A DNA stretch of 64,000 nucleotides from a virus. This document shows, in pieces, positions 1-64,000 of the stretch. A model generated the notes under the pieces. It ran no database searches, was not told the DNA's origin, and saw only the letters and a program-made list of their open reading frames with translations. Each line of letters opens with the position of its first letter. The stretch's first letter is position 1. The position numbers and the translations under genes were made by a program. Location: positions 1 to 64,000 of the IMG/VR virus record IMGVR_UViG_3300027797_000016; one strand, written 5' to 3'.

Positions 1-28
1 TATTTTGAGAAATTTTTTGTAGCAAATC

Positions 29-187
29 TTAATTTACTACCGCATTATATATCAATACTATTAAAAATCCAATAGGCACCCACACAATTTTTGGATATCT
101 TATTACCCACCCTGCAAGTACAACTCTGTAGAAATTCCAGTAAGGTCTCCTACGATTATATCTGCGGGGGTTTCGAGGACTTATCAT
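29..187 (-). CDS. small basic single-span membrane protein
   Basis: A 52-residue ORF starting MISPRNPRRYNRRR, with an arginine-rich N-terminus followed by a hydrophobic stretch (roughly residues 24-50), so probably membrane-anchored with a cytoplasmic basic end. The start codon sits just after a CCGG-containing leader that is duplicated in front of the HNH gene upstream. Function not recognised. Confidence 0.6.
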   Translation of the reverse strand: MISPRNPRRYNRRRPYWNFYRVVLAGWVIRYPKIVWVPIGFLIVLIYNAVVN

Positions 188-206
188 ACTGCCGGAAAAA
201 TTTTAT
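184..206. repeat. direct repeat copy 1, leader of downstream gene
   Basis: The block TCATACT(G)CCGGAAAAATTTTAT occurs here and again at 557-577, so it flanks the HNH gene. On the minus strand each copy lies immediately upstream of an ATG (187 and 559) and supplies its ribosome-binding leader. The stop codon of the HNH gene lies inside this copy. Confidence 0.8.
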
Positions 207-559
207 CTATTTCTTATGTTTGTTGCTCTATCACACCATCTCAAATTCTTGATATCATTGTTCAGTTTATTTCTGTCTATATGATCTACTTCTGTATAAC
301 TGTGGATATTATCTAACAATGTTTCTACAATCAATCTATGAACATATTCTTTAATTTGGTAAAGGGTTTTGCCTTTTTCATTTTTAATGGATATATTAAC
401 AGAAGCATATTGTCGAGTATAAGCACCTCCTCGAAGAAATTGTTTAACCTCTATTAAATCTTTTTGATGCATACCATCAAAGAATTTATGCGGTTCTCTA
501 AAAACTTTACCATCCTCAGTGATATAATATCCTGCGAACTTTGTGAGGTGTTTTTTCAT
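203..559 (-). CDS. HNH homing-type endonuclease
   Basis: Chosen start is the ATG at 559 (MKKHLTKFAGYYITEDGKV); a longer ORF to 685 reads through non-coding leader. 118 residues with a NUMOD4-like N-terminal part, then an HNH_3-type core: Y-V-H-R-L-I, EVDHIDRNKLNNDIKNL, then RWCDRATNIRNR at the C-terminus (DH, N...N, W pattern). Such free-standing nucleases cut DNA at specific sites and promote their own spread between phages. It is flanked by a direct repeat of the neighbouring gene's leader, which suggests insertion between that gene and its leader. Confidence 0.85.
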   Translation of the reverse strand: MKKHLTKFAGYYITEDGKVFREPHKFFDGMHQKDLIEVKQFLRGGAYTRQYASVNISIKNEKGKTLYQIKEYVHRLIVETLLDNIHSYTEVDHIDRNKLNNDIKNLRWCDRATNIRNR

Positions 560-577
560 ACTCCGGAAAAATTTTAT
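557..577. repeat. direct repeat copy 2, leader of HNH gene
   Basis: Second copy of the CCGGAAAAATTTTAT leader (first at 184-206). It includes the start codon of the HNH gene and a Shine-Dalgarno-like CCGGAG directly ahead of it. Confidence 0.8.
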
Positions 578-744
578 GAAAGAGAGATATAGGTCGAAAA
601 AGACATACAGTGTAGGTTGGTAGGGACCCAAAAATAATAACGCCCCCCGCCCCGCAACGCCAAAATATAAACAATAAACAAACAATCAGGATACTGTCGA
701 ATAACGAATAACTCACTGACGACGAATAAGTGTTTTATTCGTGT

Positions 745-1060
745 TGTTTTATACTAATTGCCATTAAAAACACTCACAAACACACAAAACACCACGAATA
801 AACTATATTTTGTAGAGTTCTTTATACTAACTGCCACCATAAAGTGTAAGAAATATACAAAACACTACGAATAAACTATATTTTGTAGAGTTCTTTATAC
901 TAACTGCCACCATAAAGTGTAAGAAATATACAAAACACTAGAGTTCTTTATACTAACTGCCACCATAAAGTGTAAGAAATATACAAAACACTAGAGTTCT
1001 TTATACTAACTGCCATTAAAAACACTCACAAACACACAAAACACCACGAATAAACTATAA
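745..1060. repeat. tandem repeat array with possible promoters facing left
   Basis: A 53-bp unit beginning AGAGTTCTTTATACTAACTG recurs at 814-866, 887-939 and 940-992 with a partial copy from 993; the first two are preceded by a 20-bp ACGAATAAACTATATTTTGT block. An outer element (CTGCCATTAAAAACACTCAC plus about 35 bp) brackets the array at about 757-811 and 1010-1059. On the minus strand each unit contains TTACAC-17 nt-TATAAA, so these could be repeated promoters for the leftward genes. Nothing coding is seen. Confidence 0.75.
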
Positions 1061-1132
1061 AATCTCACGAAGATATAGACTTATGCTTACTGTTATGCCA
1101 GTGATCTAACAATTCTGCAATGTAATTCTATT

Positions 1133-1300
1133 TTACCATCGCTCATTGAGATCTTCAACATAACTTTCGATTGATTCATTAGACTCAAGATCAAAGAGTT
1201 TGTTCCAATCTATTTGATGTGGATTAAAATCACTCATCGCATCAATCTCCAACGTAATGCGATACTTATTCTTTTGTGCTAAGAGATACGAATGAGACAT
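1133..1300 (-). CDS. small hypothetical protein
   Basis: 55 residues (MSHSYLLAQKNKYRITLEID...). The ATG at 1300 has no clear ribosome site; a second in-frame ATG at 1237 (MSDFNPHQIDWNKL) is preceded by GGAG at good spacing and may be the real start, giving a 34-residue acidic product. A TTGACA-17-TAGGAT promoter lies just upstream, inside the open frame, so the protein may be an N-terminally eroded version of a longer one. No family recognised. Confidence 0.55.
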   Translation of the reverse strand: MSHSYLLAQKNKYRITLEIDAMSDFNPHQIDWNKLFDLESNESIESYVEDLNERW

Positions 1301-1333
1301 AAGACGAAGAGAAGAATTAACTGCTTTAACGTA

Positions 1334-1362
1334 ATCCTAAACGAACTTATCCTTTCTGTCAA
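1334..1362 (-). promoter_or_regulatory. sigma-70 promoter
   Basis: Reading on the minus strand, TTGACA (1357-1362), 17-nt spacer, TAGGAT (1334-1339). It points at the small gene at 1133-1300. Confidence 0.7.
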
Positions 1363-1517
1363 GTTCTTTTCTTTACACGAAACTTGAGATACAACAATAT
1401 GACTCTTTATTACAAAAACTTATAAAGAGTTTAAACGAATTGAATTATAAACGAATATCTTCTACTTGTCAATGAGTGTATATGCTTCTATGAGAAAACA
1501 TTATACGAAACTTCTTC

Positions 1518-1895
1518 AATAACGAATGAACTTTGAGACTCTTTATATCAAAAATGAATATAAGAATCTGTCATACGAAATCTTATCTAATAACGAATGA
1601 ACTTTGAGACTCTTTATATCAAAAATGAATATAAGAATCTGTCATACGAAATCTTATCTAATAACGAATGAACTTTGAAATCTTATTTCCTGTGTGCTGT
1701 TCTATTATAAGAAAGCATACGAAATCTTATCTAATAACGAATGAACTTTGAGATTCATTATGATTAGAATTGGATATAAGAAATTGAGTAGACGCAAAGT
1801 ATCTAATAACGAATGAATTGTATAAGACCTGATATCATATCAAAGATGATATGAGAATTCTTATACTTCAATTACCTAATAACGAATGAACTTGG
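1518..1895. repeat. array of six 20-bp motifs at 71-73 bp spacing
   Basis: The motif TAATAACGAATGAACTTTGA begins (AACGAATGAA) at 1521, 1592, 1663, 1736, 1808 and 1881, spaced 71, 71, 73, 72 and 73 bp. The spacers are AT-rich; two are nearly identical and the others differ but each can fold into an imperfect hairpin (for example CTTTATAT...ATATAAG). ACGAAT/ACGAAA words are enriched across 700-1900. Possible iteron-type replication or partition site, or an array of small structured RNAs. The stretch 1301-1517 holds only the promoter above and more ACGAA words. Confidence 0.7.
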
Positions 1896-2328
1896 CACAT
1901 CGAGAAACATATAGTTAAACTCTGTTCGCCTTTTATATGTTGAGTGGTAATATAAAGATACTTAGAAATCAGGATTTACAGGGAATCTTATGTGGTCCAT
2001 ATAAAAGTCTTATCTCATCGGGTAAACCGCCTATTGTGCTTTTTGGAATAAGATTGTGTATGTGCCCTGAGTGTAAGTATTCTCAGTTCATTTATTTATA
2101 CCACATCTTTTCCGTTTTGTCAAAGTATTGTTAAGATATTCAAATATAAGGTATAAGGTGTCTGCATACCTAAGAGAGTTTATAAGTGTGCTGTGAGGGC
2201 ATATAGAGGTGTCTGGGAGTGTTCTATAAGTATCATTGAATCCCTGTGAAATCTTATGTTTTTGGGAGTTCTGGGGGAATTGATTATACTCCCTCTCCTC
2301 CCACCCTATAAATCTAGCACGGTGGCGG
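1896..2328. other. non-coding stretch, no supported gene
   Basis: A 65-codon plus-strand ORF (1937-2134) lacks a ribosome site and has unconvincing composition, so it is not called. The right half is richer in G+T than its surroundings, with repeated GTGTCTGG-like words. I see no RNA gene. Confidence 0.5.
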
Positions 2329-2384
2329 TGAGACTTATGAGTCCAGTGTGCGGTCTGTGAAGTGTCTGTGTCTCATAAGTCTCA
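2329..2384. repeat. 13-bp perfect inverted repeat
   Basis: TGAGACTTATGAG at 2329-2341 is exactly inverted at 2372-2384, with a 30-nt centre; related GAGACTCATA and TTATGAGTCTTGTGAG words follow up to 2450. It lies about 100 nt upstream of a consensus promoter and could be an operator pair or a cruciform/RNA stem. Confidence 0.65.
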
Positions 2385-2479
2385 GGAATACATAGCAAAA
2401 AAGGTGCGAGACTCATAGTTCTTATGAGTCTTGTGAGTCTTATGTGTCCTTGTGCCAGTATTTTATGTGTCCGGGGGTG

Positions 2480-2508
2480 TTGACATTTTTGAGAAAGCGT
2501 GTTATAAT
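2480..2508 (+). promoter_or_regulatory. consensus sigma-70 promoter, rightward
   Basis: TTGACA (2480-2485), exactly 17 nt, TATAAT (2503-2508): a perfect match to the bacterial housekeeping consensus, as expected of an immediate-early phage promoter. It leads into about 270 nt of repeat-rich untranslated leader and then the plus-strand gene at 2787. Confidence 0.85.
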
Positions 2509-2540
2509 ACGTCGGCCAAGATCACTATAAGATCTCACAT

Positions 2541-2600
2541 TTATAAACACTCATAAACACTCATAAACACTCATAAACACTCATAAAGATTCATAAGAAT
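2541..2600 (+). repeat. 10-bp tandem repeat in early leader
   Basis: TTATAAACAC then three TCATAAACAC units, TCATAAAGAT and TCATAAGAAT follow one another with exact 10-bp period, about one helical turn, directly after the strong promoter. Looser copies (ACTCATC, ACACATAAAG) continue to about 2630. The leader 2601-2786 also carries an AGGAGG at about 2713 with no start codon after it. Confidence 0.75.
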
Positions 2601-2786
2601 ATCAAAAACACTCATCAACACACATAAAGACTTAATGATTATAAAGACTCTATGCGTTTAAAGACATAAAGTCTTTGTTTTACACTTTCTTTTTCATTTC
2701 ACGTTTTCCACAGGAGGAAAACTTTTACACCATACAACTTTCACACCATATAGATACAATCATTAGGTATAAGATATTAACAACCA

Positions 2787-3329
2787 ATGGAGACACGATT
2801 TAAGTTCTTGAATGAAATTGAAGGACTAGAAGATTTCACAAACTATGCAGTAGATACTCTAGGTAATGTTTGGTCCTTTAAGAATAATAAACAGAAAATA
2901 CTTAAACATAACTGGAGATATAAGAGTAAAGGCAACTCTTATGGTAAATGCATTGCTCTAATGAGTAATAAAGGAAAGAGAAAACCATTCACGATACAAA
3001 GATTAGTTGCTATTGCCTTTATTCCAACTGATGACACAAATCGTAAAGTCAGACACATTAACGGAGACTTAAATGATAACAGTGTGCCTAATCTAGAATG
3101 GACTTATCCTATTCCCAAAAGAAAAGAATCTGAATATAAACAAACAAAGGTTAAGGTAGACAACTTTATCATTGAAAAAGATTTACTGAATAAGATTAAA
3201 CAAGTTCACACTGCATCTATACTGAAAGGTTTACCAGTTCCTGATACAAATGCCTTTCTGAATAATATAGTTGAAGGATCATTGGATGAGTATATTATGA
3301 GATATGGATTAAGGCGTTTAATGATATAA
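2787..3329 (+). CDS. HNH-family (NUMOD4/HNH_3-like) endonuclease
   Basis: 180 residues, the only convincing plus-strand gene. N-terminal NUMOD4-like segment (EDFTNYAVDTLGNVWSFKNN), a middle arginine-rich stretch with FTIQRLVAIAFIP, then VRHINGDLNDNSVPNLEWTY, the HNH_3 core pattern (H-x-x-G-D...N..NLEW). The first core residues are R-H rather than D-H, so catalysis may be weakened. It is driven by the consensus promoter at 2480 and its end overlaps the oppositely oriented gene at 3318-3476. Confidence 0.75.
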   Translation: METRFKFLNEIEGLEDFTNYAVDTLGNVWSFKNNKQKILKHNWRYKSKGNSYGKCIALMSNKGKRKPFTIQRLVAIAFIPTDDTNRKVRHINGDLNDNSVPNLEWTYPIPKRKESEYKQTKVKVDNFIIEKDLLNKIKQVHTASILKGLPVPDTNAFLNNIVEGSLDEYIMRYGLRRLMI

Positions 3330-3476
3330 GGATTCTGGATCAATCTCTTTCATAACTTTTGTATAAAGATCTATTGCTGCTTCATTACAATTATCTTCTT
3401 TAAGTTTGATGATATAATAATCAAGTGCCTCTACGATTGCTTGAGTTTTTAGTTCTTCCCACGTTGGTAATGTCAT
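3318..3476 (-). CDS. small hypothetical protein, last gene of leftward operon
   Basis: 52 residues starting MTLPTWEELKTQAIVEALDY, predicted mostly helical. It sits 3 nt after the next gene upstream and its last 12 nt overlap the end of the convergent HNH-like gene. No family recognised. Confidence 0.65.
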   Translation of the reverse strand: MTLPTWEELKTQAIVEALDYYIIKLKEDNCNEAAIDLYTKVMKEIDPESLYH

Positions 3477-3479
3477 TGT

Positions 3480-3647
3480 TTATTCAGGATAGAGAATGTC
3501 GTTCACTATTTGGCGAAACTTATCTGCATCTACTACACATTCATAAGACAGTTGCGGATCTTCGATATCATACTGTTTCATCTCCAGAGTATGAATCACA
3601 TCATTCATAATTTCAGTCAATGCGAAAAGTTTGTCTGAGTCAGTCAT
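3480..3647 (-). CDS. small hypothetical protein
   Basis: 55 residues, MTDSDKLFALTEIMNDVIHT..., acidic. Start overlaps the stop of the gene upstream by 4 nt (ATGA), so translation is probably coupled. Confidence 0.65.
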   Translation of the reverse strand: MTDSDKLFALTEIMNDVIHTLEMKQYDIEDPQLSYECVVDADKFRQIVNDILYPE

Positions 3648-3844
3648 GATGATTCAGGAATAAAAGTCTTTTCAGTGATCACATCAAACTCATCAGTCAT
3701 CTTTACATAATTCCATTCATCTTCATCCTCACCTTCTTGATAACAATGAATGATACCATCTTCATCTTGTTTTACATAGCAACCATCGTAATCTTCATCA
3801 TCATAAACATAACCATCTGCAATGAGTTGTTGAATGAAAGTCAT
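3644..3844 (-). CDS. small acidic hypothetical protein
   Basis: 66 residues dominated by D, E and Y (VYDDEDYDGCYVKQDEDG), a composition common among early phage proteins that mimic DNA or bind host proteins. Function not recognised. Confidence 0.7.
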   Translation of the reverse strand: MTFIQQLIADGYVYDDEDYDGCYVKQDEDGIIHCYQEGEDEDEWNYVKMTDEFDVITEKTFIPESS

Positions 3845-3856
3845 TTGAGAATGTGC

Positions 3857-3893
3857 AAAAAAGAAAATGAGAGAGATTACCAGTCTCTCTCAT
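3857..3893 (-). terminator. intrinsic terminator
   Basis: A 10-bp perfect stem (ATGAGAGAGA / TCTCTCTCAT at 3867-3876 and 3884-3893) with a 7-nt loop. On the minus strand it is followed by a TTTCTTTTTT tract (3857-3866). Confidence 0.8.
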
Positions 3894-3920
3894 ATAATCA
3901 CCATACACCATTTGATTGAA

Positions 3921-3968
3921 TTATTCATACTCTACGATGTCACTTTCTTGTATAGTAGAGGCGAACAT
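3921..3968 (-). CDS. possible 15-residue leader peptide
   Basis: MFASTIQESDIVEYE, with a good Shine-Dalgarno (GAGAGGAAG) and a TATAAT (3981-3986) just upstream, followed by the terminator at 3857-3893. A promoter, micro-ORF and terminator in 130 nt could form an attenuator or a peptide gene. The -35 match is poor. Confidence 0.35.
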   Translation of the reverse strand: MFASTIQESDIVEYE

Positions 3969-3988
3969 CTTCCTCTCTGTATTATACT

Positions 3989-4402
3989 CTAAAAAGAAGA
4001 ACTAAACATATAACCATCTACAAAGTCAAAGTCATAATACAGATTTTGCTTCCAAGTTGCTTCCCAATCAATTACCAAATCAACAGGAAGATCATTATAC
4101 ATATTTTCGCTATAGTATTCTTCAGCAAAGTCAGCACCAGAATTATAAACTCCATAGTATGCTTCTTCAACGTGATCGACATAAGAAACATCACCGTGAT
4201 GTTCAATAAAAGTATCAACTACATCATAACCAATACTTTCACCAGTGCGAACATACTCATCATAATATGCAACAAAGGCATCCTCATTATAATCATCAAT
4301 GAACTTAAGAGCAGCATCTAAATCATACTCACCCTCTTCAATAAACTCTACGGTTTGGGGTTGAAGAACTTCTTTGTAATTAGCAGTTAAAGTGATAGTC
4401 AT
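3989..4402 (-). CDS. ArdA-like antirestriction protein (paralog 1)
   Basis: 137 residues, extremely acidic. The pattern FIDDYNEDAFVAYYDEYVRTGE, then EAYYGVYNSGADFAEEYY, then IDWEATWKQNLYYDFDFVDGYMF follows the ArdA layout (aromatic/acidic blocks, Y-x-G-x-(Y)-x-S-x-x-D-F-A, then an I-D-W block and a terminal G-Y-x-F). ArdA proteins mimic B-form DNA and inhibit type I restriction enzymes. A second, diverged copy lies at 11055-11489. Placement among early-type genes fits protection of incoming DNA. Confidence 0.75.
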   Translation of the reverse strand: MTITLTANYKEVLQPQTVEFIEEGEYDLDAALKFIDDYNEDAFVAYYDEYVRTGESIGYDVVDTFIEHHGDVSYVDHVEEAYYGVYNSGADFAEEYYSENMYNDLPVDLVIDWEATWKQNLYYDFDFVDGYMFSSSF

Positions 4403-4443
4403 TTTGTTTGATGAGTGAGTGTGAATAAGTTTGTGTATGTGTA

Positions 4444-4650
4444 TCAGACCTTCATTTTTGCAAGATCTTTCATGCAGTTAGGCATCATCTCCTGAACATA
4501 CTCATAAAAGTAAGAGTTATTCATTGATGAAAGTTGTTGACGTTCTGCATCTTCGCTTCCATCAGTAAACTCTGACTCAGTATCAATCAGGCAGTCAATA
4601 TACCAGTCGATTAAGATTTGACGTTGTGCTTTAGTCAGGAAACTAGTCAT
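4444..4650 (-). CDS. small hypothetical protein
   Basis: 68 residues (MTSFLTKAQRQILIDWYIDC...), mostly helical; start overlaps the previous stop by 4 nt. Not recognised. Confidence 0.65.
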   Translation of the reverse strand: MTSFLTKAQRQILIDWYIDCLIDTESEFTDGSEDAERQQLSSMNNSYFYEYVQEMMPNCMKDLAKMKV

Positions 4651-4859
4651 TTAGCAGACTTTACAAAAAGAGAATCCATTACACACAATGAAAGATCAAA
4701 AAGAACATCATCATCAACTTGTCCTAAAGTTGATATAATTGCATCAGGAACAACTTCATGTAGAAATTTTACCCAACGTTCATCATTAAGAATATACTCA
4801 ACAACTTCTGGCGCAAGAGCATCTGAAAGAGATTGAACTGTTTGATTTGAAAGTGCCAT
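4647..4859 (-). CDS. small hypothetical protein
   Basis: 70 residues (MALSNQTVQSLSDALAPEVV...), helical, acidic middle. Start overlaps the stop of the 31-residue gene upstream by 1 nt. Not recognised. Confidence 0.65.
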   Translation of the reverse strand: MALSNQTVQSLSDALAPEVVEYILNDERWVKFLHEVVPDAIISTLGQVDDDVLFDLSLCVMDSLFVKSAK

Positions 4860-4954
4860 TATTTTGAAGATTTGAGAATTGCCTGTGCGATCAGAAGTAA
4901 TTCATTACCATCAATTGCTTTTGACAGTAGATCAAGTTTAACTTTCTTTTTCAT
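4859..4954 (-). CDS. 31-residue hypothetical protein
   Basis: MKKKVKLDLLSKAIDGNELL... ending ILKSSK. Found in the gap between overlapping genes; stop and next start overlap by one base. Small basic helix; function unknown. Confidence 0.5.
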   Translation of the reverse strand: MKKKVKLDLLSKAIDGNELLLIAQAILKSSK

Positions 4955-4956
4955 AA

Positions 4957-5106
4957 TTAGTTGCCCATTACTTTGTCAAACATTGAATCATAAGCATCTT
5001 CACTTAACCAATCAGGAATCTCAGAACCAGAATGAAATTCAATCAGTGCTTGCAAAACTTCTACTTCTTCAATAGTGAATCGGAAAATCAATTCTTCTTT
5101 GTTCAT
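4957..5106 (-). CDS. small hypothetical protein
   Basis: 49 residues, MNKEELIFRFTIEEVEVLQA..., acidic and helical, fits exactly between neighbours. Not recognised. Confidence 0.6.
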   Translation of the reverse strand: MNKEELIFRFTIEEVEVLQALIEFHSGSEIPDWLSEDAYDSMFDKVMGN

Positions 5107-5107
5107 T

Positions 5108-5272
5108 TCAGGCACCGATCAGTTGTTGAACTTCATCAAGAGACTTACATTGCCCTGCCTTAATTGCATTAGTAATTGAATAAGTCACAAACCCACATTG
5201 TTGAGTTGAAGGATCGCAAATTGCATATCCTTTCTCTTGAGTTTGAATGTCGAAAACAGTTTTAATCAGCAT
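5108..5272 (-). CDS. small hypothetical protein
   Basis: Start taken at 5272 (MLIKTVFDIQTQEKGYAICD) because the longer ORF to 5365 would overlap the gene at 5308-5481. 54 residues; two cysteines in the middle and an acidic C-terminus. Not recognised. Confidence 0.55.
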   Translation of the reverse strand: MLIKTVFDIQTQEKGYAICDPSTQQCGFVTYSITNAIKAGQCKSLDEVQQLIGA

Positions 5273-5307
5273 TGAATGTTGTGGTTTGGAGAAAAGAAAA
5301 GAATCAG

Positions 5308-5481
5308 TTAGACCAATGCAAGAGCATCTTTCTTTTGCCTTGGATTGGAAACTTGCTTCATCCAAGAAGACTTGCGATTGGAATTAAGTTGCGAAGGAAG
5401 TTTTTGTTTGCCTTGCACTTCATTGATAAGATCAATGAAGGAAAGAAAGAATTGACGTTCCATTCTTTGGGCGACAGACAT
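5308..5481 (-). CDS. small basic hypothetical protein
   Basis: 57 residues, MSVAQRMERQFFLSFIDLIN..., basic C-terminal half (KSSWMKQVSNPRQKKD). First gene downstream of a promoter/hairpin cassette. Not recognised. Confidence 0.6.
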   Translation of the reverse strand: MSVAQRMERQFFLSFIDLINEVQGKQKLPSQLNSNRKSSWMKQVSNPRQKKDALALV

Positions 5482-5488
5482 TTGAAAT

Positions 5489-5607
5489 TAGAATTAAGAT
5501 TGGGACTCGGGTGGGACAGGCACCCCTGCTCCCTCCACCCCTTTAATATACCACATTTTCAGGTCTGTGCCCGTTGAGTGTGCCAGCACAACAAGTGGCA
5601 CAAGGTA
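5489..5607 (-). promoter_or_regulatory. long promoter cassette, copy 1
   Basis: One of seven near-identical intergenic cassettes (also 7759-7853, 8414-8493, 9202-9299, 9897-9983, 11568-11656, 14908-14989). On the minus strand: a TGTGCCACTTG...TGGCACA hairpin, GGGCACAG, an extended -10 (TGGTATATT here, TGGTATTCT elsewhere), then a G-rich leader (GGGGTGGAGGGAGC...GTCCCACCCGAGTCCC) that can fold. Each sits directly upstream of a start codon. Confidence 0.7.
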
Positions 5608-5770
5608 TAAGAGACTCAGGTAAGATGCCCGAGAAAGTGGATGCCCTATAAGGTCGTTATATCCAGGATCGACCCATACCCCGCAGGGGACGCCAGACCG
5701 CCTCACAGGGGCACCTAGGGGGCGCTGACGGGCGTCTAGGGGGGGCGGTCAGGGGCACGGACACATTGGG
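5608..5770. other. GC-rich intergenic island
   Basis: About 110 nt (roughly 5650-5765) rich in CCCC/GGGG runs, unlike the AT-rich surroundings, between a promoter cassette and the end of the next gene. It contains two GATGCCC words resembling the short promoter modules found further right. No gene or RNA recognised. Confidence 0.5.
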
Positions 5771-5774
5771 GATA

Positions 5775-6020
5775 CTACTCACCTTGAGATTGGGATTCAA
5801 TATCCCAATGATGTTTCCAATCATAGTCTTCATAGTATCCACTTTTCACAATATCATCATAAACAGTGGGAAGATTATGAATCTTTGCTTTATCTCTATT
5901 TCGAAGTTCTACTTCATCATCTTGAATTATACCACCAAGTTGTTTGATTTCATTAAATGTCTTTGGTCTTCGATATGGGTAATAATCAGAAGAATTACCG
6001 TTGCGTTGAGTGTCTGACAT
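5775..6020 (-). CDS. hypothetical protein
   Basis: 81 residues (MSDTQRNGNSSDYYPYRRPK...), hydrophilic, Y/D-rich C-terminus. Not recognised. Confidence 0.65.
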   Translation of the reverse strand: MSDTQRNGNSSDYYPYRRPKTFNEIKQLGGIIQDDEVELRNRDKAKIHNLPTVYDDIVKSGYYEDYDWKHHWDIESQSQGE

Positions 6021-6032
6021 AATTAAATTCCT

Positions 6033-6299
6033 TTACCAATCATACTTCCTGAACTGATCCTCTACATTTCCATCAGCATCAAACATTACATAAGCAACAT
6101 CATTGTATTGTTCCTTAATCAATTTCAGCAAATCTACCAAACAAGGGAGACTTTCTTCAATATAAAACTCATACATTTCTGGATCAGTATTCACCATAGA
6201 ACTAGTATCACTGTGAGTATAAGAAACCTTATCAACCTTTGGTCCCTCCAAAGGATGAAGATGTGCTGTTGAGAGTGTGAGGATTTTGGAGATTTCCAT
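6033..6299 (-). CDS. hypothetical protein
   Basis: 88 residues, MEISKILTLSTAHLHPLEGP..., ending with an acidic segment AYVMFDADGNVEDQF. Not recognised. Confidence 0.65.
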   Translation of the reverse strand: MEISKILTLSTAHLHPLEGPKVDKVSYTHSDTSSMVNTDPEMYEFYIEESLPCLVDLLKLIKEQYNDVAYVMFDADGNVEDQFRKYDW

Positions 6300-6301
6300 A
6301 T

Positions 6302-6538
6302 TTAGTGAGTGTTAAGAACGTGAACAAAATCCAGGGAGACTACACACCAACCAGTGGCATCTGTCACCTCTTCGACTAGAGCATCAGCAACTTCCCCATC
6401 ATCATTTTCATTGTCAACTTCCACCTCAAAGACATTACCAAGCACAGAATCTATCACAGATTGTTGGTGTTCGAGAGTGAAATCTTCATCATCAAAATCA
6501 AACAGAACTTCAGTAACTTGTAGAGTGAGAGTAGTCAT
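6302..6538 (-). CDS. acidic hypothetical protein
   Basis: 78 residues with D/E-rich blocks (FDFDDEDFTLE, EVDNENDDGEVAD). Last base of the upstream stop overlaps its ATG. Not recognised. Confidence 0.65.
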   Translation of the reverse strand: MTTLTLQVTEVLFDFDDEDFTLEHQQSVIDSVLGNVFEVEVDNENDDGEVADALVEEVTDATGWCVVSLDFVHVLNTH

Positions 6539-6714
6539 TAGAAACGGATAACAGGGTGGTTTACATCAAGAACATCTTGAGTATTGTCTACAAAGACTAA
6601 CCCAACATCCAGTTGATAATACTCATCAAGAAGATCATTCCAGATAGCAACATCCTGATTGAGTTGTTCTTCGTTAAGTTTTTGAAGTTCGGCAAGAAGT
6701 TCTTTGTAAGTCAT
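6538..6714 (-). CDS. small hypothetical protein
   Basis: 58 residues: N-terminal helix MTYKELLAELQKLNEEQLNQ followed by strands (GLVFVDNTQDVLDVNHPV). Overlaps both neighbours by 1-4 nt. Not recognised. Confidence 0.6.
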   Translation of the reverse strand: MTYKELLAELQKLNEEQLNQDVAIWNDLLDEYYQLDVGLVFVDNTQDVLDVNHPVIRF

Positions 6715-6860
6715 TTTGTTTGTGAAAGAATGGTGACTTCAGTAACGTCGGGGTTTGACTTTAACAGTCGATTGAGTAATCGTTTTCGGTTTTCTAAAGA
6801 GTTGATGATAACTTCTTCAGCAACTGTATCTTCATAAGAGAACCTAACTTTGTAAATCAT
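6711..6860 (-). CDS. small basic hypothetical protein
   Basis: 49 residues, MIYKVRFSYEDTVAEEVIIN..., with a basic centre NRKRLLNRLLK. ATGA overlap with the next gene. Not recognised. Confidence 0.55.
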   Translation of the reverse strand: MIYKVRFSYEDTVAEEVIINSLENRKRLLNRLLKSNPDVTEVTILSQTK

Positions 6861-6890
6861 CTCAGTGAGTGTTAAGAATGTGGTGTGGGA

Positions 6891-7145
6891 TTACAGTTGA
6901 GACAGCACCCACATCATTGCAGAAACTTCTTCTTTACTATTCCAACCATTTACATCTTCAGTCATATTTCCATTTGGTCTTATGATTGCAACCTCATAAG
7001 TATTCTCATTGATGTTGCCATAAAGACCACAATTTGGTGGTCCAGCAACTACAGAAATCTCCCAATCATTTTCAAATACATGCCTTGCTGCAATCGCATT
7101 TGGAATACCATTTAGGTGTGGTTGAAAGTTGAGAAGATCAAACAT
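6891..7145 (-). CDS. hypothetical protein
   Basis: Start set at 7145 (MFDLLNFQPHLNGIPN) because the longer ORF would cover the zinc-binding end of the next gene. 84 residues, mixed strands, with ISVVAGPPNCGLYG and a C-terminal W/M-rich helix. Not recognised. Confidence 0.65.
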   Translation of the reverse strand: MFDLLNFQPHLNGIPNAIAARHVFENDWEISVVAGPPNCGLYGNINENTYEVAIIRPNGNMTEDVNGWNSKEEVSAMMWVLSQL

Positions 7146-7167
7146 TGGAAGAAAAGGTAAAAAGAAT

Positions 7168-7743
7168 TTAGTTAAACAGTTTGGCACAGATAGGTCCAAT
7201 TCCCATTTGTACTGAGAGAGGATCATTCAGTGTGCGACCACAAATCGAACAAGATCCAGATTCGTGCCCGTAAATCTTTGCAAGTTGCATAAGATTTTCA
7301 TTAGCGTCTTCCAGAAGATTTTTAACATCTTCAGAAGCATTGCCAATCAACTCACCGTTATGAGTGATTTTAGCAACATATTGCCTGTTTTCATAAACAT
7401 AAACACAACCAATGTTTTGTCCTTGATTTACGGTTGAAAGAGTGATACCAGGCAGTCGCACTTGAAACTTACTGCGCTTTGCACCTGCACTATACATTTT
7501 CGTCACCAGATCATAATACTCACCGCGAATAGCAGGAGTTTCTGCATCAATCACATCTTGAGTTGCAAGATAGTGCATCCAGGCAATTTGATTCACACTT
7601 GCTTTCTTTTTATCAAGCAAATCATTCACAAAAGTATTATAGTTCATTTCCTTTGCAAGATACTGCTTAACATCTTCCAGAGACTCAAACTTGCTCTCAA
7701 AGTTGATGTCTTGACCTTTTTTAACAACAGTGAAAGAATTCAT
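7168..7743 (-). CDS. DUF6011-like zinc-binding protein
   Basis: 191 residues. N-terminal helical region, a middle beta-rich part (FQVRLPGITLSTVNQGQNIG), and a C-terminal CSICGRTLNDP...QMGIGPICA: C-x2-C ... G-I-G-P-x-C, the signature of DUF6011, found at the end of many phage proteins of unknown role. Probably binds one zinc ion. First gene after promoter cassette copy 2. Confidence 0.7.
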   Translation of the reverse strand: MNSFTVVKKGQDINFESKFESLEDVKQYLAKEMNYNTFVNDLLDKKKASVNQIAWMHYLATQDVIDAETPAIRGEYYDLVTKMYSAGAKRSKFQVRLPGITLSTVNQGQNIGCVYVYENRQYVAKITHNGELIGNASEDVKNLLEDANENLMQLAKIYGHESGSCSICGRTLNDPLSVQMGIGPICAKLFN

Positions 7744-7758
7744 GAGAAGAAATAAACA

Positions 7759-7853
7759 ATGGGACTCGGGTGGGACTTGCTCCCTCCACTCCTTAAGAAT
7801 ACCACAATTAAGTCGCTGTGCCCGTTGAGTGTGCCAGTGGTATTAGTGGCACA
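7759..7853 (-). promoter_or_regulatory. long promoter cassette, copy 2
   Basis: Same build as copy 1: hairpin TGTGCCA (7830-7836) / TGGCACA (7847-7853), extended -10 TGGTATTCT (-10 at 7796-7801), G-rich foldable leader, then the gene starting at 7743. Confidence 0.7.
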
Positions 7854-7867
7854 TCTCAACACTGGAC

Positions 7868-8020
7868 TCACTGATTGTTGGATATAATATCAGCAATCGT
7901 GTAAAGTGTATTTGCGGTTATAGTCTTAACTTGATGAGAAAAAATAAATGCAAGTGCAAAGACAACAAGTATCATTTTCATCTTATTTGGTGCCTTGAAT
8001 GTAAGAGTTTTAGTTTTCAT
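7868..8020 (-). CDS. small membrane or exported protein
   Basis: 50 residues: basic start MKTKTLTFKAPNKMKM, hydrophobic segment ILVVFALAFIF, then a polar tail. Resembles a signal peptide or single-span protein; an internal ATG at 7981 would shorten it to 37. Its ATG overlaps the upstream stop (ATGA), implying coupled translation. Confidence 0.6.
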   Translation of the reverse strand: MKTKTLTFKAPNKMKMILVVFALAFIFSHQVKTITANTLYTIADIISNNQ

Positions 8021-8205
8021 CAGGCACAGACTTTTGTAAGAGGTTTGAAGTCATAACCATAATTACCTTCAACTGCCTCATAAACAATTACATTTTCACC
8101 AGACAGTTCTACACTCCAATTCATTGCATCTTCTTTTGCATCATAAAGATCATCGTGCCATTCGGCATCTTCTAGATCAAAACTTACAGGACAAATAACA
8201 AACAT
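8020..8205 (-). CDS. acidic hypothetical protein
   Basis: 61 residues (MFVICPVSFDLEDAEWHDDL...), D/E-rich middle. Not recognised. Confidence 0.6.
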   Translation of the reverse strand: MFVICPVSFDLEDAEWHDDLYDAKEDAMNWSVELSGENVIVYEAVEGNYGYDFKPLTKVCA

Positions 8206-8248
8206 TGGAATGTAGAATAGAGGACTTTTTAACAGAAAAAAGAATGAA

Positions 8249-8383
8249 TCAACCTTCAGCGTTTTCTTGATTCACTTCATTTTGATCAGGAACAATTACA
8301 TTTAGAATCTCCAGAAGTTGAGTTCCAGTTGCACCGTTGCGAAGCATATCAAGCATCATGTCGCGGGAGAAATCAACAGTCAT
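8249..8383 (-). CDS. small hypothetical protein
   Basis: Start set at 8383 (MTVDFSRDMMLDMLRNGATG), because upstream codons fall in the promoter cassette leader. 44 residues, helical then acidic. Not recognised. Confidence 0.6.
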   Translation of the reverse strand: MTVDFSRDMMLDMLRNGATGTQLLEILNVIVPDQNEVNQENAEG

Positions 8384-8413
8384 TTGAGTTAGAATTAAGT
8401 TGGAAGTTTGTGA

Positions 8414-8493
8414 AGGGGCGGACCTCTCCACCCCTTAAGAATACCACATTTTCAGGTCTGTGCCCGTTTACTGTGCCAGTGGTATTAGTGGCA
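8414..8493 (-). promoter_or_regulatory. long promoter cassette, copy 3
   Basis: Hairpin TGTGCCA...TGGCACA at the right end, extended -10 TGGTATTCT and G-rich leader; same module as copies 1 and 2, with a shortened leader. Confidence 0.7.
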
Positions 8494-8503
8494 CAGGGCA
8501 TCA

Positions 8504-9178
8504 TCAAACTCCGCAGAGTTGACGTTGTTGACTACCTGATGCTTGGCGATGCAAAGAAACACCAGCACCTACAACACTACCAGAATAAGCACCTTCACCG
8601 CTTGCACCATTCATTCTACGAGCGCGACCAAATCGCATTGTAGAAAGTTTGCTACTCACTGCTTTTGCATCATCGTGAACTCGATTTTCTTCTTCTTTCA
8701 TTTCACGCAGACGCAGTGCAACTTTATCTGCAAATGCCTTGCGGAAATTAAGTTTGAAGGACCGAGATACAGATTTACCAGTAATGTCTGCCATTACTTT
8801 TTCTGCTTGATGTGCGACTTCTGCCTCTTTCTCCATCACCTGAACCAGATAATCATAATAGAGACGCACTTGGATTTGTTGTGCCTCACTACCAATGATT
8901 TGTAGAGATTTTACATCGCCATTTTTCATATATGCTTTTGCATCATAGAAAGTTGCAATCGCATTGAGAAGAGTCGTAAGTGCAACATTCACACGTTTGA
9001 AATTGATGAATGACTCATCAAGAACTTGAGTTTCAGTTGCCTCAGTAATCGTAATTCCATACTGTTTACACAGTTTATCAATTAAATTTGCGGCAGCAGA
9101 TGCTTCCCCATCAAAAGAAGTTCCCTCTTGAAGTTTGAGAATTGATTGAATCTTTGCAATAATTTGCTTGCGATCCAT
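8504..9178 (-). CDS. DUF2786-like protein
   Basis: 224 residues. The first 45 (MDRKQIIAKIQSILKLQEGT..GEASAAANLIDKLCKQYGI) fit DUF2786: a helix, a gap, then E-A..A...I..L....GI. The middle is helical (KEAEVAHQAEKVMADITGKS) and the C-terminus is basic then G/S/Q-rich. DUF2786 proteins are common in phages; role unknown. Driven by cassette copy 4. Confidence 0.7.
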   Translation of the reverse strand: MDRKQIIAKIQSILKLQEGTSFDGEASAAANLIDKLCKQYGITITEATETQVLDESFINFKRVNVALTTLLNAIATFYDAKAYMKNGDVKSLQIIGSEAQQIQVRLYYDYLVQVMEKEAEVAHQAEKVMADITGKSVSRSFKLNFRKAFADKVALRLREMKEEENRVHDDAKAVSSKLSTMRFGRARRMNGASGEGAYSGSVVGAGVSLHRQASGSQQRQLCGV

Positions 9179-9201
9179 AATGAAAAAAATAAAGAATTAA
9201 G

Positions 9202-9299
9202 ATTGGGACTCGGGTGGGACCTGCTCCCTCCACTCCTTAAGAATACCACAATTAAGTCGCTGTGCCCGTTTAGTGTGCCAGCACAACAAGTGGCACACG
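9202..9299 (-). promoter_or_regulatory. long promoter cassette, copy 4
   Basis: Hairpin TGTGCCACTTGTTGTGCTGG.., extended -10 TGGTATTCT, G-rich leader ending at the ATG at 9178. Confidence 0.7.
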
Positions 9300-9317
9300 G
9301 TATATGAGACTCAACCT

Positions 9318-9650
9318 TCAAAAATTGTAATCGTGAAACTTTTCCCAACCACCCTGAAGAACAGAAGATTGAGAACCTGTCATCACAAACTTTTGAGGAT
9401 TCTTACGATAAGTGAACTTTCTCACAACTCCATTTACATCATCACTAAACTCCCATTGTTGAGAGTGTTGATTGCTGCAATGTCCTGCAAATCCACCTGC
9501 TTCAATTTCAGGTTTCCAATCAGGATGTAGAGTTGCTTGAGAGTCTCGAACTGATATAGTCTTAGGTGTAATTTTAATCACCACACCAGGAAATATATCA
9601 CTACCAATAGAGTAATGAACTCGATCATTAACTAGAAAAGTGTCAGTCAT
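9318..9650 (-). CDS. hypothetical protein
   Basis: 110 residues from MTDTFLVNDRVHYSIGSDIF. The N-terminal half reads like a small beta-barrel (DRVHYSIGSDIFPGVVIKITPKTISVRD), similar to SH3-type folds, followed by an aromatic C-terminus. Not firmly recognised. Confidence 0.65.
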   Translation of the reverse strand: MTDTFLVNDRVHYSIGSDIFPGVVIKITPKTISVRDSQATLHPDWKPEIEAGGFAGHCSNQHSQQWEFSDDVNGVVRKFTYRKNPQKFVMTGSQSSVLQGGWEKFHDYNF

Positions 9651-9651
9651 T

Positions 9652-9870
9652 TCAGTTGTTCTGTAGAACATCCTCAAGCAGCAGTTTGTGAATACGATCT
9701 GCCTCTATAAGTTCATCTTCATCCAGTTCATCCCACTCTACCCAATCATAGGCAGATCCTGCGGTTTCATAAGAACCGTCAGGCAACAGATTAGCATACA
9801 TCAGCACTCGTTGATTGTTGGCATCCAGTTTATAGGTGCAACCATTGAGTTGAGAGATGACAAAAACCAT
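9652..9870 (-). CDS. acidic hypothetical protein
   Basis: 72 residues, strands then an acidic helix (DWVEWDELDEDELIEAD). Follows promoter cassette copy 5. Not recognised. Confidence 0.65.
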   Translation of the reverse strand: MVFVISQLNGCTYKLDANNQRVLMYANLLPDGSYETAGSAYDWVEWDELDEDELIEADRIHKLLLEDVLQNN

Positions 9871-9896
9871 TTGATTAAAGAATAAAGAATGAGACT

Positions 9897-9983
9897 TGAA
9901 TGGGACCAGACCCCTCCACTCCTTAAGAATACCACATTCAAGTCTCAGTGCCCGTTTACTGTGCCAGTGCTACAAGTGGCACA
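9897..9983 (-). promoter_or_regulatory. long promoter cassette, copy 5
   Basis: Same module; its hairpin end (TGTGCCA...TGGCACA, 9960-9983) runs into the 3' end of the next gene, whose last codons are encoded by the repeat. Confidence 0.7.
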
Positions 9984-10387
9984 TTGCTGATGTAGTTTTG
10001 GATCAAATCCGTGGTAGTAATGTATTTGCCATCCTTACCCAGATAAGCAACATCAACCTCAACACCATCACGACTATCAATACTGGCGGATTTAATCTCC
10101 ACAAATCGAGATGTCATCACAGGAACAAATTGATCCACCAACCAATCCCAAACCTCACTATTACTATTATATTCTTCAGTATCACATTCAATCAAAATGA
10201 CATCATCATTTTGGTGAACATAAGCACCGAAATCTACATCGACTTTACCATTCTCTTCACCAAACTCATCAAAGATAGAGTTTTGCTCTTCTACACATCG
10301 AACTGAAATAGCATCCAAATAAGATTGAAGATTGAATCCATCAACAACCGTAAGAGTGGCAGTAGAAACAAATTGAGTGTAAGACAT
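9956..10387 (-). CDS. hypothetical protein
   Basis: 143 residues (MSYTQFVSTATLTVVDGFNL...), acidic, mixed strands; the last residues VPLVALAQ come from the repeat cassette. Preceded by a TATAAT promoter module. Not recognised. Confidence 0.65.
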   Translation of the reverse strand: MSYTQFVSTATLTVVDGFNLQSYLDAISVRCVEEQNSIFDEFGEENGKVDVDFGAYVHQNDDVILIECDTEEYNSNSEVWDWLVDQFVPVMTSRFVEIKSASIDSRDGVEVDVAYLGKDGKYITTTDLIQNYISNVPLVALAQ

Positions 10388-10403
10388 TGAGATTTTGTTT
10401 GTA

Positions 10404-10470
10404 TGAGTGTATTATAGGGCATTTGATGCCCTTATGGGGGGGTTCTGTGCCACTAGAAGAAGTGGCACAT
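10404..10470 (-). promoter_or_regulatory. short promoter module (TATAAT) with hairpin
   Basis: On the minus strand: hairpin TGTGCCACTTCTTCTAGTGG.., GGGCATCAAATGCCC palindrome, TATAAT, then ACTCATAC leader into the ATG at 10387. First of about 14 related modules; most others lie right of 27 kb. Confidence 0.7.
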
Positions 10471-10473
10471 CCA

Positions 10474-10797
10474 TTAGTAAGAATATGCGGAACTTACATA
10501 ATCATCATATGCTGCTTCGCCATATCCTTCATTGATGTTGTCAAGAACTTCATCATTAGAAGGAAGTTCTTTATCTACTAGATTCCAGTAGTAAAGAACA
10601 GTTTCTAGTGCAAGTTTATCATCAAGTTCCCACCATTCATAATCGTAAGTAGGATAGAGTGGATCTACTGGAGTATTTGCAAGGTTTGCCTTGACAGTTT
10701 TTGCATTATCTAAAACATCAAGATAATCAAGAAAATCTTGAGGAAGATTCTTCCAATTTTCTTGAGTTTCAGGATAGTCGATAGTTTGACGAGTCAT
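10474..10797 (-). CDS. acidic hypothetical protein
   Basis: 107 residues, rich in D, Y, W, L (FLDYLDVLDNAKTV, DYEWWELDDKLALET), ending SSAYSY. Possible DNA-mimic-like composition, but no family recognised. Confidence 0.65.
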   Translation of the reverse strand: MTRQTIDYPETQENWKNLPQDFLDYLDVLDNAKTVKANLANTPVDPLYPTYDYEWWELDDKLALETVLYYWNLVDKELPSNDEVLDNINEGYGEAAYDDYVSSAYSY

Positions 10798-10799
10798 GA

Positions 10800-11051
10800 T
10801 TAAACCTCTGCAAATGGATTGGCAAGTTGTGGAATTGTATTAAATCCAACAACTTCATACGGAATGGGAATGTTATTGAGATACTCTCGAATCTCAAGAT
10901 CCATCTCAACTCGATTGAGAAACTTTTTGGATTGAGTTTTCCCCATAAAAGTGAGAGTTTTCAAGTACCACTCTTTAGATACATCACCGAATGGTGTTTT
11001 GATGGGGTAGAAATCCACCATCATATTACCATCTTTGGATTGAAGTTTCAT
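10800..11051 (-). CDS. hypothetical protein
   Basis: 83 residues, MKLQSKDGNMMVDFYPIKTP..., predominantly strands. Sits immediately before the second ArdA-like gene in the same transcript. Not recognised. Confidence 0.65.
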   Translation of the reverse strand: MKLQSKDGNMMVDFYPIKTPFGDVSKEWYLKTLTFMGKTQSKKFLNRVEMDLEIREYLNNIPIPYEVVGFNTIPQLANPFAEV

Positions 11052-11054
11052 AGT

Positions 11055-11489
11055 TTAGAATTGAGTATCGAAAACAAATCCATTGGAATAAACACAGTCA
11101 AGATTATCGAAAGTGTTTTCCCAATCAACCTCAACACAACTAGGAATGTCAAGGCAATAGCAAGAACTCACAAAGTCTTCTGCATAGTCTGCTTTAGAAC
11201 TCCATTCGCCACGGTAGGCGTCCTCAAAACCACTAAGAGAATCAACACCAAACTCCTCAATGAAAACATCGACTGCTTCATAAGAATTAGATTCTCCTGC
11301 CTCCACATACTCATCGTAATGATCGCAGAAAGCAGTATCTCCATATTCTTGAATGAAAGCAATCATATCATCAATGAAGAAGTTTTCTTCAAGATAGGAT
11401 TCAATCTTTTCTACAATAGATTCACCCAAGAACTGATTATAGTTCTCGCTTGTGAGATTGGAATAATCAACAGCGTAGGTCGAAGTCAT
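11055..11489 (-). CDS. ArdA-like antirestriction protein (paralog 2)
   Basis: 144 residues, very acidic. Shares with the gene at 3989-4402 the order FIQEYGDTAFCDHYDEYVEAGE, SYEAVDVFIEEFG, DAYRGEWSSKADYAEDF, VEVDWENTFDNLD and a terminal G-F-V-F. Expected to mimic DNA and inhibit type I restriction. Two diverged copies suggest different targets. Confidence 0.72.
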   Translation of the reverse strand: MTSTYAVDYSNLTSENYNQFLGESIVEKIESYLEENFFIDDMIAFIQEYGDTAFCDHYDEYVEAGESNSYEAVDVFIEEFGVDSLSGFEDAYRGEWSSKADYAEDFVSSCYCLDIPSCVEVDWENTFDNLDCVYSNGFVFDTQF

Positions 11490-11567
11490 AGAAGTTATGT
11501 GAGGTTGAATGTGATGAAGTTAGATAACAGCATACTTGCCAAGATGTCAGTTGACGTTATCAAGGTG

Positions 11568-11656
11568 GTCTTACTGCCTCCTTCACCACCCCTTTAATAT
11601 ACCACATTTTGAGGTCTGTGCCCGTTTACTGTGCCAGCACAACAAGTGGCACAAGG
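11568..11656 (-). promoter_or_regulatory. long promoter cassette, copy 6
   Basis: Hairpin, extended -10 TGGTATATT and shortened G-rich leader, driving the ArdA-like operon. A further small stem (GGAACCTTTAATAAG...CTTATTAAAGGATACG region, 11656-11692) and another TGGCACA half-site lie between it and the helicase gene. Confidence 0.65.
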
Positions 11657-11720
11657 GAACCTTTAATAAGACAAATCCTTATTAAAGGATACGTTCCGCT
11701 TGCATAAGTGGCACAAGGCA

Positions 11721-12956
11721 TCACTTACTGGTCGTGGTGATACAAGGTTCGCCGCGAGTAAAAATAGTATCTACAACTGCTTGCACTTTGCGAGCAGTTG
11801 AAATACCTACAGAGTTGTAGACTGGAATCACACAGAGAGCAAATGACTTGGTGTATTGATGTAGTGCTCCAGGTTGAATCCTACCCTCAGCAAGACCTTT
11901 AGCATCATCGTGATGCAACCTAACAACTCTTCCAATCGTTTGAGCAATTGAAGTATAGTCCATGGGGCGCATAAAGATGACTGCTTCTAGACCAGAAACA
12001 GAAATACCTTCGCTGATGATAGAGTGATGAATAACGACAAACTTCTTGGAGTTATCCTTCCCCCAAGCATTAAGTGTATCAAAAAACAATTCACGATTGA
12101 CTTTTTTACCATCAATGATTGCTCCTGTTTTACTCGTAATGACCATCCAAGAGTATCCACGTTCTTCTAGTTCTTTACAGAACTCAGTCTCACTAATCAA
12201 ACCAATGATTTGTTTGGTTGTTTTAGCACAGATAAGTGCCTTACCTACTTGATAATCATCAAGAGTTTCGATAAGATTATCAGCATCTCGATCAAAGATA
12301 ACCTGACGACCTTGAACCATTGGTAGTTGCTTCACTTCTACTTTGGGTGGAACAATATAACCACCTTGAACCATCTCAGGACCAGAAACATTTGCAATAA
12401 TCTGTCCGTAAACTTCAGTCCAATTCATACCTGGTTTACCAATGACAGTAGAGTTCTTTGGTGTTGCAGTGTAAGAATAAAATCGCTTTGCAGTCTTGGA
12501 GAAGTGCTCTACAGCAGGAAAGAAATGTTTCTGTATGCTATTATGTGCCTCATCCAGATGAATAGTATCAACCTCAATCTCAGCATCAACAAGACGTTGA
12601 AGAGAGTGATAGGTTGTGAAAATCAGTTTGTGAGAGGAGTTATGACTCCCGACCCAATTGTAGATTTCAAGAGGACGTGTAGAGGATTCCCAGCGTGTTT
12701 CTCCACTGTGAACGTGAAATACTTTTGCATTAGTGATAAACTCCAGATACTCGTGAGAGAGTTGCTCTGCCAGCAAAATCCTTGGAGAAACTACAACAAC
12801 AGTCTTGGGAGTTTCTGTCTCAAACTGTCGCATTGTATCAACAATACCTACAAGAGTTTTACCTGCACCAGTTACGGCACAGATAATACCTTTGTTATAT
12901 TTTTGCATTGCATCAACAGATCGTTGTTGATGTTCACGAAGGTGCAGTTGCATCAA
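11721..12956 (-). CDS. uvsW: SF2 DNA helicase, UvsW-like
   Basis: 411 residues. Walker A AVTGAGKT (about 28-35), motif Ia VVVVSPRILLAEQL, DEAH box HLDEAH (about 133-138), motif III SYTATP, and C-terminal domain with SEGISVSGLEAVIFMRP and motif VI QTIGRVVRLH. Matches phage SF2 recombination helicases such as T4 UvsW, which unwind branched DNA and help shift from origin- to recombination-dependent replication. Somewhat shorter than T4 UvsW (about 500 residues). The symbol is by analogy. Confidence 0.8.
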   Translation of the reverse strand: MMQLHLREHQQRSVDAMQKYNKGIICAVTGAGKTLVGIVDTMRQFETETPKTVVVVSPRILLAEQLSHEYLEFITNAKVFHVHSGETRWESSTRPLEIYNWVGSHNSSHKLIFTTYHSLQRLVDAEIEVDTIHLDEAHNSIQKHFFPAVEHFSKTAKRFYSYTATPKNSTVIGKPGMNWTEVYGQIIANVSGPEMVQGGYIVPPKVEVKQLPMVQGRQVIFDRDADNLIETLDDYQVGKALICAKTTKQIIGLISETEFCKELEERGYSWMVITSKTGAIIDGKKVNRELFFDTLNAWGKDNSKKFVVIHHSIISEGISVSGLEAVIFMRPMDYTSIAQTIGRVVRLHHDDAKGLAEGRIQPGALHQYTKSFALCVIPVYNSVGISTARKVQAVVDTIFTRGEPCITTTSK

Positions 12957-12976
12957 TTAACTTCCAATAGAAATAT

Positions 12977-13002
12977 TGTAGCACACTTTGCGGTGTGCTA
13001 CA
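12977..13002 (-). promoter_or_regulatory. palindrome overlapping helicase promoter
   Basis: 10-bp arms TGTAGCACAC / GTGTGCTACA with a 6-nt centre, 20 nt before the helicase ATG. On the minus strand the right-hand arm runs into TGCTACAAT, an extended -10. It could be an operator or a hairpin at the 5' end. Confidence 0.5.
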
Positions 13003-13071
13003 GGTGTGAGTGTGCCAGTTAAAAAATTGGTCTTGATATTATGAAGAGTGGAAAAGATATTCTATTTTTTA

Positions 13072-13215
13072 TTACCTAAAACTCACATTTGCTCCCACAA
13101 CTTTACAAGATGGATTTCGCACTTTGGCGGTTTCTTTAGCTTCTTTTACATCATTAGCATAAACTTCCTCTGTGAAAGTTTGTCCGCCCTGATATAAAGT
13201 TACGATATATTTCAT
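13072..13215 (-). CDS. small hypothetical protein
   Basis: 47 residues, MKYIVTLYQGGQTFTEEVYA..., strands then a helix then a strand: a compact beta-alpha-beta fold. Not recognised. Confidence 0.6.
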   Translation of the reverse strand: MKYIVTLYQGGQTFTEEVYANDVKEAKETAKVRNPSCKVVGANVSFR

Positions 13216-13221
13216 AGTAGA

Positions 13222-13311
13222 TCAGTTGCGATTTTTACGTTGTTGATTGTGGCGATAAGATGCAGATGGGTCGGGATCATAAATTCCACCACCGATTGCG
13301 AGAGTAATCAT
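13222..13311 (-). CDS. 29-residue basic peptide
   Basis: MITLAIGGGIYDPDPSASYR then HNQQRKNRN; fits neatly between neighbours. Weak support because of its size. Confidence 0.4.
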   Translation of the reverse strand: MITLAIGGGIYDPDPSASYRHNQQRKNRN

Positions 13312-13314
13312 AAT

Positions 13315-13533
13315 TCAAAGAATACAGAAGGAACCACAGAACTTACGAACCCATTGCAGGGTATCATAATAACCGCGAGGATTAGACATTACCATACTCA
13401 CATTCTTTTCAGGATTGAAAGCAATAGCAACATACTTATAAACATCATAAGATTCCTCAATCTCTTCAATCCACATTTGATTGACTTTACCTTCTTTCCA
13501 GTTGGTTGTGTAGTGAAAAAGCATGGTATGCAT
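13315..13533 (-). CDS. hypothetical protein
   Basis: 72 residues; alternative ATG three codons in (MLFHYTTNWKEGKVNQMWIE). Not recognised. Confidence 0.6.
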   Translation of the reverse strand: MHTMLFHYTTNWKEGKVNQMWIEEIEESYDVYKYVAIAFNPEKNVSMVMSNPRGYYDTLQWVRKFCGSFCIL

Positions 13534-13739
13534 TAGTTTGCTGCCAAAATTAAATGTGCTACTCTATTCTCAGGAACAAAATCCTGAAGTTTATCATTTA
13601 GCATTTCAAACTGTTGTGCCATATTGAAATAGTATGCTGCCAGAGTATAATTCTCGGCATCATCCAAACTATCTGCCATCTTGATAAGTTGAGTGATAAT
13701 ATCCAACAACTCACCAGATGTGAATGAAATCGAAGTCAT
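13533..13739 (-). CDS. hypothetical protein
   Basis: 68 residues from MTSISFTSGELLDIITQLIK, helical and acidic. Start chosen because upstream codons encode the basic protein at 13736-13861 in another frame; the two overlap by ATGA. Confidence 0.65.
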   Translation of the reverse strand: MTSISFTSGELLDIITQLIKMADSLDDAENYTLAAYYFNMAQQFEMLNDKLQDFVPENRVAHLILAAN

Positions 13740-13861
13740 TTTACGTTGAGTTTGAGTTTGAGTGCTTTGAGCGATTGCTTCCTTGCTTTGAGTTGTCCCT
13801 TGCAAGTTCCTTTTGTATTCTTTTGTTTACCAGAGTTATGAACCCAATTTGGAGTTGGCAC
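13736..13861 (-). CDS. small basic conserved-type protein, GTG start
   Basis: 41 residues, (GTG)PTPNWVHNSGKQKNTKGTCK... then KARKQSLKALKLKLNVK. AGAGGTG precedes the GTG at workable spacing and an in-frame stop lies two codons upstream. Strongly basic second half suggests nucleic-acid binding. I recall similar short proteins in cyanophages but cannot name a family. Confidence 0.55.
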   Translation of the reverse strand: MPTPNWVHNSGKQKNTKGTCKGQLKARKQSLKALKLKLNVK

Positions 13862-13990
13862 AACTCATTTCACCTCTGAACTGCGTTCATCATAGCACCT
13901 CTTGGGGTGTCGCAGGGGATTACTGTGCCACCCCAAGAAGTGGCACAGATTTATTTTAGTATTTCTTTAATGTCTTGAGTGTAAGTTATT
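13862..13990 (-). promoter_or_regulatory. promoter with hairpin
   Basis: Minus strand: stem TGTGCCACTTCTTGGGGTGG.. (13926-13948), GACACCCCAAGAGGTGC, then extended -10 TGCTATGAT (13887-13892) and an AGAGGTG ribosome site for the GTG gene at 13861. The -35 is poor. Confidence 0.5.
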
Positions 13991-14191
13991 TTAATCTAAT
14001 CCAAGTGCAGTGGTGAGTTTTTGAAGTGTTTCTCTGGTGATAATATCTTCTTCCAGTTCTTCAGGAGTTGCAATACTTAAATACATCTCATATGCTTCAT
14101 TCCAAAAATCTTGTGATGGGATTTTACCAAGATAAGACTTTTGTTTTTTACTGTGATAATCCCAAAAGTCATCGCAGTTAATCTTAGTCAT
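13991..14191 (-). CDS. hypothetical protein
   Basis: 66 residues (MTKINCDDFWDYHSKKQKSY...), helical, acidic end. ATGA overlap with its upstream gene. Not recognised. Confidence 0.65.
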   Translation of the reverse strand: MTKINCDDFWDYHSKKQKSYLGKIPSQDFWNEAYEMYLSIATPEELEEDIITRETLQKLTTALGLD

Positions 14192-14403
14192 TTCAGTTGT
14201 CCTTCAGCGATGTGATTGAGAATGTTGCGGGCATACTTCATAAAGTCATATGCAGACACATTACCATTGTAATTCTCAACACAATACCCATCAAGAACAT
14301 CAGAACCGTTGTAAGTGTTGACAATCAGCAAGCAAGCATCATAGAGTGCTGCCTGGTGCTCTTCTTTAGAATGAAACTGAATTGCGTTATAAGAGGGAAG
14401 CAT
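14188..14403 (-). CDS. hypothetical protein
   Basis: 71 residues, MLPSYNAIQFHSKEEHQAAL..., helical. Not recognised. Confidence 0.65.
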   Translation of the reverse strand: MLPSYNAIQFHSKEEHQAALYDACLLIVNTYNGSDVLDGYCVENYNGNVSAYDFMKYARNILNHIAEGQLK

Positions 14404-14408
14404 AATAA

Positions 14409-14567
14409 TCAGTTGGTAGGTTCAGTAATCCATACAGCACGGTCAGTTCCCATTCTAAATGAATGGTCCCAAATGAAATGAGTTGCTTGTTGATTCGACA
14501 TAGCAAACTCTTTCATAAAGAAATGAACTGCTTGAGTAAGAGTCTCAAACCGATGTGTTTGTTTCAT
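14409..14567 (-). CDS. small hypothetical protein
   Basis: 52 residues, MKQTHRFETLTQAVHFFMKE..., H/F-rich. Four-base overlap with the gene upstream. Not recognised. Confidence 0.6.
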   Translation of the reverse strand: MKQTHRFETLTQAVHFFMKEFAMSNQQATHFIWDHSFRMGTDRAVWITEPTN

Positions 14568-14845
14568 TTGATATCAAAAAGGTTGAATAGATCGCGTTGA
14601 GTTTGAGTAAAGAGAGTATCAGGTTCAGGATAGTTATGAACTACCTCCTGAAGGTCTTTATACACATAAAGCATATCTTGCAGAACAAGAAGTTGCTTTT
14701 CAGTCAGGATGTCTTCAATCATTAGAACTTTATCAAGCATAGTTTCAGTAGTCAGTTCCATCATTTTCACATCGTTGAATCCAATAAGAATAGCACGGAA
14801 AGTTTTGTGGGCGGTCTGGTTGTCGTTGATACCAATTAAATGCAA
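14564..14845 (-). CDS. hypothetical protein, uncertain start
   Basis: The open frame begins with TTG at 14845 just after a stop; the first ATG is at 14764 (MMELTTETMLDKVLMIEDIL). The full frame encodes 93 residues that read like genuine protein (INDNQTAHKTFRAILIGFND), so a TTG start is plausible. Helical, leucine-rich. Confidence 0.55.
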   Translation of the reverse strand: MHLIGINDNQTAHKTFRAILIGFNDVKMMELTTETMLDKVLMIEDILTEKQLLVLQDMLYVYKDLQEVVHNYPEPDTLFTQTQRDLFNLFDIK

Positions 14846-14907
14846 GATTCAATCGGTTTTCTGGCACCTGCAAATACGGAATGTAAGACAGATGTGGTGT
14901 GTAGGTC

Positions 14908-14989
14908 ATTGGGTGCTCTCTTCACCCTTTAAGAATACCACATTTAAGTCGCTGTGCCCGTTTAGTGTGCCAGCACAACAAGTGGCACA
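14908..14989 (-). promoter_or_regulatory. long promoter cassette, copy 7
   Basis: Hairpin TGTGCCACTTGTTGTGCTGG.., extended -10 TGGTATTCT and a trimmed leader. Drives the operon ending at 13991. Confidence 0.65.
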
Positions 14990-14994
14990 AGGTA

Positions 14995-15249
14995 TCAATA
15001 ATCCCCCACTTCTTTCCAATCTAGGTCATAATTAACACACTCAAGATACTGAGACATAATATCCTGAGATACAACATCACAGTCCATATAGTCTCTAATA
15101 TTCTCAAGATCAATAAAAGTTTCTACGATTGCTGACCTATACTCTGGAGGATCATAAAGTGTTTGTGTCCTATCTAAGATAAAGTCCTCTGCAACTGCCT
15201 GCACGTAGACAGTTGCATCATCAAGAGTTTTAATTTCTAGGATTTCCAT
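14995..15249 (-). CDS. acidic hypothetical protein
   Basis: 84 residues (MEILEIKTLDDATVYVQAVA...), D/Y-rich. Preceded by a short TATAAT module. Not recognised. Confidence 0.65.
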   Translation of the reverse strand: MEILEIKTLDDATVYVQAVAEDFILDRTQTLYDPPEYRSAIVETFIDLENIRDYMDCDVVSQDIMSQYLECVNYDLDWKEVGDY

Positions 15250-15283
15250 TTTGCATCTTTATGTTGTTTGTTCTTGTATTATA

Positions 15284-15337
15284 GGGCATCCAGAGGCGCC
15301 CAGAGAGGTCAGTGTGACAGTTCCTCAAGTGGCACAG
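15284..15337 (-). promoter_or_regulatory. short promoter module
   Basis: Hairpin-like TGTGCCACTTGAGGAACTGT, GC-rich GGGCGCCTCTGGATGCCC, then TATAATAC ahead of the ATG at 15249. The hairpin lies just after the methyltransferase stop and may also terminate that operon. Confidence 0.6.
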
Positions 15338-15345
15338 CAATACAA

Positions 15346-16317
15346 TTAACTGAAAAATGAAGTGAGATTATTATTTGATTTTTTACATTCTTCTATTGCT
15401 TCAGTTACAAGTCTAATTGACTGTTGGTTAATATCTAAAGTCATACAATTTCTTTCTAAAAGGTTTGAAGCAATTGCAGTAGTTCCAGAACCAGCAAAAG
15501 GATCCAAAACCCAACCATTTATAGGACAAGATGATTTTACAATTCTTTCTAATAATTTAAGTGGTTTTTGTGTTGGATATTTGCGTTTGTTTGTTTCACT
15601 TCTTGAAATGAAATAAACATCATCCCATAGATTTTGGACTGGAACACCTTTATTGTCATCAAGATAGATTTTCTTGTAAATCATATTTTTTCCAAAGTGA
15701 AGAAGATTATTATTATCCATTTCTTTCAACATATCTTCACTCACTCTCCAACCATAAGTTGGTTTGTATCCTTTATATTCAAAGTCTCTGCCTGGACGAC
15801 TTTTTTCACCTGTAGTTTTAGCAAGAGCATAATAACCTCTTTCATCTTGGTTTTTGAAACTATTTTTCTCATATTTTTCATCAAGATCAACATATTCCAC
15901 TTGAAAGTATGGATTACCTTTTCTCAAAACCATAATACTATCTACAATGTTTCCCCAACCATTTTTGATATTATTTTTTGGACCACTCCTTTTCCAAGAG
16001 ATATTAGTATAAAAAGCATTTCTAACTTCTTCCTTTACTTTGGATAAAACAAGTGCATTACCAATAAAGTTATTATGTAAATACATCCATCCATTTTTAT
16101 TCAAAACAGACCATCCTTTATTGATAATATCAGCATACCAATCAATATAGTCATCAAAGGACTTCCAGTTGTCTGAAAATCCTTTTTCTTCACCATCTTG
16201 CTCCAACATCTTAAAGTCTCTTTGTAATCCAAAGGGAGGGTCCATATAAATCAAATCAAATGTTTGATTTAAGGTATTGATAGTTTCGGCAGATTGATTA
16301 AGAATGTTAATAGACAT
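15346..16317 (-). CDS. site-specific DNA methyltransferase, beta class (N6-A or N4-C)
   Basis: 323 residues. Catalytic motif IV DLIYMDPPFG at about residues 22-31, a variable target-recognition middle, YPTQKPLKLLERIV, then the S-adenosylmethionine motif I WVLDPFAGSGTTAIAS near 268-283: the IV-TRD-I order of beta-class enzymes. Its start overlaps the end of the putative endonuclease by 11 nt, so the two are made together. Could protect phage DNA from its own or host restriction; the target site cannot be read from sequence. Confidence 0.88.
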   Translation of the reverse strand: MSINILNQSAETINTLNQTFDLIYMDPPFGLQRDFKMLEQDGEEKGFSDNWKSFDDYIDWYADIINKGWSVLNKNGWMYLHNNFIGNALVLSKVKEEVRNAFYTNISWKRSGPKNNIKNGWGNIVDSIMVLRKGNPYFQVEYVDLDEKYEKNSFKNQDERGYYALAKTTGEKSRPGRDFEYKGYKPTYGWRVSEDMLKEMDNNNLLHFGKNMIYKKIYLDDNKGVPVQNLWDDVYFISRSETNKRKYPTQKPLKLLERIVKSSCPINGWVLDPFAGSGTTAIASNLLERNCMTLDINQQSIRLVTEAIEECKKSNNNLTSFFS

Positions 16318-17053
16318 ATATTTGAGGTTTGGTAACTGAAAGAAGTTCTTTGATATTGTCTTGCTGAAGTTTGATTACAACTTGAGAGTTTTTATTTGAT
16401 TTACTCATACCAAGAAAAGCATTGATACCATTATTACTGGTTATACGAATGCGAAGTCCACAATCATAAGTATGTATGCCATCACTAAAAATTACTTTTC
16501 GTGATGATTTACCCTTTCCTTGTAGAGTAATTGTATAGTTGGAATTGAGATATTGATTGACTGAATGATTCTCAAATGGAAATACAAAAAGACTTTTGGT
16601 TTCAATATCATTCACAACAACATCAAATCCAGAAAGAGTATCTTTCATTCCTTGTTGAATAATAGTTGCGACATCTTCACCTGTTAGATTATTCAAACAA
16701 GTTTCACAATAAACATCAAAATTATCTCTAACTTGACAAACAAAAGTATCATCTTCTAAAATTGATTTTGGAAGAGAACGAAACTCTTTTACATTTTCAA
16801 GAAAAGATTGGAAAATGTCTCCCAAAACACTATTATACTTACTGGTATTAAACCAGTCAAATGAACCATTTTGTATTCCTTTTTTTCTTTTAATACTTAT
16901 TTGTTTAGGACCAGAAACAGCATCTTCTTTTTGTTTGGTTCCACCTCGTTTTTCAACTTTATTTTCATAAATTTTCAGTTGATTGAGGAGTTTGATGGTA
17001 TCCTTTTCATTCTGCACTCCTTCGTAATGAACCGAACCGTCAGTTTTGAACAT
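16307..17053 (-). CDS. putative PD-(D/E)XK restriction endonuclease
   Basis: 248 residues from MFKTDGSVHYEGVQNEKDTI. The ATG at 17086 is rejected because it lies in the -10 element of the promoter. Features typical of type II endonucleases: an N-terminal H-x2-G-x2-NE-x3-T helix, KRGGTKQKEDAV followed by QISIKRKKG (D...SIK, a PD-(D/E)XK variant), then GSFDWFNTS. The pairing with a methyltransferase that overlaps it by 11 nt is the main support. Alternatively a nuclease of other use. No close family recalled. Confidence 0.6.
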   Translation of the reverse strand: MFKTDGSVHYEGVQNEKDTIKLLNQLKIYENKVEKRGGTKQKEDAVSGPKQISIKRKKGIQNGSFDWFNTSKYNSVLGDIFQSFLENVKEFRSLPKSILEDDTFVCQVRDNFDVYCETCLNNLTGEDVATIIQQGMKDTLSGFDVVVNDIETKSLFVFPFENHSVNQYLNSNYTITLQGKGKSSRKVIFSDGIHTYDCGLRIRITSNNGINAFLGMSKSNKNSQVVIKLQQDNIKELLSVTKPQIYVY

Positions 17054-17074
17054 TTGTGTTTTATTGATTACCTT

Positions 17075-17130
17075 ATTATAGGGCATCAGGACGCCCAATG
17101 GTGGAAGTATGGGACACTTCAACAAGTGTC
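17075..17130 (-). promoter_or_regulatory. short promoter module with perfect hairpin
   Basis: Minus strand: GGACACTTGTTGAAGTGTCC (8-bp stem, 17111-17130), CACCATTGGGCGTCCTGATG.., TATAAT (17075-17080). It drives the restriction-modification operon; the hairpin sits 9 nt after the tRNA-Ile 3' end and may terminate the tRNA transcript. Confidence 0.65.
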
Positions 17131-17139
17131 CTTTGAGAA

Positions 17140-17211
17140 TAGGAATACCAAGATTCGAACTTGGATTTATCGCTTATCAAGCGATTATTCTAACCATTGA
17201 ATTATACTCCT
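17140..17211 (-). tRNA. tRNA-Ile(GAT)
   Basis: 72 nt. Acceptor AGGAGTA / TATTCCT, anticodon stem ATCGC/GCGAT with loop TTGATAA (GAT), T arm CCAAG TTCGAAT CTTGG. CCA not encoded. Confidence 0.9.
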
Positions 17212-17245
17212 AAGAAAAACAGTAGAAACTACTGCTCGTTAAATA

Positions 17246-17401
17246 TCAAACAGCAACAGGAGTTTGTGCGGTATCATAAGCATCCAGTGCTTCTACAAGA
17301 TCAGCACCAGTTTCTGCATTAACGATGCTTACAACAAGTTGAGAACCAGCAGAATTAGTATCGGCAAGGTCAGTAGCAAGAGCAAGCAGTTGAGTAGACA
17401 T
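17246..17401 (-). CDS. 51-residue protein ending in PVAV
   Basis: Start at 17401 (MSTQLLALATDLADTNSAGS); the longer ORF to 17452 would enter tRNA-Glu. Hydrophobic-alternating N-terminal half and the C-terminus AYDTAQTPVAV. The last four residues equal the end of the phage tmRNA tag encoded 290 nt upstream. Lies inside the tRNA cluster. Function unknown. Confidence 0.65.
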   Translation of the reverse strand: MSTQLLALATDLADTNSAGSQLVVSIVNAETGADLVEALDAYDTAQTPVAV

Positions 17402-17443
17402 AATAAAGAAGATAATTGAATAATTTGGGAATAAAGTTCCCAA

Positions 17444-17515
17444 TAGTCCCAATGGGATTCGAACCCATATGCCCAGAATGAAAATCTGGTATCCTAACCC
17501 TTAGATGATGGGACC
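17444..17515 (-). tRNA. tRNA-Glu(TTC)
   Basis: 72 nt. Acceptor GGTCCCA / TGGGACT (one G-U), anticodon stem CCAGA/TCTGG with loop TTTTCAT (TTC), T arm ATGGG TTCGAAT CCCAT. Confidence 0.9.
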
Positions 17516-17518
17516 ATA

Positions 17519-17590
17519 CGACTCTAACGAGATTTGAACTCGTGATAATACCGTGACAGGGTATCGTGATGACCGCTTCACTATAGAGTC
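17519..17590 (-). tRNA. tRNA-Asp(GTC)
   Basis: 72 nt. Acceptor GACTCTA / TAGAGTC, anticodon stem ATACC/GGTAT with loop CTGTCAC (GTC), T arm ACGAG TTCAAAT CTCGT, discriminator G. Three nt separate it from tRNA-Glu. Confidence 0.9.
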
Positions 17591-17599
17591 AATGGATGA

Positions 17600-17798
17600 A
17601 AAAAGGGATACTCATACAAGCACCCCTTTCATATAAGTTTTGGATGAGAAGGAAACTTATAGAACCCCCTTCACTCATTTAGAGTCAAACTGCAACAGGT
17701 GCGGAATGACGAGTGAAATTGACAATGTTGTTGCCTTTTGTTTGTTTGTTCCGTCAACAGATAAGAACTTTATGCTTTATCGAAACCAGTGCATCCCC
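17600..17798 (-). ncRNA. ssrA: tmRNA, 5' coding piece (permuted, two-piece)
   Basis: Begins GGGGATGCACTGGTTTCGA at 17798, the hallmark tmRNA 5' end. GGGGATG pairs with CATCTCC of the acceptor piece at 17962-17968; TAAAGCAT pairs with ATGTTTTA there. A pseudoknot-like element (GTTC..GAAC with TGTT..AACA) precedes the tag frame, which encodes NNIVNFTRHSAPVAV (17685-17732). After the stop, TCTCATCC (17642-17649) pairs with GGATGAGA (18003-18010) of the acceptor piece. Its 3' end, about 17600-17640, is estimated; a GGGG..CCCTTTTTT stem there may be the last helix or a terminator. tmRNA rescues stalled ribosomes and tags nascent chains for proteolysis. Confidence 0.88.
17685..17732 (-). other. tmRNA tag reading frame
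   Basis: AAC AAC ATT ... GTT TGA encodes NNIVNFTRHSAPVAV-stop; with the alanine carried by tmRNA the tag is (A)NNIVNFTRHSAPVAV. From memory, alpha-cyanobacterial tags begin ANNIV.F and end APVAA; this one ends AV instead of AA. No start codon is present, as expected for a tag frame. Confidence 0.88.
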
Positions 17799-17802
17799 GT
17801 GG

Positions 17803-17874
17803 CGAAGGGTTAGAGACTTGAACTCTAATCTTTGGTTTTGGAGACCAAGGTGCTACCAATTGCACCAACCCAAC
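17803..17874 (-). tRNA. tRNA-Trp(CCA) inside the tmRNA spacer
   Basis: 72 nt. Anticodon stem TTGGT/ACCAA with loop CTCCAAA (CCA), D arm GTGC..GCAC, T arm TAGAG TTCAAGT CTCTA. Acceptor GTTGGGT versus ACCCTTC leaves two T-T mismatches at positions 2 and 3, so it may be impaired. Unlike its neighbours it has an encoded CCA (17800-17802), followed after one base by the tmRNA 5' end. Confidence 0.75.
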
Positions 17875-17960
17875 GTAATGCTATGTGATTGTGAATCCAA
17901 ATTAAGTTAGACAAAAAAGATGCCCCACTGCAATCTTTTTCTTAACTTAAACCATAGCGA

Positions 17961-18030
17961 TGGAGATGTGGAGAATCGAACTCCAGTCTAAAACATCAGT
18001 AATCTCATCCTCTTGAACTTTTATATTTAG
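17961..18030 (-). ncRNA. ssrA: tmRNA, 3' acceptor piece (permuted)
   Basis: Minus strand: GGATGAGA, ATGTTTTA, T arm TGGAG TTCGATT CTCCA, then CATCTCC and discriminator A at 17961; CCA is not encoded. It lies upstream of the coding piece, the order used by circularly permuted tmRNA genes of alpha-cyanobacteria. The two helices formed with the coding piece are correctly nested. The 5' end is unsure: an 8-bp hairpin AGTAATAT..ATATTACT (18029-18050) may belong to it or to the leader. Confidence 0.85.
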
Positions 18031-18105
18031 TAATATGTGTTTATATTACTAGGAGACTATAAGGGCAACTACCATTCCCATTAGCAATAGAAATCAAACA
18101 CACAG

Positions 18106-18194
18106 CAGAAGTGGTTGGATTCGAACCAACGGATGCCCTAAAGAACATCAAAGGATTAGCAATCCTCCGCATTAGACCTCTCTGCCACACTTCT
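18106..18194 (-). tRNA. tRNA-Ser(GCT)
   Basis: 89 nt with the long variable arm expected of serine tRNA. Acceptor AGAAGTG / CACTTCT, anticodon stem GAGGA/TCCTT with loop TTGCTAA (GCT), T arm GTTGG TTCGAAT CCAAC, discriminator G. First RNA of the cluster. Confidence 0.9.
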
Positions 18195-18204
18195 AAAAAA
18201 GAAA

Positions 18205-18348
18205 TCAAACACCCAAAGGATATTCAATTTCTATCTCATCTTCATCAGGAAGACCCAGTTGAAGACCTACATAATCCTCATAATCGACTCCTAGAAACTT
18301 TTGTGCAAAGGTTTCATAGTCATCGTGAAGAATACAAGTGTTAATCAT
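18205..18348 (-). CDS. small acidic hypothetical protein
   Basis: 47 residues from MINTCILHDDYETFAQKFLG, ending EDEIEIEYPLGV. A strong GGAGG ribosome site fixes the start at 18348. Its promoter at 18380 probably also transcribes the tRNA/tmRNA cluster, whose first tRNA ends 11 nt after this stop. Confidence 0.65.
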   Translation of the reverse strand: MINTCILHDDYETFAQKFLGVDYEDYVGLQLGLPDEDEIEIEYPLGV

Positions 18349-18379
18349 TACAAACCTCCCTCCTTGACTTGATGAATAC

Positions 18380-18408
18380 ATCATAGCACAGGTTTTGGGT
18401 CTCGGCAA
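18380..18408 (-). promoter_or_regulatory. promoter of tRNA/tmRNA operon
   Basis: TTGCCG (18403-18408), 17 nt, TATGAT (18380-18385) with an extended TGC. A TGTGCCACTTTTGGAGGTGG.. hairpin lies just upstream at 18415-18436. Confidence 0.7.
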
Positions 18409-18454
18409 GGGTCATGTGCCACCTCCAAAAGTGGCACAGTCTCTTGAGTCTTAC

Positions 18455-18889
18455 TTAGAATTGCTTCTCGATAATGTTTGCAAGTTGAGGAAAAGTGTAT
18501 CCAGCGTCGTTAAGATTTGAAATCTCATCAAAATAAAATAGTGCCTCTTCATATTCTTCAACTTCAACTCTTACTTGAGGATTTTTGACCCTGAGTTCTG
18601 CCCATTCTTTTACAGATTCGGGAAGAAACTCACTTTCATCATCAAAGTAAAAATAGTCGCACTTTTGAAGTTGTGATGGAACAATTTCATCTTCAGTTTT
18701 GATTGTATCATCACCACGAAACTCCCACTTTAGATTATTCTCTTTTGAATACAGATCACAAAGAACTCCAAGGCAACAATAACCCTGTCCAGAGTAAAGT
18801 TTTCCATCACCCTGTTCATACTCACCAGAACGCAGAGCACTTATCCACTTCTGCTTGATTTCAGGATTCATTTTATTAAGAAGACTCAT
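18455..18889 (-). CDS. conserved phage protein of unknown function
   Basis: 144 residues. W-I-S-A-L-R-S-G-E-Y near the start, YCCLGVLCDLY in the middle and LNDAGYTFPQLANIIE near the end form a recurring pattern (WL.ALRSG.Y, YCCLGVL, LND.G..F..IA..I) that I recognise from many unrelated phages. Role unknown. Confidence 0.75.
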   Translation of the reverse strand: MSLLNKMNPEIKQKWISALRSGEYEQGDGKLYSGQGYCCLGVLCDLYSKENNLKWEFRGDDTIKTEDEIVPSQLQKCDYFYFDDESEFLPESVKEWAELRVKNPQVRVEVEEYEEALFYFDEISNLNDAGYTFPQLANIIEKQF

Positions 18890-18905
18890 TTGATGAAAAG
18901 AAGAT

Positions 18906-19034
18906 TCACTTACGAAGAGGACTGTTCCAATAAGACTTAAAGATCCAATAAAGAATCACAGGAGTTGCAAACAAGGCAATAGCACCAATAAAGGTGTTTG
19001 CATTACCAGCAAAATCGTAGGTAGAGGGGGTCAT
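18906..19034 (-). CDS. small single-span membrane protein
   Basis: 42 residues from MTPSTYDFAGNANTFIGAIA, one span (IGAIALFATPVILYWIF) and a basic tail. Its size recalls small photosystem subunits, but I cannot match it to any. Promoter TGCTATACT (extended -10) directly upstream. Confidence 0.6.
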   Translation of the reverse strand: MTPSTYDFAGNANTFIGAIALFATPVILYWIFKSYWNSPLRK

Positions 19035-19100
19035 CGAAATCTCAAGAACAAATGTAGTATAGCAGGTCAGGCAGGGCAGCGGAGTGCCCAATGTGCCAGT

Positions 19101-19268
19101 TCAATAACCGTCCAGTGCATCCTCAAGCATTGTTAAAAGACCATCAAAATCTTCGCTTGAAGGAAGAACAGTAATTAAGGCATTTACCAACTCTGCACCA
19201 TACTCATCACGAAGTTCGTTGAGATATTCTTTGCGGTTGGCATAACCGTTTTCAGTGTAGACAGACAT
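19101..19268 (-). CDS. small hypothetical protein
   Basis: 55 residues from MSVYTENGYANRKEYLNELR; helical, acidic end. Not recognised. Confidence 0.65.
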   Translation of the reverse strand: MSVYTENGYANRKEYLNELRDEYGAELVNALITVLPSSEDFDGLLTMLEDALDGY

Positions 19269-19304
19269 TTGTTTAATAATAAAGTTGAATAAAAACAATC
19301 AATC

Positions 19305-19517
19305 TTAAAAATTAACTTTTTTTATTTTTGCAAGAGAAGAATAAAAAGCACGACGCTCTCCACGCCAGCGGGGAACATCCTGAGAATATTGAGACATTCG
19401 CTCTCTCGCACACTCTGCAAGATGAAACCAATCAAGATTACCCATATAATCTTTGGGTTCATATTCAACTATCGAATCAACTAATGTAGATTTGATCGTG
19501 TATTGACGATAAATCAT
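19305..19517 (-). CDS. hypothetical protein
   Basis: 70 residues (MIYRQYTIKSTLVDSIVEYE...), basic C-terminus PRWRGERRAFYSSLAKIKK. A TGCTATACT promoter like that of the membrane protein at 18906 is upstream; GCACTCCGC..CTGCCTGACC is shared by both leaders. Confidence 0.65.
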   Translation of the reverse strand: MIYRQYTIKSTLVDSIVEYEPKDYMGNLDWFHLAECARERMSQYSQDVPRWRGERRAFYSSLAKIKKVNF

Positions 19518-19594
19518 CAAAGGTTCTCTCTCTGTTATCTGGTATCAGTATAGCAGGTCAGGCAGGACGGCGGAGTGCCCAATGTGCCAGTCCC

Positions 19595-19828
19595 TCAACT
19601 GTCCTCAGGCAGTTCCTCTTCTACAACTTGGTTTTGTAGTGCAAGTTTGTCTGCTGCTGCTTTGCTGCCCTTAAAAACACGACCTTCTTTATAAAATCCC
19701 AGAACCCTTTCTCGTCGTGCTGCAATTAGAATATCATATTCTTCTTGTTGCGATTTGTTGAAATTAAAATCTTGTTGACGCCATTTAACTTGCAGTTCTT
19801 GAAGATGATGTAAAATATTAGAAGTCAT
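19595..19828 (-). CDS. hypothetical protein
   Basis: 77 residues (MTSNILHHLQELQVKWRQQD...), Q- and R-rich helix, possible nucleic-acid contact. Not recognised. Confidence 0.65.
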   Translation of the reverse strand: MTSNILHHLQELQVKWRQQDFNFNKSQQEEYDILIAARRERVLGFYKEGRVFKGSKAAADKLALQNQVVEEELPEDS

Positions 19829-19837
19829 AGTTGTTAA

Positions 19838-19966
19838 TTAGTAATCAATGTTAGAGTTAAGATAAGTATCAAAGGATTTAGAGTTGTCATCCTCTTCCTC
19901 AAAGAGTTCTTCCACAAAATCAAATGTAGAAAAATCTTCTATTGAAAGATCATCATAATCATTCAT
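19838..19966 (-). CDS. small acidic hypothetical protein
   Basis: 42 residues, D/E-rich (MNDYDDLSIEDFSTFDFVEE...). First gene of the run leading into 19595. Not recognised. Confidence 0.55.
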   Translation of the reverse strand: MNDYDDLSIEDFSTFDFVEELFEEEDDNSKSFDTYLNSNIDY

Positions 19967-20040
19967 ATGTAAGGTTTGAGTTAGGCAAATACACTATACA
20001 GGAAATTAAAGTTCTTGTATAGTGGTCTTGTGCCAGTCGC

Positions 20041-20238
20041 TCAAGTGTTTGCTTTTAACTCTCTTTTAATTTCTTTCTTTAATTCTTCTCTTTCTTGTGC
20101 TGCTGCTCTCTTTTTTTTCTGTCTAGATTGGTAAGATGAAACTTCATCTTTATGTGCTTGCATTTGCTGCTGCTGTCTTTGACGAAGTTGTATTGTTCTT
20201 TGTTTAATATCCTCATTAAATTGTTGAAAGGTCTTCAT
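20041..20238 (-). CDS. small basic protein with capsid-targeting-like start
   Basis: 65 residues. MKTFQQFNEDIKQ resembles the T4 capsid targeting sequence (T4 internal proteins start MKTYQEFIAE) that directs proteins into the prohead core; the remainder is Q/K/R-rich coiled coil. Late promoter at 20256-20264. Probably an internal head or scaffold-core protein; the cleavage glutamate context is looser than in the other copies. Confidence 0.6.
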   Translation of the reverse strand: MKTFQQFNEDIKQRTIQLRQRQQQQMQAHKDEVSSYQSRQKKKRAAAQEREELKKEIKRELKANT

Positions 20239-20255
20239 CTTACAATACTTTTGAG

Positions 20256-20264
20256 TTATTTATA
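20256..20264 (-). promoter_or_regulatory. T4-type late promoter
   Basis: TATAAATAA then CTCAAAAGTATTGTAAG and ATG. Near-identical late promoters (ATAAATAACTAAAAAGTATT) lie at 21379-21387, 22889-22896 and 23261-23268, ahead of the genes starting at 21361, 22870 and 23243; another (GATAAATAAATC) at 26271-26278. Confidence 0.75.
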
Positions 20265-20289
20265 AAAAAAGAGGGTGGTGAAACCCTCT
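20264..20289 (-). terminator. intrinsic terminator
   Basis: AGAGGGT..ACCCTCT stem with a T7 tract on the minus strand, 35 nt after the structural gene at 20324; the tract overlaps the late promoter of the next gene. Confidence 0.75.
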
Positions 20290-20323
20290 GTGTTAGATTG
20301 GGAAGTGTATTAATTGTTTATCT

Positions 20324-21361
20324 TCATTTTATATAATATTTACTTTCAGGATCGTCATGGTGCTTAAACCCACCTTTTGCCATATTATCATACGATTTCT
20401 GTTGCGATGCACTTCTAATTTCTTTATTTTTCTTACCCAAAACATTTTTCATAGAATCAATTCTTTTTTGAAGTCGTGCATTTCTAAATCCCAAATCTTC
20501 GGGGTTTTTAGTTTTCTGTGATTCAAATTCCTTTACTTTAGACTTTACTCTTTTTCTTTTATCTTTAAATGGCTGATACTCCAATATAGCTTCACAAATA
20601 CTTTCTCTCCAATCTTCACTCATATTTGCCATAATAACGAGTGCTGATTCTTGAGTATTTGCATATCCTTCATCAAGAAGATACTCCATCATATAATCAA
20701 AAAGGTCATAAGAGTTGTTGAGTGCTTCTGCTCTTTTACGTGCCTTACTACCTCTACCACTTCCTCCACTACCACCTTGACCACTACTAACTGGAAGATC
20801 AGCACCATACTTACTATAACCTGCTTTCAAATACTTATCGTGTGCTGCTTTGGATTGGTTAGCAACTTGCTTCTGGAATGGTTTATCTCCATAATCTCTT
20901 TCATCTCTCTCTGCTCTTGCACGAGACCTATCTAGAATTTGTCTTTTAGCAGAGGTGTCTGATTTCTCAGGACCTACATTATACTTCTTACGAAGTTGAT
21001 CACCTCTACTTTCTGGTTTTTGTGCCTCTGGTTCTTTCTTTTTACCAAAGAGACTTTTGATTGCTGACCCAATACCTTCATCAAGATAAATCTCAGACAT
21101 TTCGTCCCAAGTATAATCACTTAGATCATAACCTTCATCTAAGAGGTCATTGACCCAGAGTTCAAAGTCTTCGTTATATTCTTTATTTTTAACTGCTGCA
21201 ATTGCCTCTGCCTTAGACATTCCAGATGCAACCATTCTTGCAACTCTTATATCCGCAAAATCATTATCACCATCCTCGTCCTGATCTACTTTCTTTGCTT
21301 CATAGACACTCAAATATGCATCTTGAAGTTCTTTCAGTTGTTTAATTTCTTGTGCGTCCAT
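20324..21361 (-). CDS. virion-associated structural protein (inferred)
   Basis: 345 residues, highly charged, with low-complexity G/S/R linker (GQGGSGGSGRGSK) and several repeats of an L-L-D-E-G-Y motif; residues about 225-258 (LLDEGYANTQESALVIMANM then SEDWRESI) form a short domain shared with 22902-23243 and 22712-22870. N-terminal third contains DQDEDGDNDFADIR, a calcium-loop-like run. Late promoter at 21379. Similar proteins accompany head genes in cyanophages; exact role unknown. Confidence 0.65.
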   Translation of the reverse strand: MDAQEIKQLKELQDAYLSVYEAKKVDQDEDGDNDFADIRVARMVASGMSKAEAIAAVKNKEYNEDFELWVNDLLDEGYDLSDYTWDEMSEIYLDEGIGSAIKSLFGKKKEPEAQKPESRGDQLRKKYNVGPEKSDTSAKRQILDRSRARAERDERDYGDKPFQKQVANQSKAAHDKYLKAGYSKYGADLPVSSGQGGSGGSGRGSKARKRAEALNNSYDLFDYMMEYLLDEGYANTQESALVIMANMSEDWRESICEAILEYQPFKDKRKRVKSKVKEFESQKTKNPEDLGFRNARLQKRIDSMKNVLGKKNKEIRSASQQKSYDNMAKGGFKHHDDPESKYYIK

Positions 21362-21374
21362 TTTACAATACTTT

Positions 21375-21593
21375 TTAGTTATTTATAATGATACACTTTA
21401 CGGGTTTAGATTCTGCTGGAATGATATGTGTCCTGACTGCATTAAACACGATAAAGCAGTTAGTTATAAAAATAGACAGAAATGCCAAAAGACGGATCAA
21501 AGAAATTTTGTCCGCCTCTTTATTATTCTTACCAGACTTTTCTCCCAGAGCACAATAGATGTAGTACAGGAGACTTTTCTTCCTATTCTTCAT
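21375..21593 (-). CDS. small membrane protein
   Basis: 72 residues: basic N-terminus MKNRKKSLLYYIY, then a hydrophobic segment (IRLLAFLSIFITNCFIVF). Overlaps the upstream gene by 11 nt. Not recognised. Confidence 0.6.
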   Translation of the reverse strand: MKNRKKSLLYYIYCALGEKSGKNNKEADKISLIRLLAFLSIFITNCFIVFNAVRTHIIPAESKPVKCIIINN

Positions 21594-21819
21594 AAACAGA
21601 TTTTCTTGATTTAATGTAAGTCAGTTCATTCCACTGATCATTATAACAGAGAACCAGAACTCTATCATTTCTGTGTATTGGACAGAACTCATAGTTTTCT
21701 TTACTTTTTTCCCATACATCAGTTTCGATTGTAATATATTCTTCGTGCTTAAAATACACCCAACCCTCAATACCTTTGGCCCATACCACATAGTCATTAA
21801 CTTTGGGTTCAAAATTCAT
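21583..21819 (-). CDS. conserved-type phage protein
   Basis: 78 residues from MNFEPKVNDYVVWAKGIEGW, strand-rich, with C-P-I-H-R-N-D and KSRKSVYEE at the end. Reads like a small beta-barrel that I have seen in T4-like cyanophages, but without a name. Confidence 0.65.
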   Translation of the reverse strand: MNFEPKVNDYVVWAKGIEGWVYFKHEEYITIETDVWEKSKENYEFCPIHRNDRVLVLCYNDQWNELTYIKSRKSVYEE

Positions 21820-21835
21820 ACAAATATCTTACTTA

Positions 21836-22075
21836 CTATGTTGTAAATGCTTCAACCACTCGGGATTCTTCATTTTCTACAAGTGCAAACTTTTGAGAAT
21901 CAACAACTGCTTGCATAATCAAACCATCATACTTATCAAGGTAATCGTCTCTCCACTCCAAAAGAATGTCGTGAACCTCATTATCATCTTTACCAATAAC
22001 TGTAAGCAATCCTCCGTATTCTGAGGTAGGGAACTTCGGCCAGAAATTAGTCAAATATAGAAACTTTTGAGTCAT
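21836..22075 (-). CDS. hypothetical protein
   Basis: 79 residues (MTQKFLYLTNFWPKFPTSEY...), alpha/beta. Not recognised. Confidence 0.65.
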   Translation of the reverse strand: MTQKFLYLTNFWPKFPTSEYGGLLTVIGKDDNEVHDILLEWRDDYLDKYDGLIMQAVVDSQKFALVENEESRVVEAFTT

Positions 22076-22124
22076 TAACCTTTTTTATTTAACTTGTTTA
22101 TTATAGCAATTTTGACGCCAAAAG

Positions 22125-22403
22125 TCAAGTAGAGACTTTGGACCATAATCCTTGTTGAATAAGAATCTTTTTAATTTCTTGATAAATGAATTTTTTCAGT
22201 TTAATATCATTCGTAGATTCATACGCAAGATACAAACGATCAAGATACTCATTTTTGTTTACAATCTTAACAACTTTAGTTTTGGTTATTCCAATGTCAT
22301 TGAGAGTTGAACCTGCTTTCCTACGAGGTTGTGAAACAGCACCAGACGTTCTAAACTTGGTAGAAATCTTTGAGAGATTAGATGTTGCAAAATCAAATGT
22401 CAT
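22125..22403 (-). CDS. basic hypothetical protein
   Basis: 92 residues, K/R-rich, with QPRRKAGSTLNDIG in the middle and a helical C-terminus. Not recognised. Confidence 0.65.
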   Translation of the reverse strand: MTFDFATSNLSKISTKFRTSGAVSQPRRKAGSTLNDIGITKTKVVKIVNKNEYLDRLYLAYESTNDIKLKKFIYQEIKKILIQQGLWSKVST

Positions 22404-22412
22404 TTTAGATTC

Positions 22413-22631
22413 TCAAAGAGTTTGCAGAGTTCCATCTTTCTTCAAAGACGAAATAAGTTTTCCAACACTTTCAGTAGATTGAATCTGTTGCTTCACACTC
22501 TCAAGAATATCACAGTGAAAGATGTAAAACATTTCTGGTTTGTATGTATATGCAACACCTACTTGTTTTTCACTCTCATCAAAATAAATCTTTGCAATTG
22601 CAGAGGAGTTTGAGATTTTAAGAACTTCCAT
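22413..22631 (-). CDS. KTSC-domain-like protein
   Basis: 72 residues: S-N-S-S-A-I-A-K-I-Y-F-D then VGVAYTYKPEMFYIFHCD, the short beta-sheet pattern of KTSC domains (found in lysyl-tRNA synthetases and many phages). Upstream extended -10 TGCTATGAT. Function unknown. Confidence 0.6.
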   Translation of the reverse strand: MEVLKISNSSAIAKIYFDESEKQVGVAYTYKPEMFYIFHCDILESVKQQIQSTESVGKLISSLKKDGTLQTL

Positions 22632-22711
22632 AAGAGTCTTTGGTTGATGCTCTTATCATAGCACCAACCCGACCTCCTGGGAGGGTGAGGGGGACAGTTC
22701 AAAAAGTGTCC

Positions 22712-22870
22712 TTAGTCATTCATAATTAAGTTGAACCAAGTCTCACTCATTCCATTGATAATAGCATTTGCAGACTCATTATCATCTGCATATCCTTCAG
22801 CAATTAGATGTTCTACAAGTTGCGAATGAATCTTATACGTTTCTTGTAGTTGTCTTGGTGTTGATTTCAT
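22712..22870 (-). CDS. small protein with EGYAD..MSE motif
   Basis: 52 residues; residues 20-50 (HLIAEGYADDNESANAIING then MSETW) match the short domain in 22902-23243 and 20324-21361. Late promoter at 22889. Probably a virion or head-assembly factor of the same set. Confidence 0.65.
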   Translation of the reverse strand: MKSTPRQLQETYKIHSQLVEHLIAEGYADDNESANAIINGMSETWFNLIMND

Positions 22871-22901
22871 CGCACGAATACTTTTTAGTTATTTATGAGT
22901 T

Positions 22902-23243
22902 TCAAACACCAGGAAGAGCAGCAGTTCCTTTAGGGCGAACATTTTTAACTCTTCCTGCACCTAGATTTGGAACAACACCCATTTCTGGATCAATTTTTAC
23001 AGGAGTGCTAGGTCCAGCATTTGCTTCAACAATACTCTGTCTCCACTCTTCACTCATATTTTCCATAATAACGACAGCATCTTCAAATGTATCACTATAA
23101 CCTTCATCAATCAAATACTCAAGAACACCATCACAATTAAGTTCTTCTAAAACATATTGTGCTTCCTCATAAGAATCTGCATATCCCTCAAAATATAAGA
23201 ACTTAAGAAGTTTGTGATACTCATAGTTGTCTTGTGTGTTCAT
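22902..23243 (-). CDS. EGY-motif repeat protein, late
   Basis: 113 residues with two tandem copies of the short domain: EGYADSYEEAQYVLEELN and EGYSDTFEDAVVIMENMSEE. The C-terminal tail is P/G/V-rich. Late promoter at 23261. Inferred structural. Confidence 0.65.
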   Translation of the reverse strand: MNTQDNYEYHKLLKFLYFEGYADSYEEAQYVLEELNCDGVLEYLIDEGYSDTFEDAVVIMENMSEEWRQSIVEANAGPSTPVKIDPEMGVVPNLGAGRVKNVRPKGTAALPGV

Positions 23244-23260
23244 CTTACAATACTTTTTAG

Positions 23261-23671
23261 TTATTTATTCAAGAGACCTTTCATACCTGTATTTTTTACA
23301 AATGCCTCAAGACCTTGATTGATGGGACGCACTTTAATGTAAATCTCATCAGGAACTTCACCAAAGAAACCTTGCAACCAATTGCATAACCATACAGGGC
23401 AGCAGAGAGTTGTATCAGTATAAGTTGTTCCGTCTTCATCACTCACTTCTTTTACAAGAAGAGTATCATAATCATCAGGTTCTTCGAGAAACAAAGAAAT
23501 CTCAACTTCATCACCTTCAATAGGATACTTTCCAGTCTTGAAGTAGCAATGTTCGTCAATAGCCTCCTCGGTGCCGTTGCAAAGTATTTCTTCAACCGTG
23601 TTTTGGTGTGAATGATTAAAGTGATACAGACCATCCTCACGTTTGATTGATACAACTGTAAGTTCTTTCAT
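23261..23671 (-). CDS. hypothetical protein
   Basis: 136 residues, acidic, with CCPVWLCNWLQGFFGEVPDE near the middle; strand-rich. Its TAA stop overlaps the late promoter of the next gene. Promoter TGTTATGAT upstream, after the terminator at 23702. Not recognised. Confidence 0.65.
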   Translation of the reverse strand: MKELTVVSIKREDGLYHFNHSHQNTVEEILCNGTEEAIDEHCYFKTGKYPIEGDEVEISLFLEEPDDYDTLLVKEVSDEDGTTYTDTTLCCPVWLCNWLQGFFGEVPDEIYIKVRPINQGLEAFVKNTGMKGLLNK

Positions 23672-23701
23672 CTCTTGTATGTGTTTTGGGTATCATAACA
23701 T

Positions 23702-23725
23702 AAAAAAGGTGCCTTGAGAGCACCT
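23702..23725 (-). terminator. intrinsic terminator
   Basis: AGGTGC..GCACCT stem with a T6 tract on the minus strand, downstream of the capsid-targeted protein genes. Confidence 0.8.
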
Positions 23726-23792
23726 AATGGACGGTTTGGAAAGTGGTTTACTTGGATTCTTAATAAATGGTTTTTATTGAGATTCCAAGTAA

Positions 23793-24638
23793 TTATGATT
23801 TATTTTGTTTTCTTTCTTTATTAGTTAAAGTTGTAAATGCCCGAGATGGTGAAATAGCAGTTTCTATATCTTTTAGTTTTCCTCTATTTCTTCTTTCAAA
23901 TGCGTGATATCTAGAATGATGAAATCCTGGAGAATCTGTTGATGTTCCAGATGGATTTGCAAGAGTTAGGTTTCTTCGGTCTTCTCCGTGATATTTTCCT
24001 TTTTTTGCATCTGCTTTTTTCTTTGCTTCTATTTGTTCTGGAGATAATCCCTCAAACTCTTTTGCAGATCTTTCTAATTCAGTTTGATGATGAACTTCCT
24101 TTCCTTTTTGTTTTGCAAGTGTTCTTTTTTTTGCGGTTTTTCTTTGTTCTTCGGGTGTTTGAGTTCCAGTAATTGATACAAGTCTTTCTGCTCTTCTCGT
24201 TCTTTCTGCTACTCCCCCAGATTTTGGTTTAAGTCTCCATTTTGGATTTTCACTGCTTCCTGCATTATTAGGATATTTTTCTGCTGGAACACCCCCATAA
24301 TGTTTCTCAAGTTCTGCTCTACTTGAGAAAAATTTTTGTTCTTCAATCTCACCAAGTGCTTTTTGCTTTCTTAACTTCTTGGGGTTTTTAGTTCTTGTAG
24401 ATGTTCCTTCAAGTTCAGGAAAACTTGATGTTCTTCCAGATGGAATTAAGGTCTTATCTTTTCTAGCAGATTCTCTTCCTGGATAATCTGGATATAGTGG
24501 TGCTTGCCTTTCTCTAATTCTATCCAATAGAGTTTTATAAACAGAATTATCTGGATTTTTTGCAATTAACTTTGCTGTTGCAATTTTCAATCTCTGTGTT
24601 GTAGATGCCTCGTATATAAACTGTTTAAATGTTTTCAT
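23793..24638 (-). CDS. capsid-targeted protein with HNH-like C-terminus
   Basis: 281 residues; ATG at 24638 chosen. MKTFKQFIYEAS matches a T4 capsid targeting sequence, with a possible prohead-protease cut after Y-E. Middle is basic and P/G/S-rich. The C-terminus has EVHHQTELERS, YHGEDRRNLTLANPSG and FHHSRYHAFERRNR: paired histidines, N...N and a final H, resembling an HNH nuclease (GH-E/toxin-type). If right, this is a nuclease packed in the head and injected with the DNA. ATGA overlap with the next gene. Confidence 0.55.
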   Translation of the reverse strand: MKTFKQFIYEASTTQRLKIATAKLIAKNPDNSVYKTLLDRIRERQAPLYPDYPGRESARKDKTLIPSGRTSSFPELEGTSTRTKNPKKLRKQKALGEIEEQKFFSSRAELEKHYGGVPAEKYPNNAGSSENPKWRLKPKSGGVAERTRRAERLVSITGTQTPEEQRKTAKKRTLAKQKGKEVHHQTELERSAKEFEGLSPEQIEAKKKADAKKGKYHGEDRRNLTLANPSGTSTDSPGFHHSRYHAFERRNRGKLKDIETAISPSRAFTTLTNKERKQNKS

Positions 24639-25387
24639 CAATCCACTTTCCCCGTCATAAGTCCCGTTTTAGGACTTGCTTTGGTTGATTTTTTACCAAA
24701 GATTTTACCATAAAGTTTTGCTCGTTTTGCTTCACCAGTTTTCTTATCTTCACCCGACATAACGGCAGTCGGTTTTCCTACGACAGTATCTCCTTTTTTA
24801 GCACCTGCTTTTTTAAGTTCTTTTGGAGTATCTTTAATTGCTTGAATAAAGTTTCTACCCCTTTCCATTTGTTGGTCCCTATCACCCTTTCCAACATCAC
24901 TATCCCGATGCATAATATCTACTGTATGAACTCTTCCCGTTTTAGAAGCACCTGATTTAGTCATTTGCTTTTTCAAATCTTTCACCCTTCTTACACTTTC
25001 ACTTGAAGGTGCGGTTTTGAGTTTAGTCATACCAGATGCATTTCTTCCTGCTGGTTTTATTTTAGTAATAAGTCTTTCAGCCTTTGCTGCCTTTCTTGCG
25101 GATGCTTGAGTACGAATGAAATGGTCTTGTTCGGTGCTTCCAATATCATCCTCAGTATCTTCACTATCATAAGTTGTATAATCTTTTGCTCTGGTTCTCA
25201 AATCTTTAGTGGAATACTTACCAGTTCCTTTCAATCCTGCTTTTCTTGCAATTGCAGCAACAGACCTTTCTCCACGGTCCATCTTATTTCCAGCACGACC
25301 TAAAGTTGCTCTTCCTCTAGTTCTTTCCCCACTAGAACTCTCTTCTAGTTCATAACACTCTAAAATAAATTCTTGAAAGGTTTTCAT
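24638..25387 (-). CDS. capsid-targeted internal protein (inferred)
   Basis: 249 residues starting MKTFQEFILECYELEE, again the T4-like capsid targeting pattern. The rest is very basic and low in hydrophobics, like T4 internal proteins; residues about 165-195 contain TVDIMHRDSDVGKGDRDQQM. Enzymatic function not recognised. Confidence 0.6.
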   Translation of the reverse strand: MKTFQEFILECYELEESSSGERTRGRATLGRAGNKMDRGERSVAAIARKAGLKGTGKYSTKDLRTRAKDYTTYDSEDTEDDIGSTEQDHFIRTQASARKAAKAERLITKIKPAGRNASGMTKLKTAPSSESVRRVKDLKKQMTKSGASKTGRVHTVDIMHRDSDVGKGDRDQQMERGRNFIQAIKDTPKELKKAGAKKGDTVVGKPTAVMSGEDKKTGEAKRAKLYGKIFGKKSTKASPKTGLMTGKVD

Positions 25388-25391
25388 TTTA

Positions 25392-26072
25392 TTATAGTGT
25401 TGTCTTTTTGCTGAAAATATCCTTCCCTTTATTCGCTCTAGCTGATTTTGCCCAACCCACTTTCATTGCAGGACTTGGACCATCAGTGTTAAAATCACGT
25501 TCTCTCTTTGCCCCTGGAACTTTCTTCTTACCACGAAGTTCACCTGGTTTACCATCTTTAGCACCACTTCCACCACCTCCTTGTGGTTGTCTGCGAAGTT
25601 GTTCTCTCTCACTTCCCCATCCTGGATGTGGAGAATGTTCTGGTGCAGCAGTCATTCCTTGACGCCTTCTTCCTATCACTGCATCTGGATTAGGTCTCTT
25701 ATATTCAGTTTTCTCTATTTCCCATTTACCTTCTGGAGTTTTTTTAGCTTTCTTGCTAACTAGACCAAGATACATTGGAGTTTTTTCTTTCCCCTTTACT
25801 TTATCTTCTTTACGCATCTCGTAAAGATATGCTTCTTCTACAAACTCTTTAAAAGTTTTCATTTTTTTATTCCTAGGAACTACTACACCACTATCAAGAT
25901 TTCTTTCTGCTTCTCCTCTCACCCTTCCCCATCTTTGCATTAAAGCAACACCAGGACTTTCAATTTTTCCTGTTTTTACAAAATCTTTTGGTGATTGTGC
26001 GGCAGATAAAGCCATTGTTGCTGCTAAAAAAGCATTTGCAGCTTTTTCTCTTTTTCTTGCTTCGTTAAGCAT
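25392..26072 (-). CDS. capsid-targeted internal protein, fused or dual-start
   Basis: The frame runs from MLNEARKREKAANAFLAATM (26072) through to 25392 (226 residues), but an internal ATG at 25862 begins MKTFKEFVEEAYLYE, a capsid targeting sequence with its own AGGA ribosome site. Either two proteins share the frame (226 and 156 residues) or a stop between two genes was lost. The C-terminal part is basic and G/P/Q-rich. Upstream a CTAAATA late element sits in the loop of the terminator at 26081. Confidence 0.6.
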   Translation of the reverse strand: MLNEARKREKAANAFLAATMALSAAQSPKDFVKTGKIESPGVALMQRWGRVRGEAERNLDSGVVVPRNKKMKTFKEFVEEAYLYEMRKEDKVKGKEKTPMYLGLVSKKAKKTPEGKWEIEKTEYKRPNPDAVIGRRRQGMTAAPEHSPHPGWGSEREQLRRQPQGGGGSGAKDGKPGELRGKKKVPGAKRERDFNTDGPSPAMKVGWAKSARANKGKDIFSKKTTL

Positions 26073-26080
26073 TATTATAC

Positions 26081-26122
26081 AAAAAAATAACCTTTGACTA
26101 TTTAGTAAAGTCAAAGGTTATT
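26081..26122 (-). terminator. strong intrinsic terminator with late motif in its loop
   Basis: 14-bp perfect stem AATAACCTTTGACT / AGTCAAAGGTTATT with T7 on the minus strand. The loop contains CTAAATA (minus), a T4-type late promoter element facing the gene at 25392. Confidence 0.8.
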
Positions 26123-26123
26123 G

Positions 26124-26252
26124 TTATTTTTTTTTAATTTGATTAATATGATCCTTATAAAACTCTTCTTGAAACTTCTCTGTATCCATTAGTTGACCTA
26201 CAGTCATTTCTTTTGGAGGTGATGGTTTAGAAAAGTTTTTATGCTTTTTCAT
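26124..26252 (-). CDS. small basic hypothetical protein, late
   Basis: 42 residues, MKKHKNFSKPSPPKEMTVGQ... ending KKK. Late promoter GATAAATAAATC at 26271-26278. Not recognised. Confidence 0.55.
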   Translation of the reverse strand: MKKHKNFSKPSPPKEMTVGQLMDTEKFQEEFYKDHINQIKKK

Positions 26253-26270
26253 TTTTTTAATTTGATTGAT

Positions 26271-26348
26271 TTATTTATCAGCAGCAAAGATAAATGCTAC
26301 ACCGATTACAAGAATTGCTCCTAAACCCATACCTGCAATAAAAGTCAT
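26271..26348 (-). CDS. 25-residue membrane peptide
   Basis: MTFIAGMGLGAILVIGVAFI then FAADK: one hydrophobic span with G-x3-G spacing. Overlaps the next start by 4 nt. Resembles tiny membrane subunits; identity unknown. Confidence 0.5.
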   Translation of the reverse strand: MTFIAGMGLGAILVIGVAFIFAADK

Positions 26349-26494
26349 CGCTTTACAGAAAGATTAGTGAACTCTGCAATAAAATAATCAACAGTGACGC
26401 CCAAGTCCGCCGCTTGTTCTTCAAGTTCTACTACAAGATTTTCGTGCAACCTATCAATTTGCAAATCCTTGCGGTCTTCGTTGTAATCAATCAT
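26345..26494 (-). CDS. small hypothetical protein
   Basis: 49 residues from MIDYNEDRKDLQIDRLHENL. AAAGGAGC at proper distance sets the start at 26494 rather than 26533. Helical. Confidence 0.6.
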   Translation of the reverse strand: MIDYNEDRKDLQIDRLHENLVVELEEQAADLGVTVDYFIAEFTNLSVKR

Positions 26495-26627
26495 CGTGTT
26501 TGCTCCTTTGTTGTTGAATAAATTGTGCTTCATCCCTGGGTCGTATCACTTTGAAATAGTATGTAAGTGATCCTACCACAAAAGCAACCAAAAGTAAATA
26601 GAGTGAGATTGCAAGAATAACAATCAT
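26487..26627 (-). CDS. small single-span membrane protein
   Basis: 46 residues: span MIVILAISLYLLLVAFVVGS then a charged tail. Overlaps both neighbours. Not recognised. Confidence 0.55.
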   Translation of the reverse strand: MIVILAISLYLLLVAFVVGSLTYYFKVIRPRDEAQFIQQQRSKHDD

Positions 26628-26758
26628 TTCATCTGTTGAATTGCTTGTTGTTTGTAGTATGCCTTAAACATTGCATCATCACGTTGAATAAGAAAGGCAT
26701 TCCACCCAATGATTGCAGCAAAGGCAAAAAGAGAGCAAAGAATGTACTTGAGTTTCAT
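26624..26758 (-). CDS. small single-span membrane protein
   Basis: 44 residues: MKLKYILCSLFAFAAIIGWN, a signal-anchor-like start, then polar tail ending QQAIQQMK. Start at 26758. Confidence 0.55.
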   Translation of the reverse strand: MKLKYILCSLFAFAAIIGWNAFLIQRDDAMFKAYYKQQAIQQMK

Positions 26759-26768
26759 TGATTGTTGA

Positions 26769-26903
26769 TTAAACAATAGGAACATAAACATAATCAGGAT
26801 GCTTGGATTTGAAAGCATCTACTTGTTCTTGAGTCTTAAGAAACACTGAAAGAGTAGTGTTTGGATGTTCTTTGTAGTAATACTTAACGCGAATCATATT
26901 CAT
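26769..26903 (-). CDS. small hypothetical protein
   Basis: 44 residues, MNMIRVKYYYKEHPNTTLSV..., beta-alpha-beta. Not recognised. Confidence 0.55.
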   Translation of the reverse strand: MNMIRVKYYYKEHPNTTLSVFLKTQEQVDAFKSKHPDYVYVPIV

Positions 26904-26906
26904 AGT

Positions 26907-27320
26907 TCAGGTAGCAACGGGAACAGGGATTTCTACCACTTCAGGTAGTTTAGTGTTGTCGAACTGGTGCATATTGTAGCACACCCACTGATTGTTTCGT
27001 GTGAAAATGTAGTGATATTCTTCACAACCATCAGGAAGCAGATATTCACACAGGTCAGCATCAAGAAGAGGAGGACAATTTTCACCACGGGAAGAATAAG
27101 GTAGTGGTCCAGTTTCAGGAAGAGTTTCCTGATTAAATCCAAGATTAGTCCACACAGCACTAATGTCTCCACCATCAATCAAGGAAGATACTTTCTCGCG
27201 GGTGTTAAAGTTCTCTACAAGTTTGACTCCAAGAAATTCTGGATAGGAGTCAAAATGATTGTAAATTGATAGAATAGAACCATCAGCAAGTTCAATTCCA
27301 ATTCTTCCACGAGTAGCGAT
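26907..27320 (-). CDS. conserved phage protein with apparent AUC start
   Basis: 137 residues. The protein reads (ATC)ATRGRIGIELADGSILSIYN..., matching a common phage family that begins M-A-x-R-x-x-I-G-x-x-x-x-D-G-S-I-x-x-x-Y-x-H-x-D-x-Y-P. No ATG exists in frame, an in-frame TGA lies seven codons upstream, and TGAGGA sits 7 nt before ATC. So translation most likely starts at ATC; TTG at 27182 would remove a third of the protein. Preceded by a TATAAT promoter (27347-27352) with a very short leader. Function unknown. Confidence 0.65.
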   Translation of the reverse strand: MATRGRIGIELADGSILSIYNHFDSYPEFLGVKLVENFNTREKVSSLIDGGDISAVWTNLGFNQETLPETGPLPYSSRGENCPPLLDADLCEYLLPDGCEEYHYIFTRNNQWVCYNMHQFDNTKLPEVVEIPVPVAT

Positions 27321-27346
27321 GGGGGGTTCCTCAAATCAACAAAGGT

Positions 27347-27405
27347 ATTATAGGGCATCCACTGGGTCTGTGCGGGGGTCTTGTGCCAGTTCTCCAAGTG
27401 TCCTA
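27347..27405 (-). promoter_or_regulatory. short promoter module
   Basis: Minus: GGACACTTGGAGAACTGGCA at the 3' end of the exported-protein gene, GC-rich segment, GATGCCC TATAAT (27347-27352). Confidence 0.6.
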
Positions 27406-27816
27406 TCAATTACAAAGAGCATTTCCTACAATTCCGCCAGTTACAGCACCTAATGGAATACTCCACCAACGATTAGAAACTCTGCTAGTTGCTCTATAAG
27501 CACCAAAACCTCCAAGAATTGCACCTATTGGAGCAGCAGCACATTGACGATAAGGTTGTGCTATAGGTGCAGCAACTGGTGATTGTTGCACATTACCACC
27601 ATTAGGACGATAATATGTTTGATTTTGACAATTTACATTATATCTTTGAGTATTTACATTGCCTTGGACATAATTTCCATAGGAATCATAATATCCAGGA
27701 TTATAGTTTTCTTGATAATTGGTACAAGTTTGGTATATATTAGTCTGCTGTGCAAATAATGGTGCTGTGGGCACGAATGTGAGCAGTGGAAGTAATGTGA
27801 GTGGTAGAAGTTTCAT
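27406..27816 (-). CDS. exported glycine-zipper protein
   Basis: 136 residues. Clear signal peptide (MKLLPLTLLPLLTFVPTAPL then FAQQ, cleavage about residue 22), a Y/N/Q-rich middle with cysteines, and a C-terminal GAILGGFGAYRA...GAVTGGIVGN, two glycine-zipper-like segments that can insert in membrane. Resembles small bacterial outer-membrane or periplasmic proteins. A phage role in envelope alteration is possible but unproven. Confidence 0.65.
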   Translation of the reverse strand: MKLLPLTLLPLLTFVPTAPLFAQQTNIYQTCTNYQENYNPGYYDSYGNYVQGNVNTQRYNVNCQNQTYYRPNGGNVQQSPVAAPIAQPYRQCAAAPIGAILGGFGAYRATSRVSNRWWSIPLGAVTGGIVGNALCN

Positions 27817-27830
27817 TTATTTAATTAAGT

Positions 27831-28007
27831 TTAATCGGGAAGTCTTGCCAAGGATTTTCCTTTTCTGTGAGCATCAACATATTTTCTTGCAGATCCCTCT
27901 GTTCTACAAAGTTTTTCTAATTGTTGTCCCTGATGTATAACAAGATATTGATTTCCATAAGGAACAACTGCATATTCACCTTTATTGATTAAAAATCCAA
28001 CATTCAT
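27831..28007 (-). CDS. small hypothetical protein
   Basis: 58 residues, MNVGFLINKGEYAVVPYGNQ..., with a basic C-terminal helix (ARKYVDAHRKGKS). Not recognised. Confidence 0.6.
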   Translation of the reverse strand: MNVGFLINKGEYAVVPYGNQYLVIHQGQQLEKLCRTEGSARKYVDAHRKGKSLARLPD

Positions 28008-28009
28008 TT

Positions 28010-28174
28010 TTAATTACCCAATTCTTTAAGACTTCTTACCAGATATTCGGCAAATTCCTCCATTTTCTCTGGGACCACCGTTTGTGGATATTCATTGATC
28101 GCATTCTTAAGTGCAACCATCTCATTGTATTCTTTTTCTGTAAGTTTAGTGTTTCTTTTGTTTGCGTAGGTCAT
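28010..28174 (-). CDS. small hypothetical protein
   Basis: 54 residues from MTYANKRNTKLTEKEYNEMV; helical. Not recognised. Confidence 0.6.
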   Translation of the reverse strand: MTYANKRNTKLTEKEYNEMVALKNAINEYPQTVVPEKMEEFAEYLVRSLKELGN

Positions 28175-28263
28175 AGTTTTAATCGAAATATCTTCGTATC
28201 CTAACACTATCTATCTATATTGTTGTATAACTTAATAATGTCTTAAGAGTGTTGTTGCATTTC

Positions 28264-28488
28264 TTAATCTCCAAATATAGGACCAAAAGATCCACTACTT
28301 CCAGGGTTTCTATTCTCAAGCATATCCATAATTTCTTCGAACTTCTTGCAGTGTTCCATATCCATAAGAATTTTTGAGAGTTGATTTACTACCATGGGTT
28401 TTTCGCACGAAGCAGCAACCCTAATTGCAGCACGAATGTGTGACTCTGCTTCCAGAAGATTTTCTAGTGTTTGTTTTGAAAGAGACAT
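28264..28488 (-). CDS. hypothetical protein
   Basis: 74 residues from MSLSKQTLENLLEAESHIRA; helical with a G/S/F tail. Shares one base with the stop of the gene upstream. Not recognised. Confidence 0.65.
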   Translation of the reverse strand: MSLSKQTLENLLEAESHIRAAIRVAASCEKPMVVNQLSKILMDMEHCKKFEEIMDMLENRNPGSSGSFGPIFGD

Positions 28489-28994
28489 CAAACTTTCCTC
28501 AAAAGATAAGAACCATCCAAATTATCCACCCACTCCACTAAATCATTTTCTTTAAGATTTGCTGCTTCTAACAAATCATCAGGGAACTGTACATAATAAT
28601 CATCTATACCTTCCTCAATTTTCTGCTGAACAGGAAGAACCCACTTAACTACTTTATCACCTTTAATCACATCATCTTCCCAAAAACTATTCCAAGAACT
28701 TTTACATTCTGGTGATGGGTCTTGATTATTGCAAGTGGAAGAAACACTATATTCTTGTTGATGAACTTTGGTTACAGTTTCTGCCCAAGCATCCTTAAAC
28801 TTACGGTCAAACTCCTCAAGGTAATACTGCAAGAACTCATCCGCAGCATACATAAGAGTTTCTGCTTTATCATATTGATGTTCTTGAAGTCTATCAATAG
28901 CACTATCAAGAATTTCACGAGCATTGGAAATCTTTGATGTTACCATTTCTAAATCATTTAGAGTGGACCACACGCGATGGTAATTAAGCGTCAT
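28488..28994 (-). CDS. protein with AbrB-like C-terminus
   Basis: 168 residues: a helical N-terminal two-thirds and a C-terminal YYVQFPDDLLEAANLKENDL then VEWVDNLDGSYLLRKV, similar to the swapped-hairpin AbrB/MazE fold (x-P-x-x-L-x-x-x-x-L-x-x-x-D-x-L-x-W). May bind DNA or a protein partner. Confidence 0.55.
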   Translation of the reverse strand: MTLNYHRVWSTLNDLEMVTSKISNAREILDSAIDRLQEHQYDKAETLMYAADEFLQYYLEEFDRKFKDAWAETVTKVHQQEYSVSSTCNNQDPSPECKSSWNSFWEDDVIKGDKVVKWVLPVQQKIEEGIDDYYVQFPDDLLEAANLKENDLVEWVDNLDGSYLLRKV

Positions 28995-29163
28995 TTTGAT
29001 TAAGTCTATCTTGGATTGCTTCTCTTACTATAACCTGGATTTCTTTGCTCGTCAAGTGATTTAAAAATTTCCAAGTAGGATCTTTTTTGTCCCAACTCAT
29101 TTCATAAGAACCATCATCGTTTTGAGTAATTTTCAGGGAATCAGTCTCTGGGTTTGGGTGCAT
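28984..29163 (-). CDS. small hypothetical protein
   Basis: 59 residues, MHPNPETDSLKITQNDDGSY... with a C-terminal helix LTSKEIQVIVREAIQDRL. Overlaps the next gene by 11 nt and the gene upstream by about 20. Not recognised. Confidence 0.55.
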   Translation of the reverse strand: MHPNPETDSLKITQNDDGSYEMSWDKKDPTWKFLNHLTSKEIQVIVREAIQDRLNQNDA

Positions 29164-29287
29164 TACAGGAATTACAATAGTGGGAATAATTGTGCTTAAA
29201 GAATTTTACAACTTGATAATGTTCTTGATTTAATGGTTTCTCTTCACCGCACTTGGAACAAATTCTAGTTAGGGGTATCCCACTCAG
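29141..29287 (-). CDS. zinc-ribbon peptide without a clear start
   Basis: The frame encodes RICSKCGEEKPLNQEHYQVV...HNYSHYCNSCNAPKPRD: C-x2-C ... C-x2-C, a convincing zinc ribbon. It overlaps the +1 frame of 29265-29456 and lacks ATG/GTG/TTG in its own part; CTG at 29287 is the nearest alternative. It may be reached by frameshifting at GAAAAAT in the upstream gene, or be a remnant. Confidence 0.45.
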   Translation of the reverse strand: MSGIPLTRICSKCGEEKPLNQEHYQVVKFFKHNYSHYCNSCNAPKPRD

Positions 29288-29456
29288 ATTTTTCTTGTTT
29301 ACGGAGGGACTTGAGTTCTTTGTAAAGGACACGAATTTGTTGATATGCTTCTTCAGGTGAGATTTTATCAGAGATTTCCAATGAAGCAAGAATTCCACAT
29401 TTATCTCCAAATCTTGCAAGTGCTCGTTCATATTCAGTTAAATTTTCATAAGGCAT
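29265..29456 (-). CDS. hypothetical protein
   Basis: 63 residues, [20 protein letters not shown]..., helical (SPEEAYQQIRVLYKELKSL). One-base overlap with ferredoxin's stop. Not recognised. Confidence 0.65.
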   Translation of the reverse strand: MPYENLTEYERALARFGDKCGILASLEISDKISPEEAYQQIRVLYKELKSLRKQEKSEWDTPN

Positions 29457-29746
29457 TACAGGTTCTCCTCTTGTTCAGTCTCAATCAGTAAATCACTCAA
29501 AGGATATGCAACACAAAGAAGTGTAAATCCCTCATCCATTTGAACATCATCTAGGAATGTTTGTTCACTATTATCAATCTCACCCTCAATCACTCTACCA
29601 GCACAAGCACTACAGGCCCCAGCCCGGCAGCTGTATGGCAGATCAATACCAGCGTCTTGTGCTGCATCAAGGATATATTGGTCTTCTTCGCACTGAATCA
29701 CATTTTCAGTACCATCAGAGTTTCTTAAAGTAATCGAATAAGTCAT
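29456..29746 (-). CDS. petF: plant-type [2Fe-2S] ferredoxin
   Basis: 96 residues, the usual ferredoxin length. Cluster ligands: [10 protein letters not shown] (C-x4-C-x2-C, about residues 40-48) and the fourth cysteine in TLLCVAYP (about 78). Carries electrons from photosystem I to acceptors; phage copies are known in cyanophages and may feed nucleotide reduction or pigment synthesis. Overlaps both neighbours by 1-4 nt. Confidence 0.93.
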
Positions 29747-29976
29747 TTTTCCAAAGTATAATTGTTGAGTGATGAGGTTTCTTCATGCAGAATATCTATA
29801 CGTGCATCTACAGCCCTGATATTCTCCATAATTTCATAAAGCACGTTGGTTGTTTCTACATTCTCTTCTTCTAACTTTATAATCTTTTGCTCAAGTTCTT
29901 CTATTTTCTTAAGCAAAACATCAGCAGGAACTTCAGGTAATCCCCACTTTTTTTGAAACCAATTTCTATCACTCAT
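29743..29976 (-). CDS. coiled-coil protein
   Basis: 77 residues; residues 18-60 form a clear coiled coil ([20 protein letters not shown]). Upstream of and coupled to ferredoxin. Function unknown. Confidence 0.65.
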
Positions 29977-30125
29977 TATAAAATACCTATTTCTTTTAGA
30001 TAATTTCTATACCTCATAAATCTACCAACACTAGGTTGTCCTGGAACATCCAGTTGATAGCATATCTCACAATAACATATCCACTCGTACCATGGTGTTG
30101 TTTCATCAAGGACGTGATACTTCAT
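29976..30125 (-). CDS. small hypothetical protein
   Basis: 49 residues, MKYHVLDETTPWYEWICYCE... with three cysteines (C-Y-C-x3-C), possibly metal binding. One-base overlap downstream. Confidence 0.6.
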   Translation of the reverse strand: MKYHVLDETTPWYEWICYCEICYQLDVPGQPSVGRFMRYRNYLKEIGIL

Positions 30126-30304
30126 ACTTCTACAGGATTTAATTTACTTTCCTGAAGAAACTGAAGAAACCAACGTGTAGATGCAATACACTGCTCTTCA
30201 GTCAGTGATGTGACCAAAGATTTATCTTCCGTATCATAACTACACCAAGTTCCATATTTTTTATACTTAACATAAAAACAATTGTCTATAAGGTTTTCAT
30301 TCAT
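30122..30304 (-). CDS. hypothetical protein
   Basis: 60 residues (MNENLIDNCFYVKYKKYGTW...). Not recognised. Confidence 0.65.
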   Translation of the reverse strand: MNENLIDNCFYVKYKKYGTWCSYDTEDKSLVTSLTEEQCIASTRWFLQFLQESKLNPVEV

Positions 30305-30446
30305 AATGATTTAATTGCCTCCGTATCTCTATTTTCATTGTAATCAAGGAACTATACAAGTACTGTTGATACTCATTACCATCAAGAAGACGCAAAAGAC
30401 TATCAATCTGCATCATCGCTAGAATAAGTTTTTGTTTTTCCGTCAT
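30297..30446 (-). CDS. small helical protein
   Basis: 49 residues, MTEKQKLILAMMQIDSLLRL...; eight-base overlap with the next gene. Not recognised. Confidence 0.55.
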   Translation of the reverse strand: MTEKQKLILAMMQIDSLLRLLDGNEYQQYLYSSLITMKIEIRRQLNHYE

Positions 30447-30754
30447 TTTTTAGGTTTACGAGTGCGATTAACAGGTCCAGAGGGATCCAAGTCTTTGGTG
30501 CTCCTTCGATGTCCACCTCCACTTCGATGATCGTCCTTCTCAATTGTTTGTTGTAAACTTTTCGGGTGTTTTTTGCTAGGCTTAATGGGTTTCTCATCTC
30601 TGTATAGAACCTTTATATCTTTGGATTTAAGTTTAGTGGAAGTGATGTATTTTTGCAAATAGAAATCATCTTGGAACCAAGCAATTCGATTTTCTAAAAG
30701 AACTTCTAACCGAACTGGATGGTTTTGATACGGGAAGAGTGAAGTATCAATCAT
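30443..30754 (-). CDS. hypothetical protein with basic tail
   Basis: 103 residues: an N-terminal folded part (VRLEVLLENRIAWFQDDFYL) and a K/R/P-rich C-terminal third ending NRTRKPKK. Not recognised. Confidence 0.65.
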   Translation of the reverse strand: MIDTSLFPYQNHPVRLEVLLENRIAWFQDDFYLQKYITSTKLKSKDIKVLYRDEKPIKPSKKHPKSLQQTIEKDDHRSGGGHRRSTKDLDPSGPVNRTRKPKK

Positions 30755-31149
30755 CTTGTTCCTGTGATGTCCTCATAGTCTTGTAGTTTTCCTTGGATGA
30801 AATGTAATCTCAAAGTCGGCCAAGCAGTCCATTCCCCAGTCCAACCTGATCGATAAACGGATATGTATTTTGTGATGGGATGAACTTTATACTTACCTCT
30901 TTGCCCAGTTGAAATCCACTCAAAGTTAAGAAAGAGATGTTTATCACTATACCTCTCATCATCTTTTGGGATTTCTTCAAATGTTGAGGTTCCAGTGTAA
31001 TCAGGATACCATAAAAGACCTGACTTATCAAGGTAATAATGGGTCATAGTACCACCATACCCTTCTTCTATGTCTTTTGTGTTTAGTTCGGTTTCGGTAA
31101 ATTGTGGTCCAAGGTCATAGCTACTGCGTAAATAATCAAACATCCCCAT
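30751..31149 (-). CDS. conserved phage protein
   Basis: 132 residues beginning MGMFDYLRSSYDLGPQFTET, with aromatic YYLDKSGLLWYPD and ISVYRSG. The M-G-M-F-D opening followed by tyrosine-rich strands is a widespread phage family; function unknown. Confidence 0.7.
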   Translation of the reverse strand: MGMFDYLRSSYDLGPQFTETELNTKDIEEGYGGTMTHYYLDKSGLLWYPDYTGTSTFEEIPKDDERYSDKHLFLNFEWISTGQRGKYKVHPITKYISVYRSGWTGEWTAWPTLRLHFIQGKLQDYEDITGTR

Positions 31150-31496
31150 CAGTCTTCCTCCTCATCATCAAGGTTAACATCATCAATCAAATCACCAACA
31201 AGGTCTTTAAGGTCATCAAACATATCTTTGGTAAATGGAACTGTCTTGACTTTACCTGTATCAATATCATCAACCATTTGTAAGAGTTCTTCTAAAAAGA
31301 ATTTGGGATAAGTTTCGTCGGTACAAATACCAGACCAGAAGTAATCATAGCACATTTGGAAAGGATCGTCATCTTTTAAAAGTTTATATGGTTTATAATT
31401 TTCTGTGATGAGGTCTCTCCACATCACAAAGTTCTCATTAAAAGACTGGAACCAAGTGGGAACCAAATGTGTGAAGATATACTCCATCCAACTCAT
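31149..31496 (-). CDS. acidic hypothetical protein
   Basis: 115 residues from MSWMEYIFTHLVPTWFQSFN, ending in an acidic DDVNLDDEEED run. Not recognised. Confidence 0.65.
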   Translation of the reverse strand: MSWMEYIFTHLVPTWFQSFNENFVMWRDLITENYKPYKLLKDDDPFQMCYDYFWSGICTDETYPKFFLEELLQMVDDIDTGKVKTVPFTKDMFDDLKDLVGDLIDDVNLDDEEED

Positions 31497-31555
31497 TTTA
31501 ATCTTTTTTGTGTCTGTACCTAATAATGCTCTTGAAAATATCATATTATTATAAA

Positions 31556-32263
31556 CTAATGTTTTTTAATTCTACCTCTTTCCCAACCATCACCTGGACA
31601 TTCTACACCTCTTTTTTCAATTTGTCCATTATTCCACCATAATTTTCCTTTCATATTTTCTCTATTTTTTCCCCCAATTTTTTGTTTTGTTTCCTCCGTA
31701 TGTTTTTTTCCATACATTGCATTTTTTTCTCCTCTATTTGCTTCACTTATTTTTTTCCTAACTTCTGGTCTTTGAGAAACTCCCGCCAATCTTAATTTTT
31801 GTTTTGTTTCTTCTGTAAATTTTCTACCTAATGCTTTTTTTCTTATTTTTTCTTTTGTTTCTCCTGTGTGTTTTCTTCCTTTAGATTTTTCCCCTATCTT
31901 AATTTTTGCCTTTTCCGACAAACTCCATCCTGTTCTTTTTATATTACTTTTTATTACTGCTTGTCTTTGTGTTTCGGTAAAAATATATCCACTTACACCT
32001 TCTCCTCCACCAGTTCTATTATGGAGAATACCAGTTCCTAAATCTTTTCTACCAAAGACAGCAATCATATAGATTTCGTGCTTGAATGCTTCTTCTTCAG
32101 TAAGATTTTGTTTTAGGAATATGATACGATTTTTATCTTTAGGAACATATATTCCTTTTTGATGTTTTTCATATAATCTGTTTCCTCCACCTTTACCAAC
32201 ATAATAAGGAGTTCTGTTCTCACGCAAATATGCATAAGTATAAAATCTTTTAGGATTTACCAT
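31556..32263 (-). CDS. GIY-YIG homing endonuclease with NUMOD3 repeats (copy 1)
   Basis: 235 residues. GIY-YIG nuclease at 1-95: FYTYAYLRENRTPYYVGKG, N-R-I-I-F-L-K..L-T-E-E-E-A, E-I-Y-M-I-A-V-F-G-R. Then repeated NUMOD3 units (SEKAKIKIGEKSKGRKHTGE..., TEETKQKIG), which bind DNA, and a WWNNGQIEKRGVECPGDGW tail. Close relative at 45053-45724. It splits unrelated small genes and carries its own hairpin/late-promoter module (32275-32347). Confidence 0.9.
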   Translation of the reverse strand: MVNPKRFYTYAYLRENRTPYYVGKGGGNRLYEKHQKGIYVPKDKNRIIFLKQNLTEEEAFKHEIYMIAVFGRKDLGTGILHNRTGGGEGVSGYIFTETQRQAVIKSNIKRTGWSLSEKAKIKIGEKSKGRKHTGETKEKIRKKALGRKFTEETKQKLRLAGVSQRPEVRKKISEANRGEKNAMYGKKHTEETKQKIGGKNRENMKGKLWWNNGQIEKRGVECPGDGWERGRIKKH

Positions 32264-32274
32264 TTCTACTCTTA

Positions 32275-32347
32275 AACTGACTGCATTATTATTTATATTA
32301 AAAAGGAGTAGATTTCTCTACTCCCACCTTACAGATTGCAGTCAGTT
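32275..32347 (-). promoter_or_regulatory. late promoter inside an RNA hairpin (copy 1)
   Basis: Arms AACTGACTGCA (32275-32285) and TGCAGTCAGTT (32337-32347) pair perfectly. The 51-nt loop holds an intrinsic terminator (stem GGAGTAGA/TCTACTCC, GAAA tetraloop, T5; 32299-32324) and a late promoter TATAAATAA (32289-32297). Transcription from that promoter would start near the promoter-proximal arm and so lack the other arm. Confidence 0.75.
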
Positions 32348-32396
32348 AAGGCATCATTATTTAGTATTAGTACCTAAAAGTGGTTTGCTAAACATA

Positions 32397-32549
32397 TTAA
32401 AATACTGGTAAAACTTCAACTTTTTTGCATCCTTGATATTCTACCACATTTTTCCAGAAAAAGGCACTCTCAACATCCAGAAATACTACTGATTGCTTAC
32501 TGAACTGACCTTTCTTTTTGGGTTTGAGGTAGACAACACTATATTTCAT
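32397..32549 (-). CDS. small hypothetical protein
   Basis: 50 residues, MKYSVVYLKPKKKGQFSKQS..., strands and one helix. Not recognised. Confidence 0.6.
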   Translation of the reverse strand: MKYSVVYLKPKKKGQFSKQSVVFLDVESAFFWKNVVEYQGCKKVEVLPVF

Positions 32550-32731
32550 TTTATTTTTTCTCCCCATACCCATTTTGTTTCTCCTGTTGGATTTGGATGT
32601 AGTTCATAATATTCTTCCTCACCCAATCTTCTATAAACATAATGAGTTCCATCCTCTCTTTCACAAACATATTCACACTTATGTGGTGAATATAATCGTG
32701 CCTCAATTATTTTGTCTTTTAGATTTAACAT
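32546..32731 (-). CDS. small hypothetical protein
   Basis: 61 residues from MLNLKDKIIEARLYSPHKCE, Y/E-rich strands, W at the C-terminus. Start at 32731; upstream TTG ignored. Confidence 0.6.
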   Translation of the reverse strand: MLNLKDKIIEARLYSPHKCEYVCEREDGTHYVYRRLGEEEYYELHPNPTGETKWVWGEKIK

Positions 32732-32849
32732 CGTAATCAATTATAATTCTTTTATGTTCAGTATAAGAGTCTGTGCAGATATAACACTCTAACTTACCAC
32801 CAAGTTCTTCTACAAGTTCATTCAGTTTTTCTTTTTGTTCTTCAGTCAT
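32703..32849 (-). CDS. small hypothetical protein
   Basis: 48 residues, MTEEQKEKLNELVEELGGKL... then a strand segment with C-Y-I-C; overlaps the next gene by about 29 nt. ATGA with its neighbour upstream. Confidence 0.55.
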   Translation of the reverse strand: MTEEQKEKLNELVEELGGKLECYICTDSYTEHKRIIIDYDVKSKRQNN

Positions 32850-33046
32850 TTTTTGCAATCTAAGAAATAAGAATACCTTGCACTATTATCAGGTGTATAT
32901 CTTACAACATCACATTCCTTATATGCATCCACCACCTCAAACTTTTGCTCTGGTGGTGATGGTTGTGATTCTAACCAGTTCGCAGCACCATTTATAAGGA
33001 ATGAAAGTGCTGCAATTCCTACAATAATAACAATAATACTTTTCAT
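32846..33046 (-). CDS. membrane-anchored small protein (family with 41344)
   Basis: 66 residues from MKSIIVIIVGIAALSFLING: one span, a proline hinge (SQPSPPEQKF) and a C-terminal domain VVDAYKECDVVRYTPDN..YSYFLDCKK. The last part matches 41344-41580 (VSEYKGCDLVQWQ...YKYFLHCPK), so the two are paralogs. Two cysteines may form a disulfide outside the cytoplasm. Confidence 0.65.
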   Translation of the reverse strand: MKSIIVIIVGIAALSFLINGAANWLESQPSPPEQKFEVVDAYKECDVVRYTPDNSARYSYFLDCKK

Positions 33047-33387
33047 TCTTCTACCTCCCAAGGGGATTTGCGGTTCATAAGTTTTTTCAAACTCTCTATT
33101 TGTTTTGGGTCTGGGTTGTTTATTTTTTCAACCAGGGTATCATAATCCCTCGCAGAAAGCAAGATGCGTTCTGGTTTTGCTCCCTTACCCCAGAACTTCT
33201 CAAACTCCCACTTGTAGTTCATATCCAACCACCCACCATTTAAGGAAGACCAGAATGAAACCCAGATATGATAATCATCAAATCTAAATCCCTGATGAGA
33301 CATCAAACGATACCACCACCAGAAACTTGAGTATTTTAGATAACGATTAGAGATTATCCATTTGTTTAAGAACACTGGAAGGTTCAT
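33043..33387 (-). CDS. aromatic-rich hypothetical protein
   Basis: 114 residues from MNLPVFLNKWIISNRYLKYS, exceptionally rich in W, Y and F (SSFWWWYRLM, IWVSFWSSLNGGWLDM). One of a set of aromatic proteins (33384, 47881, 48302, 52834, 54590, 55055) that probably share ancestry. Confidence 0.65.
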   Translation of the reverse strand: MNLPVFLNKWIISNRYLKYSSFWWWYRLMSHQGFRFDDYHIWVSFWSSLNGGWLDMNYKWEFEKFWGKGAKPERILLSARDYDTLVEKINNPDPKQIESLKKLMNRKSPWEVEE

Positions 33388-33680
33388 TTTTTCCACTCAT
33401 ACATTTCACACCACCCATTACTCAATTCCGTCCAAAAAGCATTAGGAAGTTTATAAGAATACTTCATATCTCTCATCCAATATGTATATGCTTCCCAAGC
33501 ATATCCTACACCAATCCAACCACAAAGAAAGTCATACCATTTCGTATTTCTATACACAAAAAGATTATTAGTATCAAATGGGTTCCACCGAAAATAAGGT
33601 TTGAACTCATAAGAATGAAAATCTACATACTTATCGTATTCTTTTTGAGTGTAGTTCTTATATCGTTCAAAGAGGTTCAT
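33384..33680 (-). CDS. aromatic-rich hypothetical protein
   Basis: 98 residues from MNLFERYKNYTQKEYDKYVD; W/Y/F-rich (YDFLCGWIGVGYAWEAYTYW). Four-base overlap with its relative at 33043. Confidence 0.65.
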   Translation of the reverse strand: MNLFERYKNYTQKEYDKYVDFHSYEFKPYFRWNPFDTNNLFVYRNTKWYDFLCGWIGVGYAWEAYTYWMRDMKYSYKLPNAFWTELSNGWCEMYEWKK

Positions 33681-33906
33681 TTTCCTCCTCCCAATCAATC
33701 TCAACGGTTTCTGATTGTTCTACATTAGTATAAGGCATCGGATTACCATTCCCTGTTACATCTTCATATATTGTTTCAAACATCCAGTTACAAGCAAAAC
33801 TCTCAAATGCTTCTTGAGTTGGTTCTTCCTCAAATAGTTCTTCTGTGGGAGTGAATGTGAGAGTTCGGGTGTATGTGACTGTGACTGCTTTGAGTGGGAT
33901 TTTCAT
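33667..33906 (-). CDS. acidic hypothetical protein
   Basis: 79 residues from MKIPLKAVTVTYTRTLTFTP; strands then E-rich. Start chosen at 33906, in coupling distance of the upstream stop. Not recognised. Confidence 0.6.
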   Translation of the reverse strand: MKIPLKAVTVTYTRTLTFTPTEELFEEEPTQEAFESFACNWMFETIYEDVTGNGNPMPYTNVEQSETVEIDWEEENEPL

Positions 33907-34091
33907 TTTAGGTTCTCCAGTTCCTGTTTGATTTGTTTGAGGTTCATTCCTGCCCAAATATCAAGGGCAATATCTGCTTTTTGAATTGCGGTCCAGAGTT
34001 TAGGATAATTCCTCCAATCCACAACATCCTCATCAATTGCTATAAGCAAATCAAGAATACAGATTTTATAGAGTTTTTCTGTTTCAGTCAT
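33903..34091 (-). CDS. small helical protein
   Basis: 62 residues, MTETEKLYKICILDLLIAID...; ends LKQIKQELENLK, like several MTE-start helical proteins of this region. Not recognised. Confidence 0.6.
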   Translation of the reverse strand: MTETEKLYKICILDLLIAIDEDVVDWRNYPKLWTAIQKADIALDIWAGMNLKQIKQELENLK

Positions 34092-34312
34092 TTTCCTTCC
34101 AGTTCATCAAGAATACCAGCAGCATAAGAACCAAAGTCAATCTCACCCAACGCTGTATCACCACAATACTCGGGCACATTCTCCATCATAAATTCATCAA
34201 GATAAAGAAACACACGAATTGCTCTGCGTTTATCGTGCTCGGTGATTATGGTATGAGGTTCCGCAATAGTTTTCGCAACCATATCAAAGAGTTCGTCTAT
34301 AGTAAGTTTCAT
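34088..34312 (-). CDS. hypothetical protein
   Basis: 74 residues (MKLTIDELFDMVAKTIAEPH...); first gene after a TATAAT module at about 34339. Not recognised. Confidence 0.6.
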   Translation of the reverse strand: MKLTIDELFDMVAKTIAEPHTIITEHDKRRAIRVFLYLDEFMMENVPEYCGDTALGEIDFGSYAAGILDELEGK

Positions 34313-34341
34313 TTGCTATTTGCGAATTGTGTATGAGTGTA

Positions 34342-34566
34342 TTATAAGGCATCTGGTGGGGTTTTGGTGGGGTCTTGTGCCAGTTCGTCAGGTGTCTCAT
34401 CACTCAAAGAAATGCGGAGATTATCCCCCCCAATATGAAGGTGGAATATCCTCCCATCATTCAAGTATATTCCGCACCAATACACATCTTCCGTCATATT
34501 TTCCCAATGGACCATCTTCACATCTTCTAACACAAACTCATCAGGATTGGTAAGTCTTTCGGTCAT
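34342..34566 (-). CDS. hypothetical protein whose stop is the promoter
   Basis: 74 residues (MTERLTNPDEFVLEDVKMVH...), strand-rich. It ends DELAQDPTKTPPDAL; the last codons and TAA are the GATGCCTTATAAT of the next promoter, so the stop codon lies in the -10 element. Similar ending at 51309-51602. Confidence 0.6.
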   Translation of the reverse strand: MTERLTNPDEFVLEDVKMVHWENMTEDVYWCGIYLNDGRIFHLHIGGDNLRISLSDETPDELAQDPTKTPPDAL

Positions 34567-34829
34567 TGATAGGGATTGGGTAGATTTTTGATGATTTCAG
34601 TAAAGAAAGCAAGACGGTCTTTGGTATAAGCGACATCAACTCCGTGTGTCTCACAGAGTTTCATAATCTTTTTACTCTTTTCGTTGTAAAAAGAATATCC
34701 CTCAAATTGCCCATACTCAACATCATCAATAAGTGATTCCTTCATCACCTCAAATAACTGAAATAATTCTTGTTGAGAGAGTTCTACTTGTCGTCCAGTT
34801 TGTTGGTGCCCGTTGAATGTGATTTTCAT
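34563..34829 (-). CDS. hypothetical protein
   Basis: 88 residues, MKITFNGHQQTGRQVELSQQ..., helical. Not recognised. Confidence 0.65.
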   Translation of the reverse strand: MKITFNGHQQTGRQVELSQQELFQLFEVMKESLIDDVEYGQFEGYSFYNEKSKKIMKLCETHGVDVAYTKDRLAFFTEIIKNLPNPYQ

Positions 34830-34830
34830 T

Positions 34831-35091
34831 TCAATTTACTCCATACAATTCCAAAATCCTTTTCGCAACAACAATAGAAAGTTCTTTGTTCCCAATAGAC
34901 ATATCTTCGGTGATGTTTTTAGAACCTTCTTCAAGTCCTCGTTCTCCAGATTTTATGTAAACTCCACCATTATCTGCTTGGAGTTCCACCCGATAAGTCA
35001 TTCCTTCTGCCTCATCAGTATATTCGTAGCAGTCGGTGGTACTATGAAGAATTTGAGTTCCGGGAACGATATTGTAAGGTTGAAAAGTCAT
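34831..35091 (-). CDS. hypothetical protein
   Basis: 86 residues, MTFQPYNIVPGTQILHSTTD..., beta-rich then helix. TATAAT module directly upstream (35111-35117 region). Not recognised. Confidence 0.65.
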   Translation of the reverse strand: MTFQPYNIVPGTQILHSTTDCYEYTDEAEGMTYRVELQADNGGVYIKSGERGLEEGSKNITEDMSIGNKELSIVVAKRILELYGVN

Positions 35092-35115
35092 TAGGTTTCT
35101 GTGTGTATGAGTGTA

Positions 35116-35394
35116 TTATAATGCATCCAAGTCACCACCGGGTCTTTCGTGTGCCTCTTTCATAAGTGTCTCCGTTCTCTTGAGGAACTCATTACCTTGT
35201 GCTTCAATCAAATCGGCAAGGTTATTCAAATCTTCTACTGGAATACTGTCCTTCATACCATACTTACGGGCAAAGGCATAGATTGCTGATTTTAATGCGA
35301 GAGATTGTAAATGTTCCATAGAAATTGGACCTCCGTGTGGAAGACCAGCACAAGTATCGTTGTAGTATTCGTTATATCGATCCAACAAAAGCAT
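35116..35394 (-). CDS. hypothetical helical protein
   Basis: 92 residues (MLLLDRYNEYYNDTCAGLPH...), ends GGDLDAL with TAA inside the following TATAAT. Promoter at 35417-35445. Not recognised. Confidence 0.65.
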   Translation of the reverse strand: MLLLDRYNEYYNDTCAGLPHGGPISMEHLQSLALKSAIYAFARKYGMKDSIPVEDLNNLADLIEAQGNEFLKRTETLMKEAHERPGGDLDAL

Positions 35395-35416
35395 TTTCTT
35401 TCATCAAGATAAATCA

Positions 35417-35445
35417 ATTATACAACAAAAGGCACCTAAAATCAA
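35417..35445 (-). promoter_or_regulatory. sigma-70-type promoter in a hairpin module
   Basis: TTGATT (35440-35445), 17 nt, TATAAT (35417-35422). The spacer and -35 form GGGCACTTGATTTTAGGTGCC.., a hairpin with T-run that probably terminates the nuclease transcript upstream. Confidence 0.7.
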
Positions 35446-35474
35446 GTGCCCTTGTGCCAGTTCTTCAAGCGTCC

Positions 35475-36254
35475 TTATGATATTCTAACTCTTTTGGAAG
35501 TATCTATTCCCCGTGCCCTTTGGTATTTTGCGAGATTACCAGCGTTTGTAATAAATCCAGTTTCTGTACACATCCATCTATGAGAATTTGCTTTTTTGCT
35601 ATTAATACTTCGTTCCTCAAAAGTAAGTGAATGAACTCCTATACCATCTTCATAACATTTTTTTCCTATTTCTCTTCTCTCTTCAATTGTTAAAGAATGT
35701 ATTCCTACACCATTTTCATAATTTTTTATTCCTATTTCTCTCAATTGTTCAGTAGTAAAGGAATGAACTCCTACACCATCTTCATAACATTTTTTTCCTA
35801 TTTCTCTTTTCTCTTCAATTGTTAAAGAATGTATTCCCTTCCCATCTTCATAACTTTTTTGTCCTATTTTTTTGCTTAATTCACTTCTTTCTTCTTGTGT
35901 TAAAGAAAAACAAGCATTTTTATTTTTATAAAGATTTTTTCCATTTTTTCTTCTTGTATCTAACGAAAAATTTCCACTACAACTTTCATTTAAGCACCAC
36001 TTATCAACATTATAAAATGGTTTTATTAATTGCCCCTCAATTTTTTGTGCGTGTTTCCAACCTTCATCAGTATAATCAAAAAGTTGTAATGTTTGTTTCT
36101 TTGGAGTATAAAGTTCCCAACACCACTTATGAGTTTTAGGAGAACCCACATAGTACTCACCAAACTTTTTCTCCTTATGAACTCCATAATAATAATACAA
36201 AACTTCCTCAAAGGTAATTTTATATGTGTATATTCTTGGACTTTGTGAAGTCAT
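35475..36254 (-). CDS. GIY-YIG-like nuclease with five NUMOD-type repeats
   Basis: 259 residues. N-terminal part (RIYTYKITFEEVLYYYYGVH, EYYVGSPKTHKW) is a divergent GIY-YIG domain of the seg type. Residues about 128-240 hold five tandem units of about 19-28 residues, consensus G-(K/V)-G-(I/V)-H-S-L-T-x-E-E-R-x-E-I-G-K-K-C/N-Y-E-D-G, likely reading DNA. The end WMCTETGFITNAGNLAKYQR is a NUMOD1/helix-turn-helix-like segment. It has the same switch module as the two other nuclease genes. Confidence 0.75.
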   Translation of the reverse strand: MTSQSPRIYTYKITFEEVLYYYYGVHKEKKFGEYYVGSPKTHKWCWELYTPKKQTLQLFDYTDEGWKHAQKIEGQLIKPFYNVDKWCLNESCSGNFSLDTRRKNGKNLYKNKNACFSLTQEERSELSKKIGQKSYEDGKGIHSLTIEEKREIGKKCYEDGVGVHSFTTEQLREIGIKNYENGVGIHSLTIEERREIGKKCYEDGIGVHSLTFEERSINSKKANSHRWMCTETGFITNAGNLAKYQRARGIDTSKRVRIS

Positions 36255-36269
36255 AGTTCTGCTTTATGG

Positions 36270-36340
36270 TGTGTCGTATTACTATTTATACAAGAAAAGG
36301 TGCCCGAAAGCACCTAATCTCCGCTTCTGGTTACGACACA
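36270..36340 (-). promoter_or_regulatory. late promoter inside an RNA hairpin (copy 2)
   Basis: Arms TGTGTCGTA (36270-36278) and TACGACACA (36332-36340), extendable with one-base bulges up to GCTTTATG near the start codon. The 53-nt loop holds a terminator (36294-36315, TTCG tetraloop) and late promoter TATAAATAG (36282-36290). Same geometry as copies 1 and 3 but different arm sequence. Confidence 0.75.
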
Positions 36341-36355
36341 CATAAGCATCTTTAT

Positions 36356-36718
36356 TTATGAGTAATTGTAATGTAAATGTGTTTCCCAAGTAAAGAATGG
36401 TTGGTCACGACGAGCAATCATTTCTACAATATAATCCGGAACCAGTTTACCATACTTTTCCATAAATTCATCTTCTGTTGGTTGTTCCAATCCTTGCATA
36501 TAATAATCAGCACCTTCACCAACAAACTTCTCAAAATAACAAAGGTCGTGGTCTTTATCACCAATCGGTAGATAGTTACGGCAAATCTTCAACCAATAAA
36601 ACCTACCTTCCCCAGTCGCAACATAATCAATAGCAAAGAACCTGTAAAATGGTCTTTTATTTTCTGCTTCTCTTTCGGCAGCAATATCAAGCATTTCATC
36701 AAGTGTAAGGTCAGTCAT
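36356..36718 (-). CDS. conserved-type hypothetical protein
   Basis: 120 residues, MTDLTLDEMLDIAAEREAEN..., alpha/beta with aromatic C-terminus. The nuclease gene appears inserted just downstream. Not recognised. Confidence 0.65.
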   Translation of the reverse strand: MTDLTLDEMLDIAAEREAENKRPFYRFFAIDYVATGEGRFYWLKICRNYLPIGDKDHDLCYFEKFVGEGADYYMQGLEQPTEDEFMEKYGKLVPDYIVEMIARRDQPFFTWETHLHYNYS

Positions 36719-36966
36719 AATGCCTCCAATTCATCAGCAAGTTTAAGAATGTCTTTTACATTTACAACACCAATTCCGTGGTCTCCATCTACACTAAAGT
36801 TCCAGTATGAAAGTTCTGTTACTAATGTTCTCAATACGGCAGCAAACTCATAATGTGTTTTTTTAACCATAGGGTCTCTACCCTCACGAATAAGTTTCCC
36901 AAGAGTGGGAGAACCTTCGGCAACATTTCGTGCTGCTGCTATAATTTTTTGTGCTGTTTCAGTCAT
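36715..36966 (-). CDS. MTERAQ-ELEAL family protein 1
   Basis: 83 residues: MTETAQKIIAAARNVAEG..., then AAVLRTLVTELSYWNF, then VNVKDILKLADELEAL. Member of a family of small helical proteins in this genome (37499, 48096, 48775, 49321, 49512, 49736, 54865, probably 52391), with a fixed frame: MT.RAQ.I...., A(L/A)IREIV...., V..L..LA.ELE.L. Confidence 0.65.
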   Translation of the reverse strand: MTETAQKIIAAARNVAEGSPTLGKLIREGRDPMVKKTHYEFAAVLRTLVTELSYWNFSVDGDHGIGVVNVKDILKLADELEAL

Positions 36967-37270
36967 TCAGTTTCTCCGCAAGTTCTTCTGTGGTGTATTT
37001 TTCTCCATCAAAATTGAAAAAGGTTCTATCTTTTCCAAGAACTTGATGTTCGTAATAAGTTTTTCCAGAGACTTGTGGAAACTCACCATTCACTTTTTCT
37101 TTTATATAGTTGATGTCTCCAATATAGTCGTCACAATCAAGACTACCCGTAAATTGTTTTGGATGATTGTTCATAAACTTCACAGTTGCTTCTACCAAAC
37201 TCATATCAGGTTTTGTGGATACTAACTGAAATCCAAAGCGGGCAAGTAGTTTGTTGAATAGGTCAATCAT
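36959..37270 (-). CDS. hypothetical protein
   Basis: 103 residues (MIDLFNKLLARFGFQLVSTK...). Overlaps neighbours by 8 nt. Not recognised. Confidence 0.65.
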   Translation of the reverse strand: MIDLFNKLLARFGFQLVSTKPDMSLVEATVKFMNNHPKQFTGSLDCDDYIGDINYIKEKVNGEFPQVSGKTYYEHQVLGKDRTFFNFDGEKYTTEELAEKLND

Positions 37271-37499
37271 TTTCCCCGACCTTCATTTTAGTAATAACAT
37301 AATGAAATTGAGGTTTGCCTTCCTCATCCAAAATATCCTCTCCAGGACACATATAAAAGATGATTTTAGCACCACTCGCAAGTTGTTCTTCAATACCTTC
37401 CATCGTTCTATATGTTCCAGTTCTCATATATTCTGGAAGTGAATTGAATGCGTCCTCAAGGATTTTTATTTGTTCTTGTGTAAGGTTTCTTTCAGTCAT
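37263..37499 (-). CDS. hypothetical protein
   Basis: 78 residues, MTERNLTQEQIKILEDAFNS..., helical then strands. Not recognised. Confidence 0.65.
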   Translation of the reverse strand: MTERNLTQEQIKILEDAFNSLPEYMRTGTYRTMEGIEEQLASGAKIIFYMCPGEDILDEEGKPQFHYVITKMKVGEND

Positions 37500-37711
37500 T
37501 AGAGTTTCTCCAGTTCATCTCTCAATTTAGCAAGTTCTTTTACATCAATAATAGAATAATATGAATCTTGTGGATTTGGATATTGTGTAAGTCGAATTAT
37601 AATTTCTGTGATACTTTGGCAAAGTGCTTCTTTCATATCATCTGTTGGTTCTTGTCTAAGTCCTCCACAAAACTCATCCCAAACTAATTGTGCTCTTTTG
37701 AGGTCAGTCAT
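37499..37711 (-). CDS. MTERAQ-ELEAL family protein 2
   Basis: 70 residues: MTDLKRAQLVWDEFCGGLRQ, PTDDMKEALCQSITEIIIRL, then DVKELAKLRDELEKL. The PTDDMKEAL..SI.E segment is nearly the same in 49736-49945. Confidence 0.65.
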   Translation of the reverse strand: MTDLKRAQLVWDEFCGGLRQEPTDDMKEALCQSITEIIIRLTQYPNPQDSYYSIIDVKELAKLRDELEKL

Positions 37712-37917
37712 TTTTCTAACCTTTCAGTAATATTTTCAAAAGAACTATAATCATAAGAAGTTGGTTGTCCCATTCTCAATTTCCCATCAGTATAAGAATG
37801 TTTATGAATTACCATCTTCCCCCCAAGTCCAACGAAGTCAATCAGTATTCTATCACATTCATAGAATTCTTTGAGATATTGTGATACTTTTACATAATCT
37901 ATGGGTTTAGCAGTCAT
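37708..37917 (-). CDS. hypothetical protein
   Basis: 69 residues (MTAKPIDYVKVSQYLKEFYE...). Not recognised. Confidence 0.6.
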   Translation of the reverse strand: MTAKPIDYVKVSQYLKEFYECDRILIDFVGLGGKMVIHKHSYTDGKLRMGQPTSYDYSSFENITERLEK

Positions 37918-38053
37918 TTTTCTGTTTTTCCATAAGTTCTTTCAATTTTTGTTTAGCATAATCCGTGAGTTCTCTTTTTGACTTTCTCAACTCGTCAATT
38001 TCACTTTGAGATAGAAGGAACCCGTCTGGGATATTCCCGTATTCTTCACTCAT
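37907..38053 (-). CDS. small charged helical protein
   Basis: 48 residues, MSEEYGNIPDGFLLSQSEID... then K/E-rich helix. Overlaps both neighbours by about 8-11 nt. Confidence 0.55.
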   Translation of the reverse strand: MSEEYGNIPDGFLLSQSEIDELRKSKRELTDYAKQKLKELMEKQKNDC

Positions 38054-38240
38054 CTCTTATATCCTTGAACCATTGGGCGAATTTAATCCATTCTTTATCA
38101 TTAAATGCTTCTGAACGATTGGCAGCACTGTAATCTTGGTTCCCATTTTCAGCACAAAATTTATGAAATGCGTGTTTAATCTCACACATCATAAGGTATC
38201 GGTGCATATTAACCATTTCGCATATTTGGGCATCAGTCAT
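38046..38240 (-). CDS. hypothetical protein
   Basis: 64 residues from MTDAQICEMVNMHRYLMMCE; helical, H/C/M-rich. Not recognised. Confidence 0.6.
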   Translation of the reverse strand: MTDAQICEMVNMHRYLMMCEIKHAFHKFCAENGNQDYSAANRSEAFNDKEWIKFAQWFKDIRDE

Positions 38241-38419
38241 ACTTCCCACGCATAAGATTTCAGGAGTTCGTTGTCTCTTTCAAGTGTCTCAATTTTATCA
38301 TACAAATCGTCAATAATTTCAATCAAAGCACAATAGTCAATACTTTCAATATCAGCACCATTTTCCATATCGGCATAGGTGTAATAAGACAATTGCTGTT
38401 TTAGGTTGCGTTCAGTCAT
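38237..38419 (-). CDS. small coiled-coil protein
   Basis: 60 residues; residues 30-55 (EIIDDLYDKIETLERDNELL) form a coiled coil. Not recognised. Confidence 0.6.
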   Translation of the reverse strand: MTERNLKQQLSYYTYADMENGADIESIDYCALIEIIDDLYDKIETLERDNELLKSYAWEV

Positions 38420-38607
38420 TTGTTTTTTTGTTTCTCAAAGTATTCAGTAAGTCCTTCAACTGCTCCAATAGAAAAGGCAATCCAACCTGGAGACAATACC
38501 CAAATCCAACTCCAATCAATAGTGTGAGTTAGTTTAGCACAAATAAAAAGAAAGAGCAAACTTTCAAAAATGCCGATTTTGAGTTTGCCGATTTTGATTG
38601 GGTTCAT
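38416..38607 (-). CDS. small membrane protein
   Basis: 63 residues with one or two spans (GIFESLLFLFICAKLTHTID, WIWVLSPGWIAFSIGAVEGL). Not recognised. Confidence 0.6.
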   Translation of the reverse strand: MNPIKIGKLKIGIFESLLFLFICAKLTHTIDWSWIWVLSPGWIAFSIGAVEGLTEYFEKQKNK

Positions 38608-38608
38608 T

Positions 38609-38827
38609 TCAGTTGTCCTCCTTCAAACGAATATTGCCTTCAGTATCACCACACATAGAATAGAAAGCATCTTCAGCAATAGAACGCAAGAATGTATCAT
38701 AGTCATTTTGTGTGGGTTCCCCTTCTTGTCCGGATGTTTCCTCTTCCCACATTTTCAAGAAATCATCTACGGAAAGTGTGAATTCACGGGGAATGTATGC
38801 GACTTTGGGAATGATGTGATTAGTCAT
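38609..38827 (-). CDS. acidic hypothetical protein
   Basis: 72 residues from MTNHIIPKVAYIPREFTLSV. The ORF extends upstream only through the promoter/leader (codons spelling YNTLIHKH come from TATAATACACTCATACACAA), so the start is 38827. Confidence 0.65.
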   Translation of the reverse strand: MTNHIIPKVAYIPREFTLSVDDFLKMWEEETSGQEGEPTQNDYDTFLRSIAEDAFYSMCGDTEGNIRLKEDN

Positions 38828-38849
38828 AATGTGTTTGTGTATGAGTGTA

Positions 38850-38993
38850 TTATACAGGATTTCCGTCAATAAACATAGGGTGATTTGGATAAGAACTCCT
38901 AACCATCATCACCCTAATCATAAGAGAACCATAACTCCCAGATTGTTTCATAGGAGTTCCCTTTCTGGTGTGGTTCCAAGATAGAACAGACAT
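38850..38993 (-). CDS. small hypothetical protein ending in a promoter
   Basis: 47 residues, MSVLSWNHTRKGTPMKQSGS..., basic, preceded by GGAG. Its TAA is inside the TATAAT of the next gene's promoter. Confidence 0.5.
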   Translation of the reverse strand: MSVLSWNHTRKGTPMKQSGSYGSLMIRVMMVRSSYPNHPMFIDGNPV

Positions 38994-38995
38994 AA

Positions 38996-39250
38996 TCAAT
39001 CTCCAAGACTACCAGACCTTACACTATCCACACCAGATAACCACCCATCATTATAACCATTTTTACCACCATCTTCCCATCCATCATCATAACCAACACC
39101 ATATGCTTTATCAGCAACCGCAAGAGCAAACTTTACAGCAACCTCACGAAAGGCATTATTCATAGCACCAGTCATAACACCAGCACCAAGAGTATTCATT
39201 CCAAACTGGGTTCCATCACCCCAGAGTTCAATAAGTTCTTGTTCAGTCAT
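38996..39250 (-). CDS. glycine-rich hypothetical protein
   Basis: 84 residues with a G/D repeat segment (AYGVGYDDGWEDGGKNGYND), period about 7-8, after an Ala-rich helix. TATAAT module upstream at 39275. Not recognised. Confidence 0.65.
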   Translation of the reverse strand: MTEQELIELWGDGTQFGMNTLGAGVMTGAMNNAFREVAVKFALAVADKAYGVGYDDGWEDGGKNGYNDGWLSGVDSVRSGSLGD

Positions 39251-39320
39251 CAGGTGTTTGTGTGTATGAGACTATTATAAGGCATCCAGAGGCACCCAGA
39301 GCATCCCCTGTGCCAGTTCT

Positions 39321-39479
39321 TCAAGTGTCCTCACCCAAGTTCTTATAAATCGCATCCATCCATATCTTATCAAAATATTTCCTGTCTTCATCAGTAATCA
39401 TATTTGCTCTCATATACTCTTCAAGTGTGATGTTATTATCATCCAAGTATTTTTGGAGTTCTTCAAGGTTTATAGACAT
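39321..39479 (-). CDS. small hypothetical protein
   Basis: 52 residues, MSINLEELQKYLDDNNITLE..., helical. Its ending G-E-D-T-stop is encoded by the GGACACTTGA that starts the short promoter module. Confidence 0.6.
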   Translation of the reverse strand: MSINLEELQKYLDDNNITLEEYMRANMITDEDRKYFDKIWMDAIYKNLGEDT

Positions 39480-39747
39480 AAACCTCAAAGGTTATTTTAT
39501 TCATATGGTCTCCAAATTCCATATTCATACTTACTACCTGTGCTTTTCCTGTTTGGATTTGTCCTGCTACTTGTTGAAAAGAAGTTTTCAAATCATCAAG
39601 GTCATAAGATTTGAGTATTGGAGGTTTTGATTTCTTCAGTTCATCTGCAAATGTTTCTTCACCCTCATAATCTTCTATTCTTGGAAATTTTGGTTTCTCT
39701 TTCTTTCCGTAAAGTTCCTCATATTTTTGTAGTAAAGGGTTCATCAT
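39463..39747 (-). CDS. hypothetical protein, paralog of 43928
   Basis: 94 residues. MNPLLQKYEELYGKKEKPKF, then DLDDLKTSFQQVAGQIQTGK and a strand MEFGDHMNKITFEVYVY. The same order occurs in 43928-44176 (DPNDLKVSFQQVAEQLQTSR, KIIFEVYGDD). Confidence 0.65.
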   Translation of the reverse strand: MMNPLLQKYEELYGKKEKPKFPRIEDYEGEETFADELKKSKPPILKSYDLDDLKTSFQQVAGQIQTGKAQVVSMNMEFGDHMNKITFEVYVYKP

Positions 39748-39950
39748 TCTAAAATAATATCACAACCATCGTTTCGTAAGTTCAACGACCACACAGATTT
39801 TACCACATTTGATAGATTATTACCAACACTCATCCACACCTCAAAATCCTCACCATACTCATTTGTATCAGGAAGAACACTCAAGATTTCTTTGAGTTCC
39901 CGAATGGTGAGTGCGTCAGTTGTGAATGGTTGGTTTCTTATATCAGTCAT
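39744..39950 (-). CDS. hypothetical protein
   Basis: 68 residues: TIRELKEILSVLPDTNEYGE then strands ending DIILE; pattern of a small conserved phage domain. Not named. Confidence 0.6.
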   Translation of the reverse strand: MTDIRNQPFTTDALTIRELKEILSVLPDTNEYGEDFEVWMSVGNNLSNVVKSVWSLNLRNDGCDIILE

Positions 39951-40051
39951 TTCTCACACCGATGTAATGGAATACGAAGAAACTGAAAGAACCTTCCAGT
40001 CCATCCTATCATATCTCCACATTTAGGACAACAATACGATGGGTAGGTCAT
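39947..40051 (-). CDS. zinc-finger-like peptide
   Basis: 34 residues: MTYPSYCCPKCGDMIGWTGR ... LHRCEK. C-C-P-x-C near the start and H-R-C near the end could hold one zinc. ATGA coupling both sides. Confidence 0.5.
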   Translation of the reverse strand: MTYPSYCCPKCGDMIGWTGRFFQFLRIPLHRCEK

Positions 40052-40233
40052 TTCAATCCAATCAGTTTAGCAAAATCAGGAGTGATAGTAAGGTTTTGTT
40101 CTCTTACAAGATTACGAACTTCCTTACGAAGATTTATCCACTTGCTGTAGTAATCTTGTGATGCTTTTTGTGCTCTGTTTTTAGCATCAAAGTCGCACTG
40201 GTGCTCGTAAGTTCTGGTTTCGTAGTATCTCAT
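40048..40233 (-). CDS. basic hypothetical protein
   Basis: 61 residues, MRYYETRTYEHQCDFDAKNR..., helical and basic. Not recognised. Confidence 0.6.
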   Translation of the reverse strand: MRYYETRTYEHQCDFDAKNRAQKASQDYYSKWINLRKEVRNLVREQNLTITPDFAKLIGLK

Positions 40234-40775
40234 TTTTCATCCACCCAGAAAAATCCAAGAAGATTTTTCATACAAAAACGGATTACAAAATTCGGTTTAG
40301 TCGGCATATAATACCTGAAAGACCTACAATTACCGAATGTATAATATCCTTCGTGGTCATTTCCTTGTTTAATTACAAAACTGGAAGTAATATTACTACC
40401 AGTCGCAATAAGGTTAGAATATGTAAGTTTAGGTGGAAATTGTCCGTGTTCCTTCGCATACTCAAAGTTATCAATAATTCTATTGAACTTTGTATCATAC
40501 AAAGTTTCAGCAATATACTTTGACTTATAAAAACTATTCTTTGTTCTCTCAATCAAATCATCAATCTTCTCATCCAATTCTTGCGATATTTCTTCCAGAG
40601 TTTTACAAGGTTCAGGTATATCAAGATAATCTTTGATTACATCAAAATACTCATAATCTTCGGTGAAATAAAAACAACCAAGAATATAAGGAAGAACACT
40701 TTGAGGTGCTCCTTTCAGTTTCTCTGGATTGAGTTTATATCCTGATGGTCCTATTTTTAGTGTTGGTTCAGTCAT
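40230..40775 (-). CDS. hypothetical protein
   Basis: 181 residues from MTEPTLKIGPSGYKLNPEKL, with helical middle and C-terminal aromatic NFVIRFCMKNLLGFFWVDEK, resembling the W-V-R-F...F-D-C-N-W-V-K-N-K ending of 40974 and 44315. Confidence 0.65.
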   Translation of the reverse strand: MTEPTLKIGPSGYKLNPEKLKGAPQSVLPYILGCFYFTEDYEYFDVIKDYLDIPEPCKTLEEISQELDEKIDDLIERTKNSFYKSKYIAETLYDTKFNRIIDNFEYAKEHGQFPPKLTYSNLIATGSNITSSFVIKQGNDHEGYYTFGNCRSFRYYMPTKPNFVIRFCMKNLLGFFWVDEK

Positions 40776-40776
40776 T

Positions 40777-40977
40777 TCAAATACCTGCGTCAGCATCAAT
40801 AGTGAATTCTGCTTTGTCTGTGATAATCTCTACACTCATATCATTCATAATGTCGGCAATCAAATCCCTTACCCTCTCCCTTGACTTGTGAGTATATACT
40901 CCATTCCAGTTTGATACCATTAGAGAGTGGTTGAAAGTATCAATAATAACTGCAAGTTCGTGTGCTGTGATTTTCAT
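40777..40977 (-). CDS. hypothetical protein
   Basis: 66 residues, MKITAHELAVIIDTFNHSLM..., helical. Not recognised. Confidence 0.6.
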   Translation of the reverse strand: MKITAHELAVIIDTFNHSLMVSNWNGVYTHKSRERVRDLIADIMNDMSVEIITDKAEFTIDADAGI

Positions 40978-41195
40978 TTGTTCTTCACCCAGTTACAATC
41001 AAAAAATACTTTAGACCAGAACCTTACCCAAGCATTAGGAACTTTACCTTCTTGTGGCACCCAAGTCATAGGAGAAAAACTAGCATCACCACCAAACGCA
41101 TAACAAGTCCAGTTAGATAGTTTTGGTTGTGTGATAGTATATGTGTTTGATTTATTGTAATCAGCAGGAAAAGTATATTCAGTATATTCAGTCAT
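40974..41195 (-). CDS. hypothetical protein, paralog of 44315
   Basis: 73 residues. NWTCYAFGGDASFSPMTWVP then EGKVPNAWVRFWSKVFFDCN, shared almost residue for residue with 44315-44593. Strand-rich, aromatic. Confidence 0.65.
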   Translation of the reverse strand: MTEYTEYTFPADYNKSNTYTITQPKLSNWTCYAFGGDASFSPMTWVPQEGKVPNAWVRFWSKVFFDCNWVKNK

Positions 41196-41347
41196 CGTAT
41201 TCCAATTTTGAGAGTGCCTTTCAGTTCATTATAAAGTCCATTCAATCCCTGTCTCCTATCATTATCAGTTACATCAAGAATATGATACAATAGTCGTGCC
41301 TGTTCTTCGTCCAGTGTGATTTTGTAGTTCTTTTGAATTTCAATCAT
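41192..41347 (-). CDS. small helical protein
   Basis: 51 residues, MIEIQKNYKITLDEEQARLL...; ATGA overlaps with both neighbours. Not recognised. Confidence 0.6.
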   Translation of the reverse strand: MIEIQKNYKITLDEEQARLLYHILDVTDNDRRQGLNGLYNELKGTLKIGIR

Positions 41348-41580
41348 TTTGGGCAGTGGAGAAAATATTTGTATTCAGAAAGCATATTATATTGCCATTG
41401 AACTAAATCACAACCTTTGTATTCACTGACAACTGTAAAAGTTCCATGTTTCTCAACTGGTTCTGCAACTGCTTGTGCTTCTGGTTGTTTGAAACTCTCA
41501 AGAATAGCAGGCACCATAAAATACAGACAAGCAAGACAAAATCCAGTAAGTAATCCAAGTGCGTATTGTGGGTATCTCAT
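41344..41580 (-). CDS. membrane-anchored small protein (family with 32846)
   Basis: 78 residues: span LGLLTGFCLACLYFMVPAIL, linker, then VVSEYKGCDLVQWQ..YKYFLHCPK, the same domain as in 32846-33046. Confidence 0.65.
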   Translation of the reverse strand: MRYPQYALGLLTGFCLACLYFMVPAILESFKQPEAQAVAEPVEKHGTFTVVSEYKGCDLVQWQYNMLSEYKYFLHCPK

Positions 41581-42326
41581 CGTAGTTTCCTCTTGATTTT
41601 ATTGAGACAATCGTTGAAACCTTCTACAGTACACTCAACATAAGCATTTTGAGACCCAGCGGCAGATTGTTCTTTCGGCAACCATTCTTCAATGGCATCC
41701 ACAAGTTCCTGAAGTGATGTTTCTTTCTTGGTGAATGTATCATCCCACCAGTCAGCAATCACATCATAAAGAGTTTGTGGTTTGGTAGATGAAACTACAC
41801 CTTGCTTGACTGCTTCCCTGAATGCTTCTTTCAATCCATCAGCAACTTGCTCTGGTGTTTGAGGTTTCAAACAATCTAATGGGTCTTTATCTGGATTTTC
41901 TTCACACCATTTCTTACTCTCACGAACAGCATCTTTTATTTGTTGTCCTTTCCCATAAGTAAATACCGCCCACCTAAACCAAGCAGCAGGAGAAAGTTCA
42001 TAATAACCATCACTCAAATATCCACTCAACTTTTCACCAAAACGAAGAGCAACAGATTTCCATTCATTATCTTCTTGTTCTTCTTGAACTTTTTCCATTA
42101 CTTCCTTTGCGGTAGAGATTGCGTAAGCAAACTCATATCCTGCTTGGAAACCTTGCCACCTTGTATCATCATACTGGGAGTCAGTTTCTAATTCAGGATA
42201 TTGCCCCCACCAATCTTTGTAGCATTCTTCTACTGGTGATTTTGTTCGTTGCTGTTCTTCAAGTTTTTGTAGTTTCTCTTGGAGAATAGCAATATCCTCT
42301 TTGAGTTGTTGAATAGTTTCAGTCAT
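41577..42326 (-). CDS. hypothetical protein with coiled-coil start
   Basis: 249 residues, among the largest of this operon. Coiled coil at 1-30 (IQQLKEDIAILQEKLQKLEE), W/Y-rich middle, and two TPEQVADGLKEAFREAVKQG-type helices; the phrase TPEQVADGL resembles TPDEVDAGL in 44315. Not recognised. Confidence 0.65.
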   Translation of the reverse strand: MTETIQQLKEDIAILQEKLQKLEEQQRTKSPVEECYKDWWGQYPELETDSQYDDTRWQGFQAGYEFAYAISTAKEVMEKVQEEQEDNEWKSVALRFGEKLSGYLSDGYYELSPAAWFRWAVFTYGKGQQIKDAVRESKKWCEENPDKDPLDCLKPQTPEQVADGLKEAFREAVKQGVVSSTKPQTLYDVIADWWDDTFTKKETSLQELVDAIEEWLPKEQSAAGSQNAYVECTVEGFNDCLNKIKRKLR

Positions 42327-42526
42327 TTCAAGTTCTCCCTTGCTTTGCGAGCAGTATCATAAAGTTCCCGAAGTCGTTGCGACCTCTCCTCTCGTTTTTT
42401 GACTTGTTCTGGACTATTATGCCACACACTATCAGTTCCGTGTAAAGGGCAATCTGGATTGAGGTTTTGAGTGTTTGAAGTTTTGGTTCCTATTTGAATG
42501 TAGGAACAGGTGCATTTGGTAGTCAT
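42323..42526 (-). CDS. Cys/His-containing basic protein
   Basis: 67 residues: C-T-C-S-Y near the start and D-C-P-L-H-G could bind a metal; basic helix at the end (REERSQRLRELYDTARKARE). Confidence 0.6.
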   Translation of the reverse strand: MTTKCTCSYIQIGTKTSNTQNLNPDCPLHGTDSVWHNSPEQVKKREERSQRLRELYDTARKARENLK

Positions 42527-42708
42527 ACATCCTCCATATCAAAACTCATATCATATTTTGGTAGTGGTTGTCCTGCTACATTATAGCACCAATCACAAAA
42601 GTTCATACTCTCTACCATATCAACATCCCATCCACAACACTCCACAGCACTATGAAGTGTGGAAAGAAACTCTGGTGTGAGAAGTTCTTTGAGTTCTTGT
42701 TTCGTCAT
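42523..42708 (-). CDS. hypothetical protein
   Basis: 61 residues, with C-C-G-W and C-D-W-C in the middle. Not recognised. Confidence 0.6.
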   Translation of the reverse strand: MTKQELKELLTPEFLSTLHSAVECCGWDVDMVESMNFCDWCYNVAGQPLPKYDMSFDMEDV

Positions 42709-42884
42709 CGGTTCATCCAGTCTCTCAAATCAACAATTTCATACCAGTCATACCTATACTTTTGTTTTGATATTTCCTCCCATTTTTCTTTTGCTTCCTC
42801 TTTGGTTTCGTAGCATTCAATCCAATCATCAGTATAGGCAGAAGGATAATAGTTGTCTCCAGCAATCAATAGATAAGGTTTCAT
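42705..42884 (-). CDS. small hypothetical protein
   Basis: 59 residues, MKPYLLIAGDNYYPSAYTDD... then EEAKEKWEEISKQKYRYDWY: strand, helix, strand. A typical small phage alpha/beta domain. Not recognised. Confidence 0.6.
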   Translation of the reverse strand: MKPYLLIAGDNYYPSAYTDDWIECYETKEEAKEKWEEISKQKYRYDWYEIVDLRDWMNR

Positions 42885-42887
42885 CGT

Positions 42888-42977
42888 TCAGCAACCACAT
42901 CGTTGATAGTGAGCAAAATCACTCAAACTGGTGCTACCATATTCTACAACACCATCAAGTAAGCAAAGGTAGTTCAT
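42888..42977 (-). CDS. 29-residue peptide
   Basis: MNYLCLLDGVVEYGSTSLSD then FAHYQRCGC. ATGA with its upstream gene; low certainty owing to size. Confidence 0.45.
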   Translation of the reverse strand: MNYLCLLDGVVEYGSTSLSDFAHYQRCGC

Positions 42978-43159
42978 TTCAGTTGCTCCAAGCAAATAGA
43001 ACAGAGACAATCATCAGTTTTAGGAACTCTAAACATAATATGGTTTCCAGAGCAACAATCTCTATCACCACATTTTCTACATTCATCACAAACCCACTCC
43101 TTTTGATTACGACATTTTACGAAATCTTCAAGAGTGTATTGTTGGAGAATAGAAGTCAT
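42974..43159 (-). CDS. cysteine-rich zinc-binding protein
   Basis: 61 residues with nine cysteines: CDECRKCGDRDCCSG and CLCSICLEQLK. Spacing suggests two zinc sites. Not assigned to a family. Confidence 0.6.
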   Translation of the reverse strand: MTSILQQYTLEDFVKCRNQKEWVCDECRKCGDRDCCSGNHIMFRVPKTDDCLCSICLEQLK

Positions 43160-43305
43160 TCTAATACATCAGTAAGTTTGTTATACATCCAAGAGATTAT
43201 GAGTGCCTGTCCCCAAGTAAGAGGAAAGAAAGATACAAGTGCCCAACCCATCAATCCCACAAAAATATAAAATCCAATTGTTTCACCAATCTCTTGTTTA
43301 GTCAT
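43156..43305 (-). CDS. small membrane protein
   Basis: 49 residues from MTKQEIGETIGFYIFVGLMG, one long hydrophobic segment. Start at 43305 fits coupling to the upstream gene. Confidence 0.6.
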   Translation of the reverse strand: MTKQEIGETIGFYIFVGLMGWALVSFFPLTWGQALIISWMYNKLTDVLE

Positions 43306-43484
43306 TTGAGGTTCCTCATCAATCGTGCGTAAGAATAATTCCAAGTAGAAGGGTCTTCTGGGTCAAAAGGGTTCTTGTATTCTTTTGGTTCATAAGGTTC
43401 TGGTGTATATTGGAAGAATTTAGAAGCAATATAAGAACCAAGACAAGGAAACAGAAAGCAAAGAAGAGCAGATGTAAGGGTCAT
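43302..43484 (-). CDS. small membrane-anchored protein
   Basis: 60 residues: span MTLTSALLCFLFPCLGSYIA then a proline/acidic tail (YTPEPYEPKEYKNPFDPEDP). TATAAT module upstream. Confidence 0.6.
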   Translation of the reverse strand: MTLTSALLCFLFPCLGSYIASKFFQYTPEPYEPKEYKNPFDPEDPSTWNYSYARLMRNLK

Positions 43485-43507
43485 CAGGGTTGTTTGTGTA
43501 TGAAACT

Positions 43508-43536
43508 ATTATAAGGCATCAGGGCACCGAGTTCAA
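43508..43536 (-). promoter_or_regulatory. sigma-70-type promoter in hairpin module
   Basis: TTGAAC (43531-43536), 17 nt, TATAAT (43508-43513). The -35 and spacer form a GGGCACTTGAACTCGGTGCC.. hairpin that likely terminates the previous operon. Confidence 0.7.
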
Positions 43537-43554
43537 GTGCCCTGTGCCGGTTCT

Positions 43555-43935
43555 TCAAGTGTCCCCAACAGAGTTGAGAGCAAGACCAATTCTACTAATT
43601 TTATTTTCTAAACTATTGTAATACTGATAAACATAATTATCATCAAGATTATCATTTTTTGCTTTCCTCACAAGAGCAAGCAAATCGTTAATCTCATAAT
43701 TACTAAAGGGTTCTACCGTCCATTCACCGATAGATACAACTTTTTTAGTCATCAGGTGTCTTTGTGTGTATGAATGTATTATAAGGCATCTGGTGCCCCT
43801 GTGGAGTGGTGTCTGTGCCAGTTCGTCAAGTGTCCTCTGCTCTTCAAGGATTATTTCAAAAATCATTCTGGTGTAGCTTTCTGTTGCTCCCCAGTGTCTT
43901 GCTAATCTTATAATGTCTTTATGTTTATTAGTCAT
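43555..43935 (-). CDS. two small genes fused across a promoter module
   Basis: The frame runs from MTNKHKDIIRLARHWGATES (43935) through DELAQTPL and then through the promoter module into MTKKVVSIGEWTVEPFSNYE (ATG at 43752), ending VGDT. In 34342 and 51309 the equivalent DELAQ..PPDAL tail stops at the promoter's TAA; here the frame is shifted and stays open. The downstream 65-residue protein probably starts at 43752, while the upstream gene would yield a 126-residue fusion. Confidence 0.5.
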   Translation of the reverse strand: MTNKHKDIIRLARHWGATESYTRMIFEIILEEQRTLDELAQTPLHRGTRCLIIHSYTQRHLMTKKVVSIGEWTVEPFSNYEINDLLALVRKAKNDNLDDNYVYQYYNSLENKISRIGLALNSVGDT

Positions 43936-44176
43936 CCCCATAAACCTCAAAGATAATTTTTGCTCCACCCATTACATCCCTTTCCATACTCATACTCAAC
44001 ACCTGTGCCCTACTAGTTTGGAGTTGTTCTGCTACTTGTTGAAAAGATACTTTCAAGTCATTAGGGTCATAACATTTTGCGAGTTTTCGTAGTTTTGATT
44101 TCTCTACTGGTTTTGGAGGTTCTGGTGGTTTTGGATTATGGATTTCATTATATTTTTCAATTAGTGGATTAGTCAT
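43928..44176 (-). CDS. hypothetical protein, paralog of 39463
   Basis: 82 residues: MTNPLIEKYNEIHNPKPPEP, proline-rich hinge, DLKVSFQQVAEQLQTSRAQV, KIIFEVY. See 39463-39747. Confidence 0.65.
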   Translation of the reverse strand: MTNPLIEKYNEIHNPKPPEPPKPVEKSKLRKLAKCYDPNDLKVSFQQVAEQLQTSRAQVLSMSMERDVMGGAKIIFEVYGDD

Positions 44177-44318
44177 TTTCTTTACAATACCTTTGATATT
44201 CCCAATGATGAACCATTTCTACAAGGTCTTTGGTAACTAAACAATCTTCATTATCTTTAATTTTATCCCAATCAATAGGATTTTTTTCACTCCATTCTTC
44301 GTAGGTTAGTTTAGTCAT
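44169..44318 (-). CDS. small acidic protein
   Basis: 49 residues, MTKLTYEEWSEKNPIDWDKI... Overlaps neighbours by 4-8 nt. Not recognised. Confidence 0.6.
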   Translation of the reverse strand: MTKLTYEEWSEKNPIDWDKIKDNEDCLVTKDLVEMVHHWEYQRYCKEND

Positions 44319-44593
44319 TTGTTCTTCACCCAGTTACAATCTAAAAATACTTTCATAAAAAACCTCACCCAAGCATTAGGAACTTTACCTTCTTCTGGTG
44401 TCCAAGTGATAGAAGAAAATGAGGCATTACCACCAAAAAGGTAGCAGGTATAGTTAGATTGTTTTGGTTGGTGAATAAAAAGATAATCGTTGGGAATTGG
44501 GAATACACCATCTTCCTTTGCTTGTTTCATAGCACCACGAAGTCCAGCATCTACTTCATCTGGTGTTTGTGGCGTTGGTTGATATTCAGTCAT
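44315..44593 (-). CDS. hypothetical protein, paralog of 40974
   Basis: 92 residues from MTEYQPTPQTPDEVDAGLRG; the C-terminal half (NYTCYLFGGNASFSSITWTP, EGKVPNAWVRF) duplicates 40974-41195, and an extra N-terminal helix is added. Confidence 0.65.
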   Translation of the reverse strand: MTEYQPTPQTPDEVDAGLRGAMKQAKEDGVFPIPNDYLFIHQPKQSNYTCYLFGGNASFSSITWTPEEGKVPNAWVRFFMKVFLDCNWVKNK

Positions 44594-45056
44594 AAGGAAT
44601 CCATTCAGCAAAACTAAAGATATACGCAAGTCCCCATTCTAATGTATGAGGTGGTAGTTCGTCAATATGATTAAACGCAAGTCGTCTTGCTTCCAAGATG
44701 CGTTCTTTACCTACCGCAAGTAGATTTGCTTTAGAACCTTTGAGAAACTCATTATAATCTGCCTGATTATTCTGTTTCGCACCAGAGATATACAATCGTC
44801 TCATTTCAGTAAAAAGTTCTGCGGTTTCGGGGGCAAATGTAATCACTTCTTCCCCCAAAGGGATTTCCATAGTTTTCATCGCACTCATTGAAAATTTCAT
44901 CGCATCTCTGGTTTCTTCTACTGATAAGGCATCCTCATCCTCATCACGAAACTTATGTTGTATTATACCGTTACTGCACTCAACTAATCTTAAAAGAGCA
45001 ATCTTGTCCTTCTCAGAGTCAGGTAGTGCTTGAAATCTTGCGTCCCAGTCAATCAT
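44586..45056 (-). CDS. hypothetical protein
   Basis: 156 residues from MIDWDARFQALPDSEKDKIA, helical. The GIY-YIG gene's stop overlaps its start by 4 nt, so the endonuclease was placed exactly ahead of it. Not recognised. Confidence 0.65.
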   Translation of the reverse strand: MIDWDARFQALPDSEKDKIALLRLVECSNGIIQHKFRDEDEDALSVEETRDAMKFSMSAMKTMEIPLGEEVITFAPETAELFTEMRRLYISGAKQNNQADYNEFLKGSKANLLAVGKERILEARRLAFNHIDELPPHTLEWGLAYIFSFAEWIPYD

Positions 45057-45724
45057 TTTCTTCCAAGTCTCCAACCATCACCGGGACATTCTACCATCCT
45101 TTTACAATTTCCGCAACCATCATTCCACCACTTTTTACCTTTTCGTGTCTCACTCATTTTTCTTCTGGTTTCTTTGGAAAGGATTTTACCTTTTCGTGTC
45201 TCACTCATTTTTCTTCTGGTTTCTTCTGAAACAGGTCTGCCTTTAAGACCTTCAATTATTTTATCTATATGCTCTTTTGAGAGAGTTTTACCAATTTGTG
45301 ACTCACTCATTTTTCTTCTGGTTTCTTCCGAATGAATTTTACCATAGTTATGATTTTTTTCCCCTCTCCTTGCTTCACTCATTTTTTTTCTAGTTTCTTC
45401 TGAAGGGGTTCTTTCTCTCATTTTTTTTCTGGTTTCTTCACTAAAAACATAACCAGAAGCACCATCACCACCATCTGTAAGGTTGTGAAGAATACCAGTT
45501 CCCAAATCTTTCCTACCAAACACAGCAATCATATAGATTTCGTGTCTAAATGCTTCTTCTTCTGTTAAGTTTTGTTTGAGGAATATAATTCTTGATTTAT
45601 CTTTGGGTGGGTTATTTCGTCTGTTTGTAGAATAAATCCTATCTCCAGTACCTTTACCAATATAATAAGGTGTCTTATCTTCACGCAAATATGCGTAAGT
45701 GTAAAACCTATTAGGATTTACCAT
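45053..45724 (-). CDS. GIY-YIG homing endonuclease with NUMOD3 repeats (copy 2)
   Basis: 223 residues from MVNPNRFYTYAYLREDKTPY. Same domains as 31556-32263: GIY-YIG core with YYIGKGTGDR and RHEIYMIAVFGRKDL, then at least five EETRRKMSE..KG NUMOD3-type units, ending WWNDGCGNCKRMVECPGDGW. Exact 50-bp internal duplication at about 45133-45221 encodes two of the units. Confidence 0.9.
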   Translation of the reverse strand: MVNPNRFYTYAYLREDKTPYYIGKGTGDRIYSTNRRNNPPKDKSRIIFLKQNLTEEEAFRHEIYMIAVFGRKDLGTGILHNLTDGGDGASGYVFSEETRKKMRERTPSEETRKKMSEARRGEKNHNYGKIHSEETRRKMSESQIGKTLSKEHIDKIIEGLKGRPVSEETRRKMSETRKGKILSKETRRKMSETRKGKKWWNDGCGNCKRMVECPGDGWRLGRK

Positions 45725-45740
45725 AGTTCTGCTTCTAAAT

Positions 45741-45813
45741 TGTGTTCGCAATACTATTTATACAAGAAAAGGTGCCCGAAGACACCCTTCCCACTCTTAT
45801 GGATGCGAACACA
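45741..45813 (-). promoter_or_regulatory. late promoter inside an RNA hairpin (copy 3)
   Basis: Arms TGTGTTCGCA (45741-45750) and TGCGAACACA (45804-45813); 53-nt loop with terminator GGTGTC-TTCG-GGCACC-T4 (about 45767-45786) and late promoter TATAAATAG (45754-45762). The arm near the gene lies about 17-26 nt before the ATG. Confidence 0.78.
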
Positions 45814-45852
45814 TTAGAGCACCAGTATTTATCTGTTTAGCACAACTCCACC

Positions 45853-46017
45853 CTATAACAAGCAAGAAAGCATGATTTGATGTGCTAATTTGTCCCGCAA
45901 AAAATTAATTCTTTCTTCATCATACTGCTGAAAGTTTCCTTTCTTCTCCACTTTCTTATAATAATGTAGAGCATTTATAATTATACCATAATCTTCTATT
46001 GTAATATCAATTTTCAT
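45853..46017 (-). CDS. small hypothetical protein
   Basis: 54 residues, MKIDITIEDYGIIINALHYY..., helical. Not recognised. Confidence 0.6.
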   Translation of the reverse strand: MKIDITIEDYGIIINALHYYKKVEKKGNFQQYDEERINFLRDKLAHQIMLSCLL

Positions 46018-46237
46018 AACTCAATTGAATAATCTTTGATATATCTATTGTTGCGAAGAATGCCTGTAATCCTACAATATCCCAAGTTTTAATTTTAATG
46101 GAGAACGGAACCATTACTAAACCACCAACCAAACGAAAATAACACCCTAACTTTACATCCACATAAAGAAGAATGAAGTATCCAACCAATAACAGAACAC
46201 TACCAATAATACGAAGAGATGTTGGTGTTAATTTCAT
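46007..46237 (-). CDS. small membrane protein
   Basis: 76 residues with two or three hydrophobic segments (LRIIGSVLLLVGYFILLYVD, YFRLVGGLVMVPFSI). One-base overlap upstream. Not recognised. Confidence 0.65.
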   Translation of the reverse strand: MKLTPTSLRIIGSVLLLVGYFILLYVDVKLGCYFRLVGGLVMVPFSIKIKTWDIVGLQAFFATIDISKIIQLSYEN

Positions 46238-46422
46238 TACATTCTCATTTTTAATACTTCTGCCGTTACTTCTTGTTGTTTCATATACAACTTTAGCATA
46301 CCTTTGAGTGAAATCTGTAGTTCTTCTACATTCTCACAATTATCAATATTTCTTGCTAATTTTTCATACTCAAACATCTTTGAGGGATTTGTGAGTATAA
46401 TATCATCTGGATGTCCCGTCAT
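46237..46422 (-). CDS. small helical protein
   Basis: 61 residues, MTGHPDDIILTNPSKMFEYE... Not recognised. Confidence 0.6.
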   Translation of the reverse strand: MTGHPDDIILTNPSKMFEYEKLARNIDNCENVEELQISLKGMLKLYMKQQEVTAEVLKMRM

Positions 46423-46603
46423 TTTTCTTATAAAATTCTATTTTGAGTTGAGTAATGAGTAAATCAACTTTATCTTCAATACGAGTAAGTCGTTCCTCAA
46501 TAGTATCTATACGATACTCATCAAGTGCTTCTTTTTTAACTGAATAAGGGTCAATCGTAGCCATAGTTCCTTGTAGTGAATTGAGTAGTTGTTCGTCAGT
46601 CAT
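46403..46603 (-). CDS. small helical protein
   Basis: 66 residues; RIDTIEERLTRIEDKVDLLI is a short coiled coil. Overlaps the next gene by 20 nt. Not recognised. Confidence 0.6.
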   Translation of the reverse strand: MTDEQLLNSLQGTMATIDPYSVKKEALDEYRIDTIEERLTRIEDKVDLLITQLKIEFYKKNDGTSR

Positions 46604-46802
46604 TTACCACCTCCATAAACTCATCATAAGACAAATCAACAAAATCTTCATAATACAATTTATTCACAATTTTATTCACCACTTCTAAATCAAAATATTT
46701 TTCTAATTCAGTTCTGGTTTCGCAGGATACTCTTCCGTGTCCGTCGTGAGTTGTTTTTAGTTTCTCAAAGGAACTCATATCAAAAATATTAGTATCAGTC
46801 AT
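46596..46802 (-). CDS. acidic hypothetical protein
   Basis: 68 residues (MTDTNIFDMSSFEKLKTTHD...). Not recognised. Confidence 0.6.
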   Translation of the reverse strand: MTDTNIFDMSSFEKLKTTHDGHGRVSCETRTELEKYFDLEVVNKIVNKLYYEDFVDLSYDEFMEVVND

Positions 46803-46989
46803 TTTGTGTCTCCTCTGGTTCTATCCATTCTTTATAGTCATCTGCTTTTACATAAGGAGCAGTTTCCCAATCACTCCATTCTTTCCAGAGAGGGGGAGCA
46901 ATACAACCTCTAGGCAACTGATTTTTATACCGATACTGAAAATCTGGACGGCACATCAGTCCATTATCAACCACTCGGATTTCGATCAT
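46795..46989 (-). CDS. hypothetical protein
   Basis: 64 residues, MIEIRVVDNGLMCRPDFQYR..., with W-rich WKEWSDWETAPYVKADDYKE, resembling small phage proteins with a tryptophan cluster. Not recognised. Confidence 0.6.
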   Translation of the reverse strand: MIEIRVVDNGLMCRPDFQYRYKNQLPRGCIAPPLWKEWSDWETAPYVKADDYKEWIEPEETQND

Positions 46990-47153
46990 TCTTTCTCTCC
47001 AAATCTAAAAGGATAAAGTCGTTTCACACCACCAGAAGCATACTTGATTTCATCTTCTAATTGACGAATATAAACGAAAATTGAGTATGGAACCTCAAAG
47101 TGCTCTAACTCTTTGGTCTCATTATTATAGCACGAAATGTAGGATTTACTCAT
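46986..47153 (-). CDS. small hypothetical protein
   Basis: 55 residues, MSKSYISCYNNETKELEHFE...; overlaps both neighbours by 4-8 nt. A TGCTATAAT occurs inside it (47131 region) and could be an internal promoter. Confidence 0.6.
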   Translation of the reverse strand: MSKSYISCYNNETKELEHFEVPYSIFVYIRQLEDEIKYASGGVKRLYPFRFGEKE

Positions 47154-47397
47154 CATCTAACACTTCATCCCTTTCAATAAGTTCATCATATTCATCAAGT
47201 TGAGTTTCGTATTTGATAAATCTCAAGTTATTCAACATCTCAAAAAGTTCAGTTTTCTCATCAATTAATTCTTTACGATAATTATCACTAAAAACTAATT
47301 TAAGTTTTTCTTCTGGATGATTTAACTCTTGTTTAATATATTCGTATCTTTTAGATAGTATGGTCTCACACCTTTCAATCGTTTCTACGAGTTTCAT
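47146..47397 (-). CDS. helical charged protein
   Basis: 83 residues, K/E-rich coiled-coil type (ERCETILSKRYEYIKQELNH) with acidic end. Not recognised. Confidence 0.6.
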   Translation of the reverse strand: MKLVETIERCETILSKRYEYIKQELNHPEEKLKLVFSDNYRKELIDEKTELFEMLNNLRFIKYETQLDEYDELIERDEVLDDE

Positions 47398-47624
47398 TTC
47401 AGTTCCTCAATAGTCAGTTTCAGTCCGTTTCCATTATCGTCAATTGTTTTGTTGATAAAGTCCTCATAATCACCAATATCTTCCCAAGCACCAAACTTAT
47501 AATAGAGTGTCTTCTCAACATAATGCTGATACATTCTTTCAGTCTCTTCAACATCTCCATCACACCATTCACTAAAAGTTTCAGGAGTGAGTGTGATTTC
47601 TGCTGTGATTTTTACTGGTTTCAT
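47394..47624 (-). CDS. hypothetical protein
   Basis: 76 residues, MKPVKITAEITLTPETFSEW...; ends LKLTIEELK. Strand then helices. Not recognised. Confidence 0.6.
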   Translation of the reverse strand: MKPVKITAEITLTPETFSEWCDGDVEETERMYQHYVEKTLYYKFGAWEDIGDYEDFINKTIDDNGNGLKLTIEELK

Positions 47625-47884
47625 AATGCCTCCAAATAATCTGCGATTTCTTTAATACTTTCCAATTTTGGTTCAGTCTTTCTGGAAAGGTCAATCATTA
47701 GTCCGTCATTTTGATTTACAAAGGGTGATGTAGTTGGAGTATTTTCCTTATACCATTCATCATTTCTTTTTTCTCTTGTGAAGTTTGTCCAAAGAAGTCT
47801 TGTTTTGTATTTTAGATTCAAATAATCTGCGATTTCTTTAATACTTTCCAATTTTGGTTCAGTCTTTCTGGAAAGGTCAGTCAT
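47621..47884 (-). CDS. small protein with exact internal duplication
   Basis: 87 residues. DLSRKTEPKLESIKEIADYL occurs at residues 3-22 and again at 65-84, encoded by an identical 61-bp DNA repeat (47633-47693 and 47819-47879). The middle (TRLLWTNFTREKRNDEWYKE) lies between. Ends EAL like the ELEAL family. Confidence 0.6.
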   Translation of the reverse strand: MTDLSRKTEPKLESIKEIADYLNLKYKTRLLWTNFTREKRNDEWYKENTPTTSPFVNQNDGLMIDLSRKTEPKLESIKEIADYLEAL

Positions 47885-48099
47885 TCCAGTTCCTCAATCA
47901 TATCATAATAACCATCATTTACTATATACCAGAAGTTCACAGCAACTGTTTTCTTATCCTTACTATAAGACCAATAAGTATTTCTCACAGAATAATAACC
48001 AGTATAAGTCTCTAACTTCTCGTAAGGAGTAAAAACCCAATGTTTCCAACTATTACAAGTCAGTTTCATACGATAAAAGTAGTAAGATAAACTATTCAT
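47881..48099 (-). CDS. aromatic-rich hypothetical protein
   Basis: 72 residues, Y/W-rich (MNSLSYYFYRMKLTCNSWKH, VNFWYIVNDGYYDM). Related in composition and ending (EELE) to the aromatic set at 33043. Confidence 0.6.
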   Translation of the reverse strand: MNSLSYYFYRMKLTCNSWKHWVFTPYEKLETYTGYYSVRNTYWSYSKDKKTVAVNFWYIVNDGYYDMIEELE

Positions 48100-48305
48100 A
48101 ATGCCTCCAATTCATTAGCAAGGTCATAAAGCACCCGAGCATCAACTACCATATCTTCTACACCTTCTTCTTCACAACACTGATAGTATTGAAACTCATT
48201 CACAATCTCACGAATAACAGCAGCAAGAGAAAGTTCTTCGTGATGTGTACTGTCCACCCACTTATCTTCCCAAGCACGATAAATTCTTTTTGCCCTTTCA
48301 GTCAT
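48096..48305 (-). CDS. MTERAQ-ELEAL family protein 3
   Basis: 69 residues from MTERAKRIYRAWEDKWVDST. The C-terminal 38 residues (AAVIREIVNEFQYYQCCEEE...LYDLANELEAL) are almost the same as in 49512-49739, also at DNA level, a recent duplication or gene conversion. Confidence 0.7.
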   Translation of the reverse strand: MTERAKRIYRAWEDKWVDSTHHEELSLAAVIREIVNEFQYYQCCEEEGVEDMVVDARVLYDLANELEAL

Positions 48306-48547
48306 AGTGCCTCCTCCAAATCTTTCGGGCAAATAAACGGAACATAAAATTTAGGATTTTCTGCCCAAGTATAAGAAAGTGATTTATTATTCATCTTATA
48401 CCAAGAAGCATTCAAAATCCACCAAAACTGAACCTGTGGATATTCTGAATGAGAAGGAAAGTATATCCCCTCTACATTACTACAAAATTCTTTTGGTTGT
48501 CTTATCAAAGTTTTCCAGTAATCAAAAATGAGTTTAGTTAGTTTCAT
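48302..48547 (-). CDS. aromatic-rich hypothetical protein
   Basis: 81 residues (MKLTKLIFDYWKTLIRQPKE), with FWWILNASWYKMNNKSLSYT. Similar to 33043 (WVSFWSSLNGGWLDMNYKWE). Confidence 0.65.
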   Translation of the reverse strand: MKLTKLIFDYWKTLIRQPKEFCSNVEGIYFPSHSEYPQVQFWWILNASWYKMNNKSLSYTWAENPKFYVPFICPKDLEEAL

Positions 48548-48705
48548 TTCTGGTTCTCCTGAAGTTCAAGTTCTTCAATCATACTTTCACTCCAAGTAAT
48601 ACCATCAAAATCTTCAGGACATCCCATCCAATTCCTTGCTTCTTCTTCGGTTTCAAAATCAAGAAACCCAATATTGGTTTCAACAATTTTTACTGTGTAA
48701 GTCAT
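48544..48705 (-). CDS. small hypothetical protein
   Basis: 53 residues from MTYTVKIVETNIGFLDFETE: strand, strand, helix (EEEARNW), acidic. Start at 48705 because upstream codons are the promoter leader. Confidence 0.65.
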   Translation of the reverse strand: MTYTVKIVETNIGFLDFETEEEARNWMGCPEDFDGITWSESMIEELELQENQK

Positions 48706-48726
48706 CAGGTCTTTGTGTATGAATGT

Positions 48727-48755
48727 ATTATACGACAAAGGGCACTCGGTTTCAA
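48727..48755 (-). promoter_or_regulatory. sigma-70-type promoter within terminator hairpin
   Basis: TTGAAA (48750-48755), 17 nt, TATAAT (48727-48732). GGGCACTTGAAACCGAGTGC.. is a perfect 7-bp hairpin with TTTG after it, so one element ends the previous operon and starts the next. The leader CATACACAAAGACCTGATG recurs in about a dozen modules. Confidence 0.78.
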
Positions 48756-48774
48756 GTGCCCTTGTGACGGTTTC

Positions 48775-48975
48775 TCAAGTGTCCTCCAGTTCATCAAGTT
48801 CATCGGCAATCTCAAGAATATCCTTTGATTTTACCATATAAGTTCCATCTTCCCAACTCTCATAATCACTTACAATCTCACGAAGAACATTAATAAGAGA
48901 AGATATCTCATTCCTTTTTGAGAACTTTGGTTCCCGTAAGAATGTTTCCAAGATTTTTTGTGCCCTTTTAGTCAT
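48775..48975 (-). CDS. MTERAQ-ELEAL family protein 4
   Basis: 66 residues: MTKRAQKILETFLREPKFSK, NVLREIVSDYESWEDG, DILEIADELDELEDT. The terminal D-T-stop comes from the promoter module. Confidence 0.7.
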   Translation of the reverse strand: MTKRAQKILETFLREPKFSKRNEISSLINVLREIVSDYESWEDGTYMVKSKDILEIADELDELEDT

Positions 48976-49178
48976 TTCAGTTTCTCCTGAAGTTTTAGAT
49001 AATCATAAGAAATCTTACATTTCTGTGGTTGTTCCATACATAACACAATACCTTGATTTTTTCCATCTACCACACCATCATCAAAACCAAAACGAACACC
49101 TATAAGAAATACAACAGCAGAGGTTGCGAGAACGGCAATACAAATTATTCCAGATAAAACAGCATTATCATCACTCAT
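48972..49178 (-). CDS. small membrane protein
   Basis: 68 residues: span ICIAVLATSAVVFLIGVRFG, then FDDGVVDGKNQGIVLCME. Not recognised. Confidence 0.6.
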   Translation of the reverse strand: MSDDNAVLSGIICIAVLATSAVVFLIGVRFGFDDGVVDGKNQGIVLCMEQPQKCKISYDYLKLQEKLK

Positions 49179-49324
49179 TTCAGTTCCTCCACCCGAACTT
49201 TTACAATACCATTAGACAAATCATCTGTATTATTATCTTCATCATAAACAGAGACTTCTACATTATCATTAGCAAGATTGAGAACTTCTTTGATATATTC
49301 TGTGAGTTGTTTGTTTTTAGTCAT
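49175..49324 (-). CDS. small hypothetical protein
   Basis: 49 residues, MTKNKQLTEYIKEVLNLAND... then strands ending VKVRVEELK. Not recognised. Confidence 0.6.
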   Translation of the reverse strand: MTKNKQLTEYIKEVLNLANDNVEVSVYDEDNNTDDLSNGIVKVRVEELK

Positions 49325-49515
49325 TCCAGTTCCTCCACAGCATTAGCAATTTTGTTGAAGTCATCAGCAGTCAACCAAGCAAGTCCATAATCATCATACA
49401 CAAAACTATCAGCAACAGCACGAATAGCAGCAGCAACTCCATCCTTTGGAAAGTTGTAAGTATCCTCTGCTTCGTATGCTCTCATAATCTTTTTTGCTCG
49501 TTCTTGATTAGTCAT
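49321..49515 (-). CDS. MTERAQ-ELEAL family protein 5
   Basis: 64 residues: MTNQERAKKIMRAYEAEDTY, AAAIRAVADSFVYDDYG, TADDFNKIANAVEELE. Confidence 0.7.
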   Translation of the reverse strand: MTNQERAKKIMRAYEAEDTYNFPKDGVAAAIRAVADSFVYDDYGLAWLTADDFNKIANAVEELE

Positions 49516-49739
49516 AATGCCTCCAATTCATTAGCAAGTTCATATAAAACTCTCGCATCAACTACCATATCTTCTACACCTTCCTCTTCACAACACTGGT
49601 AATACTGAAACTCATTCACAATCTCACGAATAGCAGCAGCAAGAGCATCATTATTAAGTTTTTGAATAATAAAATCTTGTCTTTTATCTGCGAAAGTGAG
49701 ATAAAATGCTTCCATAATCCTTTGTGCTCGTTCAGTCAT
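49512..49739 (-). CDS. MTERAQ-ELEAL family protein 6
   Basis: 75 residues: MTERAQRIMEAFYLTFADKR, AAAIREIVNEFQYYQCCEEE, DARVLYELANELEAL; near twin of 48096 in its second half. Confidence 0.7.
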   Translation of the reverse strand: MTERAQRIMEAFYLTFADKRQDFIIQKLNNDALAAAIREIVNEFQYYQCCEEEGVEDMVVDARVLYELANELEAL

Positions 49740-49945
49740 AATGCCTCCACATTATCAGCAAGTTCGTTGATATCTTCCATAATTTTATGGACTATTTCCC
49801 ATTCAGCATACTGCATATAGGAAAGCACTACTTCAATAACAACCTCACGAATAGAAGATGCTAATGCTTCTTTCATATCATCTGTTGGTTCTACAATCAA
49901 TTCTGATTTGAATGTTTCCCAGATTTGGTATGCGGTGTTAGTCAT
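49736..49945 (-). CDS. MTERAQ-ELEAL family protein 7
   Basis: 69 residues from MTNTAYQIWETFKSELIVEP; PTDDMKEALASSIREVVIEV as in 37499; ends EDINELADNVEAL. A TATAAT module with leader ACTCTCATACACAGAAACCTG precedes it. Confidence 0.7.
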   Translation of the reverse strand: MTNTAYQIWETFKSELIVEPTDDMKEALASSIREVVIEVVLSYMQYAEWEIVHKIMEDINELADNVEAL

Positions 49946-50013
49946 CAGGTTTCTGTGTATGAGAGTATTATAAGGCATCTGGTGCCCCTGTGGAGGGCTC
50001 TTGTGACGGTTCT

Positions 50014-50199
50014 TCAAGTGTCCTTATGATTAGTCATTCCATTCACATTTTCAATATTTTCCTTTACAAGTTCAATAAGAATATCTGATGCCCCTTTACA
50101 TATGAGAGTTTCCCAATGACCAACTACAAGTTCATTATTTACAAGGTTTAGAAGGTCAAGAGCAAAGGAAATTGCTCTTTCCTGTTGTTCGTCAGTCAT
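50014..50199 (-). CDS. small helical protein
   Basis: 61 residues from MTDEQQERAISFALDLLNLV; ends N-H-K-D-T, the D-T-stop being supplied by the promoter module. Not recognised. Confidence 0.6.
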   Translation of the reverse strand: MTDEQQERAISFALDLLNLVNNELVVGHWETLICKGASDILIELVKENIENVNGMTNHKDT

Positions 50200-50603
50200 T
50201 TCTTCCAATCCTCATATTTAATCTTTTTACATTCAGTCCTATCTTTGAGTGTTAATACACCTCCACAACTGCTTATCACTGGATTTTTACTGGTTTTATC
50301 AAGAACTTCAATATTTCCATTTGAATATTGAGCGATATATTTTCCACCGTCCCATTCAGGAAGTTCTAAATCATTGGGATTAGTAATCCATCCAATACCC
50401 CACCAATTAAATCCTTCATTATACACAACCATTAAAACACCTCCACTTTTCACTAGAATAGAATGAGGATTTTCATTCAACCATTCTTGAATATATGGGT
50501 GATTTACAAGTTCTTCTGTGGTATCAAAGTCAAATTCCGAAGGATTGTCACCATCAACAAATCCAGGAATTCTTTGTCTAAAATGGTTTTTTGGTTTAGT
50601 CAT
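50196..50603 (-). CDS. hypothetical protein
   Basis: 135 residues from MTKPKNHFRQRIPGFVDGDN, beta-rich (ILVKSGGVLMVVYNEGFNWW). Not recognised. Confidence 0.65.
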   Translation of the reverse strand: MTKPKNHFRQRIPGFVDGDNPSEFDFDTTEELVNHPYIQEWLNENPHSILVKSGGVLMVVYNEGFNWWGIGWITNPNDLELPEWDGGKYIAQYSNGNIEVLDKTSKNPVISSCGGVLTLKDRTECKKIKYEDWKK

Positions 50604-50781
50604 TTTTCGTTCCTCCATAATAATGTTGTGCGTTGAGTGTTCTCCACATTACAATCTGCTCAAAACATTCTCCAAGAGAACGGCAAACAAAACTATCTTC
50701 ATCTATTCCATCTGGTCCATCCCAGATTGTTGCCGTGTATCCTTTGGTTGGATGTGGGGTATAAGTGATTTCAATTCTCAT
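50596..50781 (-). CDS. hypothetical protein
   Basis: 61 residues, MRIEITYTPHPTKGYTATIW...; strands then a helix (SLGECFEQIVMW), like a HicB-type small beta-alpha fold, but not certain. Confidence 0.6.
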   Translation of the reverse strand: MRIEITYTPHPTKGYTATIWDGPDGIDEDSFVCRSLGECFEQIVMWRTLNAQHYYGGTKND

Positions 50782-50945
50782 TCTTCATCCTCATCATCAG
50801 CACGACTTACACCAGAGTGAGTCATTTGGTAATTATAAACACCACGAACATCCCACATCATATTTTTTAGTAGTTTTTCTGCTTCCTCATAAGTATCAGC
50901 AGCAATTACAACTTCACCAGAATATTTGAAGTGGTAGTCAGTCAT
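50778..50945 (-). CDS. small hypothetical protein
   Basis: 55 residues from MTDYHFKYSGEVVIAADTYE (strand, EEAEKLLKNMM helix), acidic tail DDEDEE. Start at 50945. Confidence 0.6.
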   Translation of the reverse strand: MTDYHFKYSGEVVIAADTYEEAEKLLKNMMWDVRGVYNYQMTHSGVSRADDEDEE

Positions 50946-50955
50946 TTCAGTTTCC

Positions 50956-51285
50956 TCAAAATTTCTCTTCAATTTCTTGTTTTGTTGCTACCTCTACACT
51001 AGGATAACTCACATCCTCATAATCACCAAAGTCAAAATCCATAATCAGTTTTGAGGCAACATTATCACACAGATAATCCGCAAAAATGTTAGGGTCAAGT
51101 TCTCCGTCATCTGTAAGCATATCATCATTCTTATGCTTTTCGGGGTCAAACCTCATATAAAAAGTTACTTTATAACCTTTTAGATTTTTTAGATTATCTT
51201 TGTGTTTTTCTTGTTCCTTATGTTTTTGGATTTGAAGTTCAAGTTCGTCGATTTGGTCTTCTGTCAGTTGAGAAAGGTCAATCAT
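50956..51285 (-). CDS. hypothetical protein
   Basis: 109 residues: an N-terminal K/E/Q coiled-coil helix (QIDELELQIQKHKEQEKHKD) then an acidic alpha/beta part. TATAAT module upstream at 51307. Confidence 0.65.
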   Translation of the reverse strand: MIDLSQLTEDQIDELELQIQKHKEQEKHKDNLKNLKGYKVTFYMRFDPEKHKNDDMLTDDGELDPNIFADYLCDNVASKLIMDFDFGDYEDVSYPSVEVATKQEIEEKF

Positions 51286-51308
51286 CGGTTTGGTTGCTTA
51301 TGAGACTA

Positions 51309-51602
51309 TTATAAGGCATCTGGTGGGATTTTGGGAAGTCCTTGTGCCAGCTCATCAGGTGTCCTTGTTTCTTCTATTTTAGTTTCACTCAATCTTCCTA
51401 TATTATAACCAGAATAAAAACTCGCATATATCCATTTTCTCATCAGGTCTTCACGGGTCTTTGGGTCTTCAACAGCACAATCTCCATAAAAGTATTCGTT
51501 TTTGAAAGAATAGTCAGTATGATTGGAATAAAACCATTCGTTGAAGGAAGTTTCAATATTATCAACAAACTTCCAATCTTCTATCGGGTATTTTTTAGTC
51601 AT
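51309..51602 (-). CDS. hypothetical protein whose stop is the promoter
   Basis: 97 residues (MTKKYPIEDWKFVDNIETSF...), aromatic; ends RTPDELAQGLPKIPPDAL, the last codons and TAA belonging to the GATGCCTTATAAT promoter of the next gene. Confidence 0.65.
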   Translation of the reverse strand: MTKKYPIEDWKFVDNIETSFNEWFYSNHTDYSFKNEYFYGDCAVEDPKTREDLMRKWIYASFYSGYNIGRLSETKIEETRTPDELAQGLPKIPPDAL

Positions 51603-51808
51603 AAGTTTTCCCAGTCATAATCAAAAATAATTCTTTTATGTTTTATATCTGTGACGACAATTACTTTACCCACACTATAAGGATTACTACTACATTCATC
51701 CCAGTGTTTCTTTGCTATTGATTTATCCGTTGTGCGACCAGAGTAATTTGCATCACCCATACCATCAGCAGTTGTTCCAGCAAACAAAAGATACCAAGTT
51801 TCAGTCAT
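51599..51808 (-). CDS. hypothetical protein
   Basis: 69 residues, MTETWYLLFAGTTADGMGDA...; strand, G-rich loop, helix (SIAKKHWDECSSN), strand. Not recognised. Confidence 0.6.
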   Translation of the reverse strand: MTETWYLLFAGTTADGMGDANYSGRTTDKSIAKKHWDECSSNPYSVGKVIVVTDIKHKRIIFDYDWENL

Positions 51809-52212
51809 TCAAACAACCTCTCATTTACTTCACGAATACAAGCATTATAACCAACAGAATACTCTGGTAGTCCAACACCTTTTTTATATTCGGGAATATT
51901 CTCCCTAATCAAACGCAGCACTCTAATAGTCATATCGTCTATATCAACTCTCTCATCAAGGTTAGGTTTTAGCAATTCCCAGAGTTTATCATAAAAACTT
52001 TCAGGTTCTATGATGCGTTGATACTTCACACCCATAATGGTTGCGGTATCTCCTTCTATGAGAACTGTTGAGATGTCTATTTCTTTAGTCATTTGTGATT
52101 TTAGATAAGGGCAATAGTCAGGTTCAAAACAAGCACTTTGAAAACTGGCACTTGTTTCTACATCATCAGGAGCATAACACCAACCGCAGTCCAAGTATTT
52201 ACAGGAATTCAT
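51805..52212 (-). CDS. cysteine-containing hypothetical protein
   Basis: 135 residues from MNSCKYLDCGWCYAPDDVET: N-terminal C-x4-C-x2-C ... C-F-x-x-x-Y-C-P-Y, a probable small metal site, then an unrelated helical domain. Not recognised. Confidence 0.6.
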   Translation of the reverse strand: MNSCKYLDCGWCYAPDDVETSASFQSACFEPDYCPYLKSQMTKEIDISTVLIEGDTATIMGVKYQRIIEPESFYDKLWELLKPNLDERVDIDDMTIRVLRLIRENIPEYKKGVGLPEYSVGYNACIREVNERLFE

Positions 52213-52394
52213 AGTTTTACGGGTTGTTGTAGGTCTTGTGTCCAAAGTTGTTTATATGTAATCCACCTTTCTACACCAGTTTCCTGTTGTGCCGTCCAGT
52301 GATTCCCATACTCATCAACCGCATCCAAATAATGAATACCTGTCTTGGGGCAGATTACTCTGGATACTTGTGTGAATTTTAGTCGTTCAGTCAT
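52209..52394 (-). CDS. hypothetical protein
   Basis: 61 residues (MTERLKFTQVSRVICPKTGI...), beta-rich: C-P-x-T-G-I-H-Y-L-D-A-V-D-E-Y-G resembles a small SH3-like or WW-type strand set. Not recognised. Confidence 0.6.
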   Translation of the reverse strand: MTERLKFTQVSRVICPKTGIHYLDAVDEYGNHWTAQQETGVERWITYKQLWTQDLQQPVKL

Positions 52395-52660
52395 AATTTT
52401 TCAAGTTCCATAATAACAGATTGAAGGTCTCTAACACCTATAACCCAGTCATCCTCTACATCATCTTCAATCTCATATACATTCTTGAATTGATTGATGA
52501 GTTCTTTGAGTAATTCGGCAACAGATTTATTATATTGAGAACATTCATATGCAATACCGTAAATATAAGTATCTCTTCCGGTTTCTGGATGATTATAATT
52601 CTCTGGATGGTTCGGGTTGTGAAGATAAATCGCACCCGTTAGTTTTTCAGTTTCAATCAT
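52391..52660 (-). CDS. ELEAL-family-like protein
   Basis: 89 residues; the second half (SVAELLKELINQFKNVYEIE, VRDLQSVIMELEKL) follows the MTERAQ-ELEAL layout, while the first half (GAIYLHNPNHPENYNHPETG) is unrelated. Confidence 0.6.
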   Translation of the reverse strand: MIETEKLTGAIYLHNPNHPENYNHPETGRDTYIYGIAYECSQYNKSVAELLKELINQFKNVYEIEDDVEDDWVIGVRDLQSVIMELEKL

Positions 52661-52669
52661 TTTAGTTCC

Positions 52670-52837
52670 TCAAATATAAGTATTACAAAAACTACGATGT
52701 CCTTTTACCCATTCAACTGCCTTTTCAATATTCCCATCACACATATAAAGACCTTTCAAACACTCCAAATACCCAGCACCAGTTTTTTCACGAACTTCTG
52801 GAACTAACTTTTTATAATATTGTATTTTTTCAGTCAT
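52670..52837 (-). CDS. stand-alone EF-Ts N-terminal (UBA-like) domain
   Basis: 55 residues, hidden in an apparent gap. Residues 13-46 ([20 protein letters not shown] then [14 protein letters not shown]) match the start of bacterial elongation factor Ts: V-x-x-L/V-R-E-x-T-G-A-G-x-x-x-C-x-x-A/G-L-x-x-x-x-G-x-I-E-K-A-V-E-W-L/V. In EF-Ts this three-helix domain contacts EF-Tu; the nucleotide-exchange core (with TDFV) is absent. It may bind EF-Tu as decoy or adaptor. Confidence 0.75.
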
Positions 52838-53091
52838 TCCCCCCACCCCTCAAAGTATTCCGCAAAAAATGCAAATCCTAACCCGAATTTATATTGTTGC
52901 ATATTTACACTAAAAAGAGAAGAACCGAAGAAAGAAAGCAAGATGTTAAACCCCCCAGAAGAATGAACTATACCACCAGGAGTATCATAATACACCCAAA
53001 GAAATGAACGATTTTTGAGAATACCAAACTGCCAAGTGTGGGAGGTTTCACCATTATCCCAAACTTTTTTATCGTGCTGGAAGAGTTTCAT
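52834..53091 (-). CDS. aromatic-rich hypothetical protein
   Basis: 85 residues from [23 protein letters not shown]-rich strands with [20 protein letters not shown]. Same layout as 54590 and 55055 (x-G-x-x-L-F-x-x-x-x-x-x-x-x-G), so probably paralogs. Confidence 0.65.
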
Positions 53092-53112
53092 CAGGTCTTT
53101 GTGTATGAGGTC

Positions 53113-53140
53113 ATTATACGACAAGGGCACTCGGTTTCAA
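53113..53140 (-). promoter_or_regulatory. sigma-70-type promoter in hairpin module
   Basis: TTGAAA (53135-53140), 16 nt, TATAAT (53113-53118), the same hairpin module as 48727-48755 with one base removed. Confidence 0.75.
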
Positions 53141-53188
53141 GTGCCCTTGTTCCAGTTTCTCAAGTGTCCTCAGTTTCTACCAAATACC

Positions 53189-54112
53189 TTATACAACACT
53201 ATTAATCCAGTTACGATCTGGTTGTAAACTCTCTTGATTTCTCAGCATAGTGCCCTTAAATCCATCCATCACCCAAACACTTCTACCATCATCCCAAGCA
53301 TTTTGTAATCCAGCAACATTAGACCACAAAGGCCAAGCATGATCGGTATCAAGTATTTGTGGTCCTTTAAATCCAGATAGTTTTGTTGGACCAGATGGAG
53401 CAATCCAATCAGCATCAATATTAGTTAACCAATCTTGTGTCCTACCCTTTGATGGTTTCATTCCAGTAGCATAAGATGCTCCAACTGGTTTATCAGTATA
53501 ACCTTTCACCCACTCAATCACTTTACCCTGAAACCATTTTACAGATTCACGATTTAACTCATTACCAACTTCATATATCACATTATCATACTTTTCAAGT
53601 CGTGATGTAACCTCTTTTACATGAGCACGTTGATACTTATTCCACGGACCTCTACTATGAACTTGTGAAGGATCTTTTGGTCCATTTTTTATACCATTAA
53701 AGGGATGTAACCTCCAAGAATCACCACCCTTTGGAAAATATGGAACAATAGCACCCTCAAACAAACAAACACCCACAGTAATACCAAGTTCATCTGCTGC
53801 TTTGACTGCTCTCTCCAGAGCATCATAGTATCCACGATTTAACCTCCCACTTTTATCTTTTCTCCACGGCACATCATCAATCTTCACAACTCCTGGTGTA
53901 TTACTTCCCCAAGGAGAAGCAGCAAAGTTTGCTCCTCCTGTCTCTATAGTCCACAGACGAGTAAAGTTTCCAGTAATCTTATTCATACCAATAAGTTCAC
54001 CATTTATAGCCTGAACCGTATTCCAAGTATGATTACCTGCCAATTGTTCTTTCTTTCCGTCAATATAAAAGTTATTACGTTTAATTGTAATCCCAGTTAT
54101 ATTGTCTTCCAT
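53189..54112 (-). CDS. glycoside hydrolase, GH-A clan (cellulase-like)
   Basis: 307 residues. FYIDGKKEQLAGNHTWNTVQ opens a TIM barrel; FTRLWTIETGG, GITVGVCLFEGA, SWRLHPFNG, then NVIYEVGNELNRESV (about 185-199) with the N-E dyad in which E is the usual acid/base; a nucleophile may be in WVMDGF or DTDHAW. Layout matches uncharacterised cellulase-superfamily hydrolases (DUF6298-like). Late promoter (54136-54143) points to a virion-bound depolymerase or lysis role on host capsule or slime. No signal peptide. Confidence 0.75.
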   Translation of the reverse strand: MEDNITGITIKRNNFYIDGKKEQLAGNHTWNTVQAINGELIGMNKITGNFTRLWTIETGGANFAASPWGSNTPGVVKIDDVPWRKDKSGRLNRGYYDALERAVKAADELGITVGVCLFEGAIVPYFPKGGDSWRLHPFNGIKNGPKDPSQVHSRGPWNKYQRAHVKEVTSRLEKYDNVIYEVGNELNRESVKWFQGKVIEWVKGYTDKPVGASYATGMKPSKGRTQDWLTNIDADWIAPSGPTKLSGFKGPQILDTDHAWPLWSNVAGLQNAWDDGRSVWVMDGFKGTMLRNQESLQPDRNWINSVV

Positions 54113-54135
54113 TTTATTCCCATTACTGATATCTT

Positions 54136-54143
54136 GTATTTAT
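54136..54143 (-). promoter_or_regulatory. T4-type late promoter
   Basis: AATAAATACAAG 24 nt before the glycosidase ATG. The same core also occurs at 56801-56808 (before 56470), 60192-60198, 60559-60566, 61911-61917 and 63543-63550 (before tail genes). Confidence 0.7.
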
Positions 54144-54166
54144 TTGATCATCAGTATCCTCATCAA

Positions 54167-54451
54167 TCATTGAGGTGTCTCTGTTACTGGGGGTGGAGGG
54201 GTTAATGGTGGTAGTATAACAGGTTCTGGTGCTGGTAGTTGTAGTGGTTGTGGTTGTGGTTGTGGTTGTGCTTCTACAACTGGTTTTTGTGTTTTTACTT
54301 CTTCCAGTTGTTTCTCAAGTTGAATAATCTTCTCCTCAAGTATTGGTGAAGGAATATTTGTAGAACCTTCAGCAAGTTTATAACCAGCAACACTCACACC
54401 AAAGATACTTGAGAGTGCTGCAACAATAGAAACAGTCTTAGTGAAACTCAT
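54167..54451 (-). CDS. membrane-anchored Pro/Gln-rich protein
   Basis: 94 residues: signal anchor (MSFTKTVSIVAALSSIFGVS), coiled coil (ILEEKIIQLEKQLEEVK), then EAQPQPQPQPLQLPAPEPVI and a poly-proline end. The anchor plus periplasm-spanning extended tail is reminiscent of spanins or TonB-like spacers, but it lacks a spanin partner. Lies next to the glycosidase. Confidence 0.6.
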   Translation of the reverse strand: MSFTKTVSIVAALSSIFGVSVAGYKLAEGSTNIPSPILEEKIIQLEKQLEEVKTQKPVVEAQPQPQPQPLQLPAPEPVILPPLTPPPPVTETPQ

Positions 54452-54453
54452 AA

Positions 54454-54597
54454 TCAGTCAGCAAGTCCTACGATGGGTTTAATGTTCATAAAGTCGTTAT
54501 ACAGCAACCTGGCGAATATAATGTGGGGTTTCTGTCTAGTTTCAATTGCTGAACTGGTTGCGACTGCCCACAGTATATTCAGTTCTTTTTCAGTCAT
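54454..54597 (-). CDS. small hypothetical protein
   Basis: 47 residues, MTEKELNILWAVATSSAIET... Not recognised. Confidence 0.6.
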   Translation of the reverse strand: MTEKELNILWAVATSSAIETRQKPHIIFARLLYNDFMNIKPIVGLAD

Positions 54598-54868
54598 CAT
54601 AATTGCACTTATTATCCTCAATATTATTCAAATAATCCCATTTCCAAGTTCTTGATGCGAGACTCACATCAAATCCTATGCGATGGACCCAAAATAGAAG
54701 TCCAAAGAGACCATTAGAACCTACATTAATTTGCAGATAAGGCCATCCTGCATAATCGTTAATGGAAAATGAGACCTGAAGTAAACTCCAATTTCTTATA
54801 TTGAGAATTTGTACATAGAAATCCGTTCCAAAATCTTTTCTAACATTAAATTGAATTAGTTTTTTCAT
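54590..54868 (-). CDS. aromatic-rich hypothetical protein, paralog of 55055
   Basis: 92 residues: FYVQILNIRNWSLLQVSFSI, NDYAGWPYLQINVGSNGLFG. Aligns with 55055-55318 (YYLNILQIKRLCLLQFNIDL, NEYAGSSGLLVNVGHSSLFG). Confidence 0.65.
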   Translation of the reverse strand: MKKLIQFNVRKDFGTDFYVQILNIRNWSLLQVSFSINDYAGWPYLQINVGSNGLFGLLFWVHRIGFDVSLASRTWKWDYLNNIEDNKCNYDD

Positions 54869-55062
54869 TCTTGGAGTTCCTGTGCGAGTTGTATCATATC
54901 ATCACGGTCTAAAACTTGCAAATCATTTTGTGCTGTATAAGACCTTACAGTTTCTGCAGCAACTTGTAGAATTGCAGAAACCAGTTTCTCTTCAGTATCA
55001 GCACCTTGATTGTTTCTACAGTCCCAGATTGCATTCATAAAATCCCGTGCTCTTTCAGTCAT
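54865..55062 (-). CDS. MTERAQ-ELEAL family protein 8
   Basis: 65 residues: MTERARDFMNAIWDCRNNQG, SAILQVAAETVRSY, RDDMIQLAQELQE. Confidence 0.65.
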   Translation of the reverse strand: MTERARDFMNAIWDCRNNQGADTEEKLVSAILQVAAETVRSYTAQNDLQVLDRDDMIQLAQELQE

Positions 55063-55318
55063 TTGCAATTCCCTCCCGATAAGAATTTAAGTTTCTACAG
55101 AACCAAGAAAGAACATCAACAGAAACACCATACCTCCAGATTGTAAGGTCAAATCCAAATAAGGAAGAGTGTCCAACATTTACAAGCAAACCAGAACTTC
55201 CTGCATATTCATTAAGGTCAATATTAAACTGAAGCAGACATAATCGTTTGATTTGTAGAATATTCAGGTAATACTCTTTGCCAAAATCATCAACAAACAG
55301 ATAATCAATTAGTTTCAT
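55055..55318 (-). CDS. aromatic-rich hypothetical protein, paralog of 54590
   Basis: 87 residues from MKLIDYLFVDDFGKEYYLNI; see 54590. Together with the ELEAL protein between them this looks like a duplicated two-gene unit. Confidence 0.65.
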   Translation of the reverse strand: MKLIDYLFVDDFGKEYYLNILQIKRLCLLQFNIDLNEYAGSSGLLVNVGHSSLFGFDLTIWRYGVSVDVLSWFCRNLNSYREGIAND

Positions 55319-55493
55319 TGTTTTCATCCTCAAAGTCAAAGTATTCGTGAATTTGTTCCATTACACACATTTCAATATGGTCACAGATAGACTCTTCAGT
55401 CGGGTTCTCAATATGCTTATGAGCACGACGATAACCCCGACACACACCCTCCTCGATTGCTCGTTCCAGTATAACAAGTGTTTTTACTTTCAT
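55305..55493 (-). CDS. hypothetical helical protein
   Basis: 62 residues, MKVKTLVILERAIEEGVCRG..., with R-G-Y-R-R-A-H-K-H basic patch and acidic end. A similar compact pattern occurs in many phages, but I cannot name it. Confidence 0.6.
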   Translation of the reverse strand: MKVKTLVILERAIEEGVCRGYRRAHKHIENPTEESICDHIEMCVMEQIHEYFDFEDENNETN

Positions 55494-56095
55494 TTGCTCA
55501 ACTCCTTAATACCTTTTTGCAAGTATCCATAATCTCTTGTTTCAGTAATGTTTTTCACTTCTCCACAAACATTACACTTACCTTCCCAGACCGATGATAC
55601 TCTGTCGTGGTATTCTCCATATTTACTTCCACAATCAAAACAAACTACATCAGCATTCTTAAGGGTATCAACAGTCACCTCATTTTCAGCACACATTGCA
55701 GAAATTTCTTCCTCTGTATATTGCTCTGCAGAAGGATTAAGTGCGCGGGAGAGTTTTGCTTTTAGGTCACGAACTTCTGCTTCTAACTTACAGACCTCAT
55801 CACGATAATCCTCAACCAATTTTAGATCATACTCTTCAGCAATCTTACGCATCTCTTCTTCACTACGCATATCATTAAAGGTGACAGCACAAGCACCTTT
55901 CATAATACCCATTTCAGTATGTCCAATCGCACGTGCAAAGTTACTGAAGAGAGTAAAGAGTTGAGTTGAGTTCAGGTCTTGAGCAGGAACCTCAAAGGTA
56001 TAATGCTCCTCTGGAAGTGTCTCATCATCATAGATACCACCAGTGTGGTCCCAAGTGGAATCAAATTTGAGAGTGATTTTTGCTTCGTAGGTCAT
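55490..56095 (-). CDS. zinc-ribbon protein
   Basis: 201 residues from MTYEAKITLKFDSTWDHTGG. N-terminal beta-rich domain, central coiled coil (KLEAEVRDLKAKLSRAL), C-terminal zinc ribbon VVCFDCGSKYG...WEGKCNVCGE (C-x2-C...C-x2-C). An architecture I associate with T4-like cyanophages; role unknown, perhaps transcription-related. Confidence 0.65.
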   Translation of the reverse strand: MTYEAKITLKFDSTWDHTGGIYDDETLPEEHYTFEVPAQDLNSTQLFTLFSNFARAIGHTEMGIMKGACAVTFNDMRSEEEMRKIAEEYDLKLVEDYRDEVCKLEAEVRDLKAKLSRALNPSAEQYTEEEISAMCAENEVTVDTLKNADVVCFDCGSKYGEYHDRVSSVWEGKCNVCGEVKNITETRDYGYLQKGIKELSK

Positions 56096-56172
56096 TGCTT
56101 TGGATTTGTATGTACATACTATAAGACCCTCAACTGCGAAAGTCAAGGGTCAGTGGACGGTTTGTAAAGTGT

Positions 56173-56358
56173 CTATGAAATCAAAACTTCTTTACATATT
56201 CGTTTACATACTTGTTGATTTTCATCACACTCAATTAGACACTGATAGTAATCGTTAATCAAATCATTATGTTCGTTAGATTTTTCAGTTATTCCTCCAA
56301 GATTTTGAGTAGTATCGTTCCAACCTGCAAGTTGATTAAAGGAAATTAAGTTATGCAT
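56173..56358 (-). CDS. small Cys-containing protein
   Basis: 61 residues from MHNLISFNQLAGWNDTTQNL, ending with C-L-I-E-C-D...V-C-K-R-I-C, four cysteines that could form two disulfides in helices. Not recognised. Confidence 0.6.
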   Translation of the reverse strand: MHNLISFNQLAGWNDTTQNLGGITEKSNEHNDLINDYYQCLIECDENQQVCKRICKEVLIS

Positions 56359-56469
56359 AATAGCCTCTACGCACAAGTAACATTATAATAAAGAGTTTTT
56401 ATGTTGTTGTATTCTCACCTTACTATTTTAACATCATAAGTTCTTTTTGTGTTGATTTCTTAACATATC

Positions 56470-56778
56470 TCAATCTCTTCTCATTTCATCGTCATTACGA
56501 AAGAAATCTGCAATATCATCAACACTATTAAATTTAGTGCGATGGTTTCTGGGATCAGGATCACCCAGGTCAAGAGCATTTAGAAATCCATCAAGACTTT
56601 CTTCAGTCATTTCTGGATTTGCTGCTTTTCTACGTGCTTGTCTTAATATTGATCCAGCACTTCTGTTAGATTTACTTAATTTTTCTGCCCATATTACATC
56701 ACTTAAACTTACTTCTTCTTGATTTGCAATACGATCACATATCTCCTGAAGACGAACACGGTAAGCAGTTGATAACAT
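56470..56778 (-). CDS. hypothetical protein under late promoter
   Basis: 102 residues: RLQEICDRIANQEEVSLSDV, basic AGSILRQARRKAANP, acidic end. Late promoter at 56801-56808. Possibly a head or DNA-packaging accessory. Confidence 0.6.
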   Translation of the reverse strand: MLSTAYRVRLQEICDRIANQEEVSLSDVIWAEKLSKSNRSAGSILRQARRKAANPEMTEESLDGFLNALDLGDPDPRNHRTKFNSVDDIADFFRNDDEMRRD

Positions 56779-56804
56779 AATGGTATTATCCAGATATGGT
56801 GTAT

Positions 56805-56978
56805 TTATTGTTCTTTTAACATTTTAAAATACATCTTATAATACTTCTGTTTCATTTTTTGTATATATTCATACTCTTCTGGTTCATCATAACAACTCAA
56901 AAGGTATGAAATTCCCTCCAATTCACTAATCAATCGTGCTATTGTCGTTGGATGCTTTGGATCTACGTTCCATTTCAT
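56805..56978 (-). CDS. small hypothetical protein
   Basis: 57 residues from MKWNVDPKHPTTIARLISEL, K/Y/M-rich helical end. The ORF extends to 57050 but that would overlap the next gene by 125 nt, so the inner ATG is preferred (53 nt overlap). Confidence 0.5.
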   Translation of the reverse strand: MKWNVDPKHPTTIARLISELEGISYLLSCYDEPEEYEYIQKMKQKYYKMYFKMLKEQ

Positions 56979-57192
56979 CTTGTATTTCTTTTGCAAGTTT
57001 ATATGATCTTTGCTCAATATTCCATCTAACAATAGGATTTCGTGGGTCATTTAGTATTATCCATTTTGTTTTCTCATAATGAAGACGCAAAAGATGACTT
57101 GAGTAGGATACAAGACCAGCAACGTTCTCATCAGTTGCAATGAGATATGCGATACAGAAAAATATGAGAAGATAAAGGTATACTGAATTCAT
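56926..57192 (-). CDS. membrane-anchored hypothetical protein
   Basis: 88 residues: N-terminal span VYLYLLIFFCIAYLIATDEN, then a basic helical domain. Not recognised. Confidence 0.6.
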   Translation of the reverse strand: MNSVYLYLLIFFCIAYLIATDENVAGLVSYSSHLLRLHYEKTKWIILNDPRNPIVRWNIEQRSYKLAKEIQDEMERRSKASNDNSTID

Positions 57193-57214
57193 TATAAGAA
57201 TAATTACATCTTAC

Positions 57215-57412
57215 TTATTTAATCATTCTCCAGTTCTTATCCTCGTTGTTTTCGTTCATCCAAAACTCATATCGTCCAGAGATACTTTCCAGTTTCATCA
57301 TTCCATCTTTACGGTCGGTGACTCTGCAAGAATGTAGTCGGTCCATATCATATACAAAGATATCCTTCGCATTAGAATTTTTTGGGCTGACATAAACGAA
57401 TTCAGTTTTCAT
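57215..57412 (-). CDS. hypothetical protein
   Basis: 65 residues, MKTEFVYVSPKNSNAKDIFV..., all-beta. Not recognised. Confidence 0.65.
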   Translation of the reverse strand: MKTEFVYVSPKNSNAKDIFVYDMDRLHSCRVTDRKDGMMKLESISGRYEFWMNENNEDKNWRMIK

Positions 57413-57467
57413 AATGTTTTTAAGTGGTTAAAAGTAGTCTCAAACCTAACAAAGGTATTATACAGGT

Positions 57468-57887
57468 TTATTGAGTATCCGTCAAGTATTGTTGGTACAG
57501 GATGCGTTCATTCCATCTCGCAGCAATTTCGTGGGGTTGTTCCCAGTACTCCAAGTTCTCCATACATTCACCTTTGTAGTATCTTTTAGATGCTTTGAGT
57601 TTTAGTTCTCCTTTACAAAATTGCAGGACATGATATAATTCATGAATCAATGTTTTTGTATAAGTTTCCTTATCCAAGTGAGTATCCAGTTCAATAAGAA
57701 ACTCACGAGGATTGTAATGTCTTCCAGCAACATCACAATATCCATATGCCTGCTCTTTTTTCATACCACGATGAAGAACCTCAATCTCCAGTTTGTGCCT
57801 TGGAAGATGCTTGGATACAAACCAACTCACCACATCTTCACAGAGTGTCTTGGAGTAACCATACCCTTCTGTGTAAAGCGTTAGCAT
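57468..57887 (-). CDS. zinc metalloprotease-like protein
   Basis: 139 residues. HELYHVLQF (HExxH at about residues 89-93) followed 32 residues later by QPHEIAARW, where E is a likely third zinc ligand: a minimal gluzincin-like arrangement similar to SprT/ImmA-type phage peptidases. Could process a virion or host protein. TATAAT-like promoter at about 57455. Confidence 0.7.
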   Translation of the reverse strand: MLTLYTEGYGYSKTLCEDVVSWFVSKHLPRHKLEIEVLHRGMKKEQAYGYCDVAGRHYNPREFLIELDTHLDKETYTKTLIHELYHVLQFCKGELKLKASKRYYKGECMENLEYWEQPHEIAARWNERILYQQYLTDTQ

Positions 57888-57989
57888 TTAGAATGAGGTG
57901 ATAATGGTGTAAGTCACACGAGTTCCCCATTGCATAAAGGTGAGGAATGAGACGACAAAAATCAGTCTATCAAGGTTAGAAAGGGACAT
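57888..57989 (-). CDS. 33-residue membrane peptide
   Basis: MSLSNLDRLIFVVSFLTFMQ then WGTRVTYTIITSF: one hydrophobic span. Upstream module has a terminator hairpin (AGCACCTT..AAGGTGCT) and a TATAGT box at about 58010. Confidence 0.5.
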   Translation of the reverse strand: MSLSNLDRLIFVVSFLTFMQWGTRVTYTIITSF

Positions 57990-58077
57990 TAGGTCTCTTG
58001 GGTTACTCACCTACTATAAAGCACCTTGCAGACGATCCTGAAGGTGCTTGTGACGGTTTTAGAAGTGGATAAGGTAT

Positions 58078-58410
58078 TTAACTTAAGACAGATGCATTGA
58101 CAATAATATTACCTTCTCTTTGTTTCTCTTTGACTGAACTTCCATTCACAGTAAAGACATTATAATAATATCTACCACTATCAAGAGAAGCAGTTATAGT
58201 ACTTGCCATTGAGATTCTAATTGTACTGGTACTTGTTGTAATTCCAGTCGTAAATGGATAAGTTGTTGTGTCTCCTGCATACTTTGCAAGAAATGCAGAT
58301 GCTGTGTATGATGAAATACCAACAAGAGATTGGTCTGGGTTTTTAAGAATAAAATCTCTTGTAAAATCTTCACCTTGTTGTATTGTGAAGTTCTCTGCGA
58401 TGACTGACAT
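58078..58410 (-). CDS. virion protein, tail/baseplate accessory (inferred)
   Basis: 110 residues, MSVIAENFTIQQGEDFTRDF..., all-beta: the pattern F-x-I-x-Q-G-x-D-F then S-Y-T-A-S-A...G-x-Y-Y-Y-x-V is typical of small immunoglobulin-like phage tail proteins (BppU-type N-domains). Sits with tail fibre genes. Confidence 0.6.
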   Translation of the reverse strand: MSVIAENFTIQQGEDFTRDFILKNPDQSLVGISSYTASAFLAKYAGDTTTYPFTTGITTSTSTIRISMASTITASLDSGRYYYNVFTVNGSSVKEKQREGNIIVNASVLS

Positions 58411-58413
58411 TTT

Positions 58414-59742
58414 TTATCTTGTTAATGCTTGGAGTTGTTGATTGGGAAGTCTTTTTGGGTAGTATTTTAAGTATTTGCAATGACAATTAATTCTAGAATT
58501 GCTGGCTATTTCGGTGAGACCTATAATTAACATACTAACATTAATTTTATCTGGAACTACACCTAAATTATCAGTACCCATCAAAATACCATTTCTGGCA
58601 GCAGCAAAATTATTCTCTTTAAATGCAAAGGAAACTTTTGATCCTGTTGCTGCCAACCCAAAATCAATTCCAACTTGATCGTTATATGCACCTCCAGGTC
58701 GAACTCCATTTCTTACAAGAAAATATCCCCCACCAAATCTGGTAGTTATAAAATATTGAATTGTATAAAATGAATCTCCAACTGCAGTACCTGCAACACC
58801 AAATCCTGGATATCCTTCTGGTGCATTGACATTAAACGGGAAATCAGTATGTTCCAATAAAATAGTTCCTTCAGTTCCATTATACCAACTAAAATTATTT
58901 TGTGTTATTATTGCAGTATCTTTATCTCGGGTTCTTGTTGATCCTATTGTGGGTATGTAGGAGGTTGGGAATGCTCCTGCTTCCAGTTGAGCACCCCAGA
59001 TGTAGATACCTGATGTTCCGTCTCCAGTATATTGTGTTGTAGAACCATTATATATTATAATGGATGGGTTATTGGTTGTATTTACTGTACCCTTTGTTGC
59101 AGTTAAAATGCATCTATACCATCCGTTTGGATATGCTATTGTTGTTGCTGATATTGCAGTATAATCTGCACTTGTAAGACCAGTAGATACAATTGCACCA
59201 TTAGATAAATTAAAAATTACTTGTGCAGCGGCATTTAAAAAATTAGAAAGAGATAATGAAACATAACCTCTTTCTGCTGCTTTTGCAAATACACTCAAAG
59301 TTACAGTTTCATTACTTGCAGTTCTTCCAACATAAGCAAAATGTTCTACATTAGATGCAGTATTTTCTACTAATTTCTCTGCACTATTAGTTCCATCAGG
59401 TGCAGTCGTTGCTGATGTATTTGTTGTAATACCTATATTTGATTTAGTCCAAGCAGCATTATCAAACTGCTCACTATAAGTCAACAAATTAGTCCTACTC
59501 TCCTCCACCAACAAACCCAAACTCTCACCAGTCACCGGGTTGTGGTCAAAACGTGCCTCATTGACTCCGGATAACTTAATCAACCCATCAGCACCCGTAT
59601 AAGACCCACCAGATGCTCTTGTGAAGGTGATTCTTGAGTCTAGTGCCTTCACCCGTGCAAAGTTTAGATCCAGAGTTGGTCTAACCTCTGGATAGTCTAA
59701 ATCAGTTGTATCAGCAGAAAGCAGAAAGGTATCAATACTCAT
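58414..59742 (-). CDS. LamG-like tail fibre/adhesin, paralog A
   Basis: 442 residues. DLDYPEVRPTLDLNFARVK, then RITFTRASGGSYTGADGLIK and RFDHNPVTGESLGLLVEESR, a domain frequent in phage fibres, followed by a concanavalin/LamG-type beta sandwich. Ends with L-P-N-Q-Q-L-Q-A-L-T. Paralogs at 60563-61894 and 63543-64000. Expected to bind host surface sugars. Confidence 0.75.
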   Translation of the reverse strand: MSIDTFLLSADTTDLDYPEVRPTLDLNFARVKALDSRITFTRASGGSYTGADGLIKLSGVNEARFDHNPVTGESLGLLVEESRTNLLTYSEQFDNAAWTKSNIGITTNTSATTAPDGTNSAEKLVENTASNVEHFAYVGRTASNETVTLSVFAKAAERGYVSLSLSNFLNAAAQVIFNLSNGAIVSTGLTSADYTAISATTIAYPNGWYRCILTATKGTVNTTNNPSIIIYNGSTTQYTGDGTSGIYIWGAQLEAGAFPTSYIPTIGSTRTRDKDTAIITQNNFSWYNGTEGTILLEHTDFPFNVNAPEGYPGFGVAGTAVGDSFYTIQYFITTRFGGGYFLVRNGVRPGGAYNDQVGIDFGLAATGSKVSFAFKENNFAAARNGILMGTDNLGVVPDKINVSMLIIGLTEIASNSRINCHCKYLKYYPKRLPNQQLQALTR

Positions 59743-59748
59743 TGTTTA

Positions 59749-60171
59749 TCAGGTAGTGGTTATTCCATATCTCCAAGTCCCAGCTGGAGTTCTAATATAA
59801 AGTCTGTTATTTGTGGTATCATAAATCAACGGAACAGTTCCAATTGGTACTGCAGGTTCTGCACCAGTAGGAGGACCTACAGTAGGAGCACCAGCACAAG
59901 TTGGAATACATAAGAACCCATTTGTTGCGGTGGTTGCTAATGAACTTCCAGCACCAATGACTACATTACCACTATTTGGTTGTAGTGTAAGGTTAGTATA
60001 ATTATTTGTTGTTCCAGTTGTAGGAAAACCAACAATGGTTGTAGTTGATGCAATACCAACGGGTGACTGAATATTTCTTACAGTAATACCAGAAGAGTTC
60101 TGGAATGCAAGTTCACCAAGCATTCCATTGGTAGGAATTTGATTAGAATTTGAGCCTATAAGACTTGCCAT
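59749..60171 (-). CDS. tail fibre-associated protein
   Basis: 140 residues, G/T/P-rich beta structure; NQIPTNGMLGELAFQNSSGI is a usual fibre element, and NRLYIRTPAGTWRYGITT a common fibre tip end. Late element CTAAATA at 60192-60198. Confidence 0.65.
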   Translation of the reverse strand: MASLIGSNSNQIPTNGMLGELAFQNSSGITVRNIQSPVGIASTTTIVGFPTTGTTNNYTNLTLQPNSGNVVIGAGSSLATTATNGFLCIPTCAGAPTVGPPTGAEPAVPIGTVPLIYDTTNNRLYIRTPAGTWRYGITTT

Positions 60172-60195
60172 ATGACTTATACTTTATTTTACTAT

Positions 60196-60546
60196 TTAGA
60201 AGAAGGTTCTCTGTGGATTTTGTGGAGTTACTACATAATCTTCTAACTCATTAGGAAGTGGAATTTCTGGTTTGTTACCATAAACCGTTCTGTAGTTATA
60301 ATGATATCCTTCTATTTGAGTTGGTGGAGTAATGACTTCTCCAACTTCACTATAAACACCATCACCATTAAAAAGAATACCAACCTCATCAATTGCAAAA
60401 GTTTCAGTTTGAGTTGTGATTTCTAATGAGTCTAGTGGTTCATTAGTTTCTGGGTTATATGAAGTATGAGTGTGCTCTGGGATTGTGGAGAACACTTGGA
60501 GTGCTTCTTCTTTGGAAGCGAACTTAAGGAAATAATCTGTTATCAT
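60196..60546 (-). CDS. tail-associated protein
   Basis: 116 residues, MITDYFLKFASKEEALQVFS...; GYHYNYRTVYGNKPEIPLPN..YVVTPQNPQRTF end is typical of small proteins beside cyanophage fibres. Late promoter at 60559. Confidence 0.65.
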   Translation of the reverse strand: MITDYFLKFASKEEALQVFSTIPEHTHTSYNPETNEPLDSLEITTQTETFAIDEVGILFNGDGVYSEVGEVITPPTQIEGYHYNYRTVYGNKPEIPLPNELEDYVVTPQNPQRTFF

Positions 60547-60562
60547 GATGTTTTTGTTTTAT

Positions 60563-61894
60563 TTATGATGTGAGGGTTTGGAGTTGGGAGTTAGAAAGAC
60601 GGACTGGGTAGTATGAGAGTCTGGAGATGGTTCCATTTAGGTATCTATTAGTATCACTTTCACGACCAACAACTAATATATTAAATCCACTTTGACTTAT
60701 ATTACCTGTAGCATCCAAAGAAATATTTCCTCCATTTAAACATTGTGAGAAGTAATTTACATCCTCATAATTAAATATCGATTTACCATTTCCTGATGTA
60801 TAAGTATTTGATATAAATTCAACTGCATATGTAAAATCTGTTAAAAATGCAAAACTTCGCATGGTTGATATATACACTCCGGATTCTTGCCCTCCTATTC
60901 TTGAGGACATTCTACGACTAATATTAGAACTATCAAATATACTAACTAAATACATATCTAAAATACTACTTGGGTGAATTTTGTTATTAAAATTCACTAA
61001 GAAACTCCCCTCATCCTGTCTATACCAACTACTAAAGTTCTTACCAGTTATTGATGCATTATCTGCTGCTCGGGTTCTTGTTGATCCTACTGTGGGTATG
61101 TAGGAGGTTGGGAAGGATGCTTGTTCTATTTGGGCGCCCCAGACGTAGATGCCACTGGTGCCGTCTCCTGTGTAAACAGTATTTATACTCGTTGTATTTA
61201 AAGTTACATTAAAATTAACTGCAGTTCCACTACCTGCGGTTGAAGGAATTCCCGTTAAAATACATCTATACCACCCGTTTGGATATTGTTGAATATTTGT
61301 TGTAATTACCGATCCATTTCCTTCTGCTAAAGTACTAACTACACTTCCAGTATCACTATCAAACCAAGCAGATGCTCTATTTCCTGCTGCACCTGCTGCA
61401 ATTATTTGAAATCTTATTCTATATCTTTCTGCAGATTTTATGAAAATAGAAGCAGTATATGTTGCAGATGTTGATCCGGATACATCTAAATTTATAAAAT
61501 GATCTGTGCTTGGACTTGTATCTTCATATAGTTTTTCGCAATCATTAGTTCCATTTGGAGATAAAGTTGCTGCAACATTTGCTGATACAGAAGTCCGGAC
61601 TTTACTCCAAGCAGCATTATCAAACTGCTCACTATAAGTCAACAAATTAGTCCTACTCTCCTCCACCAACAAACCCAAACTCTCACCAGTCACCGGGTTG
61701 TGGTCAAAACGTGCTTCATTTACTCCAGATAACTTAATCAACCCATCAGCACCCACATAAGACCCACCACTAGATCTTGTAAAGGTAATACGGGGGTCTA
61801 GTGTTTTACTATTTGCAAAATCAAGGTCAAGTGTAGGTAGCACAATAGGGTAATCAAGTTCTGCACTGGTATTAAAAACTTGTTTGACTGACAT
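60563..61894 (-). CDS. LamG-like tail fibre/adhesin, paralog B
   Basis: 443 residues; same plan as 58414-59742. About 115 bp of the shared N-terminal part (near 61608-61722, like 59449-59563) is identical in DNA, whereas the receptor-side half differs. Late motif at 61911. Confidence 0.75.
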   Translation of the reverse strand: MSVKQVFNTSAELDYPIVLPTLDLDFANSKTLDPRITFTRSSGGSYVGADGLIKLSGVNEARFDHNPVTGESLGLLVEESRTNLLTYSEQFDNAAWSKVRTSVSANVAATLSPNGTNDCEKLYEDTSPSTDHFINLDVSGSTSATYTASIFIKSAERYRIRFQIIAAGAAGNRASAWFDSDTGSVVSTLAEGNGSVITTNIQQYPNGWYRCILTGIPSTAGSGTAVNFNVTLNTTSINTVYTGDGTSGIYVWGAQIEQASFPTSYIPTVGSTRTRAADNASITGKNFSSWYRQDEGSFLVNFNNKIHPSSILDMYLVSIFDSSNISRRMSSRIGGQESGVYISTMRSFAFLTDFTYAVEFISNTYTSGNGKSIFNYEDVNYFSQCLNGGNISLDATGNISQSGFNILVVGRESDTNRYLNGTISRLSYYPVRLSNSQLQTLTS

Positions 61895-61913
61895 ATTATT
61901 AGTTTATTTTTAT

Positions 61914-63515
61914 TTAGACTGTGATTCCACTTCTTATAACCTTTAATGTATTATTACGATATGTAGGTGAGAATAATAACCGTGCATTTGCTCCGCTAAT
62001 ATCAGCACCAAAAGAACCTAAAACCTCACTATTTGCAAGACTTGCATATTCTATATAATCACAAGCAGTCGCAGCAGAACCAACACTTTGTAAAATCATA
62101 ATATCAGTACTTTGATAGTTTCTCACTACACTTGTGGCAGGAAAACTAAATCCAGACCCTAATGCACCCAATGTTGCACTTAATGTATTTCCAGTCACAT
62201 AACCACTTCCGGGAGATACAATCACAACAGATGCAACTCCACCAGATTTAGTCATTGTATTACCAACACCAGCAAAGGTAGTTGTTCCAATACCAGTGAC
62301 TTGAGACCCTGCCTGATTATAAAAGAGTCTTAATGCAGTAGTACCAACACCAACTGCAAAGTAAATATTACCCGCAGTCACTGCAAACCCAGTAAATCCA
62401 GAGTTTGGAATACTAGATGCAAATGAGACTGCAATTGATGATGCAGTTCCTAGTCCGTGAACTGCAGTAGTTACAATTAAATTAGATGCACTTGTAAATC
62501 CAACTGCATTAAAGGAAAGTCCAATACCAATATTTGCTCTTGCATCATTACCACTACCACCAGTAATAGCAACATTCGTATAAGATGCTTCTGTAAATCC
62601 AGCACCAGCAGTGATTGTACCAACTGATGTAAGATTCGTAGACATTCCTGATGTAATCAGTTGTCCGGTGCAAGCAATCGAGACTTGATATCTTGCAGTC
62701 TGGAATGTTGCAGTAGGAAGACTATCTAATACTTGATTCGCAGTGGTTGCAGTAGTGGTAAGAATACCAGAGGTTTGAGAACCTATGACTCCAGTATTAA
62801 ATGTTGCTGATGTAGTAACTCCAGAAACATTTAGATTAGTTGCAGATGCACTTCCTAATATTGGTGTGACTAATGTAGGACTAGTAGCAAATACAGCAGC
62901 ACCAGTACCAGTCTCATCAGTAAGTGCTGCTGCTAGATTAGAACTTGATGGTGTTGCAAGGAAAGTAGCAACGTTAGCAGCAAGACCAGAAATACCTGTA
63001 GAAACCGGTAGTCCAGTACAATTTGTAAGAGTACCAGATTGTGGAGTTCCTAATATTGGTGTGACTAATGTAGGACTAGTAGCAAATACAGCAGCACCAG
63101 AACCAACATTATCAGTAAGTGCTGTTAAGAGTTGTAGTGATGTAAAAGACCCCAATGATGTTGCGGTATTAACTGATGTGATTGCACCAGTGAGATTAGG
63201 TATATTAGTTGTTGAGGTTGCAGTTCCACTGACTGCACCACTAAATGATGTTGCAGTAATGATACCTGCAGTTACATTTGCAAGTGTTGTGATACCAGTT
63301 ACATTTAAGTCAGTAAAGGTATTGGGTGCATTTGCGATTGCAGTTTCGATTGTTGCAGTTGTGGTTGCATCTAATGAAGCAATGTTTCTTAACTGTCTTC
63401 CTGCACTGATGACTTCTGTGTTACCAATACTTACTGATGTGACTGATGTGATACCAGCATTTACAATATTTCTACTATCATCGATGATAGTAGAGTTTGA
63501 AATTTTAATTGCCAC
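61914..63515 (-). CDS. long tail fibre protein, GTG start
   Basis: 533 residues starting GTG (M)AIKISNSTIIDDSRNIVNAG, a frequent fibre N-terminus. Two direct repeats of GAAVFATSPTLVTPILG (around 62855-62905 and 63035-63095) and G/T-rich beta helices in between. Late motif at 63543. Probably a trimeric fibre shaft that carries the adhesins. Confidence 0.75.
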   Translation of the reverse strand: MAIKISNSTIIDDSRNIVNAGITSVTSVSIGNTEVISAGRQLRNIASLDATTTATIETAIANAPNTFTDLNVTGITTLANVTAGIITATSFSGAVSGTATSTTNIPNLTGAITSVNTATSLGSFTSLQLLTALTDNVGSGAAVFATSPTLVTPILGTPQSGTLTNCTGLPVSTGISGLAANVATFLATPSSSNLAAALTDETGTGAAVFATSPTLVTPILGSASATNLNVSGVTTSATFNTGVIGSQTSGILTTTATTANQVLDSLPTATFQTARYQVSIACTGQLITSGMSTNLTSVGTITAGAGFTEASYTNVAITGGSGNDARANIGIGLSFNAVGFTSASNLIVTTAVHGLGTASSIAVSFASSIPNSGFTGFAVTAGNIYFAVGVGTTALRLFYNQAGSQVTGIGTTTFAGVGNTMTKSGGVASVVIVSPGSGYVTGNTLSATLGALGSGFSFPATSVVRNYQSTDIMILQSVGSAATACDYIEYASLANSEVLGSFGADISGANARLLFSPTYRNNTLKVIRSGITV

Positions 63516-63542
63516 CGTCTTCGTTTACACTAGGGGTTATTG

Positions 63543-64000
63543 TTATTTAGTTAATGCTTGGAGTTGAGCGTTGGTAAGTCTTTTTTGGTAGTATGAGAGT
63601 CTGGAGATGGTGTACTGTCCAATTGTAGTTCTTTGATCAGTATTTTTTCCAAATTCTAATTGATTAAATCCTGGAGAAGTTGCGTATATATTACCACTTC
63701 CTGTTCCTATTGTCCCATTTAATGCAGAAATAATTGGAGATGAATTTATATTGTAAGATTGAATTACTTTTTGAAAATTATTATTTGTTAAAGAAAATTG
63801 TGGATATAAATTTGTTCCTCCAACATTATATTGAGTATGAATACTGTTTGATATAGTTAGTAATCTAAAGTAATTATTAATCGTTCCAAATGTGGTTGCT
63901 GGGTAATTATTAATACTCCATATATTATTAGTAATATTTAATTCAGTTTTAAATTGTGCAAAAAATGTCCCCTCATCCTGCCGATACCACTCTCTAAAGT
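63543..64000 (-). CDS. LamG-like tail fibre/adhesin, paralog C (partial)
   Basis: Open to the window edge; the C-terminal 151 residues are visible: WYRQDEGTFFAQFK, then a beta sandwich ending RLSYYQKRLTNAQLQALTK. Matches the C-terminal halves of the two other LamG proteins. The N-terminus lies beyond position 64000. Confidence 0.75.
   Translation of the reverse strand, partial: FREWYRQDEGTFFAQFKTELNITNNIWSINNYPATTFGTINNYFRLLTISNSIHTQYNVGGTNLYPQFSLTNNNFQKVIQSYNINSSPIISALNGTIGTGSGNIYATSPGFNQLEFGKNTDQRTTIGQYTISRLSYYQKRLTNAQLQALTK

Follow-up and report, generated by a model that had tools for sequence, protein, structure and literature searches.

A cyanophage permuted two-piece tmRNA with a tRNA-Trp gene in its spacer

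A tRNA cluster on the minus strand of a viral contig contains a tmRNA gene in two pieces with a complete tRNA gene lying between them, which raises the question of whether such a gene can work as a tmRNA and how two structured RNAs would be released from one nested transcript. The stretch of DNA analyzed here (the window) comprises bases 1-64000 of a 105,059-base IMG/VR virus record. To judge from its protein matches, the 105-kb contig is part of the genome of a T4-like cyanomyovirus, putatively of the Kyanoviridae; its structural proteins are closest to those of cyanomyoviruses, PHROG tail and baseplate families are matched by the products of its tail, baseplate and fibre genes, and one tail protein has its best matches in SynMITS9220M01 and S-SM2 (42.7-43.8% over 98-99%). 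Two neighbouring minus-strand proteins (58414-59742 and 60563-61894) each align along most of their length with phrog_5939 (tail protein) and are likely the products of duplicated tail genes. The cluster runs in the order tRNA-Ser(GCT) (18105..18194), tmRNA acceptor piece, tRNA-Trp, tmRNA coding piece, tRNA-Asp(GTC) and tRNA-Glu(TTC) (17443..17591), a small open frame (17246-17452) and tRNA-Ile, all features being on the minus strand where coordinates are given.

The two tmRNA pieces, their pairing and the tag

Rfam searches of this locus returned matches to RF01851 (cyano_tmRNA; 18034-17608, 93.5 bits, E 7e-24, gathering cut-off 70 bits) and to RF04321 (tmRNA_permuted; 18010-17685, 85.6 bits, E 6e-15, gathering cut-off 47 bits), both on the minus strand, above the cut-off over the full model, with the acceptor piece preceding the coding piece. 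These searches bear out the original prediction of a phage-borne permuted two-piece tmRNA of cyanobacterial type, and its strand, discriminator, acceptor strand and 5' end were all correctly placed. The tmRNA itself is missing from the ARAGORN calls for the window. The combined pattern of T arm, acceptor, second T loop and tmRNA 5' end has an expectation of 0 in 100 shuffles.

The acceptor piece (17961..18034), supported by the two Rfam matches and by covariation among 10 phage tmRNAs, has a conserved GTTCAAGAGGATG start at 18018, followed by the T arm and the acceptor 3' strand CATCTCC (17968-17962), and ends at the discriminator A17961 with no encoded CCA. The coding piece (17608..17798, within the RF01851 match of 17608-18034) has its 5' end at G17798 and carries, in order, GGGGATGCACTGGTTTCGA, a P2 strand, the tag frame, a probable pseudoknot and a terminal hairpin. 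The acceptor piece thus lies upstream, and a 7-bp acceptor stem, the T arm and P2 join the pieces. From its sequence, the segment 17633..17672 is probably an H-type pseudoknot downstream of the tag (GAAGG/CCTTC with ATAAGTTT/AAACTTAT), and a segment resembling it is present in two relatives, L125 and L133. The terminal hairpin AAAGGG..CCCTTT with its trailing T run (17599..17629) supplies the last helix of RF01851 and probably marks the end of the tmRNA transcript unit; similar hairpins with T runs are found in relatives.

Pairing between the pieces was assessed in an alignment of the window and nine phage relatives (n=10) with the spacer removed, covering the acceptor stem, the T stem, P2 (ATGTTTTA, 17989..17996, with TAAAGCAT, 17779-17772) and a distal helix (GGATGAG, 18010-18004, with CTTATCT, 17765-17759). 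Across the four helices 97.0% of cells hold standard pairs, against 80.8 in shuffles; 15 pairs have changed on both sides, giving 42 such cells against 12.9 in shuffles, and none of the three figures is reached in any of 500 shuffles. Sliding one side by 1-3 columns reduced pairing to 45-56%. P2 is paired in 92.4% of cells and the distal helix in 97.1%, each with four pairs changed on both sides; in P2 the paired changes are seen as UAAAGCAU/AUGUUUUA in the window and CGGGGUAU/AUGCUUCG in relatives. The predicted acceptor helix and the TAAAGCAT/ATGTTTTA helix are in agreement with this covariation. The proposed third helix, TCTCATCC/GGATGAGA, is not: GGATGAGA/TCTCATCC (the latter at 17649-17642) is perfect only in the window, the partner segment in relatives offers four or five of eight pairs or is absent, and GGATGAG/CTTATCT takes its place. 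The error arose because single-sequence minimum-energy folding of the whole precursor prefers GGATGAGA/TCTCATCC; TCTCATCC overlaps one strand of the probable downstream pseudoknot.

The tag frame (17685..17735) encodes GNNIVNFTRHSAPVAV followed by TGA, from the codons GGC AAC AAC ATT GTC AAT TTC ACT CGT CAT TCC GCA CCT GTT GCA GTT TGA, with GGC (Gly, 17735-17733) as the resume codon and the stop at 17687-17685. Comparison with 12 relatives supports this reading: their tags include ANNIVAFSRSNTTALV, ANNIVAFSRSTVAA, ANNVVKFRRTAVTSLVAAL, ANNIVVFSRIRQLATA, ANNIVAFSRTRELATA, ANNIVAFSRILTREFARTDELVTA, ANKIVAFSRTSVPSLV and A/VNNIVAFSRQTVSV, with starts conserved between window and relatives and variable ends. 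The predicted frame and its likeness to alpha-cyanobacterial tags held, and the alignment lengthened the tag by one residue. The last residue of many phage tmRNA tags is V or L (ALV, SLV, VSV, VAV and AAL, among L017, L126, L125, L153 and the window, 17735-17685), in place of a closing Ala-Ala. Cyanobacterial host tags have APVAA ends, and ClpXP has a preference for two alanines at the end, so that some phage tags are possibly poorer degrons, and those ending in V or L may be a weaker degradation signal. With pairing maintained across relatives and a tag frame in place, the phage permuted two-piece tmRNA is, on comparative sequence grounds, real and well supported.

A tRNA-Trp gene within the spacer

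The intervening sequence, or spacer, occupies 17799..17960 on the minus strand and is 162 nt long by count, one fewer than the 163 nt first given. Within it, five linker bases separate a 79-nt hairpin (17958-17880) from the tRNA-Trp, after which a single C (17799) remains. The long hairpin (17880..17958) is built from the helices GCTATG/CATAGC, TTAAGTTA/TAACTTAA and AAAAAGAT/ATCTTTTT; the folding energy of the spacer is -44.1 kcal/mol (z -2.95), and the fold of the full precursor contains the acceptor stem as well as the tRNA cloverleaf. Neither the fetched loci nor a set of 50,697 phage records yielded a homologue of this hairpin. It is possibly terminator-like or protective, and some transcripts could end at its U run.

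The tRNA-Trp (anticodon CCA; 17800..17874) was called by ARAGORN as tRNA-Trp(cca) and matches RF00005 at 54.5 bits, against a cut-off of 29. Its body spans 17874-17803 and its encoded 3' CCA 17802-17800, followed by C17799 and then by G17798 of the tmRNA, so that an intact tRNA with an encoded CCA lies wholly within the intervening sequence and ends one base before the tmRNA 5' end, exactly as predicted. It is single-copy in the contig, and its acceptor stem contains its only two non-standard pairs, U.U mismatches in tandem. The same acceptor, GTTGGGT/ACCCTTC, with encoded CCA is present in the tRNA-Trp of the phage locus L017. That tRNA-Trp is 98.7-98.8% identical to those of the cultured cyanophages S-PM2 and S-CREM1 and belongs to a long tRNA array, in which it precedes the L017 tmRNA by two genes. 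The tRNA-Trp genes of S-PM2, S-CREM1 and L017 thus share the U.U mismatches and encoded CCA with that of the window, but lie in ordinary arrays outside any tmRNA. Since these features are common to the S-PM2-type lineage they did not arise for the spacer; by this comparison they are old lineage features, the mismatches cannot be read as a mark of decay, and the encoded CCA is inherited rather than special to the spacer site. Most simply, the spacer would have received a neighbouring tRNA by insertion as the cluster was shuffled.

Among 32 distinct permuted viral tmRNAs compared, only that of the window has a tRNA in its spacer. The spacers of all other cyanobacterial-type phage tmRNAs in the fetched loci are 5-8 nt, against 162 nt here; in other phage types they reach 171 nt, without a tRNA.

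Proposed maturation of the nested precursor

We favor a working two-piece tmRNA in which the hairpin and tRNA-Trp were inserted into a short spacer and one precursor gives rise to both RNAs, and put the probability of this reading at roughly three in four. The sequence, the covarying fold, the tag frame and the intact tRNA are established from the DNA; we infer that both the tmRNA and the tRNA-Trp are transcribed, processed, charged and used. In a single transcript, the acceptor stem GGGGAUG/CAUCUCC would close a branched loop in which the tRNA-Trp cloverleaf stands beside the hairpin. Cuts by host RNase P would fall ahead of the tRNA-Trp at 17875/17874 and ahead of the coding piece at 17799/17798, and the latter cut would create both the 5' end of the coding piece and a tRNA-Trp carrying one surplus C at its 3' end. 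The acceptor piece would be finished after A17961 by 3' trimming and the host CCA-adding enzyme, as in cyanobacteria, and the two pieces would be held together through three helices. No SmpB gene was found in the 105-kb contig, so host SmpB is assumed; with it, alanine charging and EF-Tu, the tmRNA would free stalled ribosomes, tagging their products with GNNIVNFTRHSAPVAV, while the tRNA-Trp would be used in translation.

The 5' ends of tmRNAs are products of RNase P, and a cut at 17799/17798 would therefore leave a tRNA-Trp ending in CCAC, with one C to remove. The suggestion that tRNA 3' processing frees the tmRNA is for the same reason better reversed; it is possible, but less likely. Whether maturation is coupled in this way, with a single RNase P cut setting the tmRNA 5' end and the tRNA-Trp 3' end and hence a fixed proportion of the two RNAs, is to our minds evenly balanced. 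If it is, a ribosome-rescue RNA and a tRNA would come from one nested precursor in fixed proportion, and because one cut would set the ends of two RNAs the locus offers an easy way to examine how the precursors of two-piece tmRNAs are cleaved.

Two other accounts of the locus have to be weighed against a single working precursor. The pieces might come from separate transcripts, with termination at the spacer hairpin and the tRNA-Trp and coding piece made from another start as a split tmRNA. The hairpin, which contains AAAAAGAT..ATCTTTTTT, is terminator-like in shape, and the tRNA would lead the coding transcript; yet the hairpin is absent from the terminator scan list, promoter-like sites near the tmRNA gene are no more frequent than in shuffles, with none in the spacer, and the 5-8 nt spacers of all cyanobacterial-type relatives imply that one transcript is ancestral. 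We regard separate transcripts as improbable. The same holds for a decaying gene, a relic whose maturation was blocked by the tRNA insertion. Here the 162-nt spacer is joined by an RF01851 score of 93.5 that is below those of several relatives (up to 143), by TCGAT where TCGAC is usual and by the Gly resume codon. Against this, compensatory paired changes have maintained P2 and the distal helix, the tag frame and stop are intact, and other intact phage permuted tmRNAs have spacers of 120-171 nt. Misjoining of a tRNA-Trp fragment into the tmRNA during assembly of the cluster is very improbable indeed, for although the arrangement is known from one contig only and the collection searches may omit records very near the window, the acceptor and tRNA ends are complete at both junctions, the tRNA-Trp is single-copy in the contig and no second spacer copy that could cause such a join exists in the fetched contig pieces or loci.

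Relatives, precedents and other phage tmRNAs

Two-piece tmRNA has been seen on Northern blots in Prochlorococcus (PMC1242208), and the alpha-cyanobacterial tmRNAs of RF01851 share with the window the acceptor-then-coding order, the acceptor, P2 and T-arm pairings, a tag start of NNIV.F.R and the lack of an encoded CCA. The window differs in being phage-encoded, in its 162-nt spacer with a tRNA (about 5-13 nt in the family), in its Gly resume codon and in its VAV tag end. In phages, the permuted tmRNA of the methylophage Melnitz has been described, 53 two-piece tmRNAs, 50 of them aquatic, were predicted by ARAGORN, and a tree includes phage tmRNAs of the cyanobacterial lineage (PMC9004378). The tmRNAs of Melnitz and pelagiphages are phage-encoded and two-piece like that of the window, but are of alphaproteobacterial type with a glutamine riboswitch attached, and no spacer tRNA is reported for them (PMC9004378). 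Since phage permuted tmRNAs, cyanophage ones included, were already published (PMC9004378), that share of the novelty claimed for the locus falls; the part that stands is the tRNA in the spacer, for which no phage report was found in a literature search that had subscription papers mostly outside its reach.

A 2025 tmRNA database holds 97,179 curated sequences, among them 11,946 permuted ones and 79 of phage origin (PMC11915505). It contains the single precedent, GCA-2688965__sp002688965.2, in which an intact tRNA-Ala within the intervening sequence was called a unique feature (PMC11915505). Compared by its description, this case has an intact tRNA inside the intervening sequence as does the window, but the tRNA is tRNA-Ala and the source a nominally archaeal metagenome bin, as against tRNA-Trp in a phage (PMC11915505). 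If our reading is true, the window would hold the first tRNA gene known to be nested in a phage tmRNA and, in the literature found, the second in the tmRNA of any genome, and the spacer of a permuted tmRNA would be seen to tolerate insertion of another structured RNA.

Searches of other cyanophage genomes, as proposed in the original prediction, recovered the permuted tmRNA in several but the spacer tRNA in none. The tmRNAs of S-CAM1, S-CAM3, S-CRM01, S-SSM7, Sf-FS3, AG-345-P14 and L017 are of the same family, often lie beside tRNA genes and in most cases have the GTTCAAGAGG start and TGTTGACGG motif of the window; unlike it, they have spacers of 5-6 nt without a tRNA. Pattern scans of viral contigs gave 13 stretches with spacers of about 117-177 nt, none with a tRNA, and no match where a tRNA T loop was required at shorter spacing. 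No exact match to a tRNA inside a permuted spacer was found in 84,980 species genomes at two spacings, with patterns strict enough that this null is no proof of absence. Candidates were discarded on closer reading: three hits with a tRNA CCA adjoining a tmRNA 5' end are all standard tmRNAs by RF00023, two loci where the end of a Trp tRNA is close to the 5' end of a tmRNA (L073 and L199) read as standard-form tmRNAs without an embedded tRNA, and apparent spacer tRNAs in L017, L038 and L069 proved to be spurious pairings that drew in tRNAs lying upstream.

The comparison also brought other phage tmRNAs to light. Six cyanophage permuted tmRNAs that score above the Rfam cut-off have no tmRNA annotation in public records (HQ634177.1 108674-108942, KU686197.1 182658-182927, HQ615693.1 88334-88555, PV340856.1 20809-21098, GU071098.1 20984-21286 and MH319764.1 32489-32765), and some are overlain by a 'hypothetical protein'. 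A set of phage permuted tmRNAs has GGCAGTA in place of the T loop TTCGANT, a swap that occurs on two different T stems (L136 7230-7300 (+), L133 2684-2750 (+) and L125 (-), with the same type in L127, L129, L131, L132, L134, L135, L137 and L138). These have G18-like D-loop changes (TGG to AAG or TAG) and score above the cut-off with both RF01851 and RF04321; L136 is otherwise nearly equal to L130, whose T loop is normal, and the L133 type has no match in annotated phages. Finally, the phage permuted tmRNAs L144 2365-2552, L150 1301-1488 and L075 881-1037 have spacers of 118-149 nt in which a small open frame starts and appears to enter the coding piece, for example ATGGAACTTGTAAAATATAGAGAC in both L144 and L150.
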